Assembly: GCA_008933835.1 (NCBI GenBank)
Contig: WBUG01000006.1
Location: forward strand, 1 to 64,000
DNA: 64,000 nucleotides
Direction: 5' to 3'
Origin: Bacteroidota bacterium
GTDB taxonomy: Bacteria > Bacteroidota > Ignavibacteria > UBA10030 > UBA8401
Position 1 is the first letter of the stretch, and each line of letters opens with the position of its first letter. The notes under the pieces were generated by a model, which searched no databases, was not told where the DNA came from, and saw nothing but the letters and a program-made list of their open reading frames with translations. Shown here one piece after another: positions 1 to 64,000 of the stretch. Position numbers and translations under genes: made by a program.

Positions 1-20
1 CCGAGCCCGCGGCGGACCGC

Positions 21-485
21 GTGACGGAACTGGAGAAGCAGGCCGCATCGCTCAAGGACCAGCTGCTGCGCAAGGCGGCGGAGTTCGATAATTACAAGCG
101 CCGCACCGAAGGGGAGTTCGCGGCGCTCTCCCGCTTCGCGGCGGAGAACCTCATCACCCAGCTCCTCCCCGTGCTGGACGACCTGCAGCGGACCGTCCGC
201 AGCGCGAAGGAGAATCCCGGTTCCGACGCCCTGCTGAAGGGGGCGGAACTGGTCCTGGCGAAGTTCCTGAAGACGCTGGAGGGACAGGGCCTGAAGGCGC
301 TCGACGCCGCCGGGAAGGAGTTCAACGTGGACTACCATGACGCGCTGATGCAGGTGCCGCGGGCGGACGTTCCTCCGCACACCATCGTGGAGGAGGTCGA
401 GAAAGGATACCAGCTGTTCGACAAGGTCATCCGCCACGCGAAGGTGATCGTCGCCGCGCCGGCCGACGGGGAGGGGAAACACTGA
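21..485 (+). CDS. grpE: GrpE nucleotide exchange factor (start probably upstream of or near the window edge)
   Basis: Coiled-coil plus '[14 protein letters not shown]...[10 protein letters not shown]...[23 protein letters not shown]' GrpE signature; directly upstream of dnaJ. Confidence 0.93.
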
Positions 486-1633
486 TGGCCTCCAAACGCG
501 ATTACTACGAGGTGCTCGGGATCCAGCGCACCGCCTCCGCCGACGACATCAAGAAGGCGTACCGGAAACTGGCGCTGCAGTTCCATCCCGACCGGAACCC
601 GAACAACAAGGAGGCCGAGGAGAAGTTCAAGGAGGCCACCGAGGCGTACGAGGTGCTGTCGGACCAGCCGAAGCGGCAGCGGTACGACCAGTTCGGCCAC
701 CAGGGGATGCGGGGCGGACAGGACTTCCATCAGTACTCGAACTTCAACGACATCTTCTCGCAGTTCGGCGACATCTTCGGCGGCTCCATCTTCGACGAGA
801 TGTTCGGCGGGCAGCAGTCCCGCCGCGGCCGCGCGCAGGGGGAACCGGGTTCCGACCTGCGCATCCGCCTGAAACTGACGCTGGAGGAGATCGCCTCCGG
901 CGTGGAGAAGAAGATCAAGATCAAGAAATGGAAGACCTGCGGCACCTGCTCCGGCAGCGGCGCCAAGCACGGCTCCTCCAAGCAGACCTGTCCGCAGTGC
1001 AACGGCACCGGCGAGCTGCGCCAGGTCTCGCGCTCCATGTTCGGGCAGTTCGTCAACATCACCTCGTGCGCCTACTGCGGCGGCACGGGACAGGTCATCC
1101 GCGAGAAGTGCGCCTCGTGCGACGGCGACGGCCGCGAACAGGGCGAGACGACCATCAAGATCAACGTCCCCGCCGGAGTCTCCGAGGGACAGTACATGAC
1201 GATGCAGGGACAGGGGAACGCCGGGCGCCGCGGCGGCCCGGCCGGCGACGTCATCGTCGAGTTCGTCGAGGAGAAGCACGACCAGTTCGTCCGGAACGGC
1301 GATGACGTCATCTTCAGCGCCCTCATCAGCTTTCCGGACGCGGTGCTCGGCACCGACCTGGAAGTGCCCACACTCACCGGCAAAGCGAAGATCCGCATCG
1401 ATCCCGGCACGATGCCCGGCAAGATGCTGCGGCTGAAGGAGAAGGGGCTCCCCCGCCTCAACAGCTACGGCCGCGGGGACCAGCTGGTGCGCATCCAGGT
1501 GTGGATACCGCCGAAGGTGAGCTCGAAGGAGAAGGAACTGCTGAAGGAGCTCGCCGGCTGCGACCACATCAATCCGACCGACGATGAGAAGAAGCGGTCG
1601 CTGTTCGACAAGATGAAGAACGTCTTTTCCTGA
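485..1633 (+). CDS. dnaJ: Chaperone DnaJ
   Basis: J-domain '[34 protein letters not shown]', G/F region, four CxxCxGxG zinc motifs. Confidence 0.97.
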
Positions 1634-1648
1634 CCGCGGAGCGACGCC

Positions 1649-2062
1649 GTGTTCCGCCGGTTGAATGAATTCCTCGCCCTCACTAAGAACGAGCAGCGGG
1701 TGTTCCTTCTGCTGGCCGCCGTGCTGCTGTCGGGCATTGCAATTCACGTCTATAAGCGGTACGTTAGGCATGACGAGGGGCCGCGGTTCGACTACCGTGC
1801 CGCCGATTCGGTCTTCGCCGCGCGGTCGCACGCACCCGACTCCGCCGCGGCTGTCCCCGACCCCGCCGCGAAGATCGACCTGAACCGCGCCACGAAGAGC
1901 GAACTGATGTCCCTGCCGGGCATCGGCGAGACGACGGCGGAGCGCATCCTGCTGGCGCGCCAGGAGCGGGGCCGTTTCCGGAGCGTGCGCGACCTGCGCT
2001 CCGTGAAGGGGATCGGCGAGAAGAAACTGGAAAAACTCATCCCGTACATCGAGGTTCAATGA
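1649..2062 (+). CDS. ComEA-like helix-hairpin-helix protein with N-terminal TM segment
   Basis: 'KIDLNRATKSELMSLPGIGETTAERILLARQERGRFRSVRDLRSVKGIGEKKLEKL' HhH motifs; hydrophobic segment near N-terminus. Confidence 0.85.
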   Translation: MFRRLNEFLALTKNEQRVFLLLAAVLLSGIAIHVYKRYVRHDEGPRFDYRAADSVFAARSHAPDSAAAVPDPAAKIDLNRATKSELMSLPGIGETTAERILLARQERGRFRSVRDLRSVKGIGEKKLEKLIPYIEVQ

Positions 2063-2967
2063 AAGGCACCGAACGGTACCTCTCCTTCATCATCGAGCGG
2101 TCGCACATCACCGCGGTCGAGATCGCGCACAGCCCCAAGGGGAAGACCCTGACGGCGGCCGGCTCGTTCGAGTCGGGCATCAACTTCGACGATCCGGAGG
2201 TGTTCAGCGAAACGGGGGCGCAGTCGCGCGAGAAGGCGTTCGTGAAGGAGGTGCAGGCGTTCATCAAGCGCATCGGCGCGGGGGCGCACTTCTTCTCGTT
2301 CGGCCTCAACAGCCGCATGGCGATGGTCCAGGCCGTTCCCATCGAACAGTCCCTCACGGACGAGGAGTTCGCCCTCCATCTGGAATGGGAGGTGAAGAAC
2401 TTCTTTCCGGACGCCACACCGGAACAGTACGTGGTGCTCCCCTACGCCCTCGTCAACGATGACGGGGCGCCGGGTGACCGGGCGATGATCATCGCACTCA
2501 AGAAATCGTTCGCCAACTTCCTGAACAACGTCAGTGCGCAGCTCCACGGCTCGCTCCACATCGTGGACGTGGACCAGTTCTGCGCCGAATCGTGCCTCAC
2601 GTACAGCTTCCCCCACATCGCCGCCAAACGGACCGTGGTGGTGGGGGTGGACGAGGAGACGCTCGACCTGAGCCTGCTGGTGAACGGCCGGAACGCCGAC
2701 ATCCGCACCGTGGCGTGGGACGGTCAGGACTTCGGCCGCATCGACCAGTACGCGCGCGCGCAGCGCGCCGACGTCATCTACCTTCACGGCCGCATCGTGA
2801 ACCAGCGGCTGGCGGACCAGCTCAAAGCGGCGACACCGTATCCGGTGGAGCTCTCCGATCCGTTCCGGAAGGTGGCGCTCCCCTCCACCATCAAGGACAT
2901 CGACGTCATCAAGGCGAACCGGCAGGAGTACACCGCCGCGGTCGGTCTGGCGGTGCGGGACGAATGA
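2059..2967 (+). CDS. PilM-like / actin-like ATPase-fold protein
   Basis: 'LEWEVKNFFPDATPEQYVVL...' and C-terminal 'YTAAVGLAVR' resemble PilM; start/stop overlaps with neighbours. Confidence 0.55.
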   Translation: MKGTERYLSFIIERSHITAVEIAHSPKGKTLTAAGSFESGINFDDPEVFSETGAQSREKAFVKEVQAFIKRIGAGAHFFSFGLNSRMAMVQAVPIEQSLTDEEFALHLEWEVKNFFPDATPEQYVVLPYALVNDDGAPGDRAMIIALKKSFANFLNNVSAQLHGSLHIVDVDQFCAESCLTYSFPHIAAKRTVVVGVDEETLDLSLLVNGRNADIRTVAWDGQDFGRIDQYARAQRADVIYLHGRIVNQRLADQLKAATPYPVELSDPFRKVALPSTIKDIDVIKANRQEYTAAVGLAVRDE

Positions 2968-3521
2968 GGGTCATCGCCGGACGATATAAAGGACGCGTGC
3001 TGAAGACCGTGCCGGACCTCTCCGTGCGTCCGGCCACGGACCGCGTGAAGAGCGCCATCTTCAACGTGCTGCAGTCGCGCGTGGACTGGTCCGCCGCCAC
3101 GGTGCTGGACCTCTTCGCCGGCAGCGGCAGCATCGGCATCGAAGCGATGAGCCGCGGCGCCGCGAAGTGCGTCTTCGTGGAACAGAGCCGTTCCGCGCTC
3201 GCCTTCCTGAAGCAGAACATCGACACCGTCGGCGCCGGCAGCGGCGCTCTGGTGGTCGCGGGGGACGTTTTCGGGTTCCTGAGAACGGCCCATAAGAGGT
3301 ACGAGGCGGTCTTCGCCGACCCGCCGTACGCCCTGGAGAACCTGAACGACCTGCCGAACATCATCTTCGGCGCGGGCGTCGTCGCGGAGGAGGGCTACCT
3401 CATCATCGAACATCCCGCCGGTCACGTGTTCACCCCCGGACCGGCGTGGGAAACGGCCGTGGAGAAGACCTACGGCCGGACCTGCGTCTCCTTCTTCGTC
3501 CATACACGCGCACCGCAATGA
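2964..3521 (+). CDS. rsmD: 16S rRNA (guanine(966)-N(2))-methyltransferase RsmD
   Basis: '[13 protein letters not shown]...[15 protein letters not shown]...[20 protein letters not shown]...VFADPPY'; start ATG at 2964 within the longer ORF 2592-3521. Confidence 0.93.
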
Positions 3522-4006
3522 GGACCGCCATCTATCCCGGTACGTTCGACCCCGTCACCCGCGGGCATCTGGACATCATCGCCCGCGCGGCGCAGATGTT
3601 CGACCGGGTCGTCGTGACCGTGGCCGTGAACTCCGCCAAATCGCCGATGTTCACCACCGACGAGCGGCTGACGCTGGTGCGTGCGGCGGTGAAGGAGGCG
3701 CGTCTCCCCAACGTGACCGCTGAAGCCTTCAGCGGCCTCCTCGTGAACTTCGCCCGGAAGAAGAAAGCTTCCGCGTTGATCCGGGGATTGCGGGCCGTCT
3801 CGGACTTCGAGTACGAGTTCCAGATGGCGCTGATGAACCGCAAGCTGGCACCGAAGATCACCACCGTGTTCCTCATGCCTCACGAGAAGTACACCTATCT
3901 CAATTCCAGCATCGTCCGCGAGGTCGCCCGTCTCGGCGGCGACGTCACGGACCTCGTCCCGGCGGCGGTCGCCCGGGCGCTCCAACAGAAACTGAAGCAC
4001 CGGTGA
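3518..4006 (+). CDS. coaD: Phosphopantetheine adenylyltransferase
   Basis: '[29 protein letters not shown]...[24 protein letters not shown]...[11 protein letters not shown]'; ATG at 3518. Confidence 0.96.
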
Positions 4007-4052
4007 CGCGTTCCCGCGTCGCACACACGAAGGAGCCCTCCCTGGTTCCCCG

Positions 4053-5276
4053 GTGCGTATTATGAGAAAGGACGGCACCATCGTGAAAGGATTGTCGAAG
4101 AAGGTCGCCCAGGCCGAAGCGTCGCAGACGCTCGCACTGACGGCGCTCGCGAAGAAACTGAAGGCGGAAGGGGTCGACGTGGTCAGCCTCACCGCCGGCG
4201 AACCGGACTTCCCCACGCCGCGGCACATCAAGGACGCGGCCGTTCGCGCCATCGAAGAGGACTTCACCAAGTACACGGTCAACACCGGCATCCCCGAACT
4301 GCGTTCGGCCATCGCCGCGAAGCTGAAGCGGGACAACGGCGTTGCCGTCGACCCGTCGCAGATCGTCGTCTCCAACGGCGCCAAACACTCCATCTTCAAC
4401 GCCCTGCAGGCCATCGTGAACCGGGGGGACGAGGTCATCATCCCGGCACCGTACTGGGTGAGCTACCCGGAAATGGTGAAGCTGGTGGACGGCGTTCCGG
4501 TCATCCTCAAGACGACCGAGAAGAGCGACTTCAAGATCTCGCCGGCGCAGCTGAAGAAGGCGGTCACGAAGAGGACCAAGGCGCTCATCCTCTGCTCCCC
4601 CTCCAATCCCACCGGCTCGGTCTACACGCCGGAGGAACTGAAAGGGCTGGCGGCGGTGGTGAAGGCCTCCGGCATCTTCGTCATCGCGGACGAGATCTAC
4701 GAGAAGGTGCTCTATGACGGCATGACGCATTTCAGCCTCGCCTCGATCCCGGACATCGCGCCGCAGGTCATCACGGTGAACGGCGTCTCCAAGGCGTACG
4801 CCATGACCGGCTGGCGCATCGGATTCCTCGCGGCGGCGAAGGAGATCGCGGAGGCGGCGGACAAGGTGCAGAGCCAGGTGACGAGCGCACCGAACTCCAT
4901 CGCCCAGAAGGCCGCCACGGCGGCGTTCGCGGGGAGCGACGACGAGGTGATGAAGATGACCGCCGAGTTCAAACGGCGGCGGGACTTCCTCTACGCGGCG
5001 ATGACCTCCATCCCCGGCATCACATCGTCCAAGCCGGCGGGGGCGTTCTACCTGTTCCCGAACGTGAGCGCGTTCTTCGGGAAGAGCCATAACGGACTGA
5101 AGGTCCGGAACTGCGACGACGTCGCCCAGTTCCTCATCAAGGAGGCGCAGGTGGTGACGGTACCCGGTTCCGGGTTCGGGGCGAAGAACAACATCCGCCT
5201 CTCCTATGCCTGTTCCATGGCGGAATTGGAGAAGGCGGTGACCCGGATGCGCGACGCGTTCGCCAAGTTGAAGTAA
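4053..5276 (+). CDS. Aspartate aminotransferase family (class I PLP aminotransferase)
   Basis: 'LTAGEPDFPTPRHIKDAA...YTVNTGIPELRSAIAAKL...SPSNPTGSVY...VNGVSKAYAMTGWRIGF'. Confidence 0.92.
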   Translation: MRIMRKDGTIVKGLSKKVAQAEASQTLALTALAKKLKAEGVDVVSLTAGEPDFPTPRHIKDAAVRAIEEDFTKYTVNTGIPELRSAIAAKLKRDNGVAVDPSQIVVSNGAKHSIFNALQAIVNRGDEVIIPAPYWVSYPEMVKLVDGVPVILKTTEKSDFKISPAQLKKAVTKRTKALILCSPSNPTGSVYTPEELKGLAAVVKASGIFVIADEIYEKVLYDGMTHFSLASIPDIAPQVITVNGVSKAYAMTGWRIGFLAAAKEIAEAADKVQSQVTSAPNSIAQKAATAAFAGSDDEVMKMTAEFKRRRDFLYAAMTSIPGITSSKPAGAFYLFPNVSAFFGKSHNGLKVRNCDDVAQFLIKEAQVVTVPGSGFGAKNNIRLSYACSMAELEKAVTRMRDAFAKLK

Positions 5277-5281
5277 ACGGC

Positions 5282-5316
5282 GGGACCCGGCGGAGAGTCC
5301 GCCGGGTCCCTCTCAT
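5282..5316 (+). terminator. Intrinsic terminator-like hairpin after the aminotransferase
   Basis: Perfect 13-bp stem GGGACCCGGCGGA-GAG-TCCGCCGGGTCCC followed by tctcattt. Confidence 0.75.
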
Positions 5317-5338
5317 TTCAGGATGTCAGCGAAACGAT

Positions 5339-5635
5339 ATGCCGACCTACCATTACCGCTGCCGCGGCTGCCGGCACGAGTTCGAAGAGTTCCAGTCCAT
5401 GAAGGCGGACCCGCTGCGGTCCTGTCCCTCGTGTCACAAGGAGGAATTGGAGCGGGTCATCGGCGCCGGAGGCGGGATGATCTTTAAAGGAACCGGTTTC
5501 TATCTCACCGATTATAAAGGAAGCGGCGGGACCGCCAAGGGGGGCACGGAGAGTGCGGGCGGGACGAAAAGCGAGACACCGCCCGCTCCGGCACCGGAGA
5601 AGAAAGGGACCGAAACGAAGAACGCCGCTCCATGA
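5339..5635 (+). CDS. FmdB-family zinc-ribbon protein
   Basis: 'MPTYHYRCRGCRHEFEEFQSMKADPLRSCPSCHKEELERVI...GTGFYLTDY'. Confidence 0.9.
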   Translation: MPTYHYRCRGCRHEFEEFQSMKADPLRSCPSCHKEELERVIGAGGGMIFKGTGFYLTDYKGSGGTAKGGTESAGGTKSETPPAPAPEKKGTETKNAAP

Positions 5636-5648
5636 GCGGCGTTTCTGT
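5621..5648. terminator. Probable bidirectional terminator hairpin overlapping the end of the FmdB gene
   Basis: AACGCCGCT-ccatg-AGCGGCGTT between convergent genes; the left arm is coding. Confidence 0.6.
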
Positions 5649-5965
5649 TATGAACTGATACGGTAGAGAAACCAAAGCAGGAGGATGTACACGGCCGCAA
5701 TGATGAAGACGGTTCGGCCCCACGGCTTTCGGGGAGGATCATCCTCACTCATCGCATCGGAAACGTCCCGAGAGAGCGGCAACGAAGCGAGGAATCTCTC
5801 CGCCTCTTCGCGCCGTCCGGCCGGCACCAGGATGGTGACGCCGGTGACATGGTTATAGGCGCTCAGTGCGTAGGGGATGCCCGCCGCGGTGAAGTTGTCG
5901 GTCACGATGTCGATGTTCAGACGGTTCACCGATGAGTAGAGGGCGGCATGTTCCGGTCCGTTCAT
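5648..5965 (-). CDS. DUF2007-like small protein with C-terminal TM helix
   Basis: 'LYSSVNRLNIDIVTDNFTAAGIPYAL...VTGVTILVPAGRREEAERFL' plus C-terminal hydrophobic helix. Confidence 0.6.
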   Translation of the reverse strand: MNGPEHAALYSSVNRLNIDIVTDNFTAAGIPYALSAYNHVTGVTILVPAGRREEAERFLASLPLSRDVSDAMSEDDPPRKPWGRTVFIIAAVYILLLWFLYRISS

Positions 5966-7038
5966 CGGGCGTTCGGCACGCGGAGCACGGCGGCCGCGCG
6001 GTCCGCCTCCCGTTTCGTTTCGAACGACAGCCGGAAGGTCCCCCCTCTCCCGTCGCGTATCTTCAGCAGTTCGATATCCTTGATGTTGATCCCCGCCCGG
6101 AACAGCGCCGCCGTCATCTTGGCCAGCACGCCCGGTTTGTCCTCCACCGCCACATACAGTTCATGCAGCGGATGCAGGAATCCTTTCGAATTCTTCGGAA
6201 TGGCGTCACGCCACTTCTTCGCAGCGCTGAACCGCCCGGCAAACCGTGCCCGGCCGCTCCCGCTCCGCAGGTCCCGTTCGTACCGCGTCATGAGCCTTCC
6301 AAAACCGCGGAGCGCCTTCCGGATCTCATCCGCGTTCCCCTCCAGGATGCCGCTCCACATGCCGTAGGGGCTCGAGGCGATACGGGTGATGTCGCGGAAT
6401 CCGCCGGCGGCGAGCTGCAGGACGGCGGGAAGGGTCCGGTTCCTCTCACCGGCCGTCGTCATCATCCCCACGGCGATGAGCTGGGGCAGGTGGCTGATGA
6501 GGGCGGCGACCTCGTCATGCCGCTTCGGCGGCAGGAAGAGCACCCGCGCGCCGATGGCGTGCAGGAGACGGGTGAGCGGCGCGATGCGGCGGCGGCGGGA
6601 CGGGGAGGCACAGAGGACGTACGTCGCGTTCTGGAACAGCAGCGGGTCGGCGAATGCGAGCCCCTTCCCTTCCGAACCGGCCATGGGATGACCGCCCACG
6701 AACGTTCCGCCGGAACGGAACGCCTTCGCTGCCGCGGCCATCACGTTCCCCTTGGTGCTGCCGACATCGGTGACGATGGCGTCGCGGCGGCAGTGGCGGG
6801 CCACGTCCGGCAGGAGCGCGATGATGGAGGGGACGGGGAGACAGAGGAAGACGATGTCCGCATCATGGACCGCCGCGCCCACCGAAGCGGCGCCAAGGTC
6901 CACCGCGCCGGTGCGGAGCGCCTGCGCGGTCACCGCCGGCCGGTCGAACCCGGTCACCGTTGCTCGCGGGACGGACTGCTTCACCGCCCGCGCCAGCGAG
7001 CCGCCGATGACCCCGAGACCGATGATGGTGATGTTCAT
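5962..7038 (-). CDS. tyrA: Prephenate dehydrogenase with C-terminal ACT domain
   Basis: 'MNITIIGLGVIGGSLARAVKQ...DVGSTKG...FVGGHPMAGSEGKGLAFADPLLF' and 'LYVAVEDKPGVLAKMTAALFRAGINIKDIELLKIRDG'; ATG at 7038 preferred over 7083. Confidence 0.92.
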   Translation of the reverse strand: MNITIIGLGVIGGSLARAVKQSVPRATVTGFDRPAVTAQALRTGAVDLGAASVGAAVHDADIVFLCLPVPSIIALLPDVARHCRRDAIVTDVGSTKGNVMAAAAKAFRSGGTFVGGHPMAGSEGKGLAFADPLLFQNATYVLCASPSRRRRIAPLTRLLHAIGARVLFLPPKRHDEVAALISHLPQLIAVGMMTTAGERNRTLPAVLQLAAGGFRDITRIASSPYGMWSGILEGNADEIRKALRGFGRLMTRYERDLRSGSGRARFAGRFSAAKKWRDAIPKNSKGFLHPLHELYVAVEDKPGVLAKMTAALFRAGINIKDIELLKIRDGRGGTFRLSFETKREADRAAAVLRVPNAR

Positions 7039-7124
7039 GGTGCGACGATGCATGCTCGAGAACTCTGGAACATCAATGAACAATCAACATTGATCAACGA
7101 AAAGGATATACTCTGACGGTCTAT

Positions 7125-8141
7125 TCAGACGATCTTCCGGCCGATGGCGTCGGCGATGACCCGGACCTGTTTCATCATCTCGTCGAACTGCGCCGGGAAA
7201 AGGCTCTGGGCGCCGTCAGACTTGGCGTGGTCCGGGTCGTTGTGCACTTCCACGATGATGCCGTCCGCTCCGGCCGCCACCGCGGCGCGGGCCATGGGGA
7301 TGACCTTATCGCGGATGCCGATGCCGTGCGACGGGTCCGCGATGATGGGGAGGTGGCTCTTGGCGTGGACCACGGGAATGGCGCTGATGTCCATCGTATT
7401 GCGCGTGGCGGTCTCGAACGTGCGGATGCCCCGTTCGCAGAGCATCACGCGCTTGTTCCCGCTGGAGAGGATGTATTCGGCGGACATCAGCCACTCCTCG
7501 AACGTGGCGGAGAGTCCCCGCTTGAGCATGACGGGCTTCGTCGCCTTCCCGAGCTCCCGGAGGAAGTTGTAGTTCTGCATGTTCCGCGCGCCGATCTGGA
7601 TGACGTCCGCGTACCGCTCCATCAGTTCGAGCTGCGACGCGTCCATCGCCTCGGTGATGACCTTCAGTCCGTTGTCGTCCGCCGCCTTCCGCATCAGCTT
7701 CAGCCCCTCCTCTCCCAGTCCCTGGAACGCATACGGCGATGTGCGGGGTTTGAACGCGCCGCCGCGGAGGAACTGCGCGCCGGCCTTCGCCACGTGTTCC
7801 GCGATGACGCCGATCTGCCGCTCGTTCTCCACGGAGCAGGGCCCGGCCATCACCACCACGGTGTCGCCGCCGATGGGGACGCCGCCGACGTCGATGACGC
7901 TCTTCTCGTTGAGGAAGGTGCGGCTGGCGAGCTTGTACGGTTCGGTGATGCGGTAGACGTGCGCCACGCCGGGGAGCAGTTCCACCTGCCGGGTGTCGAA
8001 ATCGGGCTTCACGCCGATGGCGCCCAGGACGGTCTGATTGACCCCCGTGGAGCGGTGCACGTCGAACCCGAAATCGTGCAGGACCTTGATGATGCCTTCG
8101 ATGTCCTTCTCGGAGGCGTTCTGTTGTACGACAACGACCAT
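7125..8141 (-). CDS. aroF: 3-deoxy-7-phosphoheptulonate synthase (AroF type II-like with N-terminal regulatory domain)
   Basis: 'MAGPCSVENERQIGVIAEHVAKAGAQFLRGGAFKPRTSPYAFQGLGEEGL...DPSHGIGIRDKVIPMARAAVAAGADGIIVEVH'. Confidence 0.93.
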   Translation of the reverse strand: MVVVVQQNASEKDIEGIIKVLHDFGFDVHRSTGVNQTVLGAIGVKPDFDTRQVELLPGVAHVYRITEPYKLASRTFLNEKSVIDVGGVPIGGDTVVVMAGPCSVENERQIGVIAEHVAKAGAQFLRGGAFKPRTSPYAFQGLGEEGLKLMRKAADDNGLKVITEAMDASQLELMERYADVIQIGARNMQNYNFLRELGKATKPVMLKRGLSATFEEWLMSAEYILSSGNKRVMLCERGIRTFETATRNTMDISAIPVVHAKSHLPIIADPSHGIGIRDKVIPMARAAVAAGADGIIVEVHNDPDHAKSDGAQSLFPAQFDEMMKQVRVIADAIGRKIV

Positions 8142-8225
8142 AATGTGATCTCTAAATGGAGGGAATAGAAATACAAAAAGAGCTAAGAGAAATCGTGTGC
8201 GACGGGGTGCCGGTGACCGCGTCCG

Positions 8226-8999
8226 TCACTCGTACCGGTCGAGCTTGAAGCTCTCGCCGAGGTACAGTTTCCGCGCCTCCGGGTCGTTGGCGAGCTCTTC
8301 GGCGCTGCCGGCCTTCAGGATCCGGCCCTCGAAGAGGAGGTACGACCGGTCCGTGATGGAGAGGGTCTCGTGCACGTTGTGGTCCGTGATGAGCACGCCG
8401 ATGTTCCGGTACTTCAGCTGCGTGACGATGCCCATGATGTCTTCGACCGCGATGGGATCGATGCCGGCGAACGGTTCGTCCAGCAGGATGAACTTCGGGT
8501 CCGTGGCCAGCGCGCGGGCGATCTCGGTGCGGCGGCGCTCGCCTCCGGAGAGCATATATCCCTTGCTCTTCGCGATGTGGGTCAGACCGAACTCCTCCAG
8601 CAGCCGTTCGCACCGCTGCGCCTGTTCGGCGGCCGGAAGTCCGGTCAGCTGCAGCACGGAACGGATGTTGTCCCGCACCGTCATGGTTCGGAAGACCGAC
8701 GCCTCCTGCGTCAGGTATCCCACCCCCGCCCGGGCCCGCCGGTACATCGGCAGGCGGGTGATCTCCTTGTCGTCCAGGAACACCTTCCCCCCGTTGGGAC
8801 GGATCATCCCGACGATCATGTAGAAGGAAGTGGACTTGCCGGCGCCGTTCGGTCCGAGCAGTCCCACGATCTCCCCCTGCCGAACGGAGAGGGAGACGTC
8901 GTTGACGACGGTCCGTTTCTTGTACTTCTTCACGAGCGCCTCGGCGCGCAGCACCATGCCGGGGGTCCGTGTCTGTTCGTTCTGTTGGTCCATGTTCAT
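8226..8999 (-). CDS. lptB: LPS export ABC transporter ATP-binding protein
   Basis: Walker A 'GLLGPNGAGKST', 'LSGGERRRTEIARALA', 'ILLDEPFAGIDPIAVEDI' LptB-type signature. Confidence 0.95.
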   Translation of the reverse strand: MNMDQQNEQTRTPGMVLRAEALVKKYKKRTVVNDVSLSVRQGEIVGLLGPNGAGKSTSFYMIVGMIRPNGGKVFLDDKEITRLPMYRRARAGVGYLTQEASVFRTMTVRDNIRSVLQLTGLPAAEQAQRCERLLEEFGLTHIAKSKGYMLSGGERRRTEIARALATDPKFILLDEPFAGIDPIAVEDIMGIVTQLKYRNIGVLITDHNVHETLSITDRSYLLFEGRILKAGSAEELANDPEARKLYLGESFKLDRYE

Positions 9000-10261
9000 T
9001 TCCGTGGCGGGAAGACGGTCGAATGGTCCGGCCGGTCGTTCCGCAGCGTGAATCCGTCCAGGTTGACAGAACCGATGCCGTTCCGTTCCAGCAGCGTCTC
9101 GGGGACGTACGTCCCTTCGATGCCGGCCGCGACATGGATGGTCTTCGGACGTCCCTCCTCGAACAGCATCCGGATGAAATCGCCGGTCGTCTTATTGACG
9201 CCGTTGCCCGCCCCCTCGTCGAAGAGGAAGTAGAGGCTCACCGCGTTCCGTTCCACCAGCGTTTCGCGCAGCTTGTTCTCCTCGAACCGCAGCAGGATGC
9301 TGCGTCCGGTCAGCTGGTTGTACCGGAGCGGGAATGCCGAGTCCGCGAGCGAGGCAACGAACGCCCGGGTGCGGATGGCGGCCGATACGAGCCGATCGTC
9401 GCGCAGGTGGAGCAGGATGGTGTCGCCGGTGACCTGGTTCTCGTCGTACCACACCACCGGCCGCGAAAAGAGTTCGATGCGTTCCTGTTGCGTATGGTAC
9501 AGGAGCAGGCCGCACCGCGCCGCCATGGCGCCCCGCACGATGACGACGCTGTCGGTCACGACCAGTTTCTGGCTCGAATCGTCGAACGATTCCATCACCA
9601 CTCCCCGTACGGCCAGGGTGTCGATCTCACCCGAGGCGGCGGTGTCGATCTGCAGCAGCCGCGGCTCCTCGGTCATGCGGCTGTATCCGGTCGAATCGAG
9701 GTGCACCAGATGGTGCCCGTACATCGTGACGTTGTCCGACGGATTGACGATGCGGACGTTCAGCATCGCGACGGACCTCCGTTCGCGCTCGAAGTACGTC
9801 AGCTGCTCGCAGTGGATGGTGGAGGACGAATCGATGACCCGGACGTTCCGCTGGAAGAACGCCTGGTCCCGGTCCATGTCGTACGAACCGATGTCCGCCA
9901 GCAGCGTGACATGGGGCGTCTTCAGCCGAACGTTCCCTTCGCCGTCCGCCCGGCGTTTGTCGCCGTAGTACCGTCCTTTGCGCGACGTGAGCGTGACGGT
10001 GTCGCGGACGATGCGGACGTTCCCGTTCAGTTCGATCTCGTTCCGGTTCAGGTACTGCACCGCCCGGTCGCACCAGACGCGCACGTTCCCCTGCCGGAAG
10101 CGGACGTTCCCTTCGAGCTCCCGCACGTCCTCCCCGTTGTCGAGCCGCCGTCCCGAGAAGATGTCGGCGTTCTGGAGGATGACCGGTTCCTTCGTCTGTC
10201 CCGCCGCTGTCAGCAGGAGCAGCGCCGTCAGCGTCAGCGTATGGAGGAGGGGACGCGTCAT
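8996..10261 (-). CDS. OstA/LptA-like protein with signal peptide (extended)
   Basis: Signal peptide; repeated 'GNVR' beta-jellyroll repeats of the OstA fold; sits between lptB and lptC. Confidence 0.85.
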   Translation of the reverse strand: MTRPLLHTLTLTALLLLTAAGQTKEPVILQNADIFSGRRLDNGEDVRELEGNVRFRQGNVRVWCDRAVQYLNRNEIELNGNVRIVRDTVTLTSRKGRYYGDKRRADGEGNVRLKTPHVTLLADIGSYDMDRDQAFFQRNVRVIDSSSTIHCEQLTYFERERRSVAMLNVRIVNPSDNVTMYGHHLVHLDSTGYSRMTEEPRLLQIDTAASGEIDTLAVRGVVMESFDDSSQKLVVTDSVVIVRGAMAARCGLLLYHTQQERIELFSRPVVWYDENQVTGDTILLHLRDDRLVSAAIRTRAFVASLADSAFPLRYNQLTGRSILLRFEENKLRETLVERNAVSLYFLFDEGAGNGVNKTTGDFIRMLFEEGRPKTIHVAAGIEGTYVPETLLERNGIGSVNLDGFTLRNDRPDHSTVFPPRK

Positions 10262-10788
10262 GGTCCTTCCGACTGGCCCGTCACCTTGAAGATGCGGTAG
10301 TTGCGCAGGTTATGGTCCGACTCGAAGCCGGTCCCCTGCAGCCGCTCCCGCGGCGAGACGATGCGGACGAACTCGGGGGAATGGATGCGCTGGCGGCGGT
10401 TGTCCCAGAACATCGTCTCGGTGTACACCACCGTTCCGCTGTCCGACCGGACGACCACGTTCCCGGTCGCCTCCAGGTCGTTGCTCCCTTCGTCCACCGA
10501 ACCGCGGACGGAGGTGAGCTTCGAGGTGTGCGCCCCGTTCTCGTCGAAGAAGTCGACCGTGACGCCGGAATCGAGATGCGTGACCCGCGAGTTGTCGTAC
10601 GCGAAGATATGTCCCGCCCGCACCACCGCCTTCACCACGCCGGAGTCGGAGAAGGTGATGGTGGAACCCCAGCTCTCCTGCGACGGGAGCTGCCGTCCGG
10701 AGACGCCGCTCAGGACGGAAGGCTTCACTTTCTCCTCGCAAGCGGTCAGCAGCAGGGCCAGCAAGGCGAGGACGAGGGAGCGCTTCAC
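10258..10788 (-). CDS. lptC: LPS export periplasmic protein LptC
   Basis: Lipobox-like 'LLALLLTACEEK', 'TITFSDSGVVKAVVRAGHIFAYD...VDFFDENGAHTSKLTSVRGSVD...TGNVVVRSDSGTVVYTETMFWDNRRQRI'. Confidence 0.9.
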   Translation of the reverse strand: MKRSLVLALLALLLTACEEKVKPSVLSGVSGRQLPSQESWGSTITFSDSGVVKAVVRAGHIFAYDNSRVTHLDSGVTVDFFDENGAHTSKLTSVRGSVDEGSNDLEATGNVVVRSDSGTVVYTETMFWDNRRQRIHSPEFVRIVSPRERLQGTGFESDHNLRNYRIFKVTGQSEGP

Positions 10789-11762
10789 GTGGCGGAATCC
10801 CCTCCCAGCCCGGCCCGCACCAGGTCATGCAGGTGCACCACGCCGACCGGCCGTTTCCGGTCGTCAACGATGATGAGCTGCGTGATGCTGTGCGCCTCCA
10901 TCTCCTGCAGGGCCGCCGAGGCGAGCATGCCGGCGCGGATGGTCTTCGGGTCCTTCGTCATCACCTGTTCCGCGGTGAGACCGGAGACGTCGGAGGTCTT
11001 CTGCAGCAGCCGGCGCAGGTCGCCGTCCGTGATGATGCCGGCGAGCGTACCGTCTCCCGAGGTCACACAGGTGGCGCCGAGCCGTTTGGCGGTGATCTCC
11101 AGGATGGCGTCCTTCAGGCTCGCGGCGGGACCGATGACCGGCACCTGGTCTCCGGTGATGGCGAGTTCCTCCACCTTCAGCAGCAGCCGTTTCCCGAGAT
11201 TTCCGCCCGGATGGAACAGGGCGAAATCGTCCGCGGTGAACTGCTTCCTCTCCAGCAGCGTCACCGCGATGGCGTCACCCATGGCGAGGGTGACCGTGGT
11301 CGAGGTGGTGGGCGCCAGATTGTGCGGGCACGCTTCCTCCTTCACCGAGATGTCCAGGACGATGTCCGACATCCGGGCGAGGGGCGACGAGAGGTTCCCG
11401 ACCATGGCGATGACGGGAACGCCGATGCGTTTGAACATCGGCATCAGCTGCCGCAGTTCCTGCGTGTCGCCGCTCTTCGAGATGCAGATGACGGCGTCGT
11501 CGCCGCGCACCATGCCCAGGTCGCCGTGCACCGCGTCCGACGGATGGAGGAAGATGGCGGGAGTGCCGGTGGAGTTCATCGTGGCGACGATCTTCCGGGC
11601 GATGATGCCGGACTTGCCCATGCCGGTAACGATGACGCGTCCCGCGCAGGCGAACAGGATGTCGATGGCCTTCTGGAAATCGGCGCCGATGCGGGATTCG
11701 AGGGACGCGACCGCGTCCGCTTCCATCCGGATGACCTCTTTCGCTGTCGTAATGTCGTTCAT
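10785..11762 (-). CDS. kdsD: Arabinose-5-phosphate isomerase KdsD (SIS + CBS pair)
   Basis: 'GRVIVTGMGKSGIIARKIVATMNSTGTPAIFLHPSDAVHGDLGMVRGDDAVICISKSGDTQEL' and CBS domains. Confidence 0.95.
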   Translation of the reverse strand: MNDITTAKEVIRMEADAVASLESRIGADFQKAIDILFACAGRVIVTGMGKSGIIARKIVATMNSTGTPAIFLHPSDAVHGDLGMVRGDDAVICISKSGDTQELRQLMPMFKRIGVPVIAMVGNLSSPLARMSDIVLDISVKEEACPHNLAPTTSTTVTLAMGDAIAVTLLERKQFTADDFALFHPGGNLGKRLLLKVEELAITGDQVPVIGPAASLKDAILEITAKRLGATCVTSGDGTLAGIITDGDLRRLLQKTSDVSGLTAEQVMTKDPKTIRAGMLASAALQEMEAHSITQLIIVDDRKRPVGVVHLHDLVRAGLGGDSAT

Positions 11763-11775
11763 CGCCGTTGTCCGG

Positions 11776-12603
11776 TCATGTGGTGGTGGAACGGTACGCC
11801 GCATCGATGGCGAGTACCTGGCGCATCAGGCCTTCGGCCCGGTCCAGCGGCAGTTGACTTGCGGCGTCGCTGAGCGCCTTCGCCGGGTCCGGGTGCGTCT
11901 CGATGAACAGCGCGTCGATGCCGACCGCCGCTCCGGCCCGCGCGAGGGGGGCGATGAACTCCGGCTGCCCTCCGCTCTGTCCTCCCCCGCCGCTCGGCAG
12001 CTGCACGGAATGCGTGGCGTCGAGCACCACGGGATATCCGAGCGACCGCATCATCGTCAGTCCGCGCATGTCCACCACGAGATTGTGGTAACCGAACGTC
12101 GTCCCCCGTTCGGTGACGAGGATGTTCCGGTTCCCGGTGGACGCGACCTTCTCCACCGGATGGCGCATGTCGTCCGGGGCCAGGAACTGCCCTTTCTTGA
12201 TGTTGACCGCCCGGCCGGTCTCCCCGGCGGCCAGCAGCAGGTCGGTCTGCCGGCAGAGGAACGCCGGTATCTGCAGCACATCCGCCACCCGGGCCGCCGA
12301 CGCCGCTTCTTCCGCCGTGTGGATGTCCGTCAGCACCGGAAGGCCGAACCGCGCCTTCATCTCTGCAAGGATGCCGAGCGCCTCGTCCATGCCTATGCCG
12401 GTGAAGCCCTGCATGCTCGTCCGGTTCGCCTTCTTGTAAGACGATTTGAAGACCAGCGGAACGCCGAGCCGTCCGGCCATCGTTGTGAGATGCTCGGCGG
12501 TGCGGAAGATCATCTCGCGGCTCTCGACGACACAGGGGCCGGCGATGAGCACGAGCGGATGTCCCGCGCCCACGGGGATGGAGCCGATGTGCACACTGTT
12601 CAT
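11776..12603 (-). CDS. kdsA: 3-deoxy-8-phosphooctulonate synthase
   Basis: 'LIAGPCVVESREMIFRTAEHL...VFKSSYKKANRTSMQGFTGIGMDEAL...VLDATHSVQLP'; ATG at 12603. Confidence 0.95.
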   Translation of the reverse strand: MNSVHIGSIPVGAGHPLVLIAGPCVVESREMIFRTAEHLTTMAGRLGVPLVFKSSYKKANRTSMQGFTGIGMDEALGILAEMKARFGLPVLTDIHTAEEAASAARVADVLQIPAFLCRQTDLLLAAGETGRAVNIKKGQFLAPDDMRHPVEKVASTGNRNILVTERGTTFGYHNLVVDMRGLTMMRSLGYPVVLDATHSVQLPSGGGGQSGGQPEFIAPLARAGAAVGIDALFIETHPDPAKALSDAASQLPLDRAEGLMRQVLAIDAAYRSTTT

Positions 12604-12651
12604 GGAGGTCAAGGTACCATTCTTTCTCTGTTTATGCAAAGAACGCGGCCG

Positions 12652-14139
12652 TTACAGCATCAGCCAGAGCGCGAGCGGTCCCGCCGCGGCGCACGCCCAG
12701 TTCACGATGTCGTTGTCGAACCACCGGATCCCTTTCGCGAGTTCGTTCGGTACGCCGTCGGACACCGTCCGTTCGGTGAGCTTCCCCTCCCGCGTGCGGT
12801 ACTGTGCCTGCAGTGTGGCGCCGAGCAGACTGTCCGTCAGCGCACCCGCCATACCGGCGACGGCGAGCAGCATGCCGGTCCGGAACGGAACGGCTGCCGG
12901 GTCCATCACAGCGGCCGTGAGGGCGATGAGAGCAGCTCCCGCCGTGCCGCCGAGGAGACCGATGAACGAAACGCCGCCGCTCGTGCCGGGTTCCACACGG
13001 CGGAAGGAGACGATGGAGACCGGTCGTCCCTTGCCGAGAATGCCGATCTCGGTCCCCCACGTGTCGGCGGTGGCCGCCGCGATGGCGGCGATGTAGAGCA
13101 GGTACAGTTCCTCCGTTCCCGGGAAGGCGTACGAAGCGACGAGCAGCAGTCCGGCGACGCCGCCGTTCGCGGCCACCTGACCTTCGTCCCGTTTGTCGGT
13201 CTTCTCGAAGACGGTGTCGTACTTCCGCTTCCGGGACTTCTCGTACTTGGAGAGCAGACTGGAGGCGACGAAGAAGACGAGGATGGGAACGGTCCAGCGC
13301 CAGCCACCGAGCCCATAGATGGTCGCCGCGAGCAGGAAGGTGGCGATGCTGCCGCTCGGCGAGAGGAACCGGAGCCGCAGCGACAGCAGGGAGATGCCCG
13401 CGCCGAGCACCGTGCCGTGGAACATCCGCTGGAGGTCGTGCGCGGGATCCGGCATGAAGAAGTAGTAGATCATCAACGACGCGCCGAGCGGGATGGTGAG
13501 GTTGTCGAACCCCTTGGACGAGATGGCCTCCCACGCGGTGGCGAACAGACCGACCGCGAACGCGACCTGGGCCGCGTGGTTCCACGACAGCTCCGGACCG
13601 AACGCCCGGAGGCCGAACACGGTCACCGCGGTGGTGGTGACGAACATCGCCAGGGAGCCTTCGTACGATTTCTTGTCGCTCGTCAACCGGTACTCGTGCG
13701 GCGAGCGGAGGTTCTCGCCGACGATGGCGGCTGCCGCATCGCCGAGCGCCAGGATGAGGATGGAGAGCGAGATGACGAACGGCGCCGCGTCCCAGAACAC
13801 GAGGACGAGGATGAGGAAGGAGACCGGATAGTAGACGGTGCCGTATGAGACGCGGTTGGTGCCGTGCATCCCTTTGAGCAGTCCGAGCCGGATGGCCGTA
13901 TAGTTGACGGCGATGAAGATGAGCGCCAGCAGGATGGCGGGGACGCCCGACGTGAAGAGCTGCGGCGCGAAGTAGATGAGGACGCCGGTGAGGATATGGA
14001 CGCTCTTCCGCGTGATCTCCGGCGAACCGCGAAAGGCGCGGCGGAGGAGCTCGGCGGCGGCGATGAACACGGTGATGGAGGCGAAGAGCAGCGCGAAGAG
14101 CTCCCATTCGTCGGTCGTCGGGCGGGCGAGCAGGTTCAT
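12652..14139 (-). CDS. Fusion of phytol/dolichol kinase-like (SEC59/VTE5) domain and DUF92 (VTE6-like) domain
   Basis: N-terminal 'RKSVHILTGVLIYF...LALGDAAAAIVGENL...DKKSYEGSLAMF'; C-terminal DUF92 'AAATADTWGTEIGILGKGRPVSIVSFRRVEPGTSGGVSFIGLLGG...ANELAKG-like end'. Confidence 0.8.
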   Translation of the reverse strand: MNLLARPTTDEWELFALLFASITVFIAAAELLRRAFRGSPEITRKSVHILTGVLIYFAPQLFTSGVPAILLALIFIAVNYTAIRLGLLKGMHGTNRVSYGTVYYPVSFLILVLVFWDAAPFVISLSILILALGDAAAAIVGENLRSPHEYRLTSDKKSYEGSLAMFVTTTAVTVFGLRAFGPELSWNHAAQVAFAVGLFATAWEAISSKGFDNLTIPLGASLMIYYFFMPDPAHDLQRMFHGTVLGAGISLLSLRLRFLSPSGSIATFLLAATIYGLGGWRWTVPILVFFVASSLLSKYEKSRKRKYDTVFEKTDKRDEGQVAANGGVAGLLLVASYAFPGTEELYLLYIAAIAAATADTWGTEIGILGKGRPVSIVSFRRVEPGTSGGVSFIGLLGGTAGAALIALTAAVMDPAAVPFRTGMLLAVAGMAGALTDSLLGATLQAQYRTREGKLTERTVSDGVPNELAKGIRWFDNDIVNWACAAAGPLALWLML

Positions 14140-15173
14140 AGGACGGGGGTCTCGGGCCGCACGCCGGAAATGATCTCGGCGAGCGCTTTGGTGAGGGCGA
14201 CGGAGGGGTCGACCGAAGATTTGACCGCCAGGTCCGCTTCGGCGAGCACGAGGAAGGCGTTCTCGACCTCCGCCGGCGTATAGCGTCGTGCGTGCGCGGT
14301 CAGGGATTTGAGGAAGAAGGGATGGACGCCGGCGATGGCCGCGAGCTCGGACTCGGACTTCCGCTGCCGGATGCCGTCCTGCAGTTTGTACAGCTTCACG
14401 AAGTGGAGCGTCAGGGCGGCGATGACCGCCACGGCCGATTCACCGGAGCGCAGCATCCGCCCGCCGATCTCCAGCGCACGGGCGGCGTTCTTCTCCCCCG
14501 TCACGTTCGCCAGTTCGAACGAGGAGAACTCCCGGGACACCCCCACCACGCGGTCGATGTCCGCGGCGGTGATGCGCGGACGCTCCCCGACGGCGATGAG
14601 CACCTTCTCCAGTTCGTTCGCCAGTTCCTGCAGCGAGGTGCCGACGTAGGAATGGAGCATCGCCACCGCGGCCGGTTCGATCTGCCGCTGGAGCCCCTTC
14701 ACGCGCGCTTCGATCCACGCCATCGCATCGTTCTCGTACAACGGCCGGCATTCCGCCACGACGGCCTTGGACTTCAGCGTGGTGTACGGCTTCCGCCGGA
14801 AGTCCGCCGAGGCGCCGACGAGCACCAGCACGGTGGTGGGGGACGGCTGCTCGATGTACGCGGCGTAGACCTCCTCGCTCTCCTTCCGCACGGTCCGCTC
14901 GAACTCCTTCACCACCACCACGCGCCGGTCCGCCATCATCGGGTAGGCGGCCGCCGCGGCGACGATCCGTTTCGCGTCGGACTCCGACCCCTGGATGAGG
15001 TCGAAATTGAACTCCTTCATCGCGGGGTCCACGCCGTACCGGACGATGGCGTCGACGCACTCGTCCACGAGGAAGCGTTCGTCCCCGTAGAAGAAGTACA
15101 CCGGCGCGAACTGCCGTTTCCGGACGGCGGCGTGGAACGCGGTGAAGTCGAATTTCTCTCGTGCTTTGGCCAC
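14136..15173 (-). CDS. holA: DNA polymerase III delta subunit
   Basis: 'FAPVYFFYGDERFLVDECVDAIV...FNFDLIQGSE...AAAYPMMADRRVVVVKEFE...LEKVLIAVGERPRITAADIDRVVG'; likely GTG start at 15173. Confidence 0.88.
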   Translation of the reverse strand: MAKAREKFDFTAFHAAVRKRQFAPVYFFYGDERFLVDECVDAIVRYGVDPAMKEFNFDLIQGSESDAKRIVAAAAAYPMMADRRVVVVKEFERTVRKESEEVYAAYIEQPSPTTVLVLVGASADFRRKPYTTLKSKAVVAECRPLYENDAMAWIEARVKGLQRQIEPAAVAMLHSYVGTSLQELANELEKVLIAVGERPRITAADIDRVVGVSREFSSFELANVTGEKNAARALEIGGRMLRSGESAVAVIAALTLHFVKLYKLQDGIRQRKSESELAAIAGVHPFFLKSLTAHARRYTPAEVENAFLVLAEADLAVKSSVDPSVALTKALAEIISGVRPETPVL

Positions 15174-15190
15174 GGTGTACGCCGTCCGGT

Positions 15191-15808
15191 CTATTCGACG
15201 ACCGTCATCCGCTGGATGAGGACCTTCTCGACCGGATTGTCGCGCATGTCGCGCTTCACCGCCACGATGCGGTCCGCCGTTTCCATTCCCGCCACCACGC
15301 GTCCGAAGACCGAATACTGACCGTCCAGGAACTTCGCGTCCGCCACGGTGATGTAGAACTGGCTCCCGTTCGATTTCATCTCCGGGTTGACCTGGTTCGC
15401 CTGCCGCGCGGCGGCGATGACTCCGCGGTCGTGCGACAGTCCGATCTCGGCATCGATGCGGTGGTCGGGCCCCCCCATGCCGTGCGTCGAACGGTCGCCG
15501 GATTTCGAGTTGGGGTCGCCCCCCTGGATCATGAAGCCGGGGATGACGCGGTGGAACGTGGTGCTGTCGTAGTATCCCTCTTTCGCCAGTTTCCGGAAGT
15601 TGGCCGCATGCTTCGGTGCGGCGGCGTCGTCGAGCGCGATGACGATGGAACCGAGGCTCGTTTCGATGACGACGGAGCCTTTCGGGTACTGCGGTGCGGG
15701 TGCGGTCACGGTCTTCTCCTTTTTCGGAATGGTCTTGACGGCGGTTTGTGCGTTCACGGCCGTCGTCAGCATGACGGCGGCGCACAGCGTGAAGATGCGG
15801 TGTGTCAT
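15191..15808 (-). CDS. Peptidylprolyl isomerase, cyclophilin type (exported)
   Basis: 'VVIETSLGSIVIALDDAAAPKHAANFRKLAKEGYYDSTTFHRVIPGFMIQGGDPN...GSQFYITVADAKFLDGQYSVFGRVVAGM'. Confidence 0.95.
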   Translation of the reverse strand: MTHRIFTLCAAVMLTTAVNAQTAVKTIPKKEKTVTAPAPQYPKGSVVIETSLGSIVIALDDAAAPKHAANFRKLAKEGYYDSTTFHRVIPGFMIQGGDPNSKSGDRSTHGMGGPDHRIDAEIGLSHDRGVIAAARQANQVNPEMKSNGSQFYITVADAKFLDGQYSVFGRVVAGMETADRIVAVKRDMRDNPVEKVLIQRMTVVE

Positions 15809-15826
15809 ATCCCCTGTTCGTCCTTC

Positions 15827-16507
15827 CTAGATGTGGTACATGAGCCCGAACCGTACGCCCCCGTACGTGATGCCGAGCGTTGCTTTCGTTCCGCGGAGCG
15901 CGTTCTTCAGTTCGGCGCCGGAACCGTCGGTCACCGTGCCGATGAACTCATGTCCCGCGCGGAGACTGATGTATCCGTAGAGATGCCCGTCGAACGCGGT
16001 CTGACCGGCCGCCTCCACCGCGATCGCGGGACCCTCCGCCGAGTGGACGGTCGTCACGCCGAACGTGGAGACCGTCTGTTCCACCGTTCCGGCATGATAC
16101 CCGATCCCGGCACCGAGCGTGAACCGGTACCCCCTCCCCTTCCAGTACCGCTGCACGAACAGGGTCGGCATCTTCAACGAGGCGAAGAGATCGTGGAGCG
16201 CACCGGATGGGGCGCGGAACGAATACGATTTGAAATGGTAAGCGTACTCCGCGCGCAGGCCCCACGCACCGGTCACCTCCGCCTCGGCTCCGCCGAAGAA
16301 ATCCACCGAAACGCCCGCCGGAGATGTCTCATCGCCGAACGCCGAAGAGGCGTTGATGTAGTCGACGAGACCGCCGCCCAGCATCCCGTGCACCCCCATG
16401 CCTCCGTAGAATCCTATGCCGAAAGGGGAGACCGTCCCGGCGTCGCCGGGAGTCTGCGCGGGAAGCATCATCACACCGGCGAACAGGACGAGGGCCGCGA
16501 ACTTCAT
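15827..16507 (-). CDS. Secreted/outer-membrane beta-barrel-like hypothetical protein
   Basis: Signal peptide 'MKFAALVLFAGVMMLPAQ', alternating amphipathic strands, C-terminal 'GVRFGLMYHI'. Confidence 0.55.
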   Translation of the reverse strand: MKFAALVLFAGVMMLPAQTPGDAGTVSPFGIGFYGGMGVHGMLGGGLVDYINASSAFGDETSPAGVSVDFFGGAEAEVTGAWGLRAEYAYHFKSYSFRAPSGALHDLFASLKMPTLFVQRYWKGRGYRFTLGAGIGYHAGTVEQTVSTFGVTTVHSAEGPAIAVEAAGQTAFDGHLYGYISLRAGHEFIGTVTDGSGAELKNALRGTKATLGITYGGVRFGLMYHI

Positions 16508-18429
16508 TTCACAAGGACCATCTTCCGGGTGACGGAGGAACCGTCCACCTCGAGCCGGCAGAGGTACACACCGCTGGACGTCGACGCGGCGCTCCATTCC
16601 GCCGAGTGACTACCGGGACCCTGCACACGGTCCACGAGCCGGGCGACCGGGCGGCCGAGGATGTCGGTCACCGTCAGACGCACGGCGGAGGTCCTTTCCA
16701 GGTCGTACCGGATGGAGGTGGAGGGGTTGAACGGGTTCGGATAGTTCTGCCGGAGCCGGAAGCCCGCGGGAGCGTCCGGTTCCCGTCCGGTCACGCCCAT
16801 CGGCATCACGACCTCCGGCGACAGCCGCCGGTTGAGCATCAGCATCACCGCATCGGTCATGATCATCCGGTTCGATTCGATCCCCTCGTTCGTGAGGGTC
16901 ACCACCGTCCGGAGCTCCTGTTCCACGTACACCGTTCCGAGTTTCTGCCAGGTGGAGGCGGCGGCTTTCGACTGGTCGAACGTCACCGGAAGGGAATCGT
17001 TACCGGACCGGAGACGGTACAGCGCCTTCGTCGTATAGACGGAGGGGGAAGCGCCGATGAACGCATAGACGTCGTAGTGCGCCGAGACCGGCACGCTGAA
17101 GCGGTAGTCGATGCGGGCGAAGCCGGTGTCGCGCGCCACCAATATCCCCCCGGTGAATCCGGGAGCGATGTTCTGAACCCATTGTCCGGCGGTCACCGCA
17201 CCGGGATCGTTCTCGTTCACCACCGCCGCCTTCGGCCTCCAGACGGTGCCGTTGCGGTACGGCAGCAGCGCATCCTTCTTGTACACGGTGGCCCGGAGCG
17301 AGTCGCCGTTCTTCTTGTTGGCGTTCGCGATGCCTTCATAGAAGAAGTACGTTTCGCCCATGATACCGCGCGCCCGGTTGGCGCTGACGTTCCCGATCAA
17401 TGTCGCAGGGTCTGCCACGTACGGACCGACCTTGGCCAGCACGCCGCCGAAGAAGATCCCCTTCTTCACGGCGGGAACGACGCCGAGCGCCCGGTCCAGC
17501 CGGAAGATGTACGCGTTCGTCGCAGCGGAGGGGGTCTGCCGGTCGCCGTCGTCGGGATAGAGCTGCGGGATGAAGTTGTCCACCAGTCCGCTGTCCACCC
17601 ACGTCTTGGAATCCTGCAGCAGCCGTCCGTACCCCCAGGCGTATTCGCTCGGTCCGGTCGAAACGATGAGGTGCGGGCTGCGGACCTTCACGGAATCGCG
17701 GATGCGCATCATGAGGCGATTGAGCTTGTCGGCGCGCCAGCGCATCCACTCCGCATCGGCGTACTGCACCGGAGGGTCCCCTCCGAAGTGCTCAGAGCGG
17801 TACAGCGCCACCGTGGCCGAATCGTATCCGCCGTCCACCGGAAGCGCCGGCAGGCGGTCGTCACCCTGGATGCCGTCCACATCGTAGCGGTCCGTCACCT
17901 CGGTGATGAGCGACAGCATGAAGTCCTGCACCTCGGGATTGATGCCGTTCATCCAGACGAACGATGGCAGCCCGCCGCCGTAGACGTTCGTGGTGAGCTT
18001 CCCGTCGCTGTTGCGCGCCGCCCAGGAAGGACGCGCGGTCAGGATCTCCCCCACGGACGCGGCGCTCGTCGCGTACTTCGCGGCCAGTCCGTACTCGAAC
18101 CATGGTATGACCTCGATGCCGTTCCGGTGCGCTTCGATGATGAGCCGCTGGAGGGGGTCCCGATTCTGGTACGCCGTGCCGGGGAAGATCTCGGTGCCGA
18201 TGAGCCCCTTCATCACCGAGCTGGGATAGAGCGTGTATCCGGCGTTCCACACCACCGGAAAGACGACGTTCACGCCGACGGCGGCGAGATGGTTCATCGC
18301 CTGGGCGATCTTGGCGTCGCTCGTCAGGACGTCGCTGTCCACGTTCGTGATCCACACACCGCGCAGTTCCGACGGAGGCTGCGCCGAGGCCAGCACGGCC
18401 GTCACGATGAGCAGCAACAGGCTCTTCAT
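16504..18429 (-). CDS. Glycosyl-hydrolase-like (GHL10/YngK-type, DUF4015-related) secreted protein with T9SS-type C-terminal sorting domain
   Basis: 'ELRGVWITNVDSDVL...AVGVNVVFPVVWNAGYTLYPSSVM...LIIEAHRNGIEVIPWFEYG'; C-terminus 'FRLRQNYPNPFNPSTSIRYDLERTSAVRLTVTDILGRPVARLVD...GVYLCRLEVDGSSVTRKMVLVK'. Confidence 0.88.
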   Translation of the reverse strand: MKSLLLLIVTAVLASAQPPSELRGVWITNVDSDVLTSDAKIAQAMNHLAAVGVNVVFPVVWNAGYTLYPSSVMKGLIGTEIFPGTAYQNRDPLQRLIIEAHRNGIEVIPWFEYGLAAKYATSAASVGEILTARPSWAARNSDGKLTTNVYGGGLPSFVWMNGINPEVQDFMLSLITEVTDRYDVDGIQGDDRLPALPVDGGYDSATVALYRSEHFGGDPPVQYADAEWMRWRADKLNRLMMRIRDSVKVRSPHLIVSTGPSEYAWGYGRLLQDSKTWVDSGLVDNFIPQLYPDDGDRQTPSAATNAYIFRLDRALGVVPAVKKGIFFGGVLAKVGPYVADPATLIGNVSANRARGIMGETYFFYEGIANANKKNGDSLRATVYKKDALLPYRNGTVWRPKAAVVNENDPGAVTAGQWVQNIAPGFTGGILVARDTGFARIDYRFSVPVSAHYDVYAFIGASPSVYTTKALYRLRSGNDSLPVTFDQSKAAASTWQKLGTVYVEQELRTVVTLTNEGIESNRMIMTDAVMLMLNRRLSPEVVMPMGVTGREPDAPAGFRLRQNYPNPFNPSTSIRYDLERTSAVRLTVTDILGRPVARLVDRVQGPGSHSAEWSAASTSSGVYLCRLEVDGSSVTRKMVLVK

Positions 18430-19457
18430 CCTTTCACCTCCCCGCCGCCGCTCTCCATCATGTCCCTCACGTGGATCTTGTCCGCAAGCAGGTAGTACAA
18501 ACCGATGAGCGTCGTCGTCAGGAAACCGACGATGTGGGTGTAGAAGGCGTAGCTGAGCGCCTGTTCGGCGTCCACATTGAAGAGCTGCGTCAGCGTGAAC
18601 GATGTGAAGGCGTGGTAGCTTCCGATGCCGCTCGGGGTCGGCAGGGCGAACGCGAGCCCGGAGGCCACCTGCAGCACCGCCGCGGAACCGAAATCCAGCC
18701 CGTACGTCCGTGTGAACCCGTAGATATAGAACGGCGCGTAGAGCAGCACGATGTACGAGATCCAGATGAGCAGGCTCGATACGGCGATCATGAGGAAGTG
18801 GCGGGGGTTTTGCGCCGCCCGGAAACCGGAGAGGAAGGAGTCCACGATGCGGTCCGCCTGCGTCCGCACGCGTGCCGGCAGCAGGAAGGTGAGATGACGG
18901 ACGAAACGGAAGAGCACTTCGGCCTTCAGGAAGATGAGCAGGAAGAGCACCAGCATCACCGCCGCGCCGGCGAAGAAGAGCCATTCGAACCGCGCCATGG
19001 AGGGGAACCAGACGGCGAACGGCCCGGCGTACACCGCCAGCACCGTCAGCACGATGAGGGCGAACGTCACGATGTCCAGGATGCGCTCCAGCACGATGGT
19101 CCCCATCGTCGCGCTCTTGGAGACCCCCTCGAGCTTCCCCAGCGCGTACGGCCGCACGAATTCGCCGAGCCGGGGAATGACGCTGTTGACGAGATAGCCG
19201 ATCATCGTCACCGAGAAGGCGTTGCGCAGGGAGACATCGGACTTCACGGGCGATAACAGATAGGTCCAGCGCCAGGCGCGGATGAGATGGCTCACCACGC
19301 TGCCGAGGAAGAGTCCGACGAACCAGCTCCAGTGGACGTCGGTCAGCGACCGCCACGTCTCGCCGAGGTCCTTTCCGCGGAACGCCAGGTACAGGAACGC
19401 CGAAGCCAGCGCGAGGCTGAAGAGGGTCTGCAGTATGTTCTTGACGATGGTCCTCAT
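18426..19457 (-). CDS. Lysylphosphatidylglycerol synthase TM region / YbhN-AglD-like flippase
   Basis: Multiple TM helices; 'LGLFLGSVVSHLIRAWRWTYLL', 'LVNSVIPRLGEFVRPYAL', 'TPSGIGSYHAF'. Confidence 0.82.
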   Translation of the reverse strand: MRTIVKNILQTLFSLALASAFLYLAFRGKDLGETWRSLTDVHWSWFVGLFLGSVVSHLIRAWRWTYLLSPVKSDVSLRNAFSVTMIGYLVNSVIPRLGEFVRPYALGKLEGVSKSATMGTIVLERILDIVTFALIVLTVLAVYAGPFAVWFPSMARFEWLFFAGAAVMLVLFLLIFLKAEVLFRFVRHLTFLLPARVRTQADRIVDSFLSGFRAAQNPRHFLMIAVSSLLIWISYIVLLYAPFYIYGFTRTYGLDFGSAAVLQVASGLAFALPTPSGIGSYHAFTSFTLTQLFNVDAEQALSYAFYTHIVGFLTTTLIGLYYLLADKIHVRDMMESGGGEVKG

Positions 19458-20077
19458 TGCACGGAACGGAGGTCGACGGTCTTCATCCCTTTCGGCGGGA
19501 CGTACCGGAAATGGGAGTCCGGCAGGCCGGCGTCGAAGGTGAACCCGCTGAGGAGGATGGTGAACGTCGTGCGGCTGCGGTCCGTGTACTCGACGCGCGT
19601 CACGGTCCAACTCCGAAGGTCCACCCACGCGGTGAGGGAACGGACGGTCCGCACCGCCGCGCCGCCGGTCGGCGTCATCGACAGCCGGCCGGTGTTCCCC
19701 TCCGTACGCAACGAATCGATCCGCATCTCCGCCGGCAGTCCCGCAAGGAACGCGTCCGGCGAGAAGAGCCGCCCGTTGGTCCGGACGTCGTCCACGAGCA
19801 CCTGGTTCGACGCGGGGGTCGCCATCCAGACGGTCGTACCGTCGGAACAGATGGTCTGCTCCGCCGTTTCCACGCGGTACCGGTTCCCCTTCTTCACGGT
19901 CACGGTGCCGGTCTGCACCTTCGGCGCGCCGAAGCGCATGGCGACGGTCTGCGTGAACGACGCTGTTGCGTCCGTGACGCCGGCGTACGTACGGCGCACG
20001 TTCCGCAGCACCTCATCGGGGGAGGGCTGGGCCACGCAGAACGCGGTGACGGCGGTGAGGAGCAGGAGGGAACGCAT
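19454..20077 (-). CDS. lolA: Outer-membrane lipoprotein carrier LolA-like
   Basis: Signal peptide; 'VLRNVRRTYAGVTDATASFTQTV...GTVTVKKGNRYRVETAEQTICSDGTTVWMATPASNQVLVDDV'. Confidence 0.82.
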   Translation of the reverse strand: MRSLLLLTAVTAFCVAQPSPDEVLRNVRRTYAGVTDATASFTQTVAMRFGAPKVQTGTVTVKKGNRYRVETAEQTICSDGTTVWMATPASNQVLVDDVRTNGRLFSPDAFLAGLPAEMRIDSLRTEGNTGRLSMTPTGGAAVRTVRSLTAWVDLRSWTVTRVEYTDRSRTTFTILLSGFTFDAGLPDSHFRYVPPKGMKTVDLRSVQ

Positions 20078-22560
20078 CAATCCATGTTCTTCAGGAGGAT
20101 CTCGAGCTGTTCTTCGGTCTCGATGAGCACTTCGCGCGCCTTGCTGCCGTCGAACGGTCCCACCACTCCCGCCTCCTCCAGCTGGTCCACCAGCCGGGCG
20201 GCGCGGGAGTAGCCGACGCTGAGCCGGCGTTGCAGGAGCGAGACCGAGCCCTGCTGGTGCCGGACGATGATGCGGGCCGCCTCGTCGAACATGTCGTCGC
20301 GGTCCCCCGCCCCGCCGGCGCCGTTCCCCTTCTTCTTCTCCAGCGCGGACGGCAGCTCGTACATGCGGCTGTACCCCTTCTGCTTGCCGATGTGCTGCAC
20401 GAGCTCCTCCACCTCCTCGGTGGAGATGTAGGCGTTCTGGATGCGGACCGGTTTCGGCGTGCTGGCCGAGAGGTAGAGCATGTCGCCCCGGCCGATGAGC
20501 TGCTCCGCGCCGCCGCCGTCGATGATGGTGCGCGAGTCGATGCGCGACGACACCGCGTAGGCGATGCGGGACGGGAAGTTGGCCTTGATGACGCCGGTGA
20601 TGACGTCCACCGACGGCCGCTGCGTGGCGAGCACGAGATGGATGCCGACGGCACGCGCCAGCTGCGCGATGCGGGCGATGGACTCTTCCACCTCCTTCGC
20701 GGTGGTCAGCATCAGGTCCGCCAGCTCGTCGATGATGACGACGATGTACGGCAGGAAGCGGTGCTTCACCGTGTCCGTGTCCTTCCCCTTCAGCCTCCCC
20801 TCCTTGAACCGCTGATTGTAGTCGGTCACGTGCCGCACCCCCGCGGAGGCGAGCAGGTCGTACCGCCGCTCCATCTCCGTGACGCACGACTTCAGCGCGA
20901 GCACGGCGTTGGCCGGCTGCGTGATGATCTTCTCGTCGATGTCCGGCGAGACCGCCAGGAAGTGGTTCTGCATCTGCAGGTACAGGCTCAGTTCGATCTT
21001 CTTCGGGTCGACGAGGATGAACTTCAGTTCGGACGGATGGAGACGGTAGAGCAGGCTCGCGATGATGGTGTTGATGCCGACCGATTTTCCCATGCCGGTC
21101 GCGCCGGCGATGAGCACGTGCGGCATCTTCGCCAGGTCGTCGATGTAGATCTCGCCGGTGATGGTCTTCCCCATCGCGATGGGGAGCGCCGCTTTGCTGT
21201 CGCGGAACTTCTCGGAGTTCAGGATGCTGCGGATGGTGACGATCTGCGGCTTGTGGTTCGGGATCTCCACGCCGACGGTCCCCTTCCCGGGGATGGGGGC
21301 CTCGATGCGGATGCCGCGCGCCTGCATCGCCAGCGCGAGGTCGTTGGAGAGCGACGTGATCTTCGAGACCTTCACCCCCGTGGCGGGGACCAGCTCGTAG
21401 AGCGTCACCACCGGTCCGGGCGTCACGCTCACGTTCGCGATCTCGACGCCGAAGTCCGCCAGTTTCGCCTGGAGGAAGGCGGCGTTGTTCTTGAGCTCTT
21501 CGTCGCTGATCTTCTCTTCGTACTTCCGCGGGTCCAGCAGTTCGACCGAGGGGAACACATAGTCGATCTCCTCGTCCTCCACTTCGCGTTCCTCCAGCTC
21601 CGCTTCCTTCTCCTGCACCCCCTCCAGGATCTCCAGCGGCGGTTCCGCGCCGGGCACCGCGGGCAGATGCGGGATCACCGGTTCGGGCATCCCCTCATCG
21701 TCCTCCGCGGCCGGCTCCGGCCGACGGACCGTGGCGCGTCGTGGCGCCGGCGTCTCGCGCAGTTCCGGCAGCTCTTCGTCCGGACGTTTGACTTTTATCT
21801 CCGCCGCGGCGGTCCTCCGCTCCTCCTCCTTCGCCAACGCCTTCTCCTCCTGCCGTTCCTTCCACCGGTCCAGCGTCGCGCCGAACGACCCTCCGGCCGC
21901 CGACAGCATCGCGGTCATCCGTTCGGTGGTCTTGTGCAGGTCCAGGTCCACCGCCAGCGTCACCGCGATGACGGCGAGCGCGGAGGTGACGATGAGGCCA
22001 CCGGCCAGACCGACCGACTGCTGCAGGACGGTGGCGAAGAACGCCCCGACGCTGCCGTGCCACTCCGGCGTCAGCACCTCCGCCATCCCGGCCTTCCGGG
22101 CGAGACCGAAGAACGCCGAGCCGAGGAGCGCCAGCACCACGGCGTAGTTGGTGAAGTAGACGAGCCGCCGGACGTCGCCGTTGCGCAGCATCGTCCATCC
22201 CCACAGGAAGAGGAGGAACGGAAGCGCGAACGCGGCGAGGCCGACCGTGCCGTTGATGAGGAAATTGGAGAGGAGCGCGCCGAAGAGTCCCAGCCAGTTG
22301 GAGGTGGACTCCGCCTTCTGCTGCACCACGGGATCGTTGGTGAAGACCTTGAAGAGGTCCGTGAAGCGGATGTCGCCGTTCGCCTCGTCCGCCGCGGTGT
22401 ACGAGACGAGCGAGAGGAGCGTCATGAGGGCGAAGACGATGACGAGGAAGGAGAGGACCTGGCGGCGCTGCGAAAAGGTCCGTTTCGGCGCCTCGGTCCG
22501 CTTCCGGCGGGGAGGCGGCGGTACGGGCGACGGGTCCTGCGTGAGCGTGAAGTCCTCCAT
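20077..22560 (-). CDS. ftsK: DNA translocase FtsK/SpoIIIE
   Basis: N-terminal TM region; 'HVLIAGATGMGKSVGINTIIASLLYRLHPSELKFILVDPKKIELSLY...IVVIIDELADLMLT...LVLATQRPSVDVITGVIKANFPSRIAYAVSS'; gamma domain. Confidence 0.97.
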   Translation of the reverse strand: MEDFTLTQDPSPVPPPPRRKRTEAPKRTFSQRRQVLSFLVIVFALMTLLSLVSYTAADEANGDIRFTDLFKVFTNDPVVQQKAESTSNWLGLFGALLSNFLINGTVGLAAFALPFLLFLWGWTMLRNGDVRRLVYFTNYAVVLALLGSAFFGLARKAGMAEVLTPEWHGSVGAFFATVLQQSVGLAGGLIVTSALAVIAVTLAVDLDLHKTTERMTAMLSAAGGSFGATLDRWKERQEEKALAKEEERRTAAAEIKVKRPDEELPELRETPAPRRATVRRPEPAAEDDEGMPEPVIPHLPAVPGAEPPLEILEGVQEKEAELEEREVEDEEIDYVFPSVELLDPRKYEEKISDEELKNNAAFLQAKLADFGVEIANVSVTPGPVVTLYELVPATGVKVSKITSLSNDLALAMQARGIRIEAPIPGKGTVGVEIPNHKPQIVTIRSILNSEKFRDSKAALPIAMGKTITGEIYIDDLAKMPHVLIAGATGMGKSVGINTIIASLLYRLHPSELKFILVDPKKIELSLYLQMQNHFLAVSPDIDEKIITQPANAVLALKSCVTEMERRYDLLASAGVRHVTDYNQRFKEGRLKGKDTDTVKHRFLPYIVVIIDELADLMLTTAKEVEESIARIAQLARAVGIHLVLATQRPSVDVITGVIKANFPSRIAYAVSSRIDSRTIIDGGGAEQLIGRGDMLYLSASTPKPVRIQNAYISTEEVEELVQHIGKQKGYSRMYELPSALEKKKGNGAGGAGDRDDMFDEAARIIVRHQQGSVSLLQRRLSVGYSRAARLVDQLEEAGVVGPFDGSKAREVLIETEEQLEILLKNMD

Positions 22561-23351
22561 CACTCTCCCTTGCCGCCCGTGGTGTCGATGCTGATGGGGA
22601 CGTGCGGAGCGCCGGGCGGTTCGGTCTTCTTCCGGAGCTTGATGACGTTGCCGGAGAGTTCCGGCACGACGTCGTAGAGGTCGATGGTGGTGCAGAGCTC
22701 GAGGTCCTTCGCGCACCCGATCTCCGCGAGGTACTTCCCGTGATCGCAGCTCTTCGCCATCTTGAGGAGGTTCTTGCTGAAGCTCTTGAACAGCGCCACG
22801 GCGGCGACCGCGGAATCGTTGAACTCGGTCTCGGTCTCCTCGTCGTCGATGAGCAGCTTGGTGACCATGCCGGCGCACACCGCGTCCTCGATGCAGAACT
22901 GCGTCTGCTTCCCGGCGCAGAGGATGTAGACGTCCTCCTTCAACTCCTTGATGCGCTCCACCACCGCGGTCACGTTCACGAATCCGGCGACGAGCAGGTT
23001 CTTCGCATACCGCGCCTTCCACATCGCCGGCGCTCCGTTGGTGGTGGAGAAGATGATGGACTTCCCCTTCACCGCATCGGCCGTGTACTCCGCCGGCGAA
23101 TTGCCGAGATTGAACCCTTCGATGATGCGCCCGTTGCGTTCTCCGCCGCGGAGCACCACGTCGCCGAACAGGTTGCCGGACACCTTCACCGCCGATTCGA
23201 TGGTGTTCACCGGAATGATCTCCCGAGCGCCGTTGGACAGCGCGGCGATCACCGTCGAGCTCGCGCGGAGCACGTCGATGACCACGACGTTCTTGTCCCG
23301 AAGGAACAGGTCGTCGATCTGAGACAGTGAAAAGAATACTTCGATCTTCAT
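22560..23351 (-). CDS. 2-phosphosulfolactate phosphatase (ComB family)
   Basis: 'VVIDVLRASSTVIAALSNGAREIIPVNTIESAVKV...LRGGERNGRIIEGFNLGNSPAEYTADAVKGKSIIFSTTNGAPAM'. Confidence 0.88.
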   Translation of the reverse strand: MKIEVFFSLSQIDDLFLRDKNVVVIDVLRASSTVIAALSNGAREIIPVNTIESAVKVSGNLFGDVVLRGGERNGRIIEGFNLGNSPAEYTADAVKGKSIIFSTTNGAPAMWKARYAKNLLVAGFVNVTAVVERIKELKEDVYILCAGKQTQFCIEDAVCAGMVTKLLIDDEETETEFNDSAVAAVALFKSFSKNLLKMAKSCDHGKYLAEIGCAKDLELCTTIDLYDVVPELSGNVIKLRKKTEPPGAPHVPISIDTTGGKGE

Positions 23352-23376
23352 GGTTCTCCCCCCGCGTGGAGCGGTC

Positions 23377-24459
23377 TCACGTTTTCTTCAGGAACGGCAG
23401 CGGAACGACCTCCGCCTCCGCATGTTTCCCCCGCACGTCGATGTGCACCGTCGTCCCCGGCTCCGCCGCGGACACGGGCACGTAACCCAAGGCGATCCCC
23501 TTCTCGAGCGAGGGGGAGAACGTACCGCTCGTGACGGCACCGGCCGGGGTTCCGCCCACGACGATGGAATATCCGTGCCGCGGCACCGCCTTCTCTTTCA
23601 GCACCATCCCCACGAGCTTGCGTTTGAGCCCCTCCGCTTTCGCCTTCTCCAGGACGCTCCGCCCGACGAAGTCACCCTTGCCGAGCTTCGTGATCCATCC
23701 CAGGCCCGCCTCAAGCGGGTGCGTGGTGTCGTCGATGTCGTTGCCGTACAGGCAGTAGCCCATTTCGAGCCGCAGCGTGTCCCGTGCGCCGAGTCCGATG
23801 GGCTGGATGCCGTGCGGAGCACCGGAGGAGAAGATCGCCTCCCATACGGCACCGGCCGCCGCCGGATCGAAGGCGAGTTCGAAACCGGGTTCGCCCGTGT
23901 ATCCGGTCCGCGAGATGATCATCGGCGTGCCGGCGAGCGTTCCGCGGACAAAATGGTAGTACGGGATGGAGGCGAGGTCGGTCCCCGTCAGCGGCTGCAG
24001 CACGGCAAGGGACGAGGGGCCCTGCACCGCCAGCAGCGCGGTCTCGTCGCTGCGGTCCGTGAACGTGACGCCGTCGGGCCGGTGTTTCGACATCCACTCC
24101 CAGTCCTTCGCGATGTTCGCGGCGTTCACCACCACCATGTACGACCGCTCCGCCAGCATGTACACGATCAGGTCGTCCACGATGCCGCCGTGCTCGTAGC
24201 AGAGGGCCGAGTACTGCGCCTTCCCGGGCGTCAGTTTCGACACGTCGTTCACGGTGACGCTCTGGAGGAACGCCAGGGCGTTCGGCCCTTCGGCGTAGAA
24301 TTCTCCCATGTGCGATACGTCGAACACACCGGCGGCCGTGCGGACGGCCCGGTGCTCGTCGATGATGCCCGCGTACTGCACCGGCATCTCGTACCCGGCG
24401 AACGGGACGAGCTTCGCCCCGGCGCGCTGATGGAGGGAATGGAACGGCGTCCGTTTCAT
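23377..24459 (-). CDS. gcvT: Glycine cleavage T protein (aminomethyltransferase)
   Basis: '[50 protein letters not shown]...[13 protein letters not shown]...[21 protein letters not shown]'. Confidence 0.95.
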
Positions 24460-25103
24460 GACTTCTTCACCTTCTTCCAGTCCTCGAGGAACCGTTCGAG
24501 ACCGAGGTCGGTGAGCGGATGCTTGATGAGCTGGTCGATCACCTTGAACGGCATCGTGCAGACGTGCGCCCCCATCAGTCCCGCCTGCACCACGTGCAGC
24601 GGATGCCGGACGCTCGCCACCAGCACCTCCGTCTCGTACCCGTAATTATTATAGATGGTCACGATCTGTTCGATGAGCTGCATGCCGTCCGTGCTCACGT
24701 CGTCCAGCCGGCCGACGAACGGGCTGATGTAGCTCGCCCCCGCCTTGGCCGCCAGGAGGGCCTGCGTCGGCGAGAAACAGAGCGTGACGTTGGTGCGGAT
24801 CCCCTCGCCGTGCAGCGCCTTCACCGCCTTCAGCCCCTCTTTGATGAGCGGGACCTTGATGACGATGTTGCTGTGGATCTTCGCCAGGGTGTGCGCCTCC
24901 GCCATCATCCCGGCGAGGTCGGTCGAAACCACCTCGGCGGAGATGGGGCCGTCCACCACCGCGCAGATCTCCTTCAGCAGCGGGATGAACTCCTTCCCCT
25001 CCTTCGCCACGAGGGAGGGGTTCGTGGTGACGCCGTCCAGCACGCCGAGGGCGTTCGCCTCGGTGATCTCGGCAAGGTTCGCGGTGTCGATGAAGAACTT
25101 CAT
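24456..25103 (-). CDS. tal: Transaldolase (fructose-6-phosphate aldolase/TalC-type)
   Basis: '[36 protein letters not shown]...[54 protein letters not shown]'. Confidence 0.95.
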
Positions 25104-25158
25104 GATGGCTCCGTCGGGAGCGCGTCCCTCCCCGGCCGGGGCCGGGACGCGCGCCGGT

Positions 25159-26745
25159 TCAGGTGGTGAATTCCGATGTAATGTCCTTGTCCTGCTTCAC
25201 CGAGACGAACTGGAACTCGTCGATGGGAAGCGACTTGTCCGGTTCGATGGTGAGCAGCGTGCGGAAACGGAACGCGAGACGGTTCTTCCGGTTGAAGAAC
25301 CGGCCGTCGGACATGTACTCCGCCATGGTGGGCGAGAGACGGAGTCGCAGCCGGCGCTCTCCCGACTCGGCCCGGAACCGCTGCATCCACCGCTCGATGT
25401 TGCTCAGGATGGTGGTCTTGGACTGGATGTTGCCGCTGCCGCCGCACGTGGGACACGGTTCGGTGAAGCTGTGGATGATGCTCTGCCGCTGGCGCTGCCG
25501 GGTGATCTGCATCAGGCAGAACTCGGTCAGCGGAAGGATGGTGTGCTTCGCCCGGTCCCGCTTGAACTCCTTCTTCACCTCGTCGTACACCTTCTTCCGG
25601 TTCCGCTCGTCGGACATGTCGATGAAGTCGATGACGATGATGCCGCCGAGGTCCCGCAGCCGGATCTGCCGGCAGATCTCCCGCGCGGCCTCCAGATTGG
25701 TCCGCAGCGAGTTCTCCTCCTGCTCCTTGTTCGCCGCGTACCGGCCGCTGTTCACGTCCACCACCACCATCGCTTCGGTCTGCTCCACGATGATGTACCC
25801 GCCGTGTTTCAGCCACACCTTGCGGGTGAGCAGCGTCGCGATCTCCTTCTCGATGCCGAACGAATCGAAGATGGGCTGCCGCTTCCCGTACTGCTCGATG
25901 CGGTCCTCCATCTCCGGCGACACCGTCTTGACGTAGGACTTGATCTCGCGGTAGAGCTTCTTGTCGTCGATGACCACATGCTCCACCTGCTCGCTGAACA
26001 GGTCGCGGATGACGCTGGAGGTGGTGGCCATGTCCTTGTAGAGGAGCGCGGGGGGACGTTCGTTCTTCGCCGTGGCCTCGATGTCGTGCCAGGTCTTCAG
26101 GAGCGATTCCAGGTCCTGCAGGAAGAGGGTCTCATCCTGGTTCTCCGCGTTCGTGCGGACGATGACGCCGAATCCCTGCGGAAGGATGGTCCTCACGAGC
26201 CGGCGGAGCCGGCGGCGTTCCTTGAAACTGACGATCTTCTTCGAGATACCGACCTTGCCGTCGAACGGCAGCAACACCAGGAACCGTCCGGGGAGCGAGA
26301 CCTGCGAGGTGACCCGCACCCCCTTCTTTCCGACCGGTTCCTTGGTGACCTGGACGATGATCTCCTGCCCCTTTTGGAGGTTCACTTCGCGGCGCCGGTC
26401 CTCGCGGAGACGCTTCGGGGCCGGCTTCGGCCGCGCCGGAGCGCCGTTCCCCTCGCCCTCGTCGGTGCCGTCGTCATCATCGTCGTCGTCGTCCAACATG
26501 GTGTTGAACTCGTCCTGATAACTGCTGATGTCGGAGAAATGGAGGAATCCGTCCTGCTGCATTCCGATGTCGATGAACGCTGCCTGAATCCCCGGCATCA
26601 CTTTGGCGACCTTCCCGAAGTATATGTCACCCACCATCCGCTCTTTCTCGGGGGTCTCCACGAACAATTCTGCCAGCCGCCCGTCCTCCGTGATCGCAAT
26701 CCTGATCTCGTTCCCGACAGAATTGATGAGGATCTCTTTCTTCAT
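25159..26745 (-). CDS. rng: Ribonuclease G/E family
   Basis: '[30 protein letters not shown]...[23 protein letters not shown]...VDVNSGRY...[11 protein letters not shown]...CPTCGGSGN'; ATG at 26745. Confidence 0.93.
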
Positions 26746-26995
26746 TACATCCTTTCTGTTTTGGTCCACTCCCTGCCGCCGTTCCAGCCTTTGGAACGCG
26801 TCTTCTTGTTTAGAGTCGGTGGTGTGCAGGGTGCCGACTGCCTCTCGATTGTGACCCAACGGATACACCCCTTCTGTCCGGCGCAACACATCGAAAAATC
26901 AACGACCTGCCGGAATTTTTTCACAATTTGCTTGAAATTTACGAAATGTCTGCGAGGTGTGCAAGGTGAGAATGGAAGGGGGAGGAGATAAAAAA

Positions 26996-27090
26996 AGCCA
27001 AGCTTACTGCATCACACTTTTGTTTGGAGGCTGTTGCTTCCTTCCGGACCTGGCAGGGTTGTCCAACAAGAAGTTGCACAGGGCTTGGCT
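26996..27090 (-). ncRNA. ffs: Bacterial small SRP RNA (4.5S)
   Basis: Minus strand contains 'CCTGCCAGGTCCGGAAGGAAGCAGC' apical motif, closing AGCCAAGC/GCTTGGCT stem and downstream T-run. Confidence 0.93.
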
Positions 27091-27140
27091 ATGAACCAAG
27101 GGAAAGGCCAAAGGATCCGGCATCTTTCCTCATCGTATCG

Positions 27141-27214
27141 TGGAGCTGAGCGGGATCGAACCGCCGACCTATTCGTTGCGAACGAATCGCTCTCCCAAAC
27201 TGAGCTACAGCCCC
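27141..27214 (-). tRNA. tRNA-Ala (CGC)
   Basis: Cloverleaf GGGGCTGTAGCTCAGTTTGGGAGAGCG-ATTCG-TTCGCAA-CGAAT...GGTTCGATCCCGCTCAGCTCCA. Confidence 0.9.
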
Positions 27215-27312
27215 AATATGTACGAAGAACAAATCACAAGGCAAAAATCCCAAAAACTTCGAGAGCTCCGTTGCCCCCTGGGAAATTGACCTATATTCTG
27301 GGACTGAGTTGA

Positions 27313-27354
27313 GTGCCGTTGTTCGGCACGAAATCCCGACGCTTTTTGTCGGGA
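27313..27354 (-). terminator. Two adjacent hairpins, candidate terminator for an upstream ORF-free transcript
   Basis: TCCCGAC-gcttttt-GTCGGGA (27334-27354) and GTGCCG-ttgtt-CGGCAC (27313-27329). Confidence 0.45.
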
Positions 27355-27490
27355 CTACAGCCCCAGAACTATCAAGAACATCTCTCACTTCCCGAAGAAC
27401 CCTGGACGGAGGTCATTGCCCCCACCGTCTCACGGCGTTCACCGCCGATCCTTCAGGCCCGTTGAACCGAAAAATCCGTCAACTGATTCA

Positions 27491-27519
27491 AATATAGCAA
27501 AAAGCGGAGGAAGATTCAA
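27491..27519 (-). promoter_or_regulatory. Candidate sigma70-type promoter (TTGAAT-N17-TATATT)
   Basis: Minus strand -35 TTGAAT at 27514-27519, -10 TATATT at 27491-27496, 17-nt spacer. Confidence 0.5.
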
Positions 27520-27531
27520 CTGGAATTTTGG

Positions 27532-28470
27532 TCATTCTTTGCCCGGACCATGCTCCCGGTACCACCGGATGGTCTGCTGCACCCCCTCCTTCAATCCCAT
27601 CTTCGCTTTCCAGCCGAGGGAGGTGAGGCGGGAGACGTCCAGCAGTTTCTGCGGCGTTCCGTCCGGTTTGGAGGGGTCGAACTCCAGCGCTCCCCGGTAT
27701 CCCACCGCCTCCTTGATCATCCCGGCCAGTTCGAGGATGGTGATATCGGTGCCGGTGCCGATGTTCACGAAATCATCCCCGTCGTAGGTGTTCATCAGGA
27801 AGATGCAGGCGTCCGCCATGTCCTCCACGTACAGGAACTCCCGCCTCGGCCTCCCGCTTCCCCACAGGGTAACGGACGGGGCGCCGCTCTTCTCCGCATC
27901 GACGAACTTCCGGATGAGCGCCGGCAGCACGTGCGAGTTCTGCAGGTCGAAGTTGTCGTTCGGACCGTACAGGTTCGTCGGCATCACCGAGATGTACCGT
28001 GTGCCGTACTGCCGGTTGTAGGAGCGCACCATCTCGATGCCGGCGATCTTCGCCAGGGCGTACGGCTGATTGGTCGGTTCCAGCGTGCCGGTGAGGAGGT
28101 ACTCCTCCTTCATCGGCTGCGGTGCGTGCTTCGGATAGATGCACGAACTGCCGAGGAAGCAGAGCTTCGTCACGCCGTGGCGGTACGATGCGTGGATGAC
28201 ATTGTTCTGCACCGCGAGGTTCTGGTAGATGAACTCCGCGGGGTAGGTGTTGTTGGCGTGGATCCCCCCCACCTTTGCCGCCGCCAGAAAGACGTACTCC
28301 GGCCGCTCGGCGAAGAAGAAACGCTCCACTGCGATCTGGTCGGTCAGGTCCAGTTCCGCGTGCGTGCGGTGGACCAGGTTCGCATACCCCTGCGCCTGCA
28401 GCAGCCGCAGGATGGCCGAACCGACGAGACCGCGGTGTCCCGCGACGTAGATCTTCGACTGCTTCTCCAC
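27532..28470 (-). CDS. fcl: GDP-L-fucose synthase
   Basis: '[20 protein letters not shown]...[43 protein letters not shown]...[14 protein letters not shown]'. Confidence 0.95.
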
Positions 28471-28472
28471 GG

Positions 28473-29510
28473 TCAGTATCCCCTCTTCTTCACCAGTTCG
28501 TAGTCGGCCTTCGCCATCAGCCGCGCGAGGTCGGCGAACTTCGTCGCCGCTTCCCAGCCGAGTTTCTGTTTGGCCTTCGCCGGATTGCCGATGAGCAATT
28601 CCACTTCGGTGGGTCGGTAGTACTTCGGGTCCACTTCCACCACGACGCGGCCGTCCAAGAGACCCCTCTCGGACTCCCCTTCCCCCTCCCAGCGCAGCGA
28701 CATCCCGAGCTCCGCGAAGGCCGCCTGCACGAACTCACGCACCTCGCGCGTCTCGCCGGTGGCCAGGACGAAGTCATCGGGCTGTTCCTGCTGCAGCATC
28801 CGCCACATCCCTTCCACGTACTCCGGCGCGTATCCCCAGTCCCGTTTCGCGTTCAGGTTCCCCAGCGACAGGCTCTTCTGCATCCCCAGTTTGATGCGCG
28901 CCGCCGCCATCGTGATCTTGCGCGTCACGAACGTTTCGCCGCGCCGCGGAGACTCGTGGTTGAACAGGATGCCGTTGCAGGCATAGAGTCCGTACGCTTC
29001 GCGGTAGTTCACGATGATCCAGTAGCCGTACAGCTTCGCCACGCCGTACGGACTGCGGGGATAGAAGGGGGTCGACTCGTCCTGCGGCACCGCCTGCACC
29101 TTGCCGTAGAGCTCGCTGGTGGAGGCCTGGTAGAACTTCGTCCGGATGCCGGTCTCGCGGATGGCGTCCAGGAACCGCAGCGTCCCCACCGCGTCCACCT
29201 CGGCGGTGTACTCCGGAACTTCGAACGACACCTTCACGTGGCTCTGCGCCGCGAGGTTGTAGATCTCGTCGGGCCGGACCTTTTCCAGCAGACGGTTGAT
29301 GTTGCTCGTGTCCGTGATATCGCCGTAGTGCAGGAAGAACCGGCTTCCGCTGTACTTCGGGTCGTTGAACAGATGATCGATGCGGCCGGTGTTGAACGAG
29401 CTGCTCCGGCGGATCATGCCGTGCACTTCGTATCCCTTCTCCAGCAGCAGTTCCGCCAGGTACGATCCGTCCTGACCGGTGATGCCCGTGATGAGCGCGA
29501 TGCGTGCCAT
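28473..29510 (-). CDS. gmd: GDP-mannose 4,6-dehydratase
   Basis: '[43 protein letters not shown]...[40 protein letters not shown]'. Confidence 0.97.
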
Positions 29511-29511
29511 G

Positions 29512-30471
29512 TCACAATTCCTTGTTGGTCCAGTAGTCGATGAGGTCCGTCAGCGTCGTCCGGAACGGGATGTCCGCCCTCCAGCCGACCGAGTGTCCGA
29601 TGGCGCTCGGATTGCCGGCCAGGAGCTGGATGTCGTATCCGCGGAGCCGCTTGGCGTCGACGTTCAGTTCGTACGTCTCGCCGGTGATGTCCTGATACAG
29701 GTCGATGATCTCGCGGATGGAGAAGATGCGGCCGGAACAGAGGTTGAAGATGTAGTTGGTGCGGTTGTCGATCTGCGAGAGCATCCAGTAGCCGCGCACG
29801 ATGTCGCGGACGTCCGTGAAGTCCCTCCGGGCGGCGACGTTGCCGACCCGCAGGACGCGCGGGGCGCCGGTGCGTCGGATGTCGACGATCTGCTTCGCCA
29901 GGGAGGAGCAGACGAAGTTCGGTTTCTGTCGCGGGCCGGTATGGTTGAACGGCCGCGCGATGACGATGTTGAGTCCCTCGTACTTCTTGTACGTCTGGGC
30001 GATGTAGTCCACGCTCGTCTTGCTCGCGGCGTACGGGTTGACGGGCTGAGGGATGGACTGTTCGGTGTGGAGCTGCGGGAGGCCGAAGGTCTCGCCGTAC
30101 ACCTCGCCGGAGGTGACGACGATGATGCGCGGGGAGATCTCGCACGCCTTCACCGCTTCGAAGATGTTGATGGTGCCGATGACGTTGGTACGGAAGGTCT
30201 CGGCGGCGAACTCGAACGAGCTCGGCACGAAGGCCTGGCCGGCGACATGGAAGATGATGTCCGGCTTCACCTCTTTGATGACCTTGAACACCGGCTGGAA
30301 CTCGCCGATCTCGCAGTGGAAGAGGGTGACGTCATCGCCGTGCGCGCGGATGTTGTCCGCCTTCTCCAGGTCCCGAAGGATGCCGAAGATCTGCGCCGTC
30401 GTGTTCGCCCGGATGTAATCGGCGAGATGGCTGCCGGCGAAACCGCCGATGCCGGTGATGAGCACTTTCAT
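29512..30471 (-). CDS. NAD-dependent epimerase/dehydratase, GDP-6-deoxy-D-mannose reductase-like
   Basis: '[22 protein letters not shown]...[10 protein letters not shown]...[38 protein letters not shown]'; adjacent to gmd/fcl. Confidence 0.8.
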
Positions 30472-30561
30472 AGGATGCCGTTGACGTTTGGAAGGACGGA
30501 GGAAGATACGAAAAAAAGGAGAACGGAAACAGAGCGGAAGGAAGTAATGAACGGTGATCGG

Positions 30562-30601
30562 TTCAATGATTCAATGAGTCAATGATTCAATGAATCAATC
30601 C
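30562..30601. repeat. Octamer tandem repeat, 4-5 copies of ttcaatga
   Basis: ttcaatga ttcaatga gtcaatga ttcaatga atcaatcc. Confidence 0.8.
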
Positions 30602-30609
30602 ATTCCATT

Positions 30610-30650
30610 TAAAAAACAAAGTCCCGTCAAACTCTCGTTCAACGGGACTG
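30610..30650 (-). terminator. rRNA operon intrinsic terminator
   Basis: Minus strand AGTCCCGT...ACGGGACT stem followed by TTTGTTTTTT just downstream of 5S. Confidence 0.8.
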
Positions 30651-30661
30651 GAAAAAAAAAT

Positions 30662-30775
<114 letters not shown>

Positions 30776-30853
30776 AAAGTTCTGACGATCAGGATGCTGC
30801 ATATGATCTTCCAAGTTTATTGATGCACGCGATATGCATTCAATAAAAAAATT

Positions 30854-33853
<3,000 letters not shown>

Positions 33854-34016
33854 AAAAATCTTTATTGAAGACATATACGTCAGTGCATCAATAAACTTGT
33901 TAAGAGCATATGCAATTTACTACAATCTGCCTACTGCAGGACCGTTTGCCCGCTCGCGCGGACGACTGAGTCCCATTCGACAGATTCATCCTGATTGTCA
34001 AAGAACAAAAAACTTG

Positions 34017-34089
34017 TGGAGCTAAGCGGGATCGAACCGCTAACCTCCTGCGTGCAAGGCAGGCGCTCTCCCAATTGAGCTATAGCCCC
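34017..34089 (-). tRNA. tRNA-Ala (TGC) in the 16S-23S spacer
   Basis: Minus strand GGGGCTATAGCTCAATTGGGAGAGCGCCTGCCTTGCACGCAGGAGGTTAGCGGTTCGATCCCGCTTAGCTCCA. Confidence 0.95.
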
Positions 34090-34124
34090 ATAGCCTCGTC
34101 AGTAGAACCTCCTGCTTGACAACG

Positions 34125-34198
<74 letters not shown>

Positions 34199-34303
34199 GG
34201 GAAACCGAAGATGGTACTTAAAAAATTTGTGTGCACGGAACAATCAAGCCAGTGGTCTTATCTCGTTGAATTCAACGATGCTTTCGCATCATTGTCTCCA
34301 TAA

Positions 34304-35835
<1,532 letters not shown>

Positions 35836-35956
35836 TAAATAACTTTATTTCAACGGAGAATAAGATCTGTTTTTTGAAACAATAGGCTTGATTAGAAGCC
35901 GTGCACACAAATTTTCAAAGAACGAATCCGTTGAGTTGCGTTTCAAACGGGTCTCT

Positions 35957-35985
35957 AATATAGCAAGCAAAACAGCCGGAGTCAA
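35957..35985 (-). promoter_or_regulatory. rrn promoter P2 (sigma70-like)
   Basis: Minus strand TTGACT-N17-TATATT: -35 at 35980-35985, -10 at 35957-35962. Confidence 0.65.
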
Positions 35986-36030
35986 CAACTATTTTACTTT
36001 TTTCTCCACTTTTGTTTCAGAGGAGTTCCT

Positions 36031-36059
36031 AATATAAACTTTTTATTCCCTGTTGTCAA
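36031..36059 (-). promoter_or_regulatory. rrn promoter P1 (sigma70-like)
   Basis: Minus strand TTGACA-N17-TATATT: -35 at 36054-36059, -10 at 36031-36036. Confidence 0.7.
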
Positions 36060-36201
36060 GTTTTTTTCTCTTTTTATTATTCCACAAATTCCTCGGTTCT
36101 CCTATGTTTTTTGTATCGGACATGACACTCCGCATTGTCCCCGTAACGCTCGTTGCACTCTCACCGAGGGATGGCTATATTGTGGCAAGCGATAGAACCG
36201 T

Positions 36202-37478
36202 ATGACCGTCACCAGAGCACTCTACTCCCTCATCATCCTTCCCCTGCTCTACCTCCTGTTCCACGTCGGAAAATTCGTCAACGCGAAGGTCCGCCGCGGC
36301 GTCGAAGGGCGGGCGGGACTCTTCACGCGCCTGCCGGAACAGGCCGCGAAGCTCACCGGCACGCAGCGGCTCTGGTTCCACGCCTCCTCCCTCGGGGAGT
36401 TCGAACAGGCGAAGCCGATCATCGCCGCCGTGAAGGAGCGCCACCCGTCCACGGAGATCATCGCCACGTTCTTCTCGCCGTCGGGCTACGACAACTCGAA
36501 GAACTACAAGCTCGCGTCGCTCATCAGCTATCTGCCGTTCGACACCGCGGCGAACATGCAGCGCTTCGTCGACATCACCCGTCCCACCGCCGCCATCATC
36601 CTCCGCTATGACGTCTGGCCGAACATGGTGTGGACGCTGCACGACCGCAGCATCCCGGTCCTCATCGTCAACGCGACGATGACCGCGCGCTCCCCCCGAC
36701 TCTCCGCGGTCGCCCGCGGGTTCCACCGCCGTCTCTACGACCTGTTCTCCGCCATCCTCACCGTCTCGGCCGCGGACGCGGCGGCGTTCGCCCTCTTCGG
36801 AACCTCAACGCCGCTCATCGCCCCCGTCGGCGACACGCGCTTCGACCAGGTGAAACGGCGGAGCGACGACGCGCGCATGAAACAGATCCTCCCTCCCGCC
36901 GTCACCGCGGGACGGAAGGTGTTCATCGTGGGACAGAGCTGGGGAGAGGACGAATCGGTGCTGCTGCCGGTGCTCTTCAAGCTGCAGACGGAGGAACCGT
37001 CGCTCATCACCATCATCGTCCCGCACGAACCGACGGTGGAACATCTCGACGACCTGGAGAGCGCACTGGAGGGACGATGCCGGAGCATACGCTTCTCCGA
37101 GATGGGCCGCTACGCCGGCGAACCGGTGATCCTCATCGACAGCATCGGCATCCTCGTGGCGCTCTATCAGTACGCGCACGTCGTGTACGTGGGCGGAAGC
37201 TTCCGTCAGGGTGTCCATAACGTGCTCGAACCGGCGGTGTTCGGCGCTCCGGTCCTCTTCGGTCCCCGGCACACCAACTCGCAGGAGGCGGTCGAGCTCG
37301 CACGGCTCGGCGGCGCCTTCGTGGTCACCGGCGAGCGTTCGGCGTACCGGACGCTCCGCACCCTGCTCGACGACGCACCGCAGCGCGCGAAGGCCGGCGA
37401 GACCGCCCGGACGTTCGTCGCGGCCAATTGCGGCGCCACCGACCGCTTCCTCCTCCATCTCCAGCCGCTGCTCGAGCG

Positions 37479-37482
<4 letters not shown>
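36202..37482 (+). CDS. waaA: 3-deoxy-D-manno-octulosonic acid (Kdo) transferase
   Basis: 'LWFHASSLGEFEQAKPIIAAVKERHPSTEIIATFFSPSGYD...VYVGGSFRQGVHNVLEPAVFGAPVLFGPRH'. Confidence 0.93.
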
Positions 37483-39983
<2,501 letters not shown>

Positions 39984-39986
39984 GGC

Positions 39987-40748
39987 TTACATCCCTCCGA
40001 GGGAGAGACCGCCGAACACCTTGATGAGGGTCCACACCACGAACACGCCGCCCACCACGCCGAACGCCTTGCCGAGCGAGACGTTCCACACCTTCGATAA
40101 GGCCACCGCGGTCACGTAGAGGCCCCAGAACTCGAGCACGTTCAGCGCCGCCAGGAGCTTGTGCGTGGAGTTGTTCGGGTCGAAGTCCGACACGAAGAGG
40201 GCGCCGCTCGGCTGGGCGAAGAGGGACCCCATGCCGATGACGGTGACCATCGAGACCAGCGTGGCGACCGGCATGATGAACATGCCGAGCCCGTTCACTT
40301 CGAGCACTTTGCTGTACGACACCGTCGATTTATACGCCACCTTTCCGGCGACGAAGTACACGGTAGTGTAGGCGAAGAGCGCGAACACGATGACCACCGC
40401 GACGCCGACCGAACCGAAGACCAGGAACATCGCCGAACCCGGCTTGGAGAACTGCATCGCCTGGTCCGCCTGCTCCTGGGTCATCTTCCCCTCCGCGATC
40501 TGCTTTTCGAACTGCTTCATCTGCTGCCCCAACATCTCGTCCTGGATGGCCGGCTGGTTGAACACGACCGCCGTGAAGATGATGGAGACCACGATGGCGA
40601 GCACGAGCGGCAGCGCCCAGTTGGAGGTCTTCGGTTCCGTGCCGGCGACGGACTGAAAGAACTCTCCGGGTGACGATATGACGCCGATGAACTTGTCGAG
40701 CACCGACATGGAAGGCGTCTGGTCAGGGACACGGATCTCTTCGGGCAT
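39987..40748 (-). CDS. Yip1-family membrane protein
   Basis: 'FIGVISSPGEFFQSVAG', five predicted TM segments. Confidence 0.7.
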   Translation of the reverse strand: MPEEIRVPDQTPSMSVLDKFIGVISSPGEFFQSVAGTEPKTSNWALPLVLAIVVSIIFTAVVFNQPAIQDEMLGQQMKQFEKQIAEGKMTQEQADQAMQFSKPGSAMFLVFGSVGVAVVIVFALFAYTTVYFVAGKVAYKSTVSYSKVLEVNGLGMFIMPVATLVSMVTVIGMGSLFAQPSGALFVSDFDPNNSTHKLLAALNVLEFWGLYVTAVALSKVWNVSLGKAFGVVGGVFVVWTLIKVFGGLSLGGM

Positions 40749-40907
40749 GATTCTCTCCTTTAGGATGGATGATGGGGCGCCGGTATTGTACTACTAAAAG
40801 ACCCCAGTGTCAATCCTCCCGATGCGGGCGGTCCCGGCGGGGACGTTGAATACCGCCCGAAAAAACCGTACATAGACGACGGACCATCACCAACAGGGAC
40901 CGGCACC

Positions 40908-41534
40908 ATGTTCATCTCCTTCGAAGGCATCGACTGCTGCGGAAAAACGACGCAGGTCGCGCTCCTCATCGAGCGGCTCCAGTCTCTCGGCCACCGCGTG
41001 CTGCTGCTGCGCGAGCCCGGGGGGACGACCATTTCCGAGAAGATCCGGGAGATCCTGCTGGACAAGCGGAACCTGAAGATGACGCAGATCTCGGAGCTGC
41101 TCCTCTTCTCCGCGAGCCGTTCCCAGCTCGTGAACGAGGTCATCAAACCGGCGCTGCAGCAGCGGAGCATCGTGATCTGCGACCGGTACGTGGACTCGAC
41201 CACCGCGTACCAGGGGTACGGCCGGGGCCTGCCGCTGGGGGCGGTGAAGACCATCAACCGGGTGGCGACGATGGACGTGATGCCGGCGCTGACCTTCTTC
41301 ATCGACATCACGGTGAAGGAGATGCATGAACGGCGCCGGGCGAGCCGGCAGGAGGCGGACCGGATGGAGATGGGGACGGAGGAGTTCTTTCAGAGGGTGC
41401 GGGAGGGATACCATGCCATCGCCCAGGAGGAACCGGAGCGGTTCACGGTCATCAACGGACTGCAGACCGTCGAAGCGGTGCAGGAGGAGATCTGGCGGAG
41501 GCTCGAAGGGCGTCTGCCGGAAAGGAACGATTAG
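40908..41534 (+). CDS. tmk: Thymidylate kinase
   Basis: 'MFISFEGIDCCGKTTQVALLIERLQSLGHRVLLLREPGGT...ICDRYVDSTTAYQGYGRGL'. Confidence 0.95.
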   Translation: MFISFEGIDCCGKTTQVALLIERLQSLGHRVLLLREPGGTTISEKIREILLDKRNLKMTQISELLLFSASRSQLVNEVIKPALQQRSIVICDRYVDSTTAYQGYGRGLPLGAVKTINRVATMDVMPALTFFIDITVKEMHERRRASRQEADRMEMGTEEFFQRVREGYHAIAQEEPERFTVINGLQTVEAVQEEIWRRLEGRLPERND

Positions 41535-42589
41535 CAGATCCTCGGCAGCTGTTCGCCCGAGATCATATCCACCACCCGTTCTCCCCCGATGGCGGTCCGG
41601 AGCACCACCACTCCCGGATGGCCCTCCGTGATGCGGCCGATGACCGCCGCATGCTTCCCCGCCGGATGCGCTCGCATCGCCGCCACCACCTTCTCCGCGT
41701 CCTTCGCAGCGGTCACCGCCAACAGCTTCCCCTCATTCGCCACGTACAACGGATCGAAACCCAGGATCTCGCACGCCGAACGGACGACGCCGTCCACCGG
41801 CACCGCCGTCTCATCGATGACGATGCCGAGCTTCGCCGACGCGGCGAGCTCGTTGAGCGTGCTCGCCACTCCCCCGCGCGTCGGGTCCCGGAGGAACCGG
41901 AGGTCCGGTGCCGCCGTGAACATCGCCTCCACCAGTCCGTTCAGCGCCATCGTGTCCGAGCGGATCTCCGACTCGAACTCCAGTCCTTCGCGCACCGACA
42001 TGATGGCCATGCCGTGGTCCGCGATGGTGCCGCTGAGGATGACCGCGTCACCGGGAGCGACGCGTTCATGTCCGATGACGCGTTCCGGCGGTACGACGCC
42101 GACGCCCGACGTGGTGATGAAGAGCCGGTCCGCTTTCCCGCGCGGCACGACCTTGGTGTCGCCGGTGACGACCGCCACGCCCGCCTTCCGTGCCGCCTCC
42201 GCCATCGATGCCACGACCGAGTCCAGTTCCGGCATCGGCAGTCCTTCTTCCAGAATGAACGACGCGGTGAGGTAGCGCGGCAGCGCTCCGCACATGGCGA
42301 GGTCGTTCACCGTGCCGTTCACCGCCAGTTCGCCGATGGTCCCGCCGGGGAAGACGATGGGGCTCACCACATATCCGTCCGTCGTCATCGCGATGCGTCC
42401 GCTCCCCATGTCGACGACCGCGCCGTCGTGGAGCCGGTCGAGGTCCGGATTGCTGAAGTGCCGTTTGAACACGCCGTCGATGAGCCGGTGGGTGAGCTTC
42501 CCTCCTCCGCCGTGGGCGAGCACGATGGTGTCGTACTCCCCGATGGGGAGCGGGCAGTTCAGGCCGTCGGCGATGGTCGGTGCGGACAT
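41531..42589 (-). CDS. hypE: Hydrogenase expression/formation protein HypE
   Basis: 'VLAHGGGGKLTHRLIDGVFKRHF...DGAVVDMGSGRIAMTTDGYVVSPIVFPGGTIGELAVNGTVNDLAMCGA' and C-terminal 'PRIC'. Confidence 0.97.
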   Translation of the reverse strand: MSAPTIADGLNCPLPIGEYDTIVLAHGGGGKLTHRLIDGVFKRHFSNPDLDRLHDGAVVDMGSGRIAMTTDGYVVSPIVFPGGTIGELAVNGTVNDLAMCGALPRYLTASFILEEGLPMPELDSVVASMAEAARKAGVAVVTGDTKVVPRGKADRLFITTSGVGVVPPERVIGHERVAPGDAVILSGTIADHGMAIMSVREGLEFESEIRSDTMALNGLVEAMFTAAPDLRFLRDPTRGGVASTLNELAASAKLGIVIDETAVPVDGVVRSACEILGFDPLYVANEGKLLAVTAAKDAEKVVAAMRAHPAGKHAAVIGRITEGHPGVVVLRTAIGGERVVDMISGEQLPRIC

Positions 42590-42616
42590 GCGTTCATGCT
42601 CCTTTCGGCGGGGCGC

Positions 42617-43714
42617 TCAGACCGCGCTCCCCTGCCGTTTGAAATTGTAGTAGGCCGCGCACGCCCCTTCGGAGGAGACCATCGGCGCGCCGAGCGGATG
42701 TTCGGGCGAGCACTGCGTTCCGAACGCGGGGCACTCGAACGGCTTCTTCATTCCCGTGAGGATGGTACCGGCGATGCAGAGGGGCGACTCCCGGACGGCG
42801 ATGTCCCCCACATCGAAGAGCCGTTCGGCGTCGAAGGCGGCGAACTCCGGCCGAAGCCGGTATCCGCTCATCGGGATCTCGCCGATGCCGCGCCAGGTGC
42901 GGTGACCGACCTCGAACACGGAGAAGATCATCCGCTGCGCCGCGGCGTTCCCTTCCCGCGTCACCACACGGGCGTACTGGTTCTCCAGATCGTGCCGTCC
43001 TTCCTCCAGCTGCGTCACGAGCATCAGGATCCCCTGCAGGATGTCGATGGGTTCGAAACCGGTGACGACGATGGGGGTGCGGTACCGTTCGACGAGCGGG
43101 AAGTACTCGTGGTATCCCATCACCGTACAGACATGTCCCGCCGCGAGGAAACCCTGCACGCGGTTGTTCTCCGCGGAGAGGAGCGCCTCGATGGCGGGGG
43201 GAACGAGGACGTGGGACGACAGGATGGAGAAGTTCGTCAATCCCTCCTTGTGCGCCTGCCAGACCGCCATGGCGTTGGCGGGAGCGGTGGTCTCGAAACC
43301 GACGGCGAAGAAGACCACGCGCCGGTCAGGATTCTTGCGCGCGATGGCGACGGCGTCCAGCGGCGAATAGACGATGCGGACATCGCCGCCGTTGGCCTTC
43401 ACGTGGAGCAGGTCCGTGGTATCGCCCGGAACGCGGAGCATGTCGCCGAACGAGGTGAAGATGACCCCCGGCTGGGCGGCGATGCGGACCGCCTTCTCGA
43501 TGATCTCGAGCGGCGTGACACAGACCGGGCAGCCCGGCCCGTGCACGATGGTGAGGGACGGGGGGACGAGCCGCTCGAGACCCGACTTGACGATGGAGTG
43601 CGTCTGTCCGCCGCAGATCTCCATGATGGTCCAGGGACGTTTCACGACGGCGTGGATGCGTTCCGACAGCCGTTTCGCGAGCGCGGGGTCGCGGTATTCG
43701 TCGAGGTACTTCAC
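42617..43714 (-). CDS. hypD: Hydrogenase formation protein HypD
   Basis: '[47 protein letters not shown]...[14 protein letters not shown]'. Confidence 0.97.
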
Positions 43715-43959
43715 GCCTCACCGTCCAGTTCTTTCCGCACCTCGTCCATCTCCAGCATGCGCAGCGTCTCCTGCGCCTCCTTCTCGTCCACGATGCTGAG
43801 CGCGAACCCGACGTGCACGAGCACGTAGTCGTTCAGCTTCGCCTCCGGCAGCATCTCGAAACAGATGGCCTTCCGGATGCCGCCGAAATTGACCTTCCCC
43901 ATCCTGGGGAAGGAACCCTCCTCGAACGATTCGATCTTTCCGGGAATCGCCAGACACAT
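43711..43959 (-). CDS. hypC: HypC/HybG/HupF family chaperone
   Basis: '[12 protein letters not shown]...[19 protein letters not shown]'. Confidence 0.95.
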
Positions 43960-43962
43960 GGT

Positions 43963-46248
43963 TCACCTCGCCGTTGTTCGTGTTGTAAGATACCGATAAT
44001 AGAGCTGACCTGCCGCGATGCCGCCGTCGTTCGCCGGGAGGCGCTGGTGCCAGTACGGCACGAACCCCTCCTCCCGCAGCCGGCGGATGGCGGTCTCCAG
44101 CAGGAGCACGTTCTGGAAACATCCGCCCGAGAGCACGACCTTCCGCTCTCCGGAACGGCGGGCGGCGTCCACGAGCATGTCGACGACGGTAGTATGGAAC
44201 ATGCGCGCGGCATCGGCGGCGGACCGGCCGGAGACGCGGCCGTTCCAGACGCCGCGGACGATGTCCGCCCAGTCGTACTGGATGCGGCCGTCACGGTCGT
44301 CCACTCCGAACGCGAACGCATCGGCCGTATTCGAACCCATCGCCGCCCATTCCACCGCCATCGCGGTCTGTCCTTCGAACGCGGCGCGCGTGCGGAGGCC
44401 GAGCAGCGCCCCGACCGCGTCGAAGAGGCGTCCCATGCTCGTCGTGCGGGGCGTGTTGATGCGTTTCACCATCATCTGCAAGAGCAGACGCCGTTCGGAC
44501 GGACCGAAATGTCCCGTGACGAACGGATGCTCTTCCGCAGCGGGTCCCAGCAGTTCGTACAGGAGTCCCGCCGCACTCCGCGCCGATTCCTTCACCGCGG
44601 CATCGCCGCCGGGAAGGGGGAATTCGCGGAGGGAACCGAAGCGCGTGAACTCACGGCCGTCGAACCGGATGAACTCTCCTCCCCAGATCGCGCCGTCCAG
44701 ACCGTATCCCGTTCCGTCCCATGCCGCACCGAACACCGGTCCCTCCAGTTCGTTCTCCGCCATTGCCGAGGCGATGTGGGCGAAGTGGTGCTGCACCTCC
44801 TCTTTGGGCTGCGGAAGATTGCGGGCGAAGGAGGTGGAGGCGTAGTTCGGATGACGGTCGTGAAGGACGACGGAGGGGCGTGCATCGTAGAGCGTCACGA
44901 CATCTTCGACCGTTTCCTTCAGACATTCGAGCGCCGGCAGCGTTTCGAGGTCACCGATGTGCTGGCTGACGAAGAGCATGTTCCGGTCCTGGAGCGCGAC
45001 GGTGCTCTTTAAATGTCCCCCCAGCGCCAGCACCGGCTCATCGGTACTGTACGGCATGATGAGGGGCAGCGGGGCGTATCCGCGGGCACGGCGGAGGAGC
45101 GCGGGTCTGCCGGCGGCGATCCGGACGACGGAATCGTCCACATACCGATGGATGGGACGGTCATGCACGAGGAAGAGGTCCGCGATGCCGCCGAGCGTCG
45201 TGAGCGCCTGCCGTTCGTCGGTGCACATCGGTTCGTCCGACACGTTGCCGCTCGTCGCCACGACGGGACGGCCGGCGGCGCTCATCAGCAGGTGGTGAAG
45301 CGGTGTGTACGGAAGCATGACGCCGAGGAACGGATTCCCGGGTGCGACATTCTCCGACACCGCGGTCGCCCCACCCTCCTTCTTCCGAATCAGGAGAATG
45401 GGCGATTCGGGGGAGCGGAGAAGCCGTTCCTCGTCCTCCGAGACGATGCACACCTGCCGAACGCTCTCCATGGAGGGGAACATCACCGCGAACGGTTTCT
45501 CGTCGCGCCGTTTCCGTTCCCGCAGCGTGCGGACAGCGGTATCGTTCGCCGCGTCCGCCAGCAGCTGGAACCCGCCGAGACCTTTCATCGCGACGATGCG
45601 TCCGCCGCACACCGCACCGGCCGCTCTCTGGACCGCGTCATAGTGTGCCGCTGTCACCGTTCCGTCGGCTTCCCACAGCTCGACGTGCGGACCGCAGACA
45701 GGACAGGCGGTGGGCTGCGCGTGGAAGCGGCGGTCCGCCGGATCTCGGTATTCCCGTTCGCACTCCGGGCACATCGGAAAGCGGTCCATGGTGGTGTTCG
45801 GACGGTCGTACGGCAGGGAGCGGATGATGGAGTAGCGCGGTCCGCAGTTGGTACAGTTGATGAAGGGGTAGCGGTAGCGGCGGTCGGCCGGATCGTTCAT
45901 CTCGCGAAGACAGTCGCCGCACACGGCGATGTCCGGCAGGATGAGGACGGCGGGCCGTCCTTCGGCGTCGCTATGGCGGATGTCGAACGCGCCGTACCCG
46001 GCCGGGTCCACCCACGCCACCTCTTCGCTGACGATGCGGGAGAGGGTCGGGCGTTCCGAGCGGAGGCGGTGCAGGAAGGATTCGACGAGTGTCCGAGACG
46101 CTTCGGCCTCGATGAAGAGACCGGCGGAGGTGTTGTTGACCCAGCCGTGTACGCCGAGCTCCCGCGCGAGGCGGTAGACGAAGGGACGGAAGCCGACCCC
46201 CTGCACGACCCCGCGGAGCGCGATCTTGGCGCGGACGACGCCGTTCAC
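43963..46248 (-). CDS. hypF: Carbamoyltransferase HypF
   Basis: Acylphosphatase 'GVVQGVGFRPFVYRLARELGVHGWVNNTSAG', zinc fingers 'CGDCLREM...CTNCGPRYS...CPECEREY...CPVCGP', YrdC and Kae1-like domains. Confidence 0.96.
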   Translation of the reverse strand: MNGVVRAKIALRGVVQGVGFRPFVYRLARELGVHGWVNNTSAGLFIEAEASRTLVESFLHRLRSERPTLSRIVSEEVAWVDPAGYGAFDIRHSDAEGRPAVLILPDIAVCGDCLREMNDPADRRYRYPFINCTNCGPRYSIIRSLPYDRPNTTMDRFPMCPECEREYRDPADRRFHAQPTACPVCGPHVELWEADGTVTAAHYDAVQRAAGAVCGGRIVAMKGLGGFQLLADAANDTAVRTLRERKRRDEKPFAVMFPSMESVRQVCIVSEDEERLLRSPESPILLIRKKEGGATAVSENVAPGNPFLGVMLPYTPLHHLLMSAAGRPVVATSGNVSDEPMCTDERQALTTLGGIADLFLVHDRPIHRYVDDSVVRIAAGRPALLRRARGYAPLPLIMPYSTDEPVLALGGHLKSTVALQDRNMLFVSQHIGDLETLPALECLKETVEDVVTLYDARPSVVLHDRHPNYASTSFARNLPQPKEEVQHHFAHIASAMAENELEGPVFGAAWDGTGYGLDGAIWGGEFIRFDGREFTRFGSLREFPLPGGDAAVKESARSAAGLLYELLGPAAEEHPFVTGHFGPSERRLLLQMMVKRINTPRTTSMGRLFDAVGALLGLRTRAAFEGQTAMAVEWAAMGSNTADAFAFGVDDRDGRIQYDWADIVRGVWNGRVSGRSAADAARMFHTTVVDMLVDAARRSGERKVVLSGGCFQNVLLLETAIRRLREEGFVPYWHQRLPANDGGIAAGQLYYRYLTTRTTAR

Positions 46249-46278
46249 GACATCACTCCCCGCCGCGCGGTGCGGCGG

Positions 46279-46935
46279 TCAGCCCAGCGCGTCCACATGG
46301 CGCTGAAGCCAGGCGCACCACTCCGCGATCCCCTCGCCGGTGGTGCACGAGAGGCGGAAGACGGTGAGCTTCGGGTTGACGGTGAGCGCGTTCCGCGTCA
46401 TGAGATCCGGATCGCAGTTCACGTACGGGACGAGGTCGATCTTGTTGATGAGGAGGACCGACGCGTTGCGGAACATGGCGGGGTACTTCAGGGGCTTGTC
46501 ATCCCCTTCGGTGGTGGAGAGGACGACGATCTTATGCGCCTCGCCGAGGTCGTAGCCCGACGGGCAGACGAGGTTGCCGACGTTCTCGATGATGAGGAGG
46601 CGGACCTCCGTCCCGTCGAACGCATCGAACGAATCGGCGACGAACTTCGCTTCAAGGTGACACATACCGTTGGTGACGACCTGCACCACCGGTACGCCGT
46701 GCTTCGCGATGCGTTGCGCGTCCAGGTCGGTCTGCACGTCCCCTTCGATGACGGCGGCGGGGACCTTCCCCTGGAAGTGGTCCAGCGTGCGTTCGAGGAT
46801 GCTCGTCTTTCCGGAGCCGGGGGAACTGACGATGTTCACCGCGAAGACCTTCCGTTCGGCGAACCGGGCGCGGTTCTTCATCGCGATCTCGTCGTTCTTC
46901 TCCAGCACTTTCCGTTCGATGGTCACGACGCTCAT
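46279..46935 (-). CDS. hypB: Hydrogenase nickel incorporation GTPase HypB
   Basis: 'FAVNIVSSPGSGKTSILERTL...VIEGDVQTDLDAQRI...ENVGNLVCPSGYDLGE...LLINKIDLVPYV'. Confidence 0.96.
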   Translation of the reverse strand: MSVVTIERKVLEKNDEIAMKNRARFAERKVFAVNIVSSPGSGKTSILERTLDHFQGKVPAAVIEGDVQTDLDAQRIAKHGVPVVQVVTNGMCHLEAKFVADSFDAFDGTEVRLLIIENVGNLVCPSGYDLGEAHKIVVLSTTEGDDKPLKYPAMFRNASVLLINKIDLVPYVNCDPDLMTRNALTVNPKLTVFRLSCTTGEGIAEWCAWLQRHVDALG

Positions 46936-46953
46936 GGCGTTCCTTTCGTTCGT

Positions 46954-47301
46954 TCAATCATCGTTCAGTACGATCTGCTTCAGGATCATCTCGGCCCCCT
47001 TCACCACGCTCACGTCCATCGAATCGCAGTTCGGGCAGACCATGTATCCGGCGGGACTTTCACTCTCCGTTCCGCAGGCGTGGCACGTCACCGTGAAGGG
47101 CACGGAGTGCATCGTCATCACCGACGATGCGAGGGGGGTCCCCTGCACGATGGCTTCGTACGCGAACTGCAGCGATTCGCCGACGACGCCCGATGCGGTG
47201 CCGACCTCCATCACCACCTCCGTCACTTTCGGCAGGCGGTCATCGCCGACATGCTCCCGTACGGAGTCGATGATGTTCTGGGCGAGCGACAGTTCGTGCA
47301 C
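46954..47301 (-). CDS. hypA: Hydrogenase nickel insertion protein HypA
   Basis: 'MHELSLAQNIIDSV...CHACGTESESPAGYMVCPNCDSMDVSVVKGAEMILKQI'. Confidence 0.95.
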   Translation of the reverse strand: MHELSLAQNIIDSVREHVGDDRLPKVTEVVMEVGTASGVVGESLQFAYEAIVQGTPLASSVMTMHSVPFTVTCHACGTESESPAGYMVCPNCDSMDVSVVKGAEMILKQIVLNDD

Positions 47302-47332
47302 GCTATTCTCTCTCCTGCAAAAAACGGACAGT

Positions 47333-47797
47333 TCATTCTTGATTCTGGAAAGCAGTGAAGCGTTCGACCGCGAAAATCACCGCTTTCTCGAGGTTTTTCG
47401 CCGCTTCCGGGGAGAGGCCTTCGGCGAACTCCCAATCATACCCCTTGATCTGCAATAAATATACCAAAGGGGCTTTTCCGTAAAGTTCCATGCAAAGCGA
47501 AAGGAGCGCCGAAGGGGACAGGGAGTGTGTGGTGAAGGAATGAGCGGATCCGGGGAGGACAGGTTCGAACGAGAAGGATTCGACCTCCCCTTTCGAGGCA
47601 TCGACGAAGACGACGATGTCGACTCCGGCCATCGCCGCAGTATGTTCGATGTTGAGCTGAAAGCGGCTATCGACGGTGATGTCGCGAAGCCCGTCCGCGA
47701 CGATCCACCGTTCCATGCGCTGCGCGAACGCGTCGCCCAAACCGTCATCGCGGCGGCCGGGGTTCCCGTACGCCTGCACCAGAATGCTCTTCCGCAT
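47333..47797 (-). CDS. [NiFe]-hydrogenase maturation endopeptidase
   Basis: 'ILVQAYGNPGRRDDGLGDAFAQRME...VDIVVFVDASKG'; immediately downstream of large subunit. Confidence 0.85.
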   Translation of the reverse strand: MRKSILVQAYGNPGRRDDGLGDAFAQRMERWIVADGLRDITVDSRFQLNIEHTAAMAGVDIVVFVDASKGEVESFSFEPVLPGSAHSFTTHSLSPSALLSLCMELYGKAPLVYLLQIKGYDWEFAEGLSPEAAKNLEKAVIFAVERFTAFQNQE

Positions 47798-47827
47798 GAG
47801 GGAACTTCCGAAATACCGCGGAGAGAG

Positions 47828-49312
47828 TCAAGCCGTCCCGCCCGAACGGGCGCGGGAGACGACCGTGCCGTCCGGACGGACGAGCGTGATCTCGAGCGGC
47901 ATCTGTCCCATCGCGTGCGTCGCGCAGCTGAGACAGGGATCGTAGGCGCGGATGGCGACCTCGACGGCGTTCAGCATCGGTTCGGTGACCTCGGTGCGGC
48001 CCGTGAGCATCCGCTTCGCGACGACATTGACCGCGCGGTTCATCGGCTCGTTGTTGTGCGTCGTGGAGACGATGAGGTTGGCCATCGCGATCTGGTCGTC
48101 GTCATTGATGCGGTAATGGTGGAAAAGGGTCCCTCTCGGCGCTTCGATGACGCCGATACCTTCATGCCGCTTCTCGCCCCGCCGTACCAGTTCCTCGCCC
48201 TGCAGGTCGGGATCGTTCAGCAAGACCCGTATGACCTCGGCGGCGTGGAGGAGCTCGATGAGACGGGCATAGTGCGTATGCAGACAGCGGTTGTTCGGCT
48301 TACCGCCGCTCACCTCCCGGAACCGCTCGAACTCCTTCTGCGCCAGCGGGGTGGGGATGAAGGAACAGGTGTTGAGCCGGGCGAGCGGTCCGACGCGGTA
48401 CCAGCCCGCCTGTTCCCCGAGTTCGGCGATGTACGGGAACTTCATGTAACTCCAGGAACGGACCTCCTCGTGGATGACGTTGAAGTACTCCTGATAGTCG
48501 ATGTCGTGAAGGATGACCTTCCCCTCGCTGTCCACCGCCCGCAGGACGCCGTGGTACAGGTCCATGGCGCCGTCCTTCCGCACCAGGGAAAGATGGTTGG
48601 ACGGGAACTCCGAGAACCCGTCGATGAACTCGCGGTTCTTGCGGTGATAGTCCTTGAAGAAATCGACCGCCTCCTCCGCCCAGAGCACCATGGCGTCCGG
48701 GTTCATCGGCGCTTCGCCTTTCAGGAACTCGTCGCGCTCCGCGGCGCTGACGTTCTTGTTCACCCCTCCCGGAATGGCGCCGGTCCCATGGATCTTCTTG
48801 CCGGCGGTGATGCGGATGAGCTCCTGTCCGAACTTCCGCATCATCACCCCCTGCACCGCCAGTCCCTTATTGAGTCGTGCCACGCCGACGATGTTGCGGA
48901 TCTTCGGATCGGCGTCCACGCCGAAGAGGAGGTCCGGAGACGCCAGGTGGAAGAAATGGAGGGCGTGGGACTGGAAGATCTGCGCATAGTGCATGAGGCG
49001 GCGCACCTTCTCAGCGGTCGGAGAGAGTCCGGTGCCGGTACCGGCGCCGACGATGACATCCAGCGCCTTCGCCGCCGCCAGATGATGGCTGACGGGGCAG
49101 ATGCCGCAGAGCCGCTGGACGAGCACGGGCGCCTCCCAGTACGGACGTCCCTGCACGAAGCGTTCGAAACCGCGGAACTCGACGATGTGCAGCCGGGAAC
49201 GGACGACATTCCCCTGGTCATCGAGATGGATGGTCACCTTCCCGTGCCCTTCGACGCGGGTGACCGGTTCGATGGTGATCTTCTGCGACATAGGACCTCC
49301 GGAACGGTTCAA
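47828..49312 (-). CDS. hoxH: [NiFe]-hydrogenase large subunit, HoxH (group 3d, Ralstonia-SH-like) - copy 1
   Basis: L1 'RLCGICPVSHH', L2 'DPCLSCATH' with C-terminal tail; 'VEFRGFERFVQGRPYWEAP' resembles soluble-hydrogenase HoxH. Confidence 0.92.
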   Translation of the reverse strand: MNRSGGPMSQKITIEPVTRVEGHGKVTIHLDDQGNVVRSRLHIVEFRGFERFVQGRPYWEAPVLVQRLCGICPVSHHLAAAKALDVIVGAGTGTGLSPTAEKVRRLMHYAQIFQSHALHFFHLASPDLLFGVDADPKIRNIVGVARLNKGLAVQGVMMRKFGQELIRITAGKKIHGTGAIPGGVNKNVSAAERDEFLKGEAPMNPDAMVLWAEEAVDFFKDYHRKNREFIDGFSEFPSNHLSLVRKDGAMDLYHGVLRAVDSEGKVILHDIDYQEYFNVIHEEVRSWSYMKFPYIAELGEQAGWYRVGPLARLNTCSFIPTPLAQKEFERFREVSGGKPNNRCLHTHYARLIELLHAAEVIRVLLNDPDLQGEELVRRGEKRHEGIGVIEAPRGTLFHHYRINDDDQIAMANLIVSTTHNNEPMNRAVNVVAKRMLTGRTEVTEPMLNAVEVAIRAYDPCLSCATHAMGQMPLEITLVRPDGTVVSRARSGGTA

Positions 49313-49866
49313 TCGTACTTCACGGTCTCATAGGGAAGGTGCAGTTCTCCTCCCGTGATGAGGGCCGCCAGCGTGTCATAGATGAGGTCCGCCCTCGGCG
49401 GACAGCCGGGAAGGAAATGGTCGACCTTGACGATCTCATGGCAGGGATAGACGCGGTCGAGCAGCATCGGCAGTTCCGGGTCGTTCGGCAGCACCATCTC
49501 CGGATTGTGCCCCTTCACCGACGGACCGTTGAGGTACGCCTCCTCGATGCACTCGCGGACGGGGATACCGTTCCGCATGGCGGGGACCCCTCCCATGATG
49601 GCGCACTCCCCCAGCGAGACGAGGACGCGGCAGTGACGGCGGAACTCGCGGAGCACCTGCACGTTCTCGCTGTTGCAGCAGCTCCCTTCGATGATGCCGA
49701 TGTCGCAGTACTCCGTGAAGTGCTTGATGTCGGTGATGGGCGAACGGTGGAATTCGACGAGGTCGATGAGGGAGAGGATGCGTTCATCGATGTCGAGGAT
49801 GGACATGTGGCAGCCGAAACAGCCGGCGAGCGACGCGGTGGCGACCACGGTCTTCTTCTTCTCCAT
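49309..49866 (-). CDS. hoxY: [NiFe]-hydrogenase small subunit HoxY-like - copy 1
   Basis: 'LAGCFGCHMSILDIDERILSLIDLVEFHRSPITDIKHF...VYPCHEIVKVDHFLPGCPPRADLIYD'; ATG at 49866. Confidence 0.9.
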   Translation of the reverse strand: MEKKKTVVATASLAGCFGCHMSILDIDERILSLIDLVEFHRSPITDIKHFTEYCDIGIIEGSCCNSENVQVLREFRRHCRVLVSLGECAIMGGVPAMRNGIPVRECIEEAYLNGPSVKGHNPEMVLPNDPELPMLLDRVYPCHEIVKVDHFLPGCPPRADLIYDTLAALITGGELHLPYETVKYD

Positions 49867-49879
49867 GCTCCCTCCTGTT

Positions 49880-50587
49880 CTATCGAGTGTCGGTCCCATC
49901 GGGAGCTCCGATGGCGACCTTTTCGTACTTCCGTTCGGCGATGGGGATGCGGTACCCTCCCTCCTTCCGGAGCAGCGCTCCGGTCGGGCAGATGTCGGCC
50001 GCCTGGCCGGCGATCTCATCGGTCATCAGGTCCGCCATCTCGTGGTCGATGCTGATCTCGATCTTGTGACCGCGGCGGCGGAAGGCGAAGAAGCTGCGCC
50101 CCTTTGCGTCCTTCACCGTCCGGATGCACCGTTTGCAGAGGATGCACCGGTTGTGGTCCTTCACGAGACGCGGATTGGCCGCATCGATGGTGCGGTGCGG
50201 GAACTGGAAGGGGAACCGCGGAACCATGATCTGGTACCGGTACGCCAGCGCCTGCAGGTCGCAGTTGCCGCTCTTCTCGCAGACCGGACAGAGGTGGTTC
50301 CCTTCGACGAACATCACCTCCAGGATGGCGCGGCGGAGGTCCTCGAGTTCCGGCGACGAGGTCCGCACCTCCATGCCGTCGGAGGCCGGGGTGGTGCACG
50401 CGGCCATGAACCGGCCGTTGACCGAGACGGTGCACATGCGGCAGGCGCCGCGCGGTTTCACGCCGGGGATGTTGCAGAGCGTGGGGATGAAGATGCCGCT
50501 CTCCCGGGCGACGTCGATGATGTACGTTCCGGCGGCCGCGAGGTACTCCTTGCCGTCGATGGTGAACTTCACGATGGGCGGGTTCAT
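49880..50587 (-). CDS. hoxU: HoxU-like diaphorase subunit ([2Fe-2S]/[4Fe-4S]) - copy 1
   Basis: 'IPTLCNIPGVKPRGACRMCTVSVNGRFMAACTTPA...HLCPVCEKSGNCDLQ...NRCILCKRCIRTV'; ATG at 50587. Confidence 0.9.
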   Translation of the reverse strand: MNPPIVKFTIDGKEYLAAAGTYIIDVARESGIFIPTLCNIPGVKPRGACRMCTVSVNGRFMAACTTPASDGMEVRTSSPELEDLRRAILEVMFVEGNHLCPVCEKSGNCDLQALAYRYQIMVPRFPFQFPHRTIDAANPRLVKDHNRCILCKRCIRTVKDAKGRSFFAFRRRGHKIEISIDHEMADLMTDEIAGQAADICPTGALLRKEGGYRIPIAERKYEKVAIGAPDGTDTR

Positions 50588-52470
50588 GCGGCACCTCCTC
50601 CGTCTGCCATGAGCGTGGGCACGCGGCCCACCGCGTCGCACGAGGCACGGACGGCCGCCAGCATGTCGAAACTGCTGTCGTAGTCCTTCCCGTGCTGGAT
50701 CTTGCGGTCGTACAAGGGGCGGAAATTGCGGATGCTCGAGACGACCGGATTCGCGGCGGTGAGTCCCAGTCCGCACCGGCTCGCCTTCAGCACCTTCGAC
50801 CAATCGAGCATCTCGTCGATGTCCCGCGGCACGCCCCGGGCGTCGAGCACCTTGAGCAGCTTCTGGCGGAGCAGGACCGGCACGTTGCGGCAGGTGGAGC
50901 ACGAGCCGCACGATTCCGCGATGAAGAAATCGAGGAAGTTGAGCACGACGTCCTTCAACAGGTCACGCTCCCGGCCGAAGACGATGATGGAACCGCCCGT
51001 GGAGAGGTCGGTATAGCTGAGGGTGCGGCCGAACTCGTTGGGTCCGATGAGCGTTCCCGAGGGTCCGCCGACCTGCACAGCCTGGACATCGGCCGCGCCG
51101 ACCATCTCGAGCACGTCGTTCACCGAGAAGCCCCATTCGATCTCGTACACGCCGGGATACTTGCAGTCACCGGAGATGCTGAGCACCTTCGTTCCGCTGG
51201 ACTCCTTCGTGCCCATGGAGCGGTACCACGTCGCGCCGTTGTTGACGATCTTGACGATGGAGCAGAGGGTCTCGACGTTGTTCACGATGGTCGGGCGGCC
51301 GTGGTATCCGCTCTCCACCGGGAACGGCGGCCGGTCCCTCGGTTCCCCCCGCTTCCCTTCGGCGGATTCGATGAGGGCGGATTCTTCGCCGCAGACGTAC
51401 GCACCGGCGCCGAACTGGATGCGGATGTCGAACTCGAACCCTTCCTTTCCGCAGATGTTCGTGCCGAGGTAGTTCTTCTTCCGCCCACCCTCGATGACCT
51501 TTTCGAGGTGTTCACGGAGGTACATGTACTCGTACCGAACGTAGAGGATCCCCTGCGTCGCTCCGACGGCGTACCCGGCGACGGCCATCCCCTCCATCAG
51601 CATCTTCGGATATTCGGTGAGGATGACGCGGTCCTTGAACGTTCCCGGCTCCCCCTCGTCCGCGTTGCAGAAGATGTACTTCTGTTCCGAGCGGGCGTTC
51701 CGGCAGATCTCCCACTTCATCCCGGTCGGGAACCCGGCGCCACCGCGTCCGCGGATGTTCGAGAGCTTCACCTCCGCGATGACCTCCTCCGGCCGCATCT
51801 TCACGACCTTCTTGAGGGCGTCGCCGGGCCGGTACCCGTCCGCCAGGATGGGCCCCTTCTTCCGGATGTTGTTTCGCACCATGGAGCGGATCTCCGGAAG
51901 CGCGTTCGCGCCGTCCCCCAGCCCCTCGACCATCGCCTCGTCCAGCCGTTTCCCCGACTTCAGGTCGCGGACGATCTCCTTCACGCGGAACGGCGTCAGC
52001 TGGGTGAAGACCCGGCCGTTGATGAGCGCGGCGGGCTCCTGATCGCTCATGCCGATGCAGGAGGTCGAGAAGAGTCCGATGAGCCCGTCCGCCGACACGT
52101 CGCCGAAGCGGCACCCCGCCTCCCGTTCGAAGGTGCGTGCGACCTCCTCGCGTCCCATCATGTTGGCGATGACGCTGTCGTTCAGATAGACGGTGTACCG
52201 GCCGGACGGACGGGTGGCGAAGAAGTGGTAGAACGAGAGGGTCTGCTCGATGTCGACGGCGGAGATGGTGAGGTCGCGGGCGATGAACGAGACGACGGGG
52301 CGCGGGATGTAACCGAACTCCGCCTGGGTGTCGATGAGGATGTCCATCAGACGGGACGGATCGCGTCCGTACCGTTCGATGATCCCGCTGACCGACTTGA
52401 TCATCGTGTCCTGGAACGCGATCTCACCGAACTCGAGATCGCCGGGACTTTCGGGGAATGTGCTCTTCAT
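50584..52470 (-). CDS. hoxF: HoxF diaphorase with N-terminal fused HoxE/NuoE-like domain - copy 1
   Basis: N-terminal NuoE fold with mostly lost Cys ligands; NuoF part 'SNIRGRGGAGFPTGMKWE...CNADEGEPGTFKDR...GAGAYVCGEESALIESAEGKRGEPRDRPPFP...SCGSCSTCRNVP'. Confidence 0.92.
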   Translation of the reverse strand: MKSTFPESPGDLEFGEIAFQDTMIKSVSGIIERYGRDPSRLMDILIDTQAEFGYIPRPVVSFIARDLTISAVDIEQTLSFYHFFATRPSGRYTVYLNDSVIANMMGREEVARTFEREAGCRFGDVSADGLIGLFSTSCIGMSDQEPAALINGRVFTQLTPFRVKEIVRDLKSGKRLDEAMVEGLGDGANALPEIRSMVRNNIRKKGPILADGYRPGDALKKVVKMRPEEVIAEVKLSNIRGRGGAGFPTGMKWEICRNARSEQKYIFCNADEGEPGTFKDRVILTEYPKMLMEGMAVAGYAVGATQGILYVRYEYMYLREHLEKVIEGGRKKNYLGTNICGKEGFEFDIRIQFGAGAYVCGEESALIESAEGKRGEPRDRPPFPVESGYHGRPTIVNNVETLCSIVKIVNNGATWYRSMGTKESSGTKVLSISGDCKYPGVYEIEWGFSVNDVLEMVGAADVQAVQVGGPSGTLIGPNEFGRTLSYTDLSTGGSIIVFGRERDLLKDVVLNFLDFFIAESCGSCSTCRNVPVLLRQKLLKVLDARGVPRDIDEMLDWSKVLKASRCGLGLTAANPVVSSIRNFRPLYDRKIQHGKDYDSSFDMLAAVRASCDAVGRVPTLMADGGGAA

Positions 52471-52545
52471 AGTCCGTCCTTTCTTGCGAAACGTACGACG
52501 ATGCCGGCACGGGGCCGCCGCGTCCTCCAGCGGCCCGGTCCGCCG

Positions 52546-54375
52546 TCAACCGGCGGGGCGGACCGATGCCGCGTGCTGCTGACCGTTGCTTCCCGCCGTC
52601 CACGGACGGAGTCCGCGGCGTTCATAGGAGGTGTGCAACAGATGATGCGACATGTCGCCGAGCGGTTCCTTCAGGAACTCCTTGTAGAGAGCGGTGATGT
52701 GCGGGTTCTCGTGCGATTTGCGCACCGGTTTCCCCGCATCCTCACGGTAGAGGGACTCCGCCCGCTGACGCCGGACGGCCCACGTGGTGGGGATCGGCTG
52801 TCCGCCGCCGCCGAGGCAGCCGCCGGGGCAGGTCATGATCTCGATGAAGGCGTACGGCGATTCGCCCCGTTCGATCTGGTCCAGCAGCGTCCGGGCGTTC
52901 TTCAGCGTATGGGCGACCGCGACCTTCACCACGGTCCCGTTCATGTCCACCGACGCCTCCTTGAGCCCTTCCATCCCCCGGACCGCGGTGAACTCGACGT
53001 TCGTCAGCGGGGTCCCGGTGACCACCTCGTACGCGGTGCGGAGCGCCGCCTCCATCACGCCGCCGGTGGCGCCGAAGATGACCGCGGCGCCGGTCGATTC
53101 CCCGAGCGGATGGTCGAACTCTTCGGACGGGAGCGACGAGAACCGGACGCCCGTTTCCCGGAACATCCGCGCCAGCTCCCGTGTGGTGAGCACATAGTCG
53201 ACGTCGTAGAACGCGTCGGTCTCGGACCACGCCCGTTTGTCCTTCCAGTACTCGAACGCGCTCATCATCTCCGGCCGCCGGGCCTCGAACTTCTTCGCGG
53301 TGCACGGCATGACCGACACGACGACGATGTTCCGCGGATCGATGCCGGTCTTGGAGGCGTAGTACGTCTTCGCGACCGCGCCGAACATCTGCTGCGGCGA
53401 TTTGCAGGTGGAGAGGTGCGCGAGGGAGGAGGGATAGAAATGTTCGGCGAACTTGATCCACCCCGGCGAGCAGGAGGTGATCATCGGCAGCGTCCCGTTG
53501 GTCCGCAGGCGCCGGATGAGTTCGTGTCCCTCCTCCAGGATGGTGAGGTCGGCGGCGAACTGCGTATCGAAGACCTTCCGGAACCCGAGGCGGCGCAGGG
53601 CGGCCACCATCTGGCCGGTCACGAGGCTGCCCGGTTCGAGACCCATCGCCTCGCCGATTCCGACGCGGATGGCGGGAGCGGTCTGGACGATGACGACCTT
53701 GTCCGGGTTCGACAGTTCCTCGAACACCTCGTCGGTCTCGTCCCGTTCCACGATGGCACCGGTGGGACAGACGAGGGCGCACTGACCGCAGTACGTGCAG
53801 GCCACGTTCCCGAGCCCCTTCTCCATGTAGGTGGAGATCTTCGTGCGGATGCCGCGGCCCGACAGACCGATGGCCGAAACGGTCTGAACGTTCTGACAGA
53901 CCGCGATGCACCGTCCGCAGAGGATGCATTTGTTCGGATCGCGGTGCACGGAGGGGGAGGTCGTGTCCAGCTTCTCGGCCTTCTTCGTCCGGACGAACCG
54001 GCTTCCCCGCACCCCGAGATCGGCGGCGAGCGTCTGGAGTTCGCAGTTCTGGTTCCGCAGACAGGCGAGACAGTCGCTCGGATGGTTCGCCAGAAGGAGT
54101 TCCACGCTCGTCTTCCGCGCGTCGCGGATGCGGGGGGAGTTGGTGACGATCTCCATCCCTTCATGGACGCAGGCGGTGCAGGAACGCAGGAGTGACTTCG
54201 CCCCCTTCACTTCGACGACGCAGACGGCGCAGGAGGCGTTCTTGGCCACATCCTCGCAATAACAGAGGGTGGGCACCTTGAATCCCGCGCGGGTGCACGC
54301 ATCGAGGATGGTCGCATTCCGGGGGGCGGGGTATTCGCTGCCGTTGATCTTGACGGTGACCATGGTGGTGTCCAT
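52546..54375 (-). CDS. hydA: [FeFe]-hydrogenase catalytic subunit HydA (M3-like, group A)
   Basis: H-cluster motifs TSCSPGW (L1), MPCTAKKFE (L2), EIMTCPGGCLGGGGQP (L3); N-terminal [2Fe-2S], HPSDCLACLRNQNC, two [4Fe-4S] ferredoxin motifs. Confidence 0.95.
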   Translation of the reverse strand: MDTTMVTVKINGSEYPAPRNATILDACTRAGFKVPTLCYCEDVAKNASCAVCVVEVKGAKSLLRSCTACVHEGMEIVTNSPRIRDARKTSVELLLANHPSDCLACLRNQNCELQTLAADLGVRGSRFVRTKKAEKLDTTSPSVHRDPNKCILCGRCIAVCQNVQTVSAIGLSGRGIRTKISTYMEKGLGNVACTYCGQCALVCPTGAIVERDETDEVFEELSNPDKVVIVQTAPAIRVGIGEAMGLEPGSLVTGQMVAALRRLGFRKVFDTQFAADLTILEEGHELIRRLRTNGTLPMITSCSPGWIKFAEHFYPSSLAHLSTCKSPQQMFGAVAKTYYASKTGIDPRNIVVVSVMPCTAKKFEARRPEMMSAFEYWKDKRAWSETDAFYDVDYVLTTRELARMFRETGVRFSSLPSEEFDHPLGESTGAAVIFGATGGVMEAALRTAYEVVTGTPLTNVEFTAVRGMEGLKEASVDMNGTVVKVAVAHTLKNARTLLDQIERGESPYAFIEIMTCPGGCLGGGGQPIPTTWAVRRQRAESLYREDAGKPVRKSHENPHITALYKEFLKEPLGDMSHHLLHTSYERRGLRPWTAGSNGQQHAASVRPAG

Positions 54376-54385
54376 TGTTCCCTCG

Positions 54386-57300
54386 TTATTGGTCGTTGTA
54401 CTCGTGGCACTTCACGTCGCACCGCAGGCAGCGGGTGGCTTCGAGCAGCGCCTCTTCGCCGGTATAGCCCGTGAGCACCTCCTGGAAGCTCGAGAGACGC
54501 TCCTTCACCGGGATCTTCTTCGGATCGATCTTCCGGGTCTCCTCCGGTTCGAGTTCGACCTCGTCCTTGTACGTGAACTCGCGGAAGAGCTTCTGGAACC
54601 GCCGTTCCTTCATCAGGTCCAGATCGATGGTCTCCGCGGTGCGCCGGGCGAGGCCCATCGCCTCGGAGACGGTCGCCGGACCGGTGACGGCGTCGCCGCC
54701 GGCGTACACCCGCGGCAGGTTCGTGCGGCCGCTCGGCTGCTGCACTTTGATGGCCCCGTTCTTCCGGAGCTCGATGCCGGCGTCCCGCGCCGCCTCGAAC
54801 TCCACCTTCTCGCCGATGGCGAGGACCACGTTGGTGCATTCGATGATCTCCTTCTCGCCCGTGTCCACCGGTCTCTTCCGTCCGTACGCGTCGAACCCGT
54901 CGAACGTCATGCGGGCGACCTCCAGCCCGGCGACCCGGCCGTTCGCGTCGCCGATGATGCGGGCGGGGGCGGACATGAAGCGGAACCGGATCCCCTCGTC
55001 CATCGCGTCGCTCACCTCGTGCTCGTTGGCGGGCATCTCGTCGCGGTCGCGCCGGTAGACGAGCGTGACGTCGCAACCGAGACGCCGGCAGGAGCGGGCC
55101 GCGTCGATGGCGACGTTGCCGGCGCCGACGACCGCCACCTTCTTCCCGATGCGGAGCCGCCGGCCGATGGCGAGGCTCTCGAGGAACTCGTACCCCTGGT
55201 GCACGCCGTCGAGTCCCCCTCCGTCGATGCTGAGCGCGATGTCCTTCTCCGCCCCGACGGCGATGAAGACCGCGTCGTTCTGCTTCTGCAGCGTCCGGAA
55301 CGCGATATCCTTCCCCACCCTCGTGTTGAACACGAACCGTACTCCGAGCTTCTTGAAGAGTTCGAGCTCCTTGTTCACGACATCCTTCGGCAGGCGGTAG
55401 GCGGGAATGCCGTACTGCAGGATGCCCCCCGCCCGCGCGTGGCCGTCGTACACGGTGACGGCGTGACCGAGCCGGACAAGGTAGTAGGCCGCCGTGAGAC
55501 CCGCCGGACCGGCCCCGATGACGGCGACCTTCTTCCCGGTCGGCGAGAGCTTCTCGCGGATGAGCCGCTGGTAGATCTCGCGCTCCTTCCCCATCTTGTA
55601 CATCGTGTCGGCCAGGTACCGGTGGATCTCTCCCTGGTTCACCGGGTCGTCCACCTGGTCGCGCCGGCAGCGCATCTGACAGTGGAAGTAGCAGATGCGT
55701 CCCACCGTGCCGGGCAGCGGATTGTCGCGCAGCGTCAGTTCGAACGCCTCCTCGATGCGCCCCTCCTTCAGCAGCTGCAGGTACCCCGGAATGTTCATGT
55801 GGAGCGGACAGCTGTTCTCGCAGAGGGCCATGAAGAGGTTCTCGCACACGCCCGCCCTGCACCGCTTCTCGATGATATGCTTCTCGTACTCGTCCCGGAA
55901 GTACCGCAGCGTGCTCAGGACCGGGTTCGCGCTCGTCTGCCCGAGACCGCAGAGGGACGAGTCACGGATGACGTACGACAGACGCTCGAGCGTGTCGAGG
56001 TCGTCCATGCTCCCCTCGCCGCGGGTGATGCGGTTGAGGATGGCGAGCGACTGCGCAAGCCCTTCGCGGCACGGCGTGCATTTCCCGCACGACTCGCCGG
56101 CGGTGACCTCGACGAAGTAGCGGGCGACATCGACCATGCAGTTGTCCTGGTCCATCACCACCATGCCGCCCGAACCCATGATGGCGCCGAGCTTCCCGAG
56201 CGATTCGTAATCGACCGGCGTGTTGAAATGTTCGACGGGGATGCATCCGCCGGACGGACCGCCGGTCTGCACCGCGCGGATCTTCTTCTTCGTTCCGGTC
56301 CCCTCCCCCATCTGGTAGATGATGGTCTCGAGCGTGGTGCCGAGCGGGAGTTCGACCAGTCCGGTGTTCTTGACCTTGCCGACGAGGGAGAAGACCTTGG
56401 TGCCGGTGCTGGCCGGCGTACCGAACCGGGCGAACGCGTCGCCGCCGATGGCGACGATGACCGGAACATTGAACCAGGTCTCCACATTGTTGATGTTGGT
56501 CGGCTTGCCCCACAGCCCCTTCTGGGCCGGATACGGAGGACGCGGTACCGGCCGGCCGGCCCGGCCTTCGATGGAGGCGATGAGCGCGGTCTCCTCGCCG
56601 CAAACGAACGCTCCGGCCCCTTCGACGTACGAGAGAGAGATCGAGAACGGGGAACCAAAGATGCGTTCTCCCACGAGGCCGTGATGACGTGCCTGCGCGA
56701 CGGCGTTGCGGAACCGTTCGACCGCCAGCGGATACTCCGCCCGCACGTACATGACCCCTTCCGCCGCCCCCATCACGTACGCCCCGATGAGCATCCCTTC
56801 GATGAGCGCGTGCGGATCGCTCTCGATCTCGTTGCGGTTCATGTACGCGCCGGGATCCCCCTCGTCCGCATTGCAGATGATGTACTTCGTGTCGACCTCG
56901 ACCTTCTTCATCATCTCCCACTTGACCGCCGTGGGGAATCCGGCCCCGCCGCGTCCGCGCAGTTTCGCCTTCTTCACCTCCTCCAGCACCTCGTCGCGCG
57001 ACATCGCCGTGAGCGCCTTCAGCAGTGCGCGGTATCCGCCCACCGCCGCGTACTCTTCGATGTCCTCGGGATTGATGAGCCCCGCCTCCCGCAGCACGAT
57101 CTTCTTCTGTCCCTTGAAGAAGGGGAGTTCGTTCCACAGCGGCACGCCCGGAAGTCCCGTGCCGAACTCGACGGCGCCGGTGAAGAAGTCCCACCGCTCG
57201 ATCTTGCAGAGCGCCTTCTTCAGCGGCATCAGACCTTTGGAGAGACTGTCGACGATGTTCACGGCGTCCTTCGGCGTCACGCGGTGCAGGATGACCAGCG

Positions 57301-57547
57301 GCATCCCGGGCAGGTAGCAATTGACGAGCACCTCCTCCGCGCAGAACCCGAAGCATCCGGTGACGGAGAGGGCGATGCCGGCGTGCTTCGTATCGATGGC
57401 GCTCCGGAGGGCGGCGAAGACCTCGCGCGCGCCGTTGCCGATGCCGCACGTGCCCATGCCGACGGAGACCTTCGGAACGGGGGGCATGAGCTTCTTCATC
57501 CCGCTGGCACGCATCGCGGCGAGCGAGGCATCATCCATGATGGTCAT
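54386..57547 (-). CDS. HydB/NuoF-like diaphorase fused to GltD/NfnB-like FAD-NADPH oxidoreductase
   Basis: N-terminal Trx-like [2Fe-2S] + NuoF '[16 protein letters not shown]...ESCGKCTPCREG' followed by GltD-type 'CENSCPLHMNIPGYLQLLKEG...VAVIGAGPAGLTAAYYL...GGILQYGIPAYRLPKDVV...VAVVGAGNVAIDAARSCRRLGCDVTLVYRRDRDEMPA'; ATG at 57547. Confidence 0.93.
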   Translation of the reverse strand: MTIMDDASLAAMRASGMKKLMPPVPKVSVGMGTCGIGNGAREVFAALRSAIDTKHAGIALSVTGCFGFCAEEVLVNCYLPGMPLVILHRVTPKDAVNIVDSLSKGLMPLKKALCKIERWDFFTGAVEFGTGLPGVPLWNELPFFKGQKKIVLREAGLINPEDIEEYAAVGGYRALLKALTAMSRDEVLEEVKKAKLRGRGGAGFPTAVKWEMMKKVEVDTKYIICNADEGDPGAYMNRNEIESDPHALIEGMLIGAYVMGAAEGVMYVRAEYPLAVERFRNAVAQARHHGLVGERIFGSPFSISLSYVEGAGAFVCGEETALIASIEGRAGRPVPRPPYPAQKGLWGKPTNINNVETWFNVPVIVAIGGDAFARFGTPASTGTKVFSLVGKVKNTGLVELPLGTTLETIIYQMGEGTGTKKKIRAVQTGGPSGGCIPVEHFNTPVDYESLGKLGAIMGSGGMVVMDQDNCMVDVARYFVEVTAGESCGKCTPCREGLAQSLAILNRITRGEGSMDDLDTLERLSYVIRDSSLCGLGQTSANPVLSTLRYFRDEYEKHIIEKRCRAGVCENLFMALCENSCPLHMNIPGYLQLLKEGRIEEAFELTLRDNPLPGTVGRICYFHCQMRCRRDQVDDPVNQGEIHRYLADTMYKMGKEREIYQRLIREKLSPTGKKVAVIGAGPAGLTAAYYLVRLGHAVTVYDGHARAGGILQYGIPAYRLPKDVVNKELELFKKLGVRFVFNTRVGKDIAFRTLQKQNDAVFIAVGAEKDIALSIDGGGLDGVHQGYEFLESLAIGRRLRIGKKVAVVGAGNVAIDAARSCRRLGCDVTLVYRRDRDEMPANEHEVSDAMDEGIRFRFMSAPARIIGDANGRVAGLEVARMTFDGFDAYGRKRPVDTGEKEIIECTNVVLAIGEKVEFEAARDAGIELRKNGAIKVQQPSGRTNLPRVYAGGDAVTGPATVSEAMGLARRTAETIDLDLMKERRFQKLFREFTYKDEVELEPEETRKIDPKKIPVKERLSSFQEVLTGYTGEEALLEATRCLRCDVKCHEYNDQ

Positions 57548-58065
57548 GGCCGTTTCCTCCCTTTCGACAGTCTTCCGATGCGTTTCTGCAGTTTCGCGCT
57601 CGTCATGGCCCCGTCGATGCTGCCGTCCACGGCGACGACCGGAGCGAGGGCGCACTGCCCGAAACAGGCGACCGTGGAAACGGTGAACTGGCGGTCCGGC
57701 GTCGTCACGAGCGGCTCACCCTCCTCGAGCCCCTTCTTGCAGTCGAGCATGAGCCCGATATCGTCGAGCAGCGAGCGCGACCCCTTGGTATGACACGCCG
57801 TCCCGCGGCAGACGGTCACGGTGTGCTTCCCCTGCGGCTTCAGATTGAAGAAGGAATAGAAGGTCGCGACGTTGTAGATGCGGGAGAGGGGAACGCCGGT
57901 CCGCTGCGAGACACGTTCGAGCGCCTCCTCCGGCAGGTAGCGTGCATCGTTCAGCCGCTGCACCTCCTCCAGAATGCCGAGCAGTTCTCCGTGGGTTCCG
58001 GCGCGCTGCTGCACGATCTCGTCGATCTCCTGCTCTTCGGCCGTCGGGAATTCCGTACCATCCAT
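57544..58065 (-). CDS. hydC: HydC/NuoE-like [2Fe-2S] subunit
   Basis: 'YNVATFYSFFNLKPQGKHTVTVCRGTACHTKGS...TVACFGQCALAPVVAVDG'; ATGA overlap with the HydB fusion. Confidence 0.9.
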   Translation of the reverse strand: MDGTEFPTAEEQEIDEIVQQRAGTHGELLGILEEVQRLNDARYLPEEALERVSQRTGVPLSRIYNVATFYSFFNLKPQGKHTVTVCRGTACHTKGSRSLLDDIGLMLDCKKGLEEGEPLVTTPDRQFTVSTVACFGQCALAPVVAVDGSIDGAMTSAKLQKRIGRLSKGRKRP

Positions 58066-58110
58066 GAGCGTATCCTTTCGTCTTGGTGTGTTCGCCGCGT
58101 CATGAAACGG

Positions 58111-58157
58111 CGATGCCGCCGGCGGTCATGCAGTGGCATGACCGTACGGCGGCATCG
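58111..58157. promoter_or_regulatory. Long imperfect inverted repeat upstream of hydC
   Basis: CGATGCCGCCggcGGTCATGC-agtg-GCATGACCgtacGGCGGCATCG, 46-92 nt upstream of the hydC start. Confidence 0.6.
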
Positions 58158-58310
58158 CACGAACGGGATCCGACGCGGTATCGTATAGGCAGTCTCTCAG
58201 AAGACATCGGGGCCTCCGATGCCGACACGGGTGCTGCTGCGGTGAGCGACCGTGCTGCGGCGCGGCGTCCGTTGCGGACGGACCGCTCTGTGCACGGCTC
58301 AATCTACGGC

Positions 58311-58332
58311 CGGTCCGGCAACGGCCGGACCG
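58311..58332. promoter_or_regulatory. Inverted repeat in hoxH2-hydC intergenic region
   Basis: CGGTCCGGC-AACG-GCCGGACCG. Confidence 0.5.
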
Positions 58333-58389
58333 CGGGGGGACTCGCAAAGTTTTCGTTGGACGCTGACGATGAATGACAACGGAAACATC

Positions 58390-58413
58390 CGCTCCCGTCG
58401 TACGACGGGAGCG
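58390..58413. promoter_or_regulatory. Perfect 24-bp palindrome downstream of hoxH2 (terminator or operator)
   Basis: CGCTCCCGTCGTACGACGGGAGCG equals its own reverse complement. Confidence 0.6.
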
Positions 58414-58539
58414 CTTGATGACCGAGTTCCTTCATATCCTCTCACGCCGCTCGCCGCCGGCACCGCCGGACGGCACGATGAAACTGTGGAGCGTATCGAT
58501 GGAACGATGCTGACGTCTCCTCCCGCGAAGGAGAGCGTC

Positions 58540-59967
58540 CTACCTCCTCTTCACATCCAGCACACGGCCGTCGGCGCCGAGCAGCTGCACCTCCAACGGC
58601 ATCTCGCCGGCGGCGTGGGTCGAACAGCTCAAGCAGGGATCGAAGCAGCGGATGCCCGCTTCGATGCGGTTCAGGATCCCTTCGGAGACCTTCGGCCCGT
58701 CGATGAACTGCATGGCGATCTGCCGGACGGTGCGGTTCATCGCCATGTTGTTCTGCGCCGTCGCGATGAGCATGTTCACCTTCTGCAGCACGCCGTTCTC
58801 GTCCACCCAGTAGTGATGGAACAGCGTCCCGCGCGGCGCTTCGCACGCGCCGATCCCTTCCAGTCGGTTGATCTCCGCCTTGGAGCGGACCTGCGTGCCG
58901 AAGATGGCCGGATCGTGGAGCAGTTCCTCCAGCTTCTCCACCGCGAAGAGCATCTCGATGAGACGCGCGTAGTGGAAGTAGAAGGAGTTGTTCACCGCCT
59001 CAGAGGAGGGGGCGAGCTTCTTGAACAGACGCCGTTCCTGTTCCGCCAGCGGCGTGGTGATGGAATCGCAGATGTTCAGCCGGGCAAGAGGACCGACGCG
59101 ATAGATGCCCTTGGGATAGCCGAGAGGCTTGTAGTACGGGAACTTCAGGTAGGACCACGATTCGCTCGCCTCACCGAAATCCTGACGGTACTCCCGCGGG
59201 TCGATGTTGTTGGCGATGATGTTGCCGGCGCTGTCCATCACGCGAAGATTCCCGCCGTAGTACTCGAGCTCGCCGTTCGGTCCCACCATGCCCATGAAGA
59301 GCGATTGGAAGTTCCCGAAGCTCGGGATCTCCTTCGAATACTGTTCGTGCACTCTCTTGATGGTCTTGATGGCGAGCAGCGCCGTCTCGCGAACTTCGGG
59401 ATACCACGCCAGCAGCGCGTCCCGCTCCTCCCTGGTGAACGCCTCGCGTACGCCGCCGGCCACGGCCCAGGGGGTGTGGATACGGCGTCCGCCGAGCATC
59501 TCGATGACCTGCTGTCCGAACTTCCGCAGGCGGATACCCCGGACCGCGAAATCCTTGTCATGCGCCAGCAGGCCGAAGATGTTCCGGAGCGCCGGGTCCG
59601 CCTCGAAACCGAGGAGGAAATCCGGCGACGAGAGGTGGAAGAAACTGAGGGCGTGGGACTGGATCCACTGCGCGAGCGTCAGCATGCGGCGGAGCTTCTC
59701 GGCGGTCTCGGGAATGCCGATGGCGAGGATGTCGTCCCCCGCCTTGGCGGAGGTGACGAGATGGCTCGCGGGACAGATGCCGCAGATGCGCGAGGTGAGC
59801 CCCGGCATCTCCCACACCATGCGTCCTTCGCAGAACTTCTCGAAGCCGCGGAACTCGTTGACGTGGAAGCGCGCGTCCTGCACCTCCCCCTTGTCGTTCA
59901 GGTGGATGGTGATCTTGGCGTGGCCTTCGATGCGCGTGACGGGCGATATCGTGATGGTTTCGGACAT
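58540..59967 (-). CDS. hoxH: [NiFe]-hydrogenase large subunit HoxH (group 3d, cyanobacterial-like) - copy 2
   Basis: '[65 protein letters not shown]', L2 'DPCLSCSTH' plus C-terminal tail; ATG at 59967. Confidence 0.93.
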
Positions 59968-60052
59968 GGTCGGATTCTTCGCTGATGAACGTTCTGTTCC
60001 ACTGGACTCTGCCGGCACGGCGGAACCTCCGCCGCGGCCCGGGCGCGCCCTC

Positions 60053-60604
60053 TCAACCGTACCGGAGGAACTGCGTCTTGAACACCGGGATGCGCCCCTG
60101 CAGCAGTTCCGAAATGGCGAACCAGATCTCGTCCGGCGTGGGGGGACAGCCGTGCAGGAACGCGTCCACCCGGATGAGATGGTGCAGCGGGATGGCCTGC
60201 TCGCGGAGCGACGCCAGGAACGTATGGTCGTTCGGCACCGAGTTGCAGAGGTCCGCCAGTTCCTTGTACGCGCGGTCGATGAGTTCGGCGTTGCCGAACC
60301 GGTTCCGCATGGCGGTGACGTTCCCCGTGGTGGCGCAGTCGCCGAACGAGATGACGTACTTCGAACGCCGGCGGATGATGTGCGCCATCTCCTCATTCTC
60401 GTCGTTCGTCACCGCCCCTTCGACGAGGGTGACGTCGACGTCCTTCGGGAACTCCTTCACGTCCGCGATGGGCGAATAGACGAGCTGGACCTTGTCCGCC
60501 AGTTCGATGAGCCGCTCGTCGAGGTCGAGGAACGACATGTGGCAGCCGGAGCATCCGCCGAGCCAGGCGGTGGCGACCCGTGGTTTCTGGATGGTGTCAC
60601 TCAT
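60053..60604 (-). CDS. hoxY: [NiFe]-hydrogenase small subunit HoxY - copy 2
   Basis: '[55 protein letters not shown]...[13 protein letters not shown]'. Confidence 0.92.
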
Positions 60605-60900
60605 AGATGTTCTTCGATGCTGATGGTGTACGTTTGACGCCGCTCGTGCGGATGACGGACGATGAGCCGGTCTCCCGGCGCGAGTCCCTTCCAGCGGACG
60701 AAATAATGTTCATGCGGACGGTCCGCCCCGCGGCAGATGCAGCGGTACGCTTCGACCTTCATCCGTTCCTCGCGGACGCCGCGCTTCACGGAGAACGGCG
60801 CACCGACCTCCGGAAAGAACGGCAGCATGTTCTTGAGGACCAGGAAGTATCCGCTGCGCGCCTCCTCCGGCGAGATGGTCCGTTCATACACGTCGGTCAT
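60601..60900 (-). CDS. Uncharacterised 99-aa protein embedded between hoxU and hoxY
   Basis: ORF overlaps the hoxY2 start by ATGA; no family recognised. Confidence 0.75.
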   Translation of the reverse strand: MTDVYERTISPEEARSGYFLVLKNMLPFFPEVGAPFSVKRGVREERMKVEAYRCICRGADRPHEHYFVRWKGLAPGDRLIVRHPHERRQTYTISIEEHL

Positions 60901-60912
60901 GACGGGGTCCCC

Positions 60913-61641
60913 TTATTCGTTGGTGAACGCGACCCACTCCCGCTTCTGGCGGGCGGTGATGATGTACTTCAGGAAATCCTTCTTCTTCTCCATCTCGGAG
61001 ACGGTGACCCCCTTCTCGAACAGGGCTCCGGTGGGACAGACCATGACGCACTTACCGCATTCGGTGCAGGTCTGCGAACTCCCCCAGGAATAATCGAGCC
61101 CCGTCACGATCTCGCAGTCGATGCCGCGTCCCGCCACGTCCCACACGTGCGCACCTTCCACTTCGTCGCACACGCGGACGCACCGCGTGCAGAGGACGCA
61201 GCGGTTGTGGTCCATCACGTACTCCTTGTGCGTGGCGTCGAGCGACTTCTTCGGGAAGAGGTACGGGTAGCGGACCCGCACAAGACCCACTTCGTACGCC
61301 AGGTCCTGCAGTTCGCAGTGGTTGTTCGCGACGCAGACGGCGCAGACATGGTTCCCTTCGGACGCGAGCAGCGCGACGATCATCCGGCGGTACTTGTCCA
61401 GCTTCTGATTGGAGGTGGTGATGACCATCCCCTCCTCGACCTTGGTGGTGCAGGCCGGCAGGAGCTTCGGGATGCCTTCGATCTGGACGAGGCAGAGCCG
61501 GCAGGCGCCGACCGTGGAGAGGCCCTCCAGATGGCACAGCGTCGGGATGGGGATCTTGTTCTGGCGGCAGACCGACAGGACGGATTCCCCTTCCTGCGCG
61601 CTGTACTGTTCGCCGTTGATGGTCAGTGTCTTGACAGCCAT
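60913..61641 (-). CDS. hoxU: HoxU diaphorase subunit - copy 2
   Basis: 'IPTLCHLEGLSTVGACRLCLVQIEGIPKLLPACTTKVEEGM...HVCAVCVANNHCELQ...NRCVLCTRCVRVCDEVEGAHVWDVAGRG...CTECGKCVMVCPTGALF'. Confidence 0.95.
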   Translation of the reverse strand: MAVKTLTINGEQYSAQEGESVLSVCRQNKIPIPTLCHLEGLSTVGACRLCLVQIEGIPKLLPACTTKVEEGMVITTSNQKLDKYRRMIVALLASEGNHVCAVCVANNHCELQDLAYEVGLVRVRYPYLFPKKSLDATHKEYVMDHNRCVLCTRCVRVCDEVEGAHVWDVAGRGIDCEIVTGLDYSWGSSQTCTECGKCVMVCPTGALFEKGVTVSEMEKKKDFLKYIITARQKREWVAFTNE

Positions 61642-61732
61642 GACATGCTCACAAAAATTGGCGTGGAACTGGATACTCGATGATGGATTCAGGATTCATG
61701 GTACAGGTGCAGACGATCCGGTACCTCGCTCT

Positions 61733-63382
61733 CTACTTCTCAAAATCGACGACGATCCCCGGCTCTCCTTCGAACGTCTCCACGGGCTGCAGCAGCTGTT
61801 CGTACTCGTGACGGAAGAACCGGAGCGTGGAGAGGACCGGGTTCGGAGCGGACTGTCCGAGGCCGCACAGGCTGGTCTCTTTCACCATCATGCAGAGCTC
61901 TTCGAGCAGCACCATGTCGTCCTGCGTCGCCTTCTTCTTGGAGATCTTGTCGAGCAGACCGTAGATGTGGCGGGTGCCGACACGGCACGGGATGCACTTG
62001 CCGCACGACTCGTCCATGCAGAACTGCATGAAGAACTTCGCGACCTCGACCATCCGGGAGGTGGAGTCCATCACGATGAGACCGCCGCTTCCCATGATGG
62101 AACCGACCTTCATCAGCGATTCATAGTCCACCGGAAGATCGAGCTGGTCCGCCGGAATGCAGCCGCCGGAGGGACCGCCGGTCTGGGCCGCTTTGAACTC
62201 CGTCCCGTCGGGCGTACCGCCGCCGATGTCGAAGATGATGGTGCGGAGCGGGATGCCCATCGGCACTTCGATGAGGCCGGTGTTGCGGATGTTCCCGGCC
62301 AGGGCGAAGACCTTGGTCCCTTTGCTCTTCTCCGTGCCGATGCCGGCGAACCAGTCCGAGCCCTTGCGGATGATGGGGGCGACGTTCGCGTACGTTTCGA
62401 CGTTGTTGATGACGGTCGGCATGCCCCAGAGCCCTTTTTCGGAGGGGAACGGCGGCCGAGGGCGCGGGTTCCCGCGCTTGCCTTCGATGGAGGCGAGCAG
62501 CGCGGTCTCTTCGCCGCAGACGAAGGCACCGGCGCCGATGCGGATGTCGATACGGAAGTTGAACTGCGATTCGAGGATGCGGTTGCCGAGCAGTCCCGCC
62601 TTCTCGGCCTGCTTGATGGCGAGCTTCAGCCGTTCGATGGCGAGCGGATACTCCGCCCGGCAGTAGATGTACCCCTGCTGCGCGCCGACCGCGTAGCCGG
62701 CGATGGCCATCCCTTCGAGCACCCGGTGAGGGTCCCCCTCGAGCACGGAGCGGTCCATGAACGCCCCCGGGTCCCCCTCGTCCGCGTTGCAGACGACGTA
62801 CTTCTGTTCGCCGTGCGCCTTGCGCACGATGCCCCACTTCAGTCCGGTGGAGTATCCGGCGCCGCCGCGGCCGCGCAGTCCGCTCTTGCGCACCTCTTCG
62901 ATGACGTCCGCCGGCTGCATCTCGGTGAGCGCCTTCGCCAGTCCCGCATATCCCTCCGCCGCCACGTACTCGTCGATGCTCTCCGAATTGGTCCGGCCGC
63001 AGTTCTCGAGCACGATGCGCGTCTGCGAGGTGAAGAACGGCACGTTCGTATCGCACACGTGCGCGTCCACCTTCTTCCCGTTCACGATGTGCGATTCGAC
63101 GATCTTCTCCGCCGTCCGGACGTCCACGTTGCGGTACATCGTATCGTCGCTCTGCACCTTCACGAGCGGTCCTTCGCCGCAGAGTCCCATGCAGCCGGTG
63201 CCGATCACCTCGCACTCCTTGTCCAGCGCATGTTCCTTCACCTTCGCCTTGAGCGCCGCGCTCACCTTGTCCGCGCCGCACGAGGCGCAGCCGGCCGCGG
63301 AGCAGAAGAGGACGCGGTGCTTCTTCTGGTCCTGACGCTCCCGTTCCTGTTCGGCGAGGTCCTGGAGATCTTCAAGGGTCAT
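61733..63382 (-). CDS. hoxF: HoxF NADH-binding diaphorase subunit - copy 2
   Basis: N-terminal Trx-like '[12 protein letters not shown]...[14 protein letters not shown]', '[16 protein letters not shown]...[15 protein letters not shown]...[12 protein letters not shown]'; ATG at 63382. Confidence 0.95.
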
Positions 63383-63894
63383 GATACCACCTCCGGTACT
63401 GAGAGTTTCACCTGTTCCACGCGGCGGATGGATTCGTCCGGTGTGAGCTTTCCGACCACCGCGTCGTCCAGCACCGCCACCGGCGCCAGACCGCACGAAC
63501 CGACGCACCGCGCGGTGATGAACGAGACCGAATTGTCCTTCGTCGTGTCGCCGAACCGGCACTGGTAGTGCTCCTCGAGCGCCGTCTGGATCTGTTCCGC
63601 CCCTTTCACGTAGCAGGCGGTTCCCATGCAGAGGACGAAGGTGTGCTCCCCCTTCGGCTTCAGATTGAAGAAGTGATAGAAGGTGGCCACGCCGTACACG
63701 CGGCTGAGCGGAAGCTTCAGCGAACGGGCGACGTAGATGAGGAGGTCGTTCTCGAGGTAGCCGAAGATACCCTGCGCGACGTGCAGGATCTCGATGAGCG
63801 CATCGCCGCGGGCCTGATGCTTGGTGATGGCGCGGTCAAGGAGCTTGAACCGGTTGTCACCGCTCGGATGTTTCGGTTGTTCGACGGGAGACAT
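63379..63894 (-). CDS. hoxE: HoxE/NuoE-like [2Fe-2S] subunit
   Basis: '[62 protein letters not shown]...[21 protein letters not shown]'. Confidence 0.94.
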
Positions 63895-63976
63895 GATGTG
63901 TCCAACGATTGAATTCGGAGAGAGGTATCCGCAAGGATCTGCTGCAGCTGCCGTTCACCGGCACTGACCATTCTGA

Positions 63977-63992
63977 AGCAATTCCCGTGCTA
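63977..63992 (-). promoter_or_regulatory. Candidate sigma54 (-24/-12) promoter upstream of hoxE
   Basis: Minus strand TAGCACGGGAATTGCT against consensus TGGCACGNNNNTTGCW; one mismatch, in the conserved GG. Confidence 0.35.
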
Positions 63993-64000
63993 ATTTTATA

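Follow-up and report, generated by a model that had tools for sequence, protein, structure and literature searches.

What does a protein do in which a SEC59-like membrane domain is followed, in the same polypeptide, by a DUF92 domain? Such a protein is encoded in the genome of a Bacteroidota bacterium (Ignavibacteria; UBA10030; UBA8401; assembly GCA_008933835.1), within positions 1-64,000 of contig WBUG01000006.1 (hereinafter the window, the whole stretch of 64,000 nucleotides that was analysed). An initial annotation of the window described it as a phytol/dolichol-kinase-like domain fused to DUF92 that would turn an isoprenoid alcohol into its diphosphate. The open reading frame indeed occupies the coordinates reported at that time, with the addition that it lies on the minus strand, which had not been given; all five quoted motifs are present in this one frame of 495 aa.

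Two domains in one reading frame

12652-14139, minus strand: fusion ORF, SEC59/VTE5-like plus DUF92, 495 aa; ATG at 14139, stop at 12654-12652
13432-14139, minus strand: N-half, SEC59/CTP-transferase-superfamily prenol-kinase-like domain, residues 1-236
13984-14010, minus strand: RKSVHILTG motif, residues 44-52; R44 and H48 in 110/112 fused proteins
13717-13749, minus strand: ALGDAAAAIVG motif, residues 131-141 (D134/A137/G141); D134 in 111/112, G141 in 112/112
13642-13677, minus strand: DKKSYEGSLAMF motif, residues 155-166 (K157/G161); K157 in 109/112, G161 in 112/112
12655-13431, minus strand: C-half, DUF92/COG1836 (VTE6-like), residues 237-495
13042-13074, minus strand: ATADTWGTEIG motif of DUF92, residues 356-366; D359, E364 and G366 invariant in 112 fused proteins
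12973-12987, minus strand: GTSGG motif of DUF92, residues 385-389; G385 in 111/112, G388 in 112/112
12829-12834, minus strand: D436-S437 of DUF92, both in 112/112; placed by hhalign near the GD..ES metal-site motif of CdsA

The start of the frame and the stop of the upstream holA gene (DNA polymerase III delta) overlap by four bases (ATGA), and kdsA lies closely downstream, so that the frame is probably translated within an operon. The fusion is present in a single copy, and a search of the host genome with the N-half profile at E 0.001 identifies it as the sole protein.

Within the full-length protein, a Pfam scan yields no confident match for the N-half; scanned alone, this region reaches CTP_transf_1 (PF01148) with E 6.2e-5 and 23.4 bits, just below the cut-off of 24 bits. 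The same family is matched by 14 of the 43 N-halves scanned, and in other genomes, independent whole-genome scans with PF01148 hit the fused frames as well. A profile-profile comparison of the N-half with CdsA gives E 1.7e-6 over 193 columns, and all eight membrane decoy families compared with the same profile score worse (E 0.019 to 0.76). In the hhalign output, ALGDAAAAIVG is aligned with CDTAAYFGG of CdsA, with D134 on the D..A...G motif, and DKKSYEGSLAMF, including K157, is aligned with SPNKSWEG. The RKxxH, DxxAxxxG, KxxxG and E...DNxxxP motifs of the SEC59/DGK1/VTE5 superfamily are all present, and R44, H48, D134, A137, G141, K157, G161, E204, D212 and N213 are each retained in 109-112 of the 112 fused proteins. 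By these sequence comparisons, the N-half is a member of the CTP-transferase/SEC59 superfamily. Among the CTP-dependent lipid-alcohol kinases of this superfamily, yeast Dgk1 and Sec59 and Plasmodium PolK share the RKxxH, DxxAxxxG and KKxxEG motifs with the N-half but are single-domain proteins lacking DUF92, and the substrate of Dgk1 is diacylglycerol. By analogy, R44 and D134 are the likely counterparts of R76 and D177 of Dgk1, and the spacing from D134 to G141 equals that of D177 and G184 in Dgk1. Yeast Dgk1 is inactive when it carries R76A or D177A (PMC3486869).

The C-half is identified with high confidence: PF01940 (DUF92) covers residues 248-486 with E 8.1e-64 and 215.8 bits against a curated cut-off of 27.5, and the hypothetical equivalog TIGR00297 reaches 117.2 bits, below the 205.85 required. 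The domain scan suggested by the initial annotation thus places DUF92 above its cut-off and the N-half, on its own, just under that of PF01148. R317, Q321, N325, D359, W361, E364, G366, D436, S437, G440, Q444, E456, N476 and N480 are retained in at least 109 of the 112 fused proteins; residues expected for catalysis are thus strictly conserved in both halves, and the lack of catalytic residues in one half, named at the outset as a reason to drop the two-step reading, is not observed. The match of DUF92 to the CdsA profile is weak (E 0.0016). Direct homology of the two halves is not shown by the present comparison, in which the hhalign scores (E 0.012-0.027) are no better than those of the best decoys (0.019-0.027); the published HHpred relationship between DUF92 (COG1836/PF01940) and PF01148 is stronger than this link (PMC5898192).

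AlphaFold models both halves confidently (pLDDT 93 and pTM 0.90 for the full protein; 94 and 0.90 for the N-half alone). A Foldseek search started with the N-half model identifies CdsA (4q2e/4q2g) as the best topologically sensible PDB match with the probability of 0.85-0.90 (TM 0.34-0.37, E >0.1), a hint at the superfamily that falls short of proof. With the full model, Foldseek returns weak, length-driven matches only, and a sequence search of solved structures yields no useful match.

Predicted function and known relatives

The same architecture has been described in archaea. In Mbar_A3310 from Methanosarcina barkeri, Makarova, Galperin and Koonin (2015) found an N-terminal SEC59 domain fused to COG1836/PF01940, related the latter family to PF01148 and suggested for it a possible kinase role in the isoprenoid pathway (PMC5898192). 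Proteins of this type (arCOG02245/COG1836/PF01940) have the same domain order, SEC59-like first and then DUF92, and the same kind of predicted role as isoprenoid-pathway kinases, but they are archaeal whereas the fusions analysed here are bacterial, and the likeness rests on the published description of domain architecture. Since this fusion was published in 2015, the architecture and the core hypothesis are not new; the present analysis adds how the fusion is distributed in bacteria, that its N-halves form a separate clade, that the N-half was lost repeatedly, and what the host genome encodes. No assayed bacterial fusion was found in the literature, where bacterial fusions may have been mentioned earlier.

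In plants, VTE5 (phytol kinase) and VTE6 (DUF92, phytyl-phosphate kinase) act in sequence (PMC5694494, PMC10849223), and a prenol kinase from Plasmodium was added in 2024 (PMC10849223). These enzymes and their cyanobacterial homologs share both families with the fusion, as well as the order proposed for the two steps, but plant VTE5 and VTE6 are separate proteins. According to the literature consulted, the conversion of prenyl-P to prenyl-PP by VTE6 has been shown in plants only; in Synechocystis, a COG1836 gene is listed as essential and assigned to phytol-phosphate metabolism (PMC3223725).

With modest confidence, we favor the reading of the fusion as a two-step prenol kinase (prenol to prenyl-P to prenyl-PP). 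As a bifunctional salvage kinase of the inner membrane, the protein would use its N-half to phosphorylate a free isoprenoid alcohol with CTP as the phosphate donor, and the DUF92 half would add a second phosphate to the resulting monophosphate, the diphosphate then returning to isoprenoid synthesis; the likely substrates would be C15-C20 prenols (geranylgeraniol, phytol, farnesol). We infer both activities, the order of the steps, CTP as the donor and the substrate; the conversion of an isoprenoid alcohol to its diphosphate by one polypeptide thus stands as a predicted activity, with two intact superfamily halves that fit sequential phosphorylation. A polypeptide with both domains would also offer a single assayable protein for DUF92 as a prenyl-phosphate kinase in bacteria.

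Distribution, phylogeny and loss of the N-half

A scan of genome contigs identifies 80 loci, most of them matched over nearly the whole protein with identities of 33-58%; they belong to Ignavibacteria, KSB1, Calditrichota, Marinimicrobia and one Rhodothermales genome. In the phylum sample, DUF92 is found in 226 of 396 genomes, and frames of at least 400 aa hold 129 of 150 DUF92 matches among the matches listed, but neither fraction is a fair frequency because the sample consists mostly of green sulfur bacteria. As frame length is merely a proxy, the loci were rechecked with the N-half profile, which finds an N-half ahead of DUF92 in one and the same frame at 114 of 153 DUF92 loci. In this survey, of the kind that the initial annotation had suggested, the fusion is present in Ignavibacteria, green sulfur bacteria, KSB1, Calditrichota, Marinimicrobia and Rhodothermota, and is neither a chance event nor a local accident. 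Three families with the fused frame (f24, f26 and f39) are assigned to green sulfur bacteria because one genome per family was tested for the FMO protein and proved to encode it. These bacteria esterify chlorophylls with farnesol or phytol-like alcohols. The fusion links DUF92 to organisms in which such alcohols abound, and the remark that no chlorophyll genes are visible here requires a qualifier, as the fusion is shared with green sulfur bacteria.

In the phylogenetic tree, the N-halves of the fusions form one clade (support 97/91), apart from the SEC59-like proteins that stand alone, which fall into two groups. Group I includes proteins of some Ignavibacteria and green sulfur bacteria, and we take it to be VTE5-like by the motifs TGDxxELLKGPLYF and WGDG; group II is general. 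Both motifs are absent from the sequence of the fusion protein, the N-half of which falls outside the VTE5-looking group; thus, of the original description of this domain, assignment to the SEC59/CTP-transferase superfamily holds and a close match to VTE5 does not. Among plasmids, the search for a VTE5 relative bearing a name gave one weak, unnamed match. Two families of green sulfur bacteria possess a group I protein besides the fusion, which, like the place of the N-half outside that group, counts against the prenol kinase reading. Three genomes of the host's own family (G093, G120 and G200) have a separate group II protein, and several genomes with a lone DUF92 encode a separate SEC59-like kinase.

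The DUF92 tree requires 12 changes between the fused and stand-alone states, at least seven of which are forced by well-supported branches. Lone DUF92 genes occupy loci at which close relatives hold the fusion (L059, L064, L068 and L080), and the space after holA cannot accommodate a remnant. For example, the DUF92 protein of L059 (5986-6789) is 75% identical to the fused L003 and lies between the same holA and kdsA genes; clean losses recur in the pairs of L064 beside L002 and L080 beside L015. The N-half has therefore been lost cleanly, at least several times, with DUF92 staying at the same locus, so that DUF92 looks like the conserved core activity, and a single protein need not always combine both steps. 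A separate observation concerns L157 (G284:C34), whose DUF92 part falls in a distant clade and whose SEC59-like N-terminal part is very divergent; it may be an independent fusion.

Repeated loss, together with the position of the N-half clade apart from the VTE5-looking group, would also fit a protein in which only DUF92 acted on prenyl phosphates and the N-half phosphorylated another lipid (for example diacylglycerol, as Dgk1 does) or had a binding or regulatory role. One lineage, f21, agrees with this and counts against the prenol kinase reading: L126 (G011) has R44T, D134A and D212E and L132 (G001) has R44G, both with an intact DUF92 half. (K157 deviates in L128, L134 and L147.) Nevertheless, R44, D134, K157 and D212 are strictly constrained in almost all other lineages, and the separate SEC59-like kinase of several lone-DUF92 genomes could take over the first step, which makes this division of roles unlikely.

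Gene neighborhood and isoprenoid genes of the host

7125-12639, minus strand: LPS-related run comprising kdsA (DAHP_synth_1 family), a kdsD-like SIS/CBS protein, lptC, lptA/OstA and lptB, then DAHP synthase

This neighborhood could suggest that the two-domain kinase acts on long polyprenols, namely undecaprenol or another glycan-carrier lipid, and replenishes the pool of carriers for LPS or other envelope glycans. The fusion forms an apparent operon with kdsA, kdsD, lptC, lptA and lptB, and a membrane protein of the LPG_synthase_TM/AglD-like type is encoded nearby; ten Ignavibacteria copies have genes close to them that by eye are UppP-like, archaeal DUF92 genes adjoin uppS (PMC5898192), and the superfamily of the N-half is that of SEC59, a dolichol kinase. 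However, the kds/lpt run adjoins the fusion only in its own family and close kin; holA is upstream of all Ignavibacteria copies, a TolQ/ExbB-like gene (by eye) is downstream in green sulfur bacteria, and the neighbors in KSB1 and Marinimicrobia are unrelated. Because the contexts differ in this way between lineages, prediction of function from gene neighbors was rejected: there are no conserved functional neighbors, and no isoprenoid gene is a conserved neighbor across the copies compared, which counts against the prenol kinase reading too. Furthermore, no UppS signature was detected among the neighbors examined, and a second phosphate on undecaprenyl-P would be futile against UppP, so that a polyprenol substrate appears rather unlikely. 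Elsewhere in the window, there are a complete rRNA operon and, next to it, a gene for a protein that by eye resembles Kdo transferase:

30660-35833, minus strand: rRNA operon with 16S (34305-35833), two tRNAs, 23S (30851-33853) and 5S (30660-30776)
36202-37482, plus strand: ORF, Kdo transferase (WaaA/KdtA)-like

Returning to the prenol kinase reading, targeted family searches of the host genome identify the following genes:

C113:39224-39898, C162:13919-14641, C41:29321-30028 and C89:40439-41329: a GGGP synthase/PcrB homolog, two DGGGP-synthase-like UbiA proteins and an archaeal-type geranylgeranyl reductase

The two UbiA proteins are closest to DGGGP synthases and related prenyltransferases, with scores below the curated cut-offs. 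The genome also encodes heme O synthase and an MqnP-like enzyme; all these proteins are isoprenoid-using by family and are candidate users of the product of the fusion. The GGGP synthase, DGGGP-synthase-like and geranylgeranyl reductase genes could encode GGPP users, and the fusion may work together with these isoprenoid genes.

A CDP-lipid synthase of the CdsA/CarS type in place of a kinase, as in the CDP-diacylglycerol-type activity initially named as the alternative, is highly improbable: CdsA is related to the N-half distantly, at the superfamily level, and more weakly to DUF92, and the host combines GGGP and DGGGP synthase-like genes with no match to CarS in its genome, but the fusion, from which another reaction is expected, lacks the HGG..DR-bearing signature of CdsA, and a full, true CdsA is encoded on another contig, bacterial CdsA being able to serve ether lipids (PMC7852524).

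A more elaborate version of the prenol kinase reading, for which we see only a slim chance, is that SEC59-type kinases include a third subfamily, represented by the N-half and permanently joined to DUF92, and that prenyl monophosphate would be channeled between two related active sites, the resulting GGPP or phytyl-PP feeding a quinone pathway or one for archaeal-type ether lipids in FCB bacteria that are not photosynthetic. As an observation in its own right, the GGGP/DGGGP synthase-like and geranylgeranyl reductase genes make archaeal-type ether lipids possible in this bacterium, and a gene set for such lipids is known from FCB bacteria (PMC7852524).
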